A stretch of DNA of 32,427 nt, taken from the NCBI GenBank assembly GCA_016214605.1, contig JACROD010000023.1, forward strand, positions 1 to 32,427, read 5' to 3'. Positions within the stretch are counted from its first letter, which is position 1. The number at the start of each line of letters is the position of its first letter. The translations under genes were made by a program, and so were the position numbers. The stretch is from Candidatus Kaiserbacteria bacterium. Lineage in GTDB: Bacteria; Patescibacteriota; Minisyncoccia; Phycocordibacterales; UBA2100. This document shows, piece by piece, positions 1-32,427 of this stretch. Under the pieces are notes generated by a model. The model was not told the DNA's origin, did not search any database, and worked only from the letters and a program-made list of their open reading frames with translations.

Positions 1-2
1 AA

Positions 3-125
3 ATCCTACAGATATTGAGCGTGTCGCTATTCGACAAAAACGGCTTGGTTGAGCTATTTTCCGAGCGCAAGCTACAAAACAACGTCAAGGGTTTTGAAAA
101 TATGGCTTCGTTGTTTGATTTTTAA
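3..125 (+). pseudogene. C-terminal fragment of an IS4-type transposase (cut by window start)
   Basis: Open frame from window edge: ILQILSVSLFDKNGLVELFSERKLQNNVKGFENMASLFDF*. The 'ILQILSVSLFDK' tail resembles IS4-family transposase C-termini. It may be intact outside the window. Confidence 0.55.
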
Positions 126-409
126 CGGGACACGAGTGGTATCTTAGCGTCTTTTAATACGGCCGCTAAATAATCTCTATACTCTTCTTGAGGGGCAAAT
201 TTTGATACTCTCAAAATTGGAGCAATGACAACGGATCCAACATGACTAACAAACATTCCAAGAAAGTAATATAAAAAGGCCCCCAAAATCCAATCTTTTT
301 GTATAAGTGAGTATGATGTTAGGTTTGTAACCAAATAAGCAAAAAGAACACCTGGGAGCAGATAGTTTAAAATGTTGTAGGAAGAAACCTTGCTAAATAA
401 CTCATTCAT
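122..409 (-). CDS. Hypothetical membrane protein, probably truncated at the 3' end by the adjacent IS
   Basis: 95 aa, MNELFSKVSSYNILNYLLPGVLFAYL..., hydrophobic segments. Its stop (TAA, 122-124) overlaps the transposase stop (123-125). Confidence 0.5.
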   Translation of the reverse strand: MNELFSKVSSYNILNYLLPGVLFAYLVTNLTSYSLIQKDWILGAFLYYFLGMFVSHVGSVVIAPILRVSKFAPQEEYRDYLAAVLKDAKIPLVSR

Positions 410-641
410 TTTGGAAGTTTAGCATCTTCACTTCGCATAACAAATCAAGAATCCATGCACAAAATAATTTATATTAACCCCTGACTCTGGGGTCAAGCCA
501 TTCAATCAGAGAAAATCACGAGACACTTTGCATTTCCTCCATCCGTTGCATCAACTTAATCAAAGCAAGCCGCTGAGCCATTTGTTGCATGAATTCTCTA
601 TTGAAAAATAACGGTATATTAAGGTGATGTTCGGGGAGCCT

Positions 642-682
642 GATATCGACAGACCCACCCTAGCGGTGGGTTTTGTCATATC
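642..682. terminator. Extended terminator-like hairpin
   Basis: GATAT-c-GACA-g-ACCCACC ctagc GGTGGGT-tt-TGTC-ATATC. Confidence 0.5.
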
Positions 683-778
683 GCAGCGACAAAAACTTGA
701 CAATATAATCAAAATATTCTAATTTAGTTTTTAGTCATAAAGTCAAAGTTCAACCATAGCCACGAAAGGACCGACCAG

Positions 779-1063
779 ATGAACCTTGTCGCAATGCAGA
801 TCGCCGAAAGTCGGCGCAAGATCAAAATGACCATTCTCTACCGCGCAGGCGGGGTGTGGCATAAATCGGAGATCGGCAAGCTCGCCAACGGCCTAGTGAC
901 CGAAGTGAGTCAGCTTCCTGAGCATCCCGAGCATCTCGTCGTCTTCGGGCATCACACCAAGGAGGAGACGCTCCGGGCGCTCGGCAGAGGAGTGGCTTAC
1001 ACCGTCACACAGGTCGTCGGCATATACCAGAAAGACCTTCCCTTCGTCCCCGGGTTTGCCTGA
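779..1063 (+). CDS. Hypothetical protein, 94 aa
   Basis: SD-like AAAGGA upstream, TTGACA at 697-702, and its own terminator at 1076-1102. Confidence 0.6.
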   Translation: MNLVAMQIAESRRKIKMTILYRAGGVWHKSEIGKLANGLVTEVSQLPEHPEHLVVFGHHTKEETLRALGRGVAYTVTQVVGIYQKDLPFVPGFA

Positions 1064-1075
1064 TCGGCAACAAAA

Positions 1076-1102
1076 AGCGGCGCACCAGTAGGGTGCGCCG
1101 CT
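1076..1102 (+). terminator. Rho-independent terminator
   Basis: AGCGGCGCACC agtag GGTGCGCCGCT, 11-bp perfect stem, followed by tgatctttt. Confidence 0.7.
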
Positions 1103-1171
1103 GATCTTTTGCCCGTTGTCAATATGGTCCATGCACGTGTGACCTCACTCATCCATCGCTGTTCTTGTTGA

Positions 1172-1459
1172 TTATAAATACTTCGCCTCGTAGCGGCGCA
1201 TGGCGTTTTCGATGATGCGGATGCCGCGCCCTTTTTCGGTGGCAGTGTAGACGCCGTCTTTAGTCTTCTTGACCATTCCCTCCCTAGAAAGTCGGGCGAG
1301 CTTGAGTGTGAGTGTGCGCGAGGAGATGCCGTCGAGGCTGCGTTCGAGCTCGCAAAAGCGTTTGGGTCCCTCGATGAGATTGTGCACGATGAGTATCGTC
1401 CAGGTATCGGAGAGGAGCGTTGCGACGGTCGTTATGGGGCATTTCGGCTGTGCTTGCAT
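1172..1459 (-). CDS. HxlR-family winged-helix transcriptional regulator
   Basis: CPITTVATLLSDTWTILIVHNLIEGPKRFCELERSLDGISSRTLTLKLARLSREGMV is a typical HxlR fold signature. Confidence 0.85.
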   Translation of the reverse strand: MQAQPKCPITTVATLLSDTWTILIVHNLIEGPKRFCELERSLDGISSRTLTLKLARLSREGMVKKTKDGVYTATEKGRGIRIIENAMRRYEAKYL

Positions 1460-1492
1460 ATGCAGTATAAATACTATACCAGCGATTCAATG

Positions 1493-1550
1493 CTTTACAA
1501 GGTAAAGCAATTGTCGTATGGGGCGTTATCCACACTTTACTTTGTAAAGT
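1493..1550. promoter_or_regulatory. Two palindromic operator-like boxes in the hxlR/LUD intergenic region
   Basis: CTTTACaagGTAAAG (1493-1507) and ACTTTACtttGTAAAGT (1534-1550); centres 1500 and 1542, 42 bp apart. Confidence 0.65.
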
Positions 1551-1569
1551 AGTGCCTTATAGTATCTGC

Positions 1570-2211
1570 ATGGAACAAGGACAAACACGCGCGCAGTCTT
1601 ATTCGCAGACGGCAGACAGTCAGATAATCCAGGCCACGATGGATGCGCTGTCTGCTCGTCATTTTATTCCTTATCGTGCCGAGAATCGATCCGAGGCACT
1701 ATCGAAGATCCGTGAGCTTATTCCTGCTGGCGTCTCGGTCATGAATGGTTCGTCCCGAACGCTCCAGGATATCGGTTTTATCGATGTGCTCAAAAATCAC
1801 GATCATCCGTGGGACAATCTCCACGACGCGATTCTTGCCGAGACCGATCCGGACAAGCAGGCACAGTTGCGCAAGTATTCGGTAGCCTCTGACTTTTATC
1901 TCGGCAGCGTGCATGCGCTCACGCAGGAAGGCGAACTCGTGATCGCCTCGAATACAGGCAGTCAGCTCCCCCATCTGGCCTTCACGTCGCCCAACATCAT
2001 TCTGGTCGTAGGCAGCCAGAAGATCGTCCCGACGCTCGATGATGCAATGCGGCGCCTGCAAGCGCATGTCATCCCGCTTGAGGACGAACGCATGAAAGAA
2101 GCGTATGGTTTTGGAACGACCCATGCCAAAACGCTCATTCTGCATCGCGAGAATCCCAGCATGGGACGCAAGGTCAACGTGATCATCGTCGACGAAACGC
2201 TCGGGTTTTGA
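1570..2211 (+). CDS. LUD-domain (LutC/DUF162-like) protein
   Basis: MEQGQTRAQSYSQTADSQIIQATMDALSARHFIPYRAENRSEALSKIRELIPAGVSVMNGSSRTLQDIG...ASNTGSQLPHLAFTSPNIILVVGSQKIVPTLDDAM. The ORF track starts at GTG 1552; ATG 1570 fits the promoter better. Confidence 0.8.
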   Translation: MEQGQTRAQSYSQTADSQIIQATMDALSARHFIPYRAENRSEALSKIRELIPAGVSVMNGSSRTLQDIGFIDVLKNHDHPWDNLHDAILAETDPDKQAQLRKYSVASDFYLGSVHALTQEGELVIASNTGSQLPHLAFTSPNIILVVGSQKIVPTLDDAMRRLQAHVIPLEDERMKEAYGFGTTHAKTLILHRENPSMGRKVNVIIVDETLGF

Positions 2212-2319
2212 TGCGGCACGGTGGTGTCTTGAGGTGTGGAATGTGTGTTACTGTGTACAGGTCGAAATACGCAATAATAATAGTAATAAGCATCGTTTTA
2301 CTCATCATAAAAATAAAAT

Positions 2320-2814
2320 ATGAAAAAGATCATCATTTTTATTATTGTCATCGTGGCGGCTGGTCTGGGGTGGTATTACCTTACGCAAATGAACCAAGCA
2401 GGCGAGACAGATCAGGCGGCGGTTCAGGCAGCTCCGACGAACGACACTACGACGACGCAAGAGAAGACGATGGCGGTCGAGCCTGTGGTCACGGTCACAT
2501 CGAGCAGCGACCTTGGCAGTTTCTTGGTTGCTAAGAATGGCATGACTTTGTACCTGTACACCAAGGACGCATCGGGAGTATCGAATTGCTACGACGCCTG
2601 TGCGACCAACTGGCCTCCATATACCGTAGGCGAGGGCGAGAATCTCTCCGGAGGCGATGGGGTGATTGGCCAATTGTCTACGATCGTCCGCAAAGACGGT
2701 TCGTTGCAGCTCGCATACAAGGGAGTGCCGCTCTATTTCTGGAAAAATGACGCCAAACCCGGAGATACGACCGGACAGAACGTCAACAAAGTCTGGTTTG
2801 TCGTAAAGCCTTAA
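2320..2814 (+). CDS. Secreted protein with COG4315-like lipoprotein repeats
   Basis: N-terminal TM, then NGMTLYLYTKDASGVSNCYDACATNWPPYTV...YKGVPLYFWKNDAKPGDTTGQNVNKVWFVVKP. Confidence 0.8.
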   Translation: MKKIIIFIIVIVAAGLGWYYLTQMNQAGETDQAAVQAAPTNDTTTTQEKTMAVEPVVTVTSSSDLGSFLVAKNGMTLYLYTKDASGVSNCYDACATNWPPYTVGEGENLSGGDGVIGQLSTIVRKDGSLQLAYKGVPLYFWKNDAKPGDTTGQNVNKVWFVVKP

Positions 2815-2838
2815 TCCAAAGACCGGGCAGGTCAGATA

Positions 2839-2870
2839 GAAAACCGCTTGCGCGAGCAGGCGGTTTTCTT
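2839..2870 (+). terminator. Terminator hairpin
   Basis: GAAAACCGC...GCGGTTTTC followed by TT. Confidence 0.6.
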
Positions 2871-3007
2871 TGTCGCGTCCGGCGTCGTCGCATCTGAAGC
2901 GATTCTTGCAGGGTCATCTGCGGGGTCGAGGTCCTCGCTTACGGCACGGCGGTCTATGTCGAACAGGCGGCAGAATAAAAGCACTATATTTGGTTGTTGT
3001 AAAAATG

Positions 3008-3036
3008 AATGCCGCCCGAGATTATCGGGCGGCATT
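3008..3036 (-). terminator. Terminator of the MscS-like gene
   Basis: AATGCCGCCCGA gatta TCGGGCGGCATT with a T-run on the minus strand. Confidence 0.75.
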
Positions 3037-3574
3037 TTAGTTCCCTTTTTTCTTGGGATCGCCGTAGTACCCGCGCGAAAGATTGGTCACGGGACCCATC
3101 GAGCTATGGGGGATCATATGCACTTCCCCTCCGTTGCCACGCAATATAGTGATCCGGAAAGTGATCTTTTCCACCATGCCCTCATATCCATTGACCCTGA
3201 TATACTCATCGACGTGATATTGGCCTTCATACCAGATGAAGATGCGTGGAGAGAATTCTTTTGCCAATATGCCGACAATAGGGCTGATGAGCATGCCGAT
3301 GACAATAGTGGCGATACCGGCGCCGAGAAGGGATGGAAAGATGTCGTAGCCGAAAAGATCAAGCGCCAGAAAGAAGGCAATGTAGAAGATCGCCGCGTTG
3401 CCGATCAGGTGAAGGGCACCCTTGACCCACGTATCCGCGAACCTTTTGAAGTCGTTGCTCGCATCCATCAGTGAGATCCCGGTGACGATCGTATTGACAA
3501 TCCAGTGTAATGCCAGTTTGCCGCTTACTATGAGGAGGATGATGAAAAGCGCCTTGAGCGCCACGATAAGCATG
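3037..3574 (-). CDS. MscS-like mechanosensitive channel family protein
   Basis: TM segments plus [74 protein letters not shown]. Start probably at MLIVALK, inside the 3037-3666 ORF. Confidence 0.75.
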
Positions 3575-3642
3575 GCAGGTTCTCCTGTTTTCCTATCCGT
3601 CACATTTCTATCGCCAGTGTAGCACCCGCAAAGCGTCTGTGC

Positions 3643-3786
3643 ATGGTGGCACCGGCGCCGGCTCAATCCTCAATGGACCGTATGATGGCGAGCGGCACGC
3701 CGGAGCAGATCGCGCGCGTCACGCAGGCATTTCTCCAGATGAAAAAGTCTGACATCGCGAAGCTGGAGGAGGCGTACGCAGGATGA
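3643..3786 (+). pseudogene. C-terminal remnant of a PhnB-like VOC protein
   Basis: In-frame [47 protein letters not shown], typical PhnB-like C-terminus. Its terminator is retained at 3804-3837. Confidence 0.65.
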
Positions 3787-3803
3787 TCGTAAAGAAGAAA
3801 AAC

Positions 3804-3837
3804 ACACCGCCGGATTTGCGTCTGGCGGTTTGTTTTT
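3804..3837 (+). terminator. Terminator downstream of the VOC remnant
   Basis: ACCGCCgGA...TCtGGCGGT followed by ttgttttttat. Confidence 0.65.
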
Positions 3838-3855
3838 TATCGGGATCGTGAGACG

Positions 3856-4212
3856 CTACATCCCCGGCATGTCCATGATCTCCATGACATCCACCCATGC
3901 TCCGGGGATCTTGAAATGTGGATGACTGGTCGAGAAAAGCTTAGCGGCTTCTTCGTGGGATTCTGCTTGGACGATCGAGTAGCCACCGATGTCGTTCTTG
4001 GTATCAGTAACTCCCTCGACCGTCACACGCTTCGTCTTACCGAGTGGTTTCCCCGCATCGACGAGTTCTTTTTTATTCATGTCTATCCAGTCGTTCCAGT
4101 CGGTCATGCCTGCTTCCCGTTCTTCAGGGCTTGCATCGGCCATCTCGGCCATGAGCTTCTGGAATTCTGCGATCGGTGCCATATAAAGCACCAAATACTG
4201 TTTCTTTTTCAT
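3856..4212 (-). CDS. YCII-related (DGPF/YciI-like) domain protein
   Basis: MKKKQYLVLYMAP...DWNDWIDMNKKELVDAGKPLGKTKRV...GGYSIVQAESHEEAAKLFSTSHPHFKIPGAWVDVMEI. Confidence 0.75.
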   Translation of the reverse strand: MKKKQYLVLYMAPIAEFQKLMAEMADASPEEREAGMTDWNDWIDMNKKELVDAGKPLGKTKRVTVEGVTDTKNDIGGYSIVQAESHEEAAKLFSTSHPHFKIPGAWVDVMEIMDMPGM

Positions 4213-4323
4213 ACGAGTGTAAAATTAACCGCTAAAAACTCATAGTACTCTTCAGTACATAAACATAAGATGAATAGTGACTCTCTTATGGTATGATCGC
4301 GGCAGAAAATAGGAGAAAACAAC

Positions 4324-4413
4324 ATGAAAGCAAGTATCGTGATACCGGCGCACAACGAAGCCGGGTGCCTACGCTCAACCCTTGAGGCGGTCCGTCTTTT
4401 TTCCTTGATATAG
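4324..4413 (+). pseudogene. N-terminal fragment of a family-2 glycosyltransferase (or a short leader ORF)
   Basis: MKASIVIPAHNEAGCLRSTLEAVRLFSLI*. 'SIVIPAHNEAGCLRSTLEAV' is the GT2 N-terminal signature. It has an SD (aggag). Confidence 0.6.
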
Positions 4414-4439
4414 TATAGTCGCGGCAGAACAGAGAGTAC

Positions 4440-5255
4440 ATGCATCCCAAAGGAGTGATCATGCCTAAGCATGGACGACGGGAAGAGGTAGATACCGTGG
4501 GCATTAGTGATATGCACCTAGGTCTACCACTGAATAATGCACGTGGCTGCCTGATTGCAGTCAGCCGCTTCAAGGCAAGAAGATACGCGATGGTTGGAGA
4601 TTGCTTCGATAACTCGAATTTTGATCTTGGCTATCTGCCGTATTCCAGCCGGCAGTTGTATCGTGGAGATCGACCGCATCGACTCAACAAAGACGAAAAG
4701 GCGCTTCTCAAATTTTTCAAAAAGAAGGAGAAGCAGGGCTGTGTGGTCGACAGGATCACGGGCAATCACGACGAACCGATCTGGCGCGTCATCTCTATGT
4801 TTCTGGAAAGGCCAGCGACAGAGGAATGTCTGACCGAGATCATGGGTGCACTGTGTCTGGAGATACACGGTGACCAGTTTGATGCCTTTTATCACAAGCA
4901 TAAATGGACCAGCGAGATCGCCACGCGCGCGTATGAAAAGCTATCGTATATGGGACCTCGTGCACGATGGCTGTGCTCTATGCTCAAGCGGCGTGCAAAA
5001 TCATACACACGTGCGCTCGATTGTGTCGCACAAGGAGCGACCTTGCATGCGGCCCACCTGGGCGCTCGCCATGTCTTTTGCGGCCATACTCATCATGGGG
5101 AACACCGTGAACTCAATGGTGTACACTACTACAATTACGGCTGCTGGACGCAGGAAGACTGTTCGCTGGTCACGATCGGTGAGAAAGGGATCCGTATTCA
5201 CCATTATTATCCCGATGGTACCCCGACTTGGATCGATGGACCGTATCCGATCTAA
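4440..5255 (+). CDS. Metallophosphoesterase (UDP-2,3-diacylglucosamine diphosphatase-like)
   Basis: VGISDMHLGL, MVGDCFDN, ITGNHDE, GATLHAAHLGARHVFCGHTHHGEHRELNGVHYYNYGCWTQ: metallophosphatase motifs. Confidence 0.85.
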   Translation: MHPKGVIMPKHGRREEVDTVGISDMHLGLPLNNARGCLIAVSRFKARRYAMVGDCFDNSNFDLGYLPYSSRQLYRGDRPHRLNKDEKALLKFFKKKEKQGCVVDRITGNHDEPIWRVISMFLERPATEECLTEIMGALCLEIHGDQFDAFYHKHKWTSEIATRAYEKLSYMGPRARWLCSMLKRRAKSYTRALDCVAQGATLHAAHLGARHVFCGHTHHGEHRELNGVHYYNYGCWTQEDCSLVTIGEKGIRIHHYYPDGTPTWIDGPYPI

Positions 5256-5266
5256 AAAGCCAAGCA

Positions 5267-5300
5267 GTCGCCCTTCGACCGAGTCGAAGGGCGACTTTCT
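5267..5300 (+). terminator. Terminator of the metallophosphoesterase gene
   Basis: GTCGCCCTTCGAC cga GTCGAAGGGCGAC, perfect 13-bp stem, then TTTCT. Confidence 0.75.
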
Positions 5301-5355
5301 CTTCTCCACAATCCCCATTGAAAACAACGAGGGTTCTACCAATATCATATACAAC

Positions 5356-5682
5356 ATGGGTCACGAGAAAAATGCGTATTGGTACGACTCGCATCTCTCG
5401 ATCGAAGAGACCCGCAAGCTTGCCCCGTATCAAAATGCGACCGGCTTGCAGGTGACCGCAGGTGTCCTCGGTGCGATCGTATGGGCCATAGAGAATCCGC
5501 ATGCGGGCCTCGTGGAGGCCGAAGATATGGATCATGACCGTGTGATGGATATCCTCGAGCCCTACATGGGCCGTATGTATGGCGAATACACCGATTGGAA
5601 TCCCCTCAAGGGCCGCGATGGCCTCTTCCCCGAAGACGTCGATGCCGAAGACCCCTGGCAGTTCAAGAATTTTCGATATTAA
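5356..5682 (+). pseudogene. Truncated homospermidine synthase-like protein (C-terminal ~108 aa only)
   Basis: MGHEKNAYWYDSHLSIEETRKLAPYQNATGLQVTAGVLGAIVWAIENPHAGLVEAEDMD...YTDWNPL...LFPEDVDAEDPWQFKNFRY resembles the homospermidine synthase C-terminus. The N-terminal Rossmann half is absent. Confidence 0.65.
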
Positions 5683-5788
5683 CGAGCAGTGACAGTGATG
5701 CACAGCGTGCCTTGTGTAAGATTGTTACGTGTTGTATAATCTCGTGTAGAGAAGTAAGGACCCGAAAAGCAGGACAGAGGAGGTTCAC

Positions 5789-6535
5789 TTGTCCAATAGA
5801 ATCAATAGACGATCGAATGATGACTACGTCATCATGCTCATCTCGCTTTTTATCAACGTCCTGATCATGGTCGGCATAGGAATCTATGTTTGGCACATGT
5901 CGGACGCCTTCCCCTTTGGATTCTGGCAGTTCTGGAATATCCAGGGATCGCTCTCACAGGCGATCATTGGGGCCTGGCCGATCTATCTCTGGGGGGCAGG
6001 ATTGACCGCACTCGTCGCATTCACGCGATGGAATGGATATAGGGCAAAACCGCTCCATATCTTTACGATAGGGTTCCTCATCAGCCTGTTCGCGGGCGTC
6101 TTCGAAGAGATCAAATATCGATGGCTGCTATTCTTCGTGGTCATGGCGATGATCCCTTTGGGGGACTGGCTGATGCTCGGATTCATGGGCTATCATCCGA
6201 TCCAATGGATCTACGTCTCGGTCATCTGTCCGGTCGCCAACTTCTTCACGCTCGGATATCTCGAGCCCTATCTGCTCAACGGATACGGCTGGGCAGTGGC
6301 GGCGGCGATCATCAGTGTCAACGGCAAATTCCGCAACGGACACAAATATCTCGGGACCTTCGGATATGTAAATTCGTGGTTCCTCGGGATGTATTTCTTC
6401 TGGGTGGTATTCCATTACGGTCTCATCGCCGCGATCATCATCCACTTCCTCTACGACCTGTTCATTTTCACAGTGCCCGCCATTGACGCGGTTCTGGAGA
6501 ATAGACAACGAACAGTTTTTAGGCGGAGAACCTAA
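5789..6535 (+). CDS. CPBP-family intramembrane protease-like membrane protein
   Basis: TTG start after AGAGGAGG SD. FEEIKYRW (EExxxR), downstream FWVVFHYG and HFLYD motifs, multiple TM segments. Confidence 0.65.
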   Translation: MSNRINRRSNDDYVIMLISLFINVLIMVGIGIYVWHMSDAFPFGFWQFWNIQGSLSQAIIGAWPIYLWGAGLTALVAFTRWNGYRAKPLHIFTIGFLISLFAGVFEEIKYRWLLFFVVMAMIPLGDWLMLGFMGYHPIQWIYVSVICPVANFFTLGYLEPYLLNGYGWAVAAAIISVNGKFRNGHKYLGTFGYVNSWFLGMYFFWVVFHYGLIAAIIIHFLYDLFIFTVPAIDAVLENRQRTVFRRRT

Positions 6536-6551
6536 ATAGAGACTTAAAGAG

Positions 6552-6575
6552 CCCCGAGCGATCGGGGTTTTTCTT
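6552..6575 (+). terminator. Terminator
   Basis: CCCCGA gcga TCGGGG tttttctttt. Confidence 0.75.
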
Positions 6576-6642
6576 TTGTTGTGAGGATTTTGTAGTATGA
6601 TGTTCAGATAAAATTAACAATAGGAATCGTACAATAATCTAT

Positions 6643-7110
6643 ATGAACATGAACCCGGTAGTCCATTTTGAAATGCCTTATGAGGATCGTGCGCGCATGG
6701 CCGACTTTTATACCAAGACCTTCGGCTGGAAGGCCCAAATGATGGGGCCCGAAATGGGCGAATACGCCGTCGTGCATACTGGCGAGACCAATTTTTCTTA
6801 GCGGTAAACCGCTTTAGAAAAATGGCCATGCCCTTGTGGTAAGACGGATGAGAATCAAATGCTCAAAAAGCCGGGGATGATCAACGGCGGCCTCTTCAAG
6901 AAGACCCCCGACAATCAGCATCCCTCGATCGTCATCGCGGTCGAGGATATCCGCGCATCGATCCAAAAGGTCAAAGACGCGGGCGGCAAGATCATCGACA
7001 TGGAGACACCCGGAGAGCCGATGGAGATCCCCGGCATCGGGCTCTATATCGGATTTATCGACACCGAGGGCAATCGGGTCTCTATGCTCCAGCCGACGGC
7101 GATGATGTAG
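6643..7110 (+). pseudogene. VOC (glyoxalase-like) family gene interrupted by a 57-bp insertion
   Basis: N-half MNMNPVVHFEMPYEDRARMADFYTKTFGWKAQMMGPEMGEYAVVHTGET; stop TAG at 6799-6801. C-half from 6844: TDENQMLKKPGMINGGLFKKTPDNQHPSIVIAVEDIRASIQKVKDAGGKIIDMETPGEPMEIPGIGLYIGFIDTEGNRVSMLQP, same frame. Confidence 0.85.
6784..6840. repeat. 57-bp hairpin repeat, copy 1 (inside the VOC gene)
   Basis: GAGACCAATTTTTCTTAGCGGTAAACCGCTTTAGAAAAATGGCCATGCCCTTGTGGT; matches 31882-31938 with 2 mismatches. Confidence 0.9.
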
Positions 7111-7162
7111 GCCCGGCTCCCTTTTTGCCATTCAGGAAAACTTTAGGTACGCTGGAGGGTAT

Positions 7163-7723
7163 ATGAACAACACCAAGATTGTGTGGGGTATTATCATCGT
7201 TATTATTATCAGCGCAGGGATCTATTTTTCACTCGTAAAAAAAGTCGAAGCGCCGACCGATGAGTTGGATGAGAGAGCTCTCATTAAGGATTTTGATCCG
7301 AGAAACACAGTAGTTAGGGTCAATGGTGAGATGCTGAGATTTGTAGACGGGGTGTCAGAAGTAGAAGTCGCTCCCGGCTCCGCCTCCAAGATCATCACCA
7401 AATACTTTGGTAATGAAACGCACGGTGATCTCAATGGTGATGGAAAAGAAGATATCGCGTATCTCATCACTCAGGATGGCGGCGGGAGTGGTACATTCTT
7501 TTATGTAGTTGCTGTGCTTACGCTACATGACAGCTATTACGTCAGCAATGCGTTTCTGATCGGAGATAGGATCGCGCCGCAGACGACCGAGATCGTCTCA
7601 GGGGAGCTTCGCGTCAATTATGCCGAGCGCAAGCCGGGCGAGCCGATGACCGCACAGCCTTCGGTCGGAGTGACGATGCACCTCAAGGTAACGCCGGATG
7701 GGGTGCTCGAGCTCGCCAAATAG
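7163..7723 (+). CDS. Hypothetical secreted/membrane-anchored protein
   Basis: SD ggaggg, N-terminal TM, DLNGDGKED calcium-loop-like motif, terminator directly downstream. Confidence 0.7.
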   Translation: MNNTKIVWGIIIVIIISAGIYFSLVKKVEAPTDELDERALIKDFDPRNTVVRVNGEMLRFVDGVSEVEVAPGSASKIITKYFGNETHGDLNGDGKEDIAYLITQDGGGSGTFFYVVAVLTLHDSYYVSNAFLIGDRIAPQTTEIVSGELRVNYAERKPGEPMTAQPSVGVTMHLKVTPDGVLELAK

Positions 7724-7738
7724 CAAAAGAAAAAAGAA

Positions 7739-7766
7739 ATCGCCCCGAGTATCCTCTCGGGGCGAT
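7739..7766. terminator. Bidirectional terminator between convergent genes
   Basis: ATCGCCCCGAG...CTCGGGGCGAT, 11-bp stem. Confidence 0.75.
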
Positions 7767-7792
7767 TGTGCTATAGCCGCTGCTTGTACAGT

Positions 7793-8368
7793 TTATATCT
7801 GCATAATCTCTGCTTGCCAGGCGTCTATTGCCGGAAAGTGATGGATGAATCCGATAATATTGAGTGTGAGATTGTCGTGGATGAAATACGCGACGCCGAT
7901 CTCCATCGCGAGCGCAAGGAAGATGACGGTCCACACCGAGAAGCGCCAGGCGAGCACGAAGCCAAGTGTCATCATGAGGGTATCCATGATCGAATTGATG
8001 ATGCTGTCGCCCACGTATCCGCGCGCGAGGGCCTGCTGTCGATACGCCTCGATCACCATAGGAGTATTCTCGGCGATCTCCCAGCCTATTTCGAGACTCA
8101 TGGCGAGCAGGAGCCGTTGCTGCAGAGACCAGCGCGGGAAGATGGCCCATGTGAAAAGAAAGAAAAGAAATCCGTGGATGATATGGGAGAAGCTATACCA
8201 ATCGGATAGGTGCTGCGACATGCCCGAAGAAGTGATCACTCCTTCCCAGAGCTTCACGTATCCGCAGGTACATATCGCCGGCTGGCCAAAGAGATAGAGC
8301 ACGGCCGCTTGGATGACGATTAGCACGCAGCCGAGCGGCCAAAAATATCGCCATGAGGATGTAATCAT
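7793..8368 (-). CDS. DUF2585-family membrane protein
   Basis: WEGVITSSGMSQHLSDWYSFSHIIHGFLFF...RLLLAMSLEIGWEIAENTPMVIEAYRQQALARGYVGDSIINSIMDTLMMTLGF. Confidence 0.8.
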   Translation of the reverse strand: MITSSWRYFWPLGCVLIVIQAAVLYLFGQPAICTCGYVKLWEGVITSSGMSQHLSDWYSFSHIIHGFLFFLFTWAIFPRWSLQQRLLLAMSLEIGWEIAENTPMVIEAYRQQALARGYVGDSIINSIMDTLMMTLGFVLAWRFSVWTVIFLALAMEIGVAYFIHDNLTLNIIGFIHHFPAIDAWQAEIMQI

Positions 8369-8498
8369 ATGATATATTCTACCTCCTTTTATGATCCTTC
8401 ACGAGAGATGGAATGTATGGTAGAAGGAATAAGGAATATAGTCACGCTCTTCGCGTAGTGCGAAGAGGTACTTTTTATAAAAATAATAAAAAATAAAA

Positions 8499-8521
8499 AC
8501 CGCGGAGTAATTCTCCGCGGT
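8499..8521 (-). terminator. Terminator downstream of the IDO gene
   Basis: ACCGCGGAG taatt CTCCGCGGT with a T-rich tract on the minus strand. Confidence 0.8.
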
Positions 8522-8528
8522 CTTGTCT

Positions 8529-9725
8529 TTAAGCGGCACTTTTGATAAGTGCGTGCCGCGTGTCTAGGATATGTCGGAAGAGCGACTTGTCGAACTTCGT
8601 GCCGCCAGTACCCACATTGTGCGGATTCGCGTGCTCGCCGCGTTTCGACGGCTGGTTGAAGATGTACGCCTTTGCAAACCGGTAGTGTTGGATGCGAAAT
8701 GCGACCATCTGCTTGATGCATGCGTTGTACACCTCGGTGAGCTCTGGATGCTGGAGCACGAAATCGCGGATACTCGCCCCCTTCTCCACGAGCTCCAGCA
8801 GCGCCCGATGCTCCACCTGCATGTATCCGCGCATCTCGCGCAAGTGCACGCTTAATTCATCCGTCGCGTCATGCACGATACCCATGATCGCGTCAAGGAA
8901 CGGGAAGATCACGCTCTGTGCGCCAGTCTCACCGCGGTAGACTTGCGGTTTGCCTTTGTACTTTTTGACACCTTTATAGATGATGCCCTTCCGGATTTCC
9001 TTGTCGGAATGCTCCTTGGTGCCGAAGATGAACGGCCGCACGCGCTCTTTGTAGATGTACGGGTCGCAGTTCTTCGTGAGTGCTTTGAGCGTGTCTACGA
9101 TAGCAGTCAGCGCTATGAGGATCTTCCAAAGCTCATCTCGACAGGGTTCAACGTCTCCTTTCTGTGCGGCATCCTTTGCATGAACGCCACCGTCGATCGC
9201 TTGTCCCGCACGCGCTTCGATATCGATGTGGGGGAGGATAAACCCCGATTCGTCGAGACCGCCGTAAAAGGTACGGATAAGAGCCAGATTGCGGTATTCG
9301 ATCGGTCCGGATGGATCGAGACGGGACCAATTGTACGGGGCATACGACGTATACGCGAGGCACGGGTGCCTGCCGAGTGCATCTGCAAATGCCACGAGCG
9401 GCACCGCGATGTTTGCCGGGATTACTAGGCGTGGTTTTTCATCACGCCAGAGTTCCCATATGTATGCCGCCGTCGCGAAGTTTAGGTCGCGGAAGATTGC
9501 TTCTTGCATGTGCGTTGAATAATTACGCGGGTCAACTTTCGGGATGCGTATCTTCTCGAATGTAGGACCCCAGCATCCGGCATGAAGCCATGCCGGTATC
9601 TCCTGCACGGCACGTTCGAGCGACCGAAATTCTTTCGGTAGCTTCCGTGGAGGATCACGACTGGGCAGGAACCCGCGTTCGGCGCTTACGCCGTATTTCT
9701 TCAGGTCGACAGGTGTCATGGACAT
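8529..9725 (-). CDS. Indoleamine 2,3-dioxygenase-family protein
   Basis: GETGAQSVIFPFLDAIMGI; YMQVEHRALLELVEK; candidate heme His in FRIQHYRFAKAYI; GTGGTKFDKSLFRHILDTR. Confidence 0.8.
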   Translation of the reverse strand: MSMTPVDLKKYGVSAERGFLPSRDPPRKLPKEFRSLERAVQEIPAWLHAGCWGPTFEKIRIPKVDPRNYSTHMQEAIFRDLNFATAAYIWELWRDEKPRLVIPANIAVPLVAFADALGRHPCLAYTSYAPYNWSRLDPSGPIEYRNLALIRTFYGGLDESGFILPHIDIEARAGQAIDGGVHAKDAAQKGDVEPCRDELWKILIALTAIVDTLKALTKNCDPYIYKERVRPFIFGTKEHSDKEIRKGIIYKGVKKYKGKPQVYRGETGAQSVIFPFLDAIMGIVHDATDELSVHLREMRGYMQVEHRALLELVEKGASIRDFVLQHPELTEVYNACIKQMVAFRIQHYRFAKAYIFNQPSKRGEHANPHNVGTGGTKFDKSLFRHILDTRHALIKSAA

Positions 9726-9799
9726 CTCCGTCCCTTTCTTGGTGTGACAAAAAACTAGACTACAAACAGGCTACTCGGTATCCGCCTATTGTCAAATAC

Positions 9800-10063
9800 T
9801 TATCGTTTTGCCTTATTGCGCTTCTCCTCGTCCATCACGCGGGTGACCTCGCGCTCGCGCATTTCGAGCATGTGTTTGCCTTCGACGAGCTTTTTCTTGA
9901 GATCCTCGACTTTTTTCTTGGCTGCTTCGAGGGCGAGCTCGGCGGTGTGGTATTCCATCTCCTGGTGTTTGACCTCTTGGGTGTGCCAGGCGACCTGTCG
10001 TTTCATTTGGGCGAGCTGCATCGGGTCCATGGTCCTATTATACGCTTGTTTTTTATTCTGCAA
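9800..10063 (-). CDS. Small coiled-coil protein
   Basis: Charged heptad-like MDPMQLAQMKRQVAWHTQEVKHQEMEYHTAELALEAAKKKVEDLKKKLVEGKHMLEMREREVTRVMDEEKRNKAKR. Start possibly at internal MDPMQ. Confidence 0.55.
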   Translation of the reverse strand: MQNKKQAYNRTMDPMQLAQMKRQVAWHTQEVKHQEMEYHTAELALEAAKKKVEDLKKKLVEGKHMLEMREREVTRVMDEEKRNKAKR

Positions 10064-10075
10064 GTAAAAGAAAAT

Positions 10076-10098
10076 CCCGCGGTCTGTGCGACCGCGGG
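10076..10098 (-). terminator. Terminator of the aminotransferase gene
   Basis: CCCGCGGTC tgtgc GACCGCGGG, then ATTTTCTTTT on the minus strand. Confidence 0.75.
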
Positions 10099-10114
10099 GC
10101 GATAGTTTTCTGAG

Positions 10115-11422
10115 CTATGCCGCTATTGGCCATGATTGGGCTGCATCGATCTTGGCGCTGATCTCAAGAAGAGCAACGCGGATCGCCCTGCATGCTTCGT
10201 CGATCATCTCGTCGGTGATGGCGAGGATCGGCGGGGAGATACGCACGTGCGCGATGCGTCCGTAGTGAGGATCGTCGTACACATGGCCATGTTTCATAAA
10301 GATGCGCTGGCCATACTCTCCCGCAAGTAATCTGCGGCAAAGCGACTCTGCAGAGGTGATGCCGCGGATACGCAGACCGATCAGAGAACCCCGATACTCG
10401 ACATCGACATGCGGAATATCCTTTAGGTTTTCAGCAAATCGACGACCGATCTCCTTGGATCGCTTCCCTATCGCATCGCCATGCTTTTCTAGATATTCGA
10501 TCACGGCGGTGGCGACGACGCATTGGAGCGGAGAACCGCTGAATGTTGCCCCATCCGTTCCGGGCGCAAAGACAGACATGAACTCGTCGGTCCCCACGAG
10601 CGCCGAGATGGGCAGCAGACCGCCGCCGAGCGCTTTACCGAGCACGACTGCATCGGGTCGATAGATATGTTCTTCAGTGTCGTATTCTTGAAACGACAAC
10701 CTATCCCCGCAGCGATAGAAGCAGTCTTGGATCCCGTCGAGTACGACATATTTTCCGAGTGTTCGGGCGATCTGTATGATCTCGCGATATTCACCGTGAT
10801 CAAACAACGGCCCGCCTTCTCCGCGATGCATCTCCAGGATGATGCCGATGACATCATCTCTTGCGAGCACGGATCGGATCGCTTTGATCGTGCGCGGTAC
10901 TACGATGAATCCTCTCGATCGCGGACCTTTCCCTTTGTACTGGTCCACATCGAATCGCGCATTGGTGGTGAAGGAGCGTCCGCGACCGTGGAAGTAGTTT
11001 TCAATGAGTACCACTTTGGGTTTCTTGATACCGCGTCTTTCTGCGTGCAAAAAGAGTGCAGTGGCAGCGCTTTCTGTCGCAGAGCCGCCATCTGATTTGG
11101 CGAGGACGCGATCAAATTCGGTAAACCGGGTGATCGCCTCGCAGAACATGGCATACGGTACCGAATAGATCACGTTTGAGACCAGATCCAAGCAGCAGCG
11201 CGGATTCAACAAGAACCGCACGAGCGCAAAGATCACGAACTTCCAGCTATGCGTGAGCACCGCCGAGTATCCGGAGAGCAGGTCGAGGATCTTGTTGCCT
11301 TCAGGATCCCAAAAATAAGCCCCCTTTGATGCAACGGCGACCGCGGGATAGCGGTTGTAATTTTGCGCACTGTGCTTGTCCGTGACGCGCCGGCTCTCGG
11401 CGCTCGTCCAGCGTCTTTTCAT
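10115..11422 (-). CDS. Class-III PLP aminotransferase (ornithine-aminotransferase-like, divergent)
   Basis: ARTLGKYVVLDGIQDCFYRCG; RPDAVVLGKALGGGLLPISALVG (catalytic Lys); ATFSGSPLQCVVATAVIEYLE. Confidence 0.8.
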   Translation of the reverse strand: MKRRWTSAESRRVTDKHSAQNYNRYPAVAVASKGAYFWDPEGNKILDLLSGYSAVLTHSWKFVIFALVRFLLNPRCCLDLVSNVIYSVPYAMFCEAITRFTEFDRVLAKSDGGSATESAATALFLHAERRGIKKPKVVLIENYFHGRGRSFTTNARFDVDQYKGKGPRSRGFIVVPRTIKAIRSVLARDDVIGIILEMHRGEGGPLFDHGEYREIIQIARTLGKYVVLDGIQDCFYRCGDRLSFQEYDTEEHIYRPDAVVLGKALGGGLLPISALVGTDEFMSVFAPGTDGATFSGSPLQCVVATAVIEYLEKHGDAIGKRSKEIGRRFAENLKDIPHVDVEYRGSLIGLRIRGITSAESLCRRLLAGEYGQRIFMKHGHVYDDPHYGRIAHVRISPPILAITDEMIDEACRAIRVALLEISAKIDAAQSWPIAA

Positions 11423-11542
11423 GTGCCGCTCCTCTGATTCGTAAGACTATATTCCAATTTATTTTTACCACAAATCCGGCTTCTTTGCTAGTAGTCGTGT
11501 TGGCTCATGGCTTCTTCAGGATGAAGCGCAAATACTGTCCTT

Positions 11543-12142
11543 ATGAGGCGGATACGCATACTTTTGGTGGGACTGCTCGGCGTTTCAGCGGCGGTCTTTT
11601 TCGGTGTCACGCTCGTGCGTGCGATGTGGTATGACGTGCAGGTAGAGGTGCCGGCACCGCCAAGGCCAGCGCCGGCTGCCATTCCCATCGACCCACCTTC
11701 CCAGCTTGTCATACCAGCACTCCAAATAGACGCCGATATCGAACACATCGGTCTGGTCGCGTCTGATCGCATGGCTGTGCCGCACAGTTTTAAGGACGCG
11801 GGTTGGTACAAATATGGCCCGGTACCGGGTGATGAAGGCACAGCGATCATCTTGGGACATCTGGACAATGGTCTCGGTCTCACGGGTGTATTCAAGCGGC
11901 TCCACGAGCTTGTCCCCGGAGATGAGATCGAAATATTGACCGAAGGTGGGCGCACGGTGCGTTTTCGCGTGACGTCACTCGCGGACTATCCCTACAAGGA
12001 TGTTCCTCCTACGGCACTCGTTTCTTCTGATGCCAAGTTGATACTCATTACGTGTGCGGGGCATTGGACCTACGACAAAGATCAGGGCATGACCTACGAC
12101 CACAGACTGGTCGTCTCTGCCCGCCTCATGAACACACTGTGA
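11543..12142 (+). CDS. Class F sortase
   Basis: N-terminal TM; LVIPALQIDADIEHIG; GTAIILGHLDNG; LITCAGHWTYDKDQGMTYDHRLVVSARL (catalytic H, C, R). Confidence 0.88.
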   Translation: MRRIRILLVGLLGVSAAVFFGVTLVRAMWYDVQVEVPAPPRPAPAAIPIDPPSQLVIPALQIDADIEHIGLVASDRMAVPHSFKDAGWYKYGPVPGDEGTAIILGHLDNGLGLTGVFKRLHELVPGDEIEILTEGGRTVRFRVTSLADYPYKDVPPTALVSSDAKLILITCAGHWTYDKDQGMTYDHRLVVSARLMNTL

Positions 12143-12253
12143 TTCATCAGCGTTTAATCACCGCTCTGCTCTACTGAAGCGGTAGGTCGATTCATCACAA
12201 CGATGTCTGGCCGACCGCTTGCTTACTAGCAATTAATAACTAAAAGATCATGT

Positions 12254-13414
12254 ATGAAATCTTCTAATCGTTTATCTTTTGGCAACTTTTTCCTTCTCGG
12301 GTTCCTTGTGACAGCCCTGCTTATCCTTGCTGCGATAGGGGGAGGATCTCCTCTTGTCGCGCGAGCGGAGGCGGGCGGTCCGACGGTGACCCTATCAAGC
12401 ACGACATCGAGTCCGACGAGTGAGAGCGCGATCCCTGTCAGCGCGTTGTTCTCCGAATCGGTGACGGGTCTGAGCACGAGCAGTATTGTCGCGACCAACG
12501 GTACGATAAGCGACCTGTCCGGATCGAGTACGGTTTTCACGTTCGTTCTCAATCCCATTGCCGATGGCACGACCACGGTGATGATCCCTTCCGACGTGGC
12601 ATCTTCCACGTCGGCGTCAAGTACGGGGAATCAGGCTTCTAATACACTGGAGTTTTTGTTCATGCCGAGCGGCACGTCGAGCACGTCGACCATGCCGATG
12701 ATCTCGAATGTCGCAGCGACCAGTACCGGCACGACGTCGGAAATGATCACGTGGGCGACCGATGTACCGGCGAGCTCTTGGGTGTTGTACGGCACGACGA
12801 CGACCTATGGGCTTGCGACGCCATTCGAGGCGGGACCGGTGACCGATCACATGGCAGATGTGACGGGACTTCAAGATTCGACGCTTTACCACTTTGTCGT
12901 GAGTTCCGGCAATGCAATGGGGACCACAACCTCGCCTGATTTCACCTTCATGACCGGATCGACGAGTGTTGCGACCAGTACTGCGAGCACGACGCCTCTT
13001 GCGGTCACGGGCGTCGATACGATAACGTCTGTCGCCGTCGCAGACAATACATTTGCCAGCGGATGGAAATGGGTTCTGCACCTCACCGTGCCGGATACTG
13101 AGAATGCCTTCCGTATGAAGTTCGGCGACTTCTTGGCTTCGGGATCGACAAGTACCATCGGGATCGCCAACAATCTGCGCATCTTCTCCCCTCAGTCATC
13201 CACTATGGTTGATGAAGGGTCTTCAATGACCGAGGTCGACAATAACTACGGGGCTTGGATGTATCTGACCGGTGACTCCTCCACTTCGATTCCGGGAAGG
13301 CAGATCAATGTGACGGTGGAAATGCGCATACCTGCGGGCACCGCATCGGGCACCTACACGACAAGCTTCGGGGCGCAATCAATACCGTCTGCGGCGACGT
13401 CGACGACACCTTAG
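12254..13414 (+). CDS. Secreted Ser/Thr-rich surface protein with Ig-like/fibronectin-like domains
   Basis: Signal/TM N-terminus, VTLSSTTSSPTSESAIPVSALFSESVTGL (Big-like), ISNVAATSTGTTSEMITWATDVPASSWVLYGTTTTYG...VTGLQDSTLYHFVVSSG (FN3-like). Confidence 0.75.
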   Translation: MKSSNRLSFGNFFLLGFLVTALLILAAIGGGSPLVARAEAGGPTVTLSSTTSSPTSESAIPVSALFSESVTGLSTSSIVATNGTISDLSGSSTVFTFVLNPIADGTTTVMIPSDVASSTSASSTGNQASNTLEFLFMPSGTSSTSTMPMISNVAATSTGTTSEMITWATDVPASSWVLYGTTTTYGLATPFEAGPVTDHMADVTGLQDSTLYHFVVSSGNAMGTTTSPDFTFMTGSTSVATSTASTTPLAVTGVDTITSVAVADNTFASGWKWVLHLTVPDTENAFRMKFGDFLASGSTSTIGIANNLRIFSPQSSTMVDEGSSMTEVDNNYGAWMYLTGDSSTSIPGRQINVTVEMRIPAGTASGTYTTSFGAQSIPSAATSTTP

Positions 13415-13468
13415 CAGAGGGTCGTTGCAAGGTTGCATATTAACAGCCGATAATCACCAAATGATCTT

Positions 13469-13981
13469 ATGAAAACTAAAAATCTCGTCCCTGCTCTCCT
13501 TCTCATCGTCATGACGACGCCGGTCTTCGCTTCCGAGATCACCGGGACCTTGAGCGCGGGATCAGGAAGCGCTCTTGCCGGGACCGTAGTGAGTGCTTCT
13601 TCGAGCACCACTACGACCTCCACATCGACCGGAACGATCGGAGGGAGTGTGACTCCTGCGAGCGGAGGTCTGAGCGGGACGGTGGTCGCTCCACCAACGA
13701 CGCAGACCACCTCCGGTGGCAGTACCGGGGGTGGAGGCGGCGGTAATGGGCCTCCAGTCGGTCTTATTTCGACGCCGACAGGAGGTGGCGGGGGCTCGGT
13801 CTTGGGAACCTCGACGAGGGCAACGACAACGGGCGTCCCATCCGGCACGGGCGGCGGCACGGTTGTTCCCGGCGTAGGCAACACGGGGTCCGGAGCGCAG
13901 GCGCCGTGGACATATGCCGTACTCGCTCTTTCAGTGGTGAGTATGACCGGAAGCCTACTCTATCTGCGCAAGGAATTTTAG
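13469..13981 (+). CDS. Gly/Ser/Thr-rich surface protein with a C-terminal sorting-signal-like end
   Basis: Signal peptide; C-terminus VVPGVGNTGSGAQAPWTYAVLALSVVSMTGSLLYLRKEF (NTG, TM, basic/acidic tail). Confidence 0.7.
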   Translation: MKTKNLVPALLLIVMTTPVFASEITGTLSAGSGSALAGTVVSASSSTTTTSTSTGTIGGSVTPASGGLSGTVVAPPTTQTTSGGSTGGGGGGNGPPVGLISTPTGGGGGSVLGTSTRATTTGVPSGTGGGTVVPGVGNTGSGAQAPWTYAVLALSVVSMTGSLLYLRKEF

Positions 13982-14027
13982 GATTTCTTGAAGTGTGACG
14001 CGGTCTGCCGACAATTAAAGTCAAGTA

Positions 14028-14072
14028 AGTAACACCAGTGGGCGGCCCTCAGGGCCGCCCGCTGGTGTTACT
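14028..14072. terminator. Very long bidirectional terminator hairpin overlapping the GH15 stop codon
   Basis: AGTAACACCAGTGGGCGGCCCT c AGGGCCGCCCGCTGGTGTTACT: 22-bp arms, one G/T wobble. Confidence 0.75.
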
Positions 14073-15261
14073 GTGTTTGGTCTTGTTCCTCAGCGCTTTT
14101 CGCGGGGTCTAGGTGATGTTCGTTGATCTCATGCAGGGCGACGATAAAGAGACTCTCGCTCCAGCCGAGCGGGGTGTTTTCGTTGTGTTTGGCCGAATTG
14201 GAATAGTACAGTTCCGGAACCTCGCCGTTTTTGGTGACGGTCTGTTTGGTTTTTTCGAGATATTCTTTTGCTTTTTCTACATTGCCGATCTTTTCATAAA
14301 TGATCGCAAGCCAGCTCAAGCCAAAGGTCCACTCGGCTTCCTCGGACCAGCCATCGGGGTTTTTGTTGTAATATTTGTCGCCTTTGTAACGGATCACGCC
14401 GCGTTCGCGCAAGAGATGGTATTCAACATTTTCGAGGATCACCGCGGTCTCCCATTCGCTCAAAAGATTGTACGGCCATATGAGGGAAAGCAGCGCCAGG
14501 TCGGCGAACTTGCGCTGTGATTCGCGCGGGAGGAGCGCATGGAGCATCACCTGCCCTTTTTGGATCAGCTCATCGGGGACCTCGACGCCCTCGATATTGC
14601 GGGCGGCTATGAGGCCAGCTAGGCATGCGCCTACCGAAGAGGCATGCAGTTCCTGATCCTCTTCCCACATGCCGGAATCCGGGTCATGCCAGTATTCGAG
14701 CGTGGAAAGATACCATACGAGTTTTTGCAGGACCCGCACGTCATCGTCATCTTGTACGATGAGGCCTTTTTGCTTCTTTTCCATTTGGCCGACCTCGAAG
14801 AGTATGCATCCGATCGAGTCGTTTTGTTTGTTGCCCCATTCCTCCCAATATTCTTCGAAGGTCTCAGGATGGTAGCGCGGGTGGATGTATTCGTGCGTGT
14901 ACTGCGGCTTCTTGCTGATTGCGTGGTCGATCTTGTACTCGTGTTTTTTAAAAATATCGAGGATCGCGCGGTAGGTCTTGCGGACAGTCTCGTAATCTCC
15001 GATTACTTCGAAGGCAAGGCATTCGTAAAAGTTGTCACGCAGCCATGCTTTGTTGTAGCCGGTCTCGACATCTTTTTTGCTCGCGGCAAATAAGCCCGAT
15101 TCGTACTGGAGGCTCTCAAGGATCTTGAGGTGCTGTTCGATCAGTTTGTGATACATGACGGTCATGGGAGTATTGTAGCGCATTTTTGCGGCGATCTTTT
15201 TGATAAAAGATAACTCGAGTATAGAGTTCTGGATACTCGAGTTTATTTGGTATGAAAACAC
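14068..15261 (-). CDS. Glycoside hydrolase family 15-like protein
   Basis: YESGLFAASKKDVETGYNKAWLRDNFYECLAFE; DPDSGMWEEDQELHASSVGACLAGL; WSEEAEWTFGLSWLAIIYEKIG; PLGWSESLFIVALHEI. True start may be internal. Confidence 0.75.
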   Translation of the reverse strand: MFSYQINSSIQNSILELSFIKKIAAKMRYNTPMTVMYHKLIEQHLKILESLQYESGLFAASKKDVETGYNKAWLRDNFYECLAFEVIGDYETVRKTYRAILDIFKKHEYKIDHAISKKPQYTHEYIHPRYHPETFEEYWEEWGNKQNDSIGCILFEVGQMEKKQKGLIVQDDDDVRVLQKLVWYLSTLEYWHDPDSGMWEEDQELHASSVGACLAGLIAARNIEGVEVPDELIQKGQVMLHALLPRESQRKFADLALLSLIWPYNLLSEWETAVILENVEYHLLRERGVIRYKGDKYYNKNPDGWSEEAEWTFGLSWLAIIYEKIGNVEKAKEYLEKTKQTVTKNGEVPELYYSNSAKHNENTPLGWSESLFIVALHEINEHHLDPAKSAEEQDQTQ

Positions 15262-15285
15262 CCGGAAGGTCAGACCTCCCGGGTG
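15259..15285 (-). terminator. Terminator of the patatin-like gene
   Basis: CACCCGGAAGGTC a GACCTCCCGGGTG, then TTTTC on the minus strand. Confidence 0.7.
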
Positions 15286-15292
15286 GTATGTA

Positions 15293-16396
15293 TTACGATG
15301 CAGGCTCTAATTCCGATTCGCCCTGATGGCGTTTGATGGCCATGTGAGCGTGCTCGAGACATTCCCGCATCAGATCTTTGCCGCTTTCTCCCGCATTATG
15401 TACAATCATGGGATCGCTTTCAAACGGCGAGATCGATCTTTTCGGGAACAAGGCCGTGCACTTTACGCGCGGATGTACCTTGTGCATTCTTTTGAGCGAT
15501 CTGCTTATCTCGTCATCGATCGATAGCGTCCCGCGCCTTGTTGCGGAAGGCACCGTCGACAGCAGGATCAGTCCGATCCACGATTCCCACCATGATGCCC
15601 ACCACTCCATGCTCGACATGTGCAACAACGATTCCCATGTTGACAGGTCATACGTCGTGGGTCTCGGGGCGATTACAAGGACATGACTTGGACGCATGAT
15701 CTTCATCGCTTCTCCCAACGGCAGGGGCATGCTGCCTGCACCGTCGGAGTACTTTGCTTTTCGATGCGGTTCATGTGGATGGATACCCGCGAGTTCGATC
15801 TCCGGGGAGAAGCGGGGAATGGTCATCGCGGCTTCCGCAATTCTGCTCCAATGGTCCGGGCCTTCCTCCACCTTTAACCTGACGACGCTACCCTTGCCGG
15901 ATTCCCACTCGGTGACCGCGGTGTAGATACTTGACTTATAGATGCGAAGAGCCTCGTGATCGAGTATCTCCAGCATCGGGATGATCACGTCATCATGTAA
16001 TCGGATCCTTGCATCTCCTCTCGTAAAGAATCTGACGAATTTTCGCCTCACCAGATCCTCATAGAACGGTCTTACCAGATGAGACTTCTTGCAACCGAAT
16101 GCCAGAGCATTCGGCACAGCTGCTGAGATGGGGAAAAGTCCGATAGGGTCGTCATTGTAACCCTCTTCTTGCAGTACTTCGAACATTCCCGCTGAGACGA
16201 CGCCGGCGATTCCGCCACCGAGGCCGACAATGACGAGACGGAAAGGTTTAGGTTTTCCGTTCTTGTCGAGTGCGACCCTTCCCTTTTCATCTACGATCAC
16301 CAACGGGCCGCCATGGGTCCGCTGATATTCCTTGGATCGGATCCAATCCTCAAGAACCACGAGAGGTCTTGGATTATTGCTGAACACTCTAAACAC
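15293..16396 (-). CDS. Patatin-like phospholipase-family protein
   Basis: RLVIVGLGGGIAGVVSAGMFEVLQEEGY; LFPISAAVPNALAFG; KYSDGAGSMPLPLGEAM. GTG start with AGGGAGG SD. Confidence 0.7.
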   Translation of the reverse strand: MFRVFSNNPRPLVVLEDWIRSKEYQRTHGGPLVIVDEKGRVALDKNGKPKPFRLVIVGLGGGIAGVVSAGMFEVLQEEGYNDDPIGLFPISAAVPNALAFGCKKSHLVRPFYEDLVRRKFVRFFTRGDARIRLHDDVIIPMLEILDHEALRIYKSSIYTAVTEWESGKGSVVRLKVEEGPDHWSRIAEAAMTIPRFSPEIELAGIHPHEPHRKAKYSDGAGSMPLPLGEAMKIMRPSHVLVIAPRPTTYDLSTWESLLHMSSMEWWASWWESWIGLILLSTVPSATRRGTLSIDDEISRSLKRMHKVHPRVKCTALFPKRSISPFESDPMIVHNAGESGKDLMRECLEHAHMAIKRHQGESELEPAS

Positions 16397-16553
16397 GTGA
16401 TCCTCCCTGATTCATCGTTTCTTCATCTCTATCCTATAAGACAGGGTACCTGCTATTGCGGTGTGTGCAAGGAGATTTCCTATTGACAAAGAGACTATAT
16501 CGCACCACTATCACATCTAGAAAATATCGTTTACCAGATGTGAGGTATGAATC

Positions 16554-17390
16554 ATGGCACACCTGATCAAGGCCGCGCTTTCGGCGAACTATACGATCGA
16601 TCAACGATGGAAAGACTATACGAAGGGCGAGCATGACACGTGGAGATTACTCGCGGAAACGCAAGAGCGCGTATTGCTCGGACGCGCTTGCGAGGAATAC
16701 ATGAATGGACTGAGTCGTCTCCCAATCCTGGGGAAAGGCATTCCAGATTTTCGCGAACTGAGCGAAGTATTGTATGGCTTGACAGGGTGGAGGGTCGTGG
16801 CGGTTCCCGGGCTCGTCCCCGACGGGGCTTTCTTCGACTATCTGGCTCGCCGCATATTTCCGGCCGGTCAGTTTATTCGAAATCCGCGACAGCTCAAATA
16901 CCTCCAGGAACCGGACGTCTTCCATGATGTATTTGGTCATGGTCCCCTGCTTGCTGATCCGACGATCGCAGACTATATGGAAGCTTATGGGAGAGGAGGG
17001 CTCAAGGTCTTGCACCAGCCGAACCGCTTGAAAGAACTGGCTCGTTTGTATTGGTATACGATCGAGTTTGGTTTGCAGAGGACAAAAGATGGTCTTTTGC
17101 GCATCTATGGGGCCGGGATCCTGTCATCGAGCGGTGAATCGGTCTTTAGTCTTGAATCGCACGCGCCCTATCGAATCGACTTCGACCTTGAGCGGGTCAT
17201 GCGCACGAAATATCAGATCAGCAGCTTCCAGGACGTTTACTTCGTCATCTCAAATTTGAAAGATCTCATGGAGGTGACTCTGCAAGACTTCGAGTCGCTC
17301 TACGGTTCTCTCGTGTCGAAACAGGAGATCGAGATCGGTCTCGTGTACCCGTATGAGAACGATATCTCGCCCAATCCCAAATTGGCTTAG
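16554..17390 (+). CDS. phhA: Phenylalanine 4-hydroxylase
   Basis: YLQEPDVFHDVFGHGPLLADPTIADYMEAYG (HDxxGH) and LARLYWYTIEFGL (iron-ligand Glu); ILSSSGESVFSL. Confidence 0.9.
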   Translation: MAHLIKAALSANYTIDQRWKDYTKGEHDTWRLLAETQERVLLGRACEEYMNGLSRLPILGKGIPDFRELSEVLYGLTGWRVVAVPGLVPDGAFFDYLARRIFPAGQFIRNPRQLKYLQEPDVFHDVFGHGPLLADPTIADYMEAYGRGGLKVLHQPNRLKELARLYWYTIEFGLQRTKDGLLRIYGAGILSSSGESVFSLESHAPYRIDFDLERVMRTKYQISSFQDVYFVISNLKDLMEVTLQDFESLYGSLVSKQEIEIGLVYPYENDISPNPKLA

Positions 17391-17402
17391 AGGTGTGTTG
17401 AA

Positions 17403-17437
17403 GCCGGCGGTCCCCTGGGGACCGCCGGCCTTTCTTT
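17403..17437 (+). terminator. Terminator of phhA
   Basis: GCCGGCGGTCCCC t GGGGACCGCCGGC ctttcttttt. Confidence 0.8.
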
Positions 17438-17450
17438 TTGTGATAAAAGT

Positions 17451-17471
17451 GAAGGAAGTCAGACTTCCTTC
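17451..17471. repeat. Perfect palindrome upstream of the DUF6629 gene
   Basis: GAAGGAAGTC a GACTTCCTTC. Confidence 0.7.
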
Positions 17472-17533
17472 ATGCGCGAAATGCTGCTTAACTCTGATTT
17501 TTGATATCGGGTACGGTATAATACTCGATATCT

Positions 17534-18184
17534 ATGTGTTTTTCAGCTACGGCCAGTTTCGTCGCGGGGGGCGCCTTGTCGGCGGCGGGAGTCGTCACGC
17601 TCAAGAGTGTACGACAAAAGCGCGAACTCCCACTCGCCTCGATTCCTCTTCTCCTCGGGATCCAGCAATTGACCGAAGGATTCGTATGGATGTCACTCAT
17701 GTACAGCGAAGCAGCTCTCAATGCGATCGCCACTCACATCTACTACGTATTCGCACACATATGGTGGCCCGTGTTCATTCCGATCGCGGTGGCGCTCATC
17801 GAGCCGGTGCCTCAACGTCGGCGCATGATGTGGGTGCTCGAAGCGGTCGGGATCCTCGTGGGCGGGTATTTTGTCAATATGATGGCGACGCGGCCGATCA
17901 CATCGAGCATACTCAACGACAGTATCGTCTACAGTCATCCGGGGATCTATGTGTACCACGTACTCGCGCTCTATGTACTCGTTGTGTGCGGGAGCTTCCT
18001 GCTCTCCAGTAAGCGACTCATCAATCTACTCGGCGTCCTTTTAGCCGTTGCTTTTGCGGTGTGCTTTTTCTTCTATTTTGCCGTCCTTGCGTCGGTGTGG
18101 TGCTTCTTTGCGGCGGTGCTCAGTATCGTCATTTACGTGTATTTTTTGGATCAAGGTTCTAAGCGCACTCCACACGTTCGATGA
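17534..18184 (+). CDS. DUF6629-like multi-spanning membrane protein
   Basis: MCFSATASFVAGGALSAAGVVTLKSVRQKRELPLASIPLLLGIQQLTEGFVWMSL. TATAAT at 17517-17522. Confidence 0.75.
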   Translation: MCFSATASFVAGGALSAAGVVTLKSVRQKRELPLASIPLLLGIQQLTEGFVWMSLMYSEAALNAIATHIYYVFAHIWWPVFIPIAVALIEPVPQRRRMMWVLEAVGILVGGYFVNMMATRPITSSILNDSIVYSHPGIYVYHVLALYVLVVCGSFLLSSKRLINLLGVLLAVAFAVCFFFYFAVLASVWCFFAAVLSIVIYVYFLDQGSKRTPHVR

Positions 18185-18635
18185 TCATGGGTGAGACGGG
18201 TCGGTCCGATGCGCCAACTGGCGTATTTTCGATCATCTGCACCACATCCATTCCTACCGTCACGCGGCCAAAGACCGTGTGTTTGGTATCAAGAAAATTA
18301 TTCGGAGCAGTGTTGATGAAGAATTGACTGCCGTTGGTATTGGGGCCGGCATTGGCCATCGAGATCGTGCCGATCTCGTTGTGATTGTTGGCATGAATCT
18401 CATCGTCGAATTTGTATCCGGGGCCGCCGGTCCCCCACTGTGCCGCGAGCGAGTCATCCTTGGTCTGCGGATCGCCGCCTTGGATCATAAAGTTGGCGAT
18501 CACGCGATGAAATTTGGTCCCGTCATAAAAGCCTTCTTTGGCGAGTTTCACAAAATTGGCGACGGTATTCGGTGCGTCGGTAGAGAGGAATTCGATCGTG
18601 ATGTCGCCCTGATTGGTATGAAGAATTGCGTGCAT
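18159..18635 (-). CDS. ppiB: Peptidyl-prolyl cis-trans isomerase (cyclophilin)
   Basis: TVANFVKLAKEGFYDGTKFHRVIANFMIQGGDP...GTISMANAGPNTNGSQFFINTAPNNFLDTKHTVFGRVTVGMDVV. ORF track 5' extension rejected; starts at MHAILHT. Confidence 0.93.
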   Translation of the reverse strand: MHAILHTNQGDITIEFLSTDAPNTVANFVKLAKEGFYDGTKFHRVIANFMIQGGDPQTKDDSLAAQWGTGGPGYKFDDEIHANNHNEIGTISMANAGPNTNGSQFFINTAPNNFLDTKHTVFGRVTVGMDVVQMIENTPVGASDRPVSPMIIERVECA

Positions 18636-18665
18636 AAGATAAATGATGATTGTAGTAATACGGAA

Positions 18666-18771
18666 ACAGCGAACGTGTCTGTATAAAAAGTTCCGCGCAG
18701 GGCGGCGGCCCGAGCGAAGCAAATTTTCAGCAGAAAATTATGTGTACTTTTTAGATAGACACGTTCGCTGT
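18666..18771. repeat. 106-bp element with 26-bp terminal inverted repeats (MITE-like or long stem-loop)
   Basis: ACAGCGAACGTGTCTgTaTAAAAAGT (18666-18691) versus reverse complement of 18746-18771, 24/26 match; internal AATTTTC agca GAAAATT hairpin. Confidence 0.75.
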
Positions 18772-18790
18772 CCTTGTCGATTCCATTCGA

Positions 18791-18859
18791 CTATTTCTTT
18801 TTGTTCTTGTCCTTCTTGGGCTTCTTCACTTCCTTGCGCTTATCCTGTCCTTTTGCCAT
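18791..18859 (-). CDS. Lys-rich 22-aa microprotein
   Basis: ATG...TAG encodes MAKGQDKRKEVKKPKKDKNKKK*; below the ORF-track length cutoff. Confidence 0.5.
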   Translation of the reverse strand: MAKGQDKRKEVKKPKKDKNKKK

Positions 18860-18902
18860 ATCAAAAATATTATGATTTCTAATCGTAAAATGATAACACA
18901 CT

Positions 18903-19157
18903 TTATGGGATGTCTACCAAGAAGGTCTTTGAGGGCGAGCGGCGCCCTTTGAGAAATCGTACTTTTTTCACCGGTATATTGAAATGCAGCGCTACAAGCT
19001 CGACGATCCGTTCATTGGCGAGGTTGTGCTCGGGTTTTTCTTTGACGGAAACGGCGAGCGTGTCTGGAGAGATCACGCGCACCGTTTCCTTTTTTGCGTC
19101 GGTCGTCGCGCGTATTTTAATGATCCGTGCCGACATGATCTCAGGAAATACTTGCAA
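18903..19157 (-). CDS. DUF167 (YggU-like) family protein
   Basis: IIKIRATTDAKKETVRVISPDTLAVSVKEKPEHNLANERIVELVALHFNIPVKKVRFLKGRRSPSKTFLVDI. Confidence 0.85.
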   Translation of the reverse strand: MQVFPEIMSARIIKIRATTDAKKETVRVISPDTLAVSVKEKPEHNLANERIVELVALHFNIPVKKVRFLKGRRSPSKTFLVDIP

Positions 19158-19707
19158 GCGCCTGCTCTACCTGTGCGAACAACTCTTCGGTCGTGCCGTC
19201 GTTGCGGAAAAGGACATCGGCTTTGGCCATCACAGCGGAGATATTTTGCTTGGTCGGGTCCGAGTTGGACATTTCTCGCGTCTCGTCCGCAGTGAACTTT
19301 TCAAACGATATGGCATCCGTCTCAGACGCGCGGCTTGTGATCCGTTGGTAGCGGGCTTTGATATCCGCATCAACGGCCCATAAAAGGGCGCCGTGCGCCT
19401 TCAGATACTCGGCTTCGCCGATGGAGCGGATCGATTCGATAACGAAATTCCCGCCGTCTGCGAGCGCTCGTTCGACCAGATGTTCGGTAATGTAGCCAGA
19501 TCCGTGCATCGCACGCAGGTCGTTGCCAACGGCGACCATAGTGTCGCGATCGCTCTTGAGACCGCGGCGCGCGATTTCCTCATTCAGGAAATCGCGCACG
19601 GACAGATGCTTGAATCCATGCCGTTTGACCAGATCGTCGACGACGGTACCTTTTCCCGCGCCCAAAGTGCCAGTTATGCCGATGATGATTCCTTTACGGG
19701 TGTCCAT
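19141..19707 (-). CDS. P-loop nucleotide/dephospho-CoA-type kinase
   Basis: GIIIGITGTLGAGKGTVVDDLVKRHGFKHLSVRDFL; VIESIRSIGEAEYLK. Confidence 0.75.
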   Translation of the reverse strand: MDTRKGIIIGITGTLGAGKGTVVDDLVKRHGFKHLSVRDFLNEEIARRGLKSDRDTMVAVGNDLRAMHGSGYITEHLVERALADGGNFVIESIRSIGEAEYLKAHGALLWAVDADIKARYQRITSRASETDAISFEKFTADETREMSNSDPTKQNISAVMAKADVLFRNDGTTEELFAQVEQALASIS

Positions 19708-19849
19708 ATTCGATTTCCTTGTCGTTACACTAATGAGCCCCGTCCCGATTATACCTGTTTACGGAGATAAGCAAACAGTAGAACATGATTAGTGATCATG
19801 AAAGTACTCACTGCGAGCCGGGCCCATACTGCCTTCATCCGATACCCCA

Positions 19850-20974
19850 TCACTTGATGGTGTCTTGCGTGGCGGCAACCAGCTTCTTCATGTCTTCGAA
19901 TCGCCCTGTCTCGGTAGAGCCGAGGACGACGGCGATCACGCGATGACCCGGCACAGGCTCAAATACAATGGCGAGATTGCCGCCAGCCAGATCGGTATAG
20001 CCGGTCTTGCCCATGATGATCCCCGGGATCGCGTTGAGGGCTTTGTCAGTGTTGATAGCTGTAGCGGTCGCGCCATTGAGCGACATGAGCGAGAAGGAAG
20101 ATTGCGTCGTACCGGCAAAAAGACGCGGTGAGGTCGATGCGGCGTATGCAAAAAGCGTGGCAACATCGCGCGCGGAGCCATAGGCGCCGGATTGCGTCGT
20201 ACTTTCGTCGAGGCCACTTACATTGAGGAAGTAGGTCTTGCTGAGGCCGAGCTGTTTGGCCAGATCATTCATACGCCACAGAGTGGCGCTCGTTGCGCCC
20301 CCTATCGGCGCCAGTGGGTATTTCGCGCGAAGGCTTTCATTCGCTGCTTCTGCAAGTATCTCAGCGCCGTCGTTGCTTGATGCGGCGAGCGTGAGGTCGA
20401 TCACGTCGCCGATGCGCCAGGTATCGCCCGTGATGAGACGGTCGGGGCTCGCCGGGTAGCCGGTGTCTCGAGGGATGACGAGTCGCATCTCGGGAGTCAA
20501 TACTTCGGATACGACGAGCGCCATCGGGACTTTGGTGATCGATGCGAGCGGGAGCTGTGCGTCGGGATTGAGACTGTAGAGTATGTGATTGTCGGTGACG
20601 TCAAGCACGTAAGCGGCGCTTGCTTGCAGTGTGGTGGAAGCGAAGGCGGCTGGAGCGATCTGTACCGGTACGGCTGCTGCCGCTACCTGATTTCCAACAT
20701 CTTTTTTCGATGCGGTGTCTGCGTTTGTTTGCAGATAGGAAACGGTGAATACCGTACTTGCGGTAAAGATGAGCGCCAAAGAGAGGGTTCCAATGGAGCT
20801 GATCGCCGAGGGCCCCGGCCCGGCTCCATGGATGATGTCCGCGCCTTCAGTGAGCTCCAATGGATGCGTCGGCTCCGGAAGAGCTGGTTCGGATAGATCG
20901 ATATGGTAGATACTATCCGGCGTATTAGGCGGAGTGATCGGTGTTGGTTGTATCGGTGGTAGTGGTTGCTCCAT
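19850..20974 (-). CDS. D-alanyl-D-alanine carboxypeptidase (serine-type)
   Basis: SITKVP (SxxK), SSND (SxN), KTGYTDLAGG (KTG); N-terminal TM. Start taken at MEQPLPP. Confidence 0.85.
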   Translation of the reverse strand: MEQPLPPIQPTPITPPNTPDSIYHIDLSEPALPEPTHPLELTEGADIIHGAGPGPSAISSIGTLSLALIFTASTVFTVSYLQTNADTASKKDVGNQVAAAAVPVQIAPAAFASTTLQASAAYVLDVTDNHILYSLNPDAQLPLASITKVPMALVVSEVLTPEMRLVIPRDTGYPASPDRLITGDTWRIGDVIDLTLAASSNDGAEILAEAANESLRAKYPLAPIGGATSATLWRMNDLAKQLGLSKTYFLNVSGLDESTTQSGAYGSARDVATLFAYAASTSPRLFAGTTQSSFSLMSLNGATATAINTDKALNAIPGIIMGKTGYTDLAGGNLAIVFEPVPGHRVIAVVLGSTETGRFEDMKKLVAATQDTIK

Positions 20975-21545
20975 GATTCGATCCATCAAGCGGCTGTTTT
21001 TGAGCCTCAAATGCTAATAATGCAGGATATATTGTACCATAATTTGGCAAGTCTTCTACACGTGCGACCCCTAGGTGGGCTAAGAGTTCCGTCGACGGGC
21101 GGTAGAGGTATTCGCGACTATCGGCCGGATTGCCGGCGCGTTCGATCAGTCCGCGCGAGAGTAGTGTGCGGATCGTGGAGCCGGTATTGACACCACGGAT
21201 GTAGTCGATGCGCGATTTGGTCGATGCTCCGCAGTACAGGATGATCGCGAGCACCTCGAGTCCCGCGTCACCGATCTCTTTGTCCTGCGCATATGCCGCT
21301 TCGATCACTCCGCTCACCATGGGTGCCACCGCGAGCGAGACCTCGGTCTCGGTACGGATCAGCGTAAGACCGCGCCCATTGAAGCGGGTCGCGAGCTCGT
21401 CCAGCACTCCCCCGAGTGCTATCGTTTCGATGCGGAGCTTGGCCGCGAGTGCCTTGAGGCTCAGTGTTCCTCCTTCGACAAAAAGAAAAGCCTCGGCTTG
21501 AGCGACGAGATCGCGTGCTGGTGGTGTGGATGATTCTGATGGCAT
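20925..21545 (-). CDS. scpB: SMC-Scp complex subunit ScpB
   Basis: AEAFLFVEGGTLSLKALAAKL...EVSLAVAPMVSGVIEAAY...AGLEVLAIILYCGASTKSRIDYIRGVNTGSTIRTLLSRGLIER. Confidence 0.88.
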   Translation of the reverse strand: MPSESSTPPARDLVAQAEAFLFVEGGTLSLKALAAKLRIETIALGGVLDELATRFNGRGLTLIRTETEVSLAVAPMVSGVIEAAYAQDKEIGDAGLEVLAIILYCGASTKSRIDYIRGVNTGSTIRTLLSRGLIERAGNPADSREYLYRPSTELLAHLGVARVEDLPNYGTIYPALLAFEAQKQPLDGSNHGATTTTDTTNTDHSA

Positions 21546-21549
21546 ATTT

Positions 21550-22287
21550 TTATGTACCGTAACTCGGTGCGGTGATTTGCTCCACCTCTATGGTGATGTC
21601 CTCGAAGAGCTTGTCTTGGGTCACACTCGCCGATCCGGTGCGGACGAGCTCGAGCACCGCCAAGAAGTATACTATAACCTCATGACGGTCTTTTGCTGTT
21701 TTTGTGAGTTCGCTGAATCGGGTCTTGATCGCGCCGGAGATGCGCTTGTGGAGGTGTTTGATCACGTCCTCGAGCGCGAGTACGGGCGCCACGGCCGCTT
21801 TTGCGATCGCTTCGGGCTGAGGCAGGATATCCATGATGCGCTGTGCGGCGCGCGCAAGCAGCGGAATGCTCGTTTCTGCCGGGGCGAAAACCACGGGGCG
21901 AAGTGGCGCGCGCTGCATCAGAATAAGCGGTGCTTTGCCCCATGTCGCCCGCAAGTCCTTGGCGGCGCCGCGAATGAGCGCATATTGCGCGAGACGGCGT
22001 TCAAGCTCTTCGACTGATTCGCGCTCGTCCTCTGAGAGAACAAGGCCGGGCAAGAGGGTGCGGGATTTGATGAGAAGGAGCGTCGAGGCGATGAGAATGA
22101 ATTGCGACGTTTCTCCGAGCGGAAGTTCCGGCAGACCTTCGACATAGGCGAGGTACGCATCGGTCACCTCCGCGAGCGAGACATCAGATATCGACATCTT
22201 GCGCGATTCGATCAGATCGAGGAGCTTTTCGAGCGGGCCTTGGAATACTTGGGTCTCGAGTATAAATCGATCGTCGGGCATGGTCAT
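21550..22287 (-). CDS. scpA: Segregation/condensation protein ScpA
   Basis: FQGPLEKLLDLIESRKMSISDVSLAEVTDAYLAYVEGLPELPLGETSQFILIASTLLLIKSRTLLPG. Start MTMPDDRF overlaps the aspS stop as ATGA. Confidence 0.88.
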   Translation of the reverse strand: MTMPDDRFILETQVFQGPLEKLLDLIESRKMSISDVSLAEVTDAYLAYVEGLPELPLGETSQFILIASTLLLIKSRTLLPGLVLSEDERESVEELERRLAQYALIRGAAKDLRATWGKAPLILMQRAPLRPVVFAPAETSIPLLARAAQRIMDILPQPEAIAKAAVAPVLALEDVIKHLHKRISGAIKTRFSELTKTAKDRHEVIVYFLAVLELVRTGSASVTQDKLFEDITIEVEQITAPSYGT

Positions 22288-23612
22288 TCCGAAAGCCGCA
22301 CGTCGATGCGGTTCATATCGCGGGGGAAGAGGGTCGCTTCTTTGACATTGTCGAGGCCGAGCATCTTTTGGGTGAGGCGTTCGAGGCCCATCCCCCATCC
22401 GCCATGCGGCGGAACGCCGTATTTGAACGCTTGCAGATAGAACATGAAACTGAGCGGGTCGAGACCTTTGAGGCGCATCTTTTCCATCAGTGTGTCGTAG
22501 TCGTGGACGCGCTGGCCGCCGGTCGTGATCTCAACACCACGGAAGAGAAGGTCGAAGCTCTTGGTGAATCCGGGGTCACTTTCATCCTCCATGGTGTAAA
22601 AGGGGCGCTTGGAGACGGGATAGTGTGTGATGAAGATAAAATCGCTATCAAGCTGCTCCTTGGCATATGTGCACAACCAGCGTTCATGCTCGGGTTCGAG
22701 GTCTGGTTCGTGCGTGCAATCGACGCCCGTCTCTTTCGAGATGAGCGCTTGCGCTTCGCGCAGCTTCATGTGCGGGATCTCTTGCGGGACGGTCGGGATC
22801 CCTGCGCCAAAAAGTGCGAACGCATCCGCGCACGTCTTGCGCAGATGATCCGTGAGATAGATCATGAGGCGATTTTCCAGATGCATGATATCCGTGTGGT
22901 CTTCAATGAAGCCCATCTCGATATCCATTGAGGTGTATTCGTTGAGGTGACGCGTAGTCGCATGTTTCTCCGCGCGGAAGACGTTGCCCACCGAAAAGAC
23001 GCGTTCGAAAACGCCGACCATGATCTGCTTGTAGAGTTGTGGCGAAGTGGCGAGGAAGGCGTTCTTGTCCTTGAAATATTCCACCTTGAAGATATCGCCG
23101 CCGCCTTCGGCATCATCCCCCACCAGTTTGGGGGCCTGGAATTGCTTGAAGCCTTCGCTTTCGAGGAAGTCGCCGTATGCACGGACGATCTCTGCCTGTA
23201 CGGTGAAAATCGCGCGCTCACGCGAGCGGCGCAGGGTAAAGGGGCGATGGTCGAGGAGTGTGTCGAGATTCACCTCGGCGTCAAGCTCGAACGGCAGGTC
23301 CTGCGCGACCGTGATGATCTGCACCTGTTTGATCTCGAGCTCTATGTCGCCGTTTTGTCTACCCTCCTGTACATTTTTCTCGGGGCGTTTGTTGACGACT
23401 CCTTCGACCGCGACGATGTACTCGTTGCGAGTCTCCTTAGCCGTCTCGGTTGCCGCACTCCCCGGGAGCACGACGCCCTGGACCGAGCCCGAGCGATCGC
23501 GAAAGTCAAAAAAGATCATCTTGCCTTGGTCGCGTCGCACCGATACCCAGCCTTTGATAAGCACGTCGGTACCGATATGCGCTGAGAGGTCTTTGATGTA
23601 TGTTCGTTGCAT
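22284..23612 (-). CDS. aspS: Aspartate--tRNA ligase, archaeal/non-discriminating-type length
   Basis: GWVSVRRDQGKMIFFDFRDRSGSVQGVV; VGVFERVFSVGNVFRAEKHATTRHLNEYTSMDIEMGFI; GVPPHGGWGMGLERLTQKMLGLDNVKEATLFPRDMNR. Confidence 0.93.
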   Translation of the reverse strand: MQRTYIKDLSAHIGTDVLIKGWVSVRRDQGKMIFFDFRDRSGSVQGVVLPGSAATETAKETRNEYIVAVEGVVNKRPEKNVQEGRQNGDIELEIKQVQIITVAQDLPFELDAEVNLDTLLDHRPFTLRRSRERAIFTVQAEIVRAYGDFLESEGFKQFQAPKLVGDDAEGGGDIFKVEYFKDKNAFLATSPQLYKQIMVGVFERVFSVGNVFRAEKHATTRHLNEYTSMDIEMGFIEDHTDIMHLENRLMIYLTDHLRKTCADAFALFGAGIPTVPQEIPHMKLREAQALISKETGVDCTHEPDLEPEHERWLCTYAKEQLDSDFIFITHYPVSKRPFYTMEDESDPGFTKSFDLLFRGVEITTGGQRVHDYDTLMEKMRLKGLDPLSFMFYLQAFKYGVPPHGGWGMGLERLTQKMLGLDNVKEATLFPRDMNRIDVRLSE

Positions 23613-23618
23613 ATATGA

Positions 23619-24557
23619 TTATATTCTTACGCCTATCTTTTCTCGCACATCCTGCATCTTGGCATCTGCCTGTGCACGGGCGCGCAGAGCCCCTTCTTCG
23701 AGAACGGTTTTTACGTCTGCGTCGGTGATGTCGGCCCGGACTTCGCGCATCGGCGCGACCATCCTTTCGATATCTTCGATGAGTGCTTCTTTGAGGTGCT
23801 TGTACTTGCCCTTGTGTTCCTCATAGAGTGGGAGGAGGTCGCCGTCGGCTTGGAAGAGCTTGTGGATCGCGTGGACATGCTCAGGTCTGTCGCCTGTAGA
23901 ATCTGTGACGATGCCCATGACGGCCTTGGCGATCTCGTCCTTGGTGCCGAAGAGTGGGATCGTATTTCCGTAACTCTTGCTCATCTTCTTGCCGTCGGTG
24001 CCGGGGATCGTGGCGATCGATTCCATGATGATTTCTTTTGGTTCTTTAAAAGTCTCACCATAGGAATTGTTGAACTTGGCGGCTGCTTCGCGCGCGTATT
24101 CGACATGTTGCTTCTGGTCGGCACCCACCGGTACGACATCGGTGTCGTAGAGGAGGATGTCGGCGGCCATGAGCATGGGGTAGGTAAAGAGACCAGCGTT
24201 GGCCTCAAGACCCTTGGCGATCTTGTCCTTGTACGCATGCGCCTGCTGGAGGAAGGGCACCGTGACGAGGCAGTCGAAGATCCATGCGAGCTCGGTATGA
24301 GCGGATACATCGGACTGTTTGAAGATAACCACATCGGCGGGATTAACGCCGACGGCGAGGTAATCCTTGACGACATTGATGATGTTGGCGCGCATTGCCT
24401 CGGGGTCCTTCAGTGATGTGAGCGCGTGGTAATCGGCCACCATGAGCATACTGTCGTAGTCTCCAGCTATCTCAAGGAAGGGCTTTAACGCGCCGAAATA
24501 GTTGCCGATATGCAAGGTCCCGGAAGACTGTATGCCTGTGAACAGCCGCTTTTTCAT
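23619..24557 (-). CDS. trpS: Tryptophan--tRNA ligase
   Basis: MKKRLFTGIQSSGTLHIGNYFGALKPF; GTDGKKMSKSYGNTIPLF (KMSKS). Start at MKKRLF rather than the upstream ORF start. Confidence 0.93.
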   Translation of the reverse strand: MKKRLFTGIQSSGTLHIGNYFGALKPFLEIAGDYDSMLMVADYHALTSLKDPEAMRANIINVVKDYLAVGVNPADVVIFKQSDVSAHTELAWIFDCLVTVPFLQQAHAYKDKIAKGLEANAGLFTYPMLMAADILLYDTDVVPVGADQKQHVEYAREAAAKFNNSYGETFKEPKEIIMESIATIPGTDGKKMSKSYGNTIPLFGTKDEIAKAVMGIVTDSTGDRPEHVHAIHKLFQADGDLLPLYEEHKGKYKHLKEALIEDIERMVAPMREVRADITDADVKTVLEEGALRARAQADAKMQDVREKIGVRI

Positions 24558-24620
24558 CGTCCTATAATACCAGAAAAGAACACTCACGGCACGTTGCTGT
24601 CGGCGCACCGACACCCCCCG

Positions 24621-26726
24621 TTACGCCATCGGAAACTCCACGGTGAATTGTGCGCCGGTGCCCGGACCTTGGGATTCAGCCCAGATCTTGCCGCCATGCG
24701 CTTCAACGACGATCTTGGCCACAAAGAGGCCGTAGCCGGTCGAATGCACGTTGACCTTAGTCGAATCCTTACCCTTTCCGCCTTCGGTAAAAAGCCTTGC
24801 CATGTCTTCCGGCACGATGCCGACACCTGTATCTTTGACCGACAAGCGAAATGTATGATCCGTGCGCGCGAGTTCTATACGGATTTTCCCTCCCGAGGGT
24901 GTGTATTTAATTGCATTGTCGATAACGTTGCGGATCACGTGCCGAGCAATCTTCTCCTCGTCGCCGGTCATCGAAAAATCTCCTTCACCGACCGATATCT
25001 CGAATGCGAGATGTTTCTTTTCTGCCGCGGATTCTTGCTGATGCATCACATGTGTGAGAGCCTCCTTGAGGTCGAATGGCTTCTTGTAATAACTCATCGT
25101 CCCCTTTCTGAGATTGGCAGCGCTCATAATGTCGATCACGGTCGAGACGCCTTCTTCCATTTCTACGAACGCATCGTTCGACATCTGTCTGAGCTCCGGT
25201 GAGACCGGTCCGAAATCCCCCTCTTTGAGCGATGCAAAGGCGTACATGCCTTTCGTCATGTACGACTTAACCTCATGGCTTACGAAATGCAGGAGGGTCT
25301 CTTGCCGGGAATTGGCATCGGTGAGCTCTTGTGTCCGCTCCTTGACCTTCTCTTCGAGTCCGCGGCTGTATTCATAGAGTTCTTGCCGGGATTTCTTGAG
25401 CGCCTGGCTCATTTGATTGAACGAGATCGCAAGAGTCCCGATCTCGTCCTTGCTTTGGATCTGGAGATTATAATCAAAGTTTCCCTTTCCGATCTCTTGC
25501 GCCCCCTTGGTCAATTCCTGGACGGGTTTGACGATTTGAGTGACCAGAATGAAGCTGGCCAGCGAGATCATGAGGAGAATGAGGAGGCTTATCGGTAGCA
25601 TTGTATAGGTGATCGTATCGCGTATCGAACTCGATATTTCAGCGTGCAGGGAGGTCACCGCTTTAAGCATGACATCTTTTTCGACGACGATGGCCATGCT
25701 AAATCCCGTCTGCTTGAGCGGTGCGTATGCCACAAAGAGCTCTTTTCCCCCGCTCGTGATCGAGCCGAAACCTTTGAGTCCGCTTTCCATCTCTTTTAAT
25801 AAAGGCAGGAACGTGGGAGTGGAAGACGAGAGATCGGTGCGTACTTCACCTGTCTGCCGGGGCCTGCCGAGGATGTCTCGGTATGCCCGATCCGGAAAAG
25901 CGACCGTGTGTCCGTCTTTGTCCACCAGGAAAGAATATGATCCCTCGACCGGCGAGTACTCGCCGATGGTCTTGATGATGTCATTGAGCAAGACGTCGAT
26001 CCCGACGACCCCTTGAAAGCCATCTTTGGTGTAGACCGGTGCGGAGGCGGTGATCATGAGGCCGCGCTGTGCCGGATCATCATACAGCGGAGACCAGACG
26101 ATATTTTTTTCGGGATCGTTCTTTGGGGTAGCCTGCTTGTAGACGATGTCTTCGAGCGAATTATAATCGGGCGGTGCGACGCTGCCGAGGACGATATTGG
26201 GATAGTATCGCGATATACCCCTCGTATCGATCTCATAGGCGGCGACGATATTTGGGTTGGTCGATAACATGCCGGGAGCGACGAAGTCCAGATAAGCGCT
26301 GTGTTCGATGTGCGCCCTATCGATCGCGGTCAGGGTGATGAAGTTGGGAATAAAGACCGTCGAGATGTCCGATTCTTTGTTGAGATATCGTCCGTTTTCG
26401 CGGTATATCCGGTCGCCAAATTGCCAATATGCGTCATTGCCGAACGCCGCGGGATATTCGTATGTGTTTTGTGCAAATGCCGCGAGCTTGCTTGCCTCGT
26501 TCTTCATGTGTTCAAACAAAAAGTCCTGCTGTTCGGCGGCGGAATCGGTGAGTTGTATGAGGAAGTCCTTTGCTTGTTGGCGTAGTGTAACGGCAGTGGC
26601 ATCTTCGGCGTTGACGCCCGCCGTCTGGGTCGAGAGCACACCGAGCGCGGTCGTGATTAATATCGTGATGGCGGTCAATCCGAGCGCGAAGGTGAGAATC
26701 TCTTTTTTGAGGCTCTTGAAGAACAT
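24621..26726 (-). CDS. Cache-domain sensor histidine kinase with HAMP and HATPase domains
   Basis: Extracellular PAS/cache-like region (WSPLYDDPAQRGLMITASAPVYTKDGFQGVVGIDVLL); HAMP; FVSHEVKSYM; NVIDNAIKYTPSGGKIRIEL; DTGVGIVPEDMARLF; GYGLFVAK. Confidence 0.88.
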   Translation of the reverse strand: MFFKSLKKEILTFALGLTAITILITTALGVLSTQTAGVNAEDATAVTLRQQAKDFLIQLTDSAAEQQDFLFEHMKNEASKLAAFAQNTYEYPAAFGNDAYWQFGDRIYRENGRYLNKESDISTVFIPNFITLTAIDRAHIEHSAYLDFVAPGMLSTNPNIVAAYEIDTRGISRYYPNIVLGSVAPPDYNSLEDIVYKQATPKNDPEKNIVWSPLYDDPAQRGLMITASAPVYTKDGFQGVVGIDVLLNDIIKTIGEYSPVEGSYSFLVDKDGHTVAFPDRAYRDILGRPRQTGEVRTDLSSSTPTFLPLLKEMESGLKGFGSITSGGKELFVAYAPLKQTGFSMAIVVEKDVMLKAVTSLHAEISSSIRDTITYTMLPISLLILLMISLASFILVTQIVKPVQELTKGAQEIGKGNFDYNLQIQSKDEIGTLAISFNQMSQALKKSRQELYEYSRGLEEKVKERTQELTDANSRQETLLHFVSHEVKSYMTKGMYAFASLKEGDFGPVSPELRQMSNDAFVEMEEGVSTVIDIMSAANLRKGTMSYYKKPFDLKEALTHVMHQQESAAEKKHLAFEISVGEGDFSMTGDEEKIARHVIRNVIDNAIKYTPSGGKIRIELARTDHTFRLSVKDTGVGIVPEDMARLFTEGGKGKDSTKVNVHSTGYGLFVAKIVVEAHGGKIWAESQGPGTGAQFTVEFPMA

Positions 26727-26820
26727 ATGGCATTCATTGTATACGCAATGGGGCGCCACGGCGCTCTCGATGTGCGCTTATGTTGTGGACAATGATTTGC
26801 TATAGTAGCTTCACACGCAT

Positions 26821-27984
26821 ATGTCCGCATTCAACCCTGATGATTTCCAATTATCGCGCGAGCACTCACAGCGGCTTGATCATCTGCACGACGCATTTAT
26901 TAGCGGTGTCGAGCGACACCTCGGCTTCCCGGCCAATATCCTCTACGATTACACCGATCTCCATCGCTTTTTCAACTTCACTATCAATAATGTGGGCGAT
27001 CCGTTTGCGGACGAAGGTATCTATGAGATCAATACCCACGCATTTGAGCGTGAGGTACTGGCCTTTTTTGCCGATCTCTATCATGCATCAGAGGGCGCAT
27101 ATGGCGGGCACATCACCAACGGCGGCACCGAAGGTAATATGTACGCGCTCTATCTGGCTCGTGAGGCATTGCCGGACGGCATCATGTATTTCTCGCACGA
27201 TGCGCATTACAGCATGCCCAAGATCGCCAAGGTCCTCGGTGTGCCCTATCGCCTAATACGTTCACAGGCCAACGGCGAGATGGACTATACCGATCTGGAA
27301 AAGCAGCTAGGGGAGCATCCTGATCGCCCGCCGATCATTGTCGCGACCATCGGTACCACCATGAAAGGCGCCGTCGATCGGATCGAAGAGATCGTCGAAG
27401 TGCTCAAGTGTAATGCCATCGAGAATTTCTATATCCACTGCGATGGTGCACTCGGAGGCATGGTCCTTCCTTTCGTCGAGCACGCGCCGCTTTTTGATTT
27501 TCAGTTGCCGATCAGCTCGATCTCCGTCTCCGGACACAAGATGATCGGCTCCCCCATCCCCTGCGGCGTCGTGATCGTACGCAAAGAGCACGTCGCGCGC
27601 GTACAGCGAGAGATCGAGCTGATTGGCTCTCACGATACGACCCTTTCCGGCTCGCGCAACGGCCACTCGGTGCTTTTTCTCTGGTGTGCGGTCCAAAGAT
27701 TCGGCATCGATGGCTTCAAACAAATGATCGCCCGATGTTTCGATCTCAAGAAATACACACTCAAAAAGCTCAAAGAAACATCATGGGATGCGTATTCTGG
27801 AGACTATTCGGTCATTATCATGATCAAACGGCCCTCAGACAGGCTGGTTCGCAAGTGGCAGCTCGCCATCGAAAAAGATTCCGCGCACCTGGTAATCATG
27901 CCCAACATCACCAAAGAGCACATTGATGCTTTCATAGAAGATCTGCGGCAAGAAAAAACGCGCCTCATCAAGAAAAAGAAATGA
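26821..27984 (+). CDS. Group-II PLP-dependent decarboxylase, histidine-decarboxylase-like
   Basis: GGHITNGGTEGNMYALYLAREALPDGIMYFSHDAHYSMPKIAKVLGVPYR; HCDGALGGMVLPF; SGHKMIGSPIPCGVV (PLP Lys). Confidence 0.87.
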   Translation: MSAFNPDDFQLSREHSQRLDHLHDAFISGVERHLGFPANILYDYTDLHRFFNFTINNVGDPFADEGIYEINTHAFEREVLAFFADLYHASEGAYGGHITNGGTEGNMYALYLAREALPDGIMYFSHDAHYSMPKIAKVLGVPYRLIRSQANGEMDYTDLEKQLGEHPDRPPIIVATIGTTMKGAVDRIEEIVEVLKCNAIENFYIHCDGALGGMVLPFVEHAPLFDFQLPISSISVSGHKMIGSPIPCGVVIVRKEHVARVQREIELIGSHDTTLSGSRNGHSVLFLWCAVQRFGIDGFKQMIARCFDLKKYTLKKLKETSWDAYSGDYSVIIMIKRPSDRLVRKWQLAIEKDSAHLVIMPNITKEHIDAFIEDLRQEKTRLIKKKK

Positions 27985-27996
27985 ACGCCAAAAGAA

Positions 27997-28022
27997 AAAC
28001 ACCGGCGCTGAGGCCGGTGTTT
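27997..28022. terminator. Terminator
   Basis: AAACACCGGC gctgag GCCGGTGTTT. Confidence 0.75.
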
Positions 28023-28031
28023 GAGCTTGCG

Positions 28032-28550
28032 TTAGCGATATATCCGCTGTCTCCACTCGATCAAAGAGCGGCCCGAAGCAGGATCATAGGGCTTGAATGT
28101 GACAACAGGCGTGCACTCAGTTCGCTTCCAAGGGCCGTCTTTTGGCGTAGAGATATCTAGTGAGTATCTTGCCGCAAAAGCACGTGTCGATGCCCCTTCT
28201 TCGGTAAAGTTGACGCCGAGCAGCGATGTCTCTTCAGTGATGATGCCTACTTGCCGTTCGCAGTGGATGCCGACCGCGTAGTGGGAGCGGTAGACAATAG
28301 CTATTGCGCGGTCGAATGCTTTCTGAGTGTGTGACCTATCAGCCGCATATACGATAGCCTCGGCATGAAGTGCTTCATCTGCTGTGGGGTAGCAATGATC
28401 TGTAGCCACTCCCACCCCATCTGCAAACACCGCTACAGCCCCGTAGCATTGGAGGTGGTGCGGGTCATCTTCTGCTATGGCGGCCTGTATGACGCTGCCG
28501 CCCAGTAAAAAGCCAATGGCCAAAGCGGTCATTTTGATCGCATTTCTCAT
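28032..28550 (-). CDS. Hypothetical secreted protein
   Basis: Signal peptide MRNAIKMTALAIGFLLGGSVIQAAIA; no family recognised. Confidence 0.6.
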   Translation of the reverse strand: MRNAIKMTALAIGFLLGGSVIQAAIAEDDPHHLQCYGAVAVFADGVGVATDHCYPTADEALHAEAIVYAADRSHTQKAFDRAIAIVYRSHYAVGIHCERQVGIITEETSLLGVNFTEEGASTRAFAARYSLDISTPKDGPWKRTECTPVVTFKPYDPASGRSLIEWRQRIYR

Positions 28551-28650
28551 TTCGCATTCCTTTTACGCTTGATCCACATATCCAGACTGCGTGGATTTTT
28601 TCTTTTTTGACTAGTGTGATTATGTCACGAATATACAAAATATGCAAAGA

Positions 28651-28678
28651 AAGGCCCGTGCAATGAAGCACGGGCTTT
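28651..28678 (-). terminator. Terminator
   Basis: GCCCGTGC aatgaa GCACGGGC with A/T flanks. Confidence 0.65.
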
Positions 28679-28695
28679 GAAGGCCAACAACGATG

Positions 28696-29391
28696 TTACT
28701 CGTCGTATTCGACCGGAGGTTCAGAAGCTTGCTCGACGACAGGGATGCCCTGCGCCCGCGCAGCTTCCATGATCTGGTGAAAGGCAGCCCGGATCTGAGC
28801 CGGATCTCCTGATCGCAGCTGTTGCCAGATCCAGGAATAAGTTCCCCTATCCATGACCGTGTAGCATCCGATTTTGCTCAGATAGATGTAGGCCGGACCA
28901 GGATATCCGATATTTTCATACCAAATCCCCGGAATACCGCCAGCATCTTGCGGACCGGTGCCGCGGGGTTTTTCCCACTGCACCGTGTAGGGGTTCCAGA
29001 CCGGCTGCAACGTTCGTACACAGGCCAGCCGTGGTGGTGGCGTTTGTTGCTGAGCAAAAGCTGCGAAAACCCCACTCATGGCCATGGCGATGATAGCATT
29101 GCCGCCACCACCGTGATGGTAGCCGCCGCGCCACCCACCGCCCATAGGGCGAGGATAGTAGCCGCCGCCGTAGCCTTGGCCACCATAGTAGCCACCGTTG
29201 TAGCCGCGACCGCGCATCCACACAGGTGGATTGCCGTCACGACCGTTGCGGCCGTCGTCGTTCATCTCTTGGTTTCGGTCGTGTCGCTGCGCCCAAGCGT
29301 CTGCGCCACCGCCGTAGCCCCAACCTTGTGCAAAAGCATCGCTGCCGGTAAAAGCAGCAAGCAAAAGCGCAAGAATCAGATATTTCCTCAT
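28696..29391 (-). CDS. Secreted Gly/Tyr-rich protein
   Basis: Signal MRKYLILALLLAAFTGSDAFA; WMRGRGYNGGYYGGQGYGGGYYPRPMGGGWRGGYHHGGGG. Confidence 0.65.
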   Translation of the reverse strand: MRKYLILALLLAAFTGSDAFAQGWGYGGGADAWAQRHDRNQEMNDDGRNGRDGNPPVWMRGRGYNGGYYGGQGYGGGYYPRPMGGGWRGGYHHGGGGNAIIAMAMSGVFAAFAQQQTPPPRLACVRTLQPVWNPYTVQWEKPRGTGPQDAGGIPGIWYENIGYPGPAYIYLSKIGCYTVMDRGTYSWIWQQLRSGDPAQIRAAFHQIMEAARAQGIPVVEQASEPPVEYDE

Positions 29392-29478
29392 TTTCGCCTC
29401 CTAGCGAAGGTGTTGACTCAACTCAAAGATCAATTTGACCTTCTAATGCAATTGTAGCACAATATAATAAAAAAGCAA

Positions 29479-29516
29479 GCACCAAAAAGCCCCTTAAAAT
29501 AGGGGCTTTTTGGTGC
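29479..29516. terminator. Bidirectional terminator-like perfect hairpin
   Basis: GCACCAAAAAGCCCC ttaaaata GGGGCTTTTTGGTGC, 15-bp stem. Confidence 0.8.
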
Positions 29517-29530
29517 AGTGTTCGTCTGGC

Positions 29531-30022
29531 TTAGTAACCGTAATAACCGCCGTAAGGATTGTAGCTGCTGTAGGGATTATATCCACTGTAGTAGCTAGGG
29601 TAAGAGTTGCCGCCGTAATAACTATTGCCGCCACTGTAGCCGTATGCTCCGCCATAGTACGCAGGCTGATATTGAGTCTGGTATTGACCGTAGCCGTAAC
29701 CCGAATAGTTGTTTCCATAGCCGCTATAGCTTTGTTGCGGGTTCATGATCATCCAGCCGGGGCCATATGGACTGCTGGAGCGCGCGAGGCGCTGTGCACA
29801 GTCGCCGTAGCCATAGTCGGTGCAGTCGGTGCCGATATAGAAGCGAAGGCTTTGCAGAGACATGGCCTGCGCGGCAAGCTGGGCACTATACATACTGTTG
29901 CTGTTGCCCTGATACGGATTTGTCTGTTGGTACATCGGCATGGAGCTATAAGCCGAAGCCGCCAATGGCGTGACCAATAGGACCAGTGCCGCGAGTGTGA
30001 ATGAGTATTTCTCGATATGCAT
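29531..30022 (-). CDS. Secreted Tyr/Gly/Ser/Asn-rich low-complexity protein
   Basis: Signal peptide, then QQSYSGYGNNYSGYGYGQYQTQYQPAYYGGAYGYSGGNSYYGGNSYPSYYSGYNPYSSYNPYGGYYGY. Confidence 0.65.
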   Translation of the reverse strand: MHIEKYSFTLAALVLLVTPLAASAYSSMPMYQQTNPYQGNSNSMYSAQLAAQAMSLQSLRFYIGTDCTDYGYGDCAQRLARSSSPYGPGWMIMNPQQSYSGYGNNYSGYGYGQYQTQYQPAYYGGAYGYSGGNSYYGGNSYPSYYSGYNPYSSYNPYGGYYGY

Positions 30023-30149
30023 ACATTAAATAATAGGTTAATTGCCGTTAAGGCCGCGTGAAGACTGGTGCCACGCATGGTGCGATAGGGGCACGTGGAG
30101 CTAGATTGCCACAAAGCTTATGCTCACACAAGCGCTCTCTGTGATGTGG

Positions 30150-30656
30150 TCACGAGCGGACGAAGGCCATGAGGAGGTATCCTGCGATAAGCCACCAAAA
30201 TGCGTATGCGGCGCCAAAGACGGTCTCGATGACCGGGCCAAAGTGCCACACTGACTGGAGCGCGGGTACCTGGATCCACATGACGAGGGTAATGATCGTC
30301 GCGGAGAGACCGGCTACGATAGAAACGGTCGGCGTGCTCCCCGATCCGCCCAATGCATACATGATCCGATACACGAGGACAAAAAGCACCCCAAAAAGCA
30401 AGGCGAAGACTGCAGACTGTACGTAGGGTGAGGTGATTTTATCGAGTAGGGGGCCGAGGAACGAAGCGTGGGCGAGGAGGCCTGCAGAAAAGACCGTGAG
30501 CGGAAGTGTCACGGCGAGTGTCGCCGCGCGCGCGGTGTCGCTGCGCAGCGAATCAATCACCAGGATTATCAGGAATGCGATGATGATCACCCAATCAATC
30601 GGTGCGTGCGCGAATATCGCGGTCGTCGAAGCAAGTGTGGTCGAAGCAAGATCCAT
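30150..30656 (-). CDS. Membrane protein (CvpA-like topology)
   Basis: About four TM segments; IDWVIIIAFLIILVIDSLRSDTARAATLAVTLPLTVF. Confidence 0.6.
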   Translation of the reverse strand: MDLASTTLASTTAIFAHAPIDWVIIIAFLIILVIDSLRSDTARAATLAVTLPLTVFSAGLLAHASFLGPLLDKITSPYVQSAVFALLFGVLFVLVYRIMYALGGSGSTPTVSIVAGLSATIITLVMWIQVPALQSVWHFGPVIETVFGAAYAFWWLIAGYLLMAFVRS

Positions 30657-30673
30657 TCCCTCTAGTATACTCC

Positions 30674-31759
30674 CTACAATCCTTCGCTACGGAGTTTCTC
30701 CACAAGGTCACGTGCCGCCTTCGAGAGCTTCTTGGGGAACTGAATATCAATGCGTACCAGCAGGTCGCCGCGCGATCCGCGGCCCGACGGTACGCCTTTT
30801 GACTTGAGGCGGATCATTTCGCCATGGACGACTCCGGCGGGTACGGGGACGCTCTCGTCGCCGTCAAGTGTGCGGACGGTGTAGGTGCCACCGAGGAGTG
30901 CATCGGTGAGCTTGATCGAGAGTGTGGTGATGAGCGTCGTGCCCTCACGCGTGAAGGCTGAGTCCTGCTTCACATGGAGCTTTACATAGAGATCCCCCGC
31001 GCCGCCGCCCGGGGCCACTTCTCCCCTGCCCGGCATGCGGATCATCTCGCCGTCGGAGACTCCGGCAGGTACCGAGACATGGATCTCTTCTTGACGTCTC
31101 GCGACACCTTCGCCACGGCAGGTGGGGCACACGGTCTCAGGGATCTCTCCGCGCCCGTGGCATTTGGGGCAGGTGCGCGTGGTCGTGACGGTGCCAAAGA
31201 TCGAATTGCGTGTCTCGCGGATTTCGCCCTTGCCATTGCAGCTCGTGCAGGTGACCATCTTGGAGCCTTTCTTGGCGCCCGATCCTTCGCAGGTCTCGCA
31301 GACACCGATCTTGGATACGAGGACGCGGCGATCGGTACCAAAAATGCTTTCTTTGAATGAAAGCTCGATATCGATCGAGACGTCGCGGCCCCTCGACTGC
31401 GCTCGGGACGCGCCTCCGCCGCCGAAGAATTCACCAAAGATATCGCCGAGATCGAATTCGACATTTTGGCCGTTGAAGTCAAAACCGCCGCCGTTTTGGA
31501 AACCGGAAAAATCGAATCCGCCAAAACCGCCCCCTTGCGGTCCCCCACCACCGGCAAACGTCTTGCCGTATGCATCGTATTCAGCGCGCTTCTTCTTGTC
31601 GGACAAAACCGAATAGGCTTCACTCACTTCTTTGAACTTGGCCTCGTCACCGCTTTTCTTGTCAGGGTGATATTTGTGAGCGAGCGTGCGAAAAGCCTTC
31701 TTGATATCTTCTTCGCTAGCCTTTTTTGATACTCCAAGGATGTCGTAATAGTTTTTCAT
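30674..31759 (-). CDS. dnaJ: Chaperone protein DnaJ
   Basis: [35 protein letters not shown] (HPD); four CxxCxGxG-type zinc repeats ([32 protein letters not shown]). Confidence 0.95.
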
Positions 31760-31801
31760 AGATTAACCGAGACAAAATGTCGCCTGCCCCGTGAGGACAC
31801 C

Positions 31802-31837
31802 CTAGTGTCCTTCTACGGGGTAGTAGTTCTTTGCCAT
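31802..31837 (-). CDS. Candidate leaderless upstream ORF of dnaJ
   Basis: ATG GCA AAG AAC TAC TAC CCC GTA GAA GGA CAC TAG = MAKNYYPVEGH*, 6 nt after TATAAT (31844-31849). Confidence 0.4.
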   Translation of the reverse strand: MAKNYYPVEGH

Positions 31838-31881
31838 GGGGAGATTATATACAGATCAGCCCGTTTTTGCGAGGTGGGTTT

Positions 31882-31938
31882 GAGACCAATTTTTCTTAGC
31901 AGTAAGCCGCTTTAGAAAAATGGCCATGCCCTTGTGGT
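31882..31938. repeat. 57-bp hairpin repeat, copy 2 (intergenic, upstream of dnaJ)
   Basis: GAGACCAATTTTTCTTAGCAGTAAGCCGCTTTAGAAAAATGGCCATGCCCTTGTGGT. Confidence 0.9.
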
Positions 31939-32029
31939 GCAAAGACTGACACTATCAGCGTATTCGCGGTATTGTATTGCAATAAGTATTGTGATACTAG
32001 TTAGCTTAGTTGTTGATTAGGAGGATGAA

Positions 32030-32272
32030 ATGACCGATGTGTCACTCGAAGAACAAATCCTATCAAAACTTACTCTCAGTGGGAGTATGTCTGCAGGGGA
32101 TCTCGTTGATGAGATTATTGTCGATCTCTGTGGTTCACGCGACTTTCGGGAATTTCGAAAAGCTGAAAAACAACATTCCAGCAAAATACGACGAGAAATT
32201 CGGCGTCTTATGGATTCCGATTGCATTCAACTGGGGCAGGGTATGAAATTGGAGAGAGTAGAAATTTCCTAA
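32030..32272 (+). CDS. Hypothetical protein, 80 aa, possibly winged-helix-like
   Basis: Strong SD AGGAGG before ATG; MTDVSLEEQILSKLTLSGSMSAGDLVDEIIVDLCGSRDFREF. Confidence 0.65.
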   Translation: MTDVSLEEQILSKLTLSGSMSAGDLVDEIIVDLCGSRDFREFRKAEKQHSSKIRREIRRLMDSDCIQLGQGMKLERVEIS

Positions 32273-32314
32273 ATACTACAGCGTCACCCCCATTTGTCCC
32301 CCAGGGCTTTTTCG

Positions 32315-32348
32315 AGAGCCTGCCACTTGCGCAGGCTCTTTTTTTATT
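32315..32348 (+). terminator. Terminator
   Basis: AGAGCCTGC cacttgc GCAGGCTCT ttttttattta. Confidence 0.8.
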
Positions 32349-32427
32349 TATTTTCCGTTCCTGTATCGGGTGGGGTCTGGCCGTCTTGTGGCGGGGTCTG
32401 ATCTTCCGGCTTTTGTTCGGGTTGGGC
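32344..32427 (-). CDS. C-terminal end of a protein extending beyond the window
   Basis: Minus-strand AQPEQKPEDQTPPQDGQTPPDTGTENK* reaching the window edge; Pro/Gln/Glu-rich tail. Confidence 0.5.
   Translation of the reverse strand, partial: AQPEQKPEDQTPPQDGQTPPDTGTENK

Follow-up and report, generated by a model that had tools for sequence, protein, structure and literature searches.

A previously undescribed family of small REP-like hairpin elements in Kaiserbacteria and related Paceibacteria

Introduction

HUH Y1 enzymes recognize a folded DNA strand, and a guide tetranucleotide located 5' of the hairpin foot picks the cut sites; IS200/IS605 and REP substrates carry a subterminal imperfect hairpin with the tag at its 5' foot and show no target duplication (PMC6006769, PMC8266576). 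GTAG REPs and REPINs, which are mobilized by RAYT (TnpA-REP, an enzyme that cleaves the folded strand), are extragenic imperfect or perfect hairpins of 20 to 65 nt that are repeated in one genome, bear the tag GT[AG]G, and flank RAYT genes (PMC8266576, PMC6006769). The CGTC-tagged REPs, including dRS3 and the Rickettsia elements RPE-4 and RPE-6, are short palindromes in which a 4-nt tag at one end is left unpaired; most are intergenic, with some located in genes and some lodged in larger palindromes, and they have no dedicated transposase though Y1 genes are present (Di Nocera et al. 2013; PMC3733652). What moves transposase-less REPs is a question already posed for the CGTC REPs.

The element described here was identified in a 32,427-nucleotide stretch of Candidatus Kaiserbacteria DNA (the window) and resembles the CGTC REPs in all of the traits listed above. 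However, it has the tag GNGA and a tail of ~16 nt (GAAGTRCYCTTGTGGT) instead of the tag CGTC, TGTC, or CCTC and a CCA tail, its bipartite stem is longer and contains an internal loop, no HH dimers were noted, and it occurs in a different phylum. With the GTAG REPs it shares size, an imperfect hairpin repeated in one genome and within the 20- to 65-nt range, a tag at the 5' foot, extragenic location, and genomes that contain Y1 genes, but GT[AG]G is absent (the first three bases over 88 copies are GCG in 58, GAG in 8, GTG in 8, and TTG in 6), no inverted pairs were noted, and RAYT genes are not flanked (36 Y1 loci, 14 genomes). PATEs and MITEs derived from IS200/IS605 are likewise noncoding, with a subterminal imperfect hairpin and no target duplication. 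PATEs, however, have both LE and RE hairpins, whereas the element has one hairpin and no conserved target tetranucleotide in its left flank, and no parent IS with its ends was found in the inspected Y1 loci. MITEs of the DDE type have terminal inverted repeats and target duplications, whereas here there is no duplication and just a predicted ACCA/TGGT pairing of the ends. Compared by description, Rickettsia RPE-1 also inserts in frame into conserved protein genes that stay open, as the element does in prmC, but RPE-1 is 105 to 146 bp long with terminal inverted repeats (PMC2229807).

Because of these differences in GT[AG]G tag, transposase flanking, number of hairpins, and CGTC-type tag, tail, and stem, we file the element in no known family; its nearest described kin are REPs that carry a tag, above all those of the CGTC type, which lack a dedicated transposase. 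The REP/PATE architecture proposed in a first-pass annotation of the window is retained as the best mechanistic analogy, but membership in these families is not demonstrated.

Structure of the element

The window contains two 57-bp copies on the same strand (forward), at positions 6784 to 6840 and 31882 to 31938, that are identical at 55 of 57 positions, in agreement with the first-pass annotation. When up to 3 mismatches were allowed, the 36-base repeat core matched the window at these two copies only, with 0.00 occurrences expected in shuffled sequence. Copy 1, a whole unit reading GAGACC...GTGGT, lies inside a gene of the VOC/glyoxalase family. Its unpaired 5' tag GAGA (6784 to 6787) is located directly 5' of the hairpin foot, which is the position of the REP/IS200 guide. 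The imperfect hairpin that follows (6788 to 6825) has outer arms at 6788 to 6798 and 6816 to 6825, inner arms at 6800 to 6804 and 6809 to 6813, a loop at 6805 to 6808, and a 1x2 internal loop (T/TT), and the unit ends with the conserved single-stranded 3' tail CCATGCCCTTGTGGT (6826 to 6840; family consensus, GAAGTRCYCTTGTGGT). Copy 2 is in the region upstream of dnaJ (minus strand) that separates this gene from an ORF at 32030, and its hairpin is at 31886 to 31923. Both copies contain the bulged hairpin noted earlier, and the copy 1 57-mer is predicted to fold as single-stranded DNA at -13 kcal/mol (z = -4.7). The palindrome ATGGCCAT, also noted earlier, is confined to one subfamily, and most copies have GGAAGT.

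Across the family, the unit consists of a 4-nt unpaired tag (GNGA; GCGA in most copies), a bulged hairpin, and a conserved tail of ~16 nt ending in GTGGT, and most copies are 52 to 59 bp long, with a concentration of lengths at 55 to 59 bp. The consensus reads GNGACCAA, stem 1, CTT, stem 2, loop (often GTAC), stem 2', TTAG, stem 1', GAAGTRCYCTTGTGGT. Among 75 distinct copies, 96.9% of the pair cells in the stem are standard and 13 of the 15 pairs have changed on both sides, counts that lean towards structure because the alignment was fitted to a covariance model. The covariation score was 0.337, versus 0.072 for shuffled and at most 0.044 for slid alignments. Replaced stems can also be seen by eye, e.g., TTTTGTTTAGCCG...CGGCTTAGCAAAA in the host and AGAAAATA...TATTTTCT in locus L186. 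These patterns indicate that the stem is maintained by compensatory change. The 5' ACCA is predicted to be able to pair with the 3' TGGT, and these bases hardly vary across copies.

A long, gene-bearing autonomous version was looked for in 52 genomes. All 32 exact tail matches were within units of short length, whereas a control search with the pattern reversed returned 0 matches, so no such version was seen.

Distribution of the family

The host genome (1.09 Mb, 34 contigs, 97% complete) contains six copies at 94 to 100% identity, as found by DNA search, and at least three diverged copies of the same layout. Five near-identical 57-bp host copies differ pairwise at 1 to 4 of the 57 positions, a small divergence such as might be left after a recent burst. 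With a covariance model, 31 of 97 genomes were positive (the host included), with 1 to 17 copies each. A second covariance model, built from 80 copies and run with stricter filters on 387 class-level genomes, detected the element in 17 genomes of 13 genera. A pattern scan of species genomes found it in Candidatus Kaiserbacteria, Nomurabacteria, Lloydbacteria, and other Parcubacteria/Paceibacterota and also in one contig binned as Omnitrophica, which may be misbinned. Altogether, ~90 element copies were collected, many of them at nonhomologous places in the host and its relatives.

When the open literature was searched by text, no account of short palindromic mobile elements from Patescibacteria came up, and we regard this REP-like hairpin element of Paceibacteria (Kaiserbacteria and relatives) as a new family. 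A viral, phage, or plasmid origin was considered and rejected: the phage and plasmid collections gave no element match, and the tail matches in IMG/VR, which lacked the hairpin, appear to be fortuitous.

A sister class, GAGATTTTCTT...TTAGAAAATCCAAGTGTGGT, which lacks the GNGACC start, was observed in L125 (2054 to 2254; G015:C27), L010, L122, and L123. In L125, three 69-bp (23-codon) tandem copies are located, apparently in frame, in a dnaQ-like gene on the reverse strand, and in L123 one copy appears to be nested in another.

Insertion sites

At 69 nonredundant insertion sites, the base following the element (+1) is G in 55 cases and the next one (+2) is C in 38; upstream, position -2 is G in 38 and position -1 is G in just 4 (binomial P values, 1e-19 to 7e-6). 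The site actually preferred by the element is GH^GC, frequently within a loop formed by another palindrome, with the exact cut position uncertain by one base because the G at +1 is also the first base of the element. The enrichment of G at +1 and C at +2 does not amount to a strict tetranucleotide, and the left flank has no conserved tetranucleotide. When the flanks were joined, a stem of at least 7 bp surrounded the junction at 9 of the 69 sites, versus 1.9 expected from nearby positions (P, ~4e-4). Two copies in genome G035 are located in the loop of CGAAATGAAAAC...GTTTTCATTTCG, a palindrome which behaves as the REP of a RAYT, as it flanks the RAYT gene of locus L131 in G033. At least 31 of 41 copies are outside ORFs of 90 or more amino acids, and some of the remaining copies are in ORFs that are over-long, ahead of the position where translation likely starts.

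Two recurrent sequences were observed beside copies. (i) A dispersed host repeat, CAAGGAGCTACGGCACCGTGGTGCAGAAT...ATTCTGCC, is the target of two copies (L002 and L006) and borders a third (L004). (ii) In L099, L089, L077, L117, and L072, the element comes after GTCGGGGAAAC...GTTTCCCCGTGGAGGAAGGATTGGGAAAACCGNGG as part of a larger structure that recurs; this structure is partly located between tRNA genes, is common to several genomes, and has no Rfam match.

For the identification of empty sites, the flanks of each copy were joined and searched against the collected loci with elements masked. At ~20 sites, an empty relative aligned across the junction, mostly without gaps, once exactly GNGACC...GTGGT had been removed. 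The empty versions include homologous genes (the VOC gene among them), the second 5S rRNA gene of the L074 locus, and many paralogous palindromic repeats. No duplicated base string was found in these ~20 comparisons. Since the empty versions align after exact removal of the unit, insertion is precise and occurs without target duplication, which disagrees with the 4-bp AGAC duplication considered in the first-pass annotation. No strain pair differing by the insertion alone was found. Taken from these sequence comparisons, mobility is well supported, and the earlier description of a dispersed, miniature, noncoding hairpin element that inserts holds for the family.

The proposed mobilizing enzyme

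The reading that we favor, as somewhat the more probable one, is that these are small nonautonomous REP-like palindromic elements that would move in trans as folded single-stranded DNA by means of an HUH-type enzyme. By analogy, GNGA, which occupies the position of a guide tetranucleotide, might serve in HUH-like recognition. The tag and hairpin would be recognized by a Y1/RAYT-like enzyme acting in trans, which would cut the element at both ends, and the cut strand would then be joined into single-stranded or hairpin target DNA. The insertions themselves are mostly intergenic, with some inside genes, and immediately precede a G (GH^GC); their targets include the loops of REP-like palindromes flanking an unrelated RAYT gene.

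Y1 genes were found in 46 of 52 genus genomes, and the host has six, IS200-like and RAYT types among them. It is less likely that the element is a genuine REP/REPtron or an IS200/IS605-derived PATE whose cognate Y1 goes unrecognized, being distant from the hairpins or lost from the assemblies. Such an origin fits the abundance of Y1/RAYT genes as well as the tag position, the hairpin, and the absence of target duplication. However, at none of the 36 Y1 loci inspected in 14 genomes did the hairpin flank the Y1 gene, and a transposase with matching hairpins, suggested earlier as a check, was accordingly not found at these loci. Many of the loci bear their own, different, perfect palindromes (GGAAGGTCAGACCTTCC, GCGTAAGTCGGACTTACGC, and others); these genomes commonly contain Y1 genes that belong to other REP families. 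The sole strong element match near the Y1 loci is ~1 kb from a RAYT gene that has its own different REPs. The GNGA tag and the head-to-tail orientation of tandem copies also differ from what is expected of GTAG REPs. The result at the 36 Y1 loci also speaks against the favored reading, as do three other observations. The number of Y1 genes correlates only weakly with element copy number (Spearman coefficient, 0.25; P = 0.08), and 13 genomes with at least four Y1 genes contain zero copies. IS200/IS605 elements prefer the lagging-strand template, and the orientation of the element relative to local GC skew, a rough proxy on draft contigs, showed no bias (22 of 41). The left flank, as noted above, has no conserved tetranucleotide.

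A bolder and less probable reading, which we put forward tentatively, is a Paceibacteria lineage of elements that would insert as folded single-stranded DNA into palindrome loops, including those of foreign REPs, without duplication and sometimes with in-frame extension of a protein, and whose enzyme would be unrelated to, or much diverged from, the known REP and IS200 transposases.

The host, with 1.1 Mb, has at least four REP systems: RAYT genes with their own palindromes GGTGCCAGGCACC, GGAAGGTCAGACCTTCC, GCGTAAGTCGGACTTACGC, and TGCGAGAATCAGACCTTCGCA coexist in L015, L017, L018, and L019.

A site-specific recombinase or another non-HUH enzyme acting on folded DNA, similar to the integron attC or IS110/Piv systems, is an unlikely mobilizer, although precise, duplication-free insertion, a recognition site that is folded, palindromic targets, and the exact head-to-tail tandem copies in L095 and L124 (joined as GTGGT, then GCGACC) would all suit it. 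In many copies the left and right ends do not have the same overlap bases (GA and GC, respectively), unlike a shared recombination core, and the R-box (GTTRRRY) of attC-like sites was not seen. IS110-type DEDD transposases were rejected as candidates: there was no match in the highest-copy-number relatives, G007 and G015, and the cutoff was reached in just 3 of 52 genomes.

Interrupted genes and the improbable readings of an inherited or passively copied repeat

The VOC gene interrupted by copy 1 has its 5' part at 6643 to 6783 and its 3' part, in the same frame, at 6841 to 7110 (forward strand); the left half matches Pfam Ble-like_N and Glyoxalase. The insertion keeps the frame and adds two stops (...GETNFS-stop-R-stop-TALEKWPCPCGKTDENQ...). 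Removal of exactly the 57-bp unit gives a sequence that aligns with the empty VOC homologue L156 of G028, and the gene is uninterrupted at this position in four relatives (G028, G005, G007, and G023), which bears out the earlier proposal that copy 1 is an insertion and not an ancestral spacer. Copy 2 is missing from the dnaJ neighborhood in 29 relatives.

The VOC site alone leaves the insertion phase ambiguous (GGC^AAGAC or GAGAC^GGAT), and one VOC homologue likewise reads GAGAC at the insertion point. This ambiguity misled the first reading of the window, in which GAGAC was native VOC sequence and, in one of two schemes considered, served as a fixed target, with AAGAC as a cleavage sequence at the right end. 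GAGAC and AAGAC do precede and follow the window copies as reported, but the other empty sites assign G[ACT]GAC to the 5' end of the element itself, AAGAC is not conserved, and the two motifs are not common to the flanks of additional copies.

In L074 (802 to 857; G010:C71), a copy splits a 5S rRNA gene that has an intact counterpart ~200 bp away. In two other genomes, prmC (L163, 6938 to 7861, and L180, 7090 to 7974) contains in-frame open inserts, two in L163 and one in L180, that encode ATNFSCPYSDLEKWKYSCG or close to it; a search of the genus found no close prmC homologue for an empty-site comparison.

These loci also bear on whether the repeat, rather than being mobile, might function as a structured RNA or a regulatory motif that has been inherited or has duplicated locally. 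Strong covariation, conserved unpaired positions, a mostly intergenic location, and arrays that in some cases lie near tRNA genes would agree with such a role. We nevertheless consider it improbable, since it is contradicted by the empty VOC and dnaJ sites; in addition, the VOC and 5S rRNA genes are interrupted, copies are in frame within prmC, and the element has no common gene context and no match to a known RNA family in Rfam. Least probable of all is that the copies have been carried along within larger repeats, which would themselves have spread through recombination or gene conversion. Four G015 copies (L081 to L084) whose flanks have repeat sequence in common agree with this reading, as do the arrays of GGGAAAAC...GTTTCCC that recur in several genomes, and it likely holds for a minority outside the host. 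Most host copies, however, have unrelated flanks, and the reading is at odds with the majority of the near-identical ones. The outer repeats also occur in empty form, so they must have received the element separately.

Now that ~90 copies are available, along with their exact boundaries, their site preference, and a model for searches, the question of what moves transposase-less REPs becomes testable. The family also shows that elements of this kind can break genes and extend proteins in frame where genomes are very small.

Two further repeats were observed in the window. A 26-nt inverted repeat (18666 to 18691 and 18746 to 18771; 92% complementary, 54 nt apart) is located at the start of a peptidyl-prolyl isomerase-like ORF, and two 26-nt direct repeats (4287 to 4312 and 4409 to 4434) are 81% identical and 122 bp apart.
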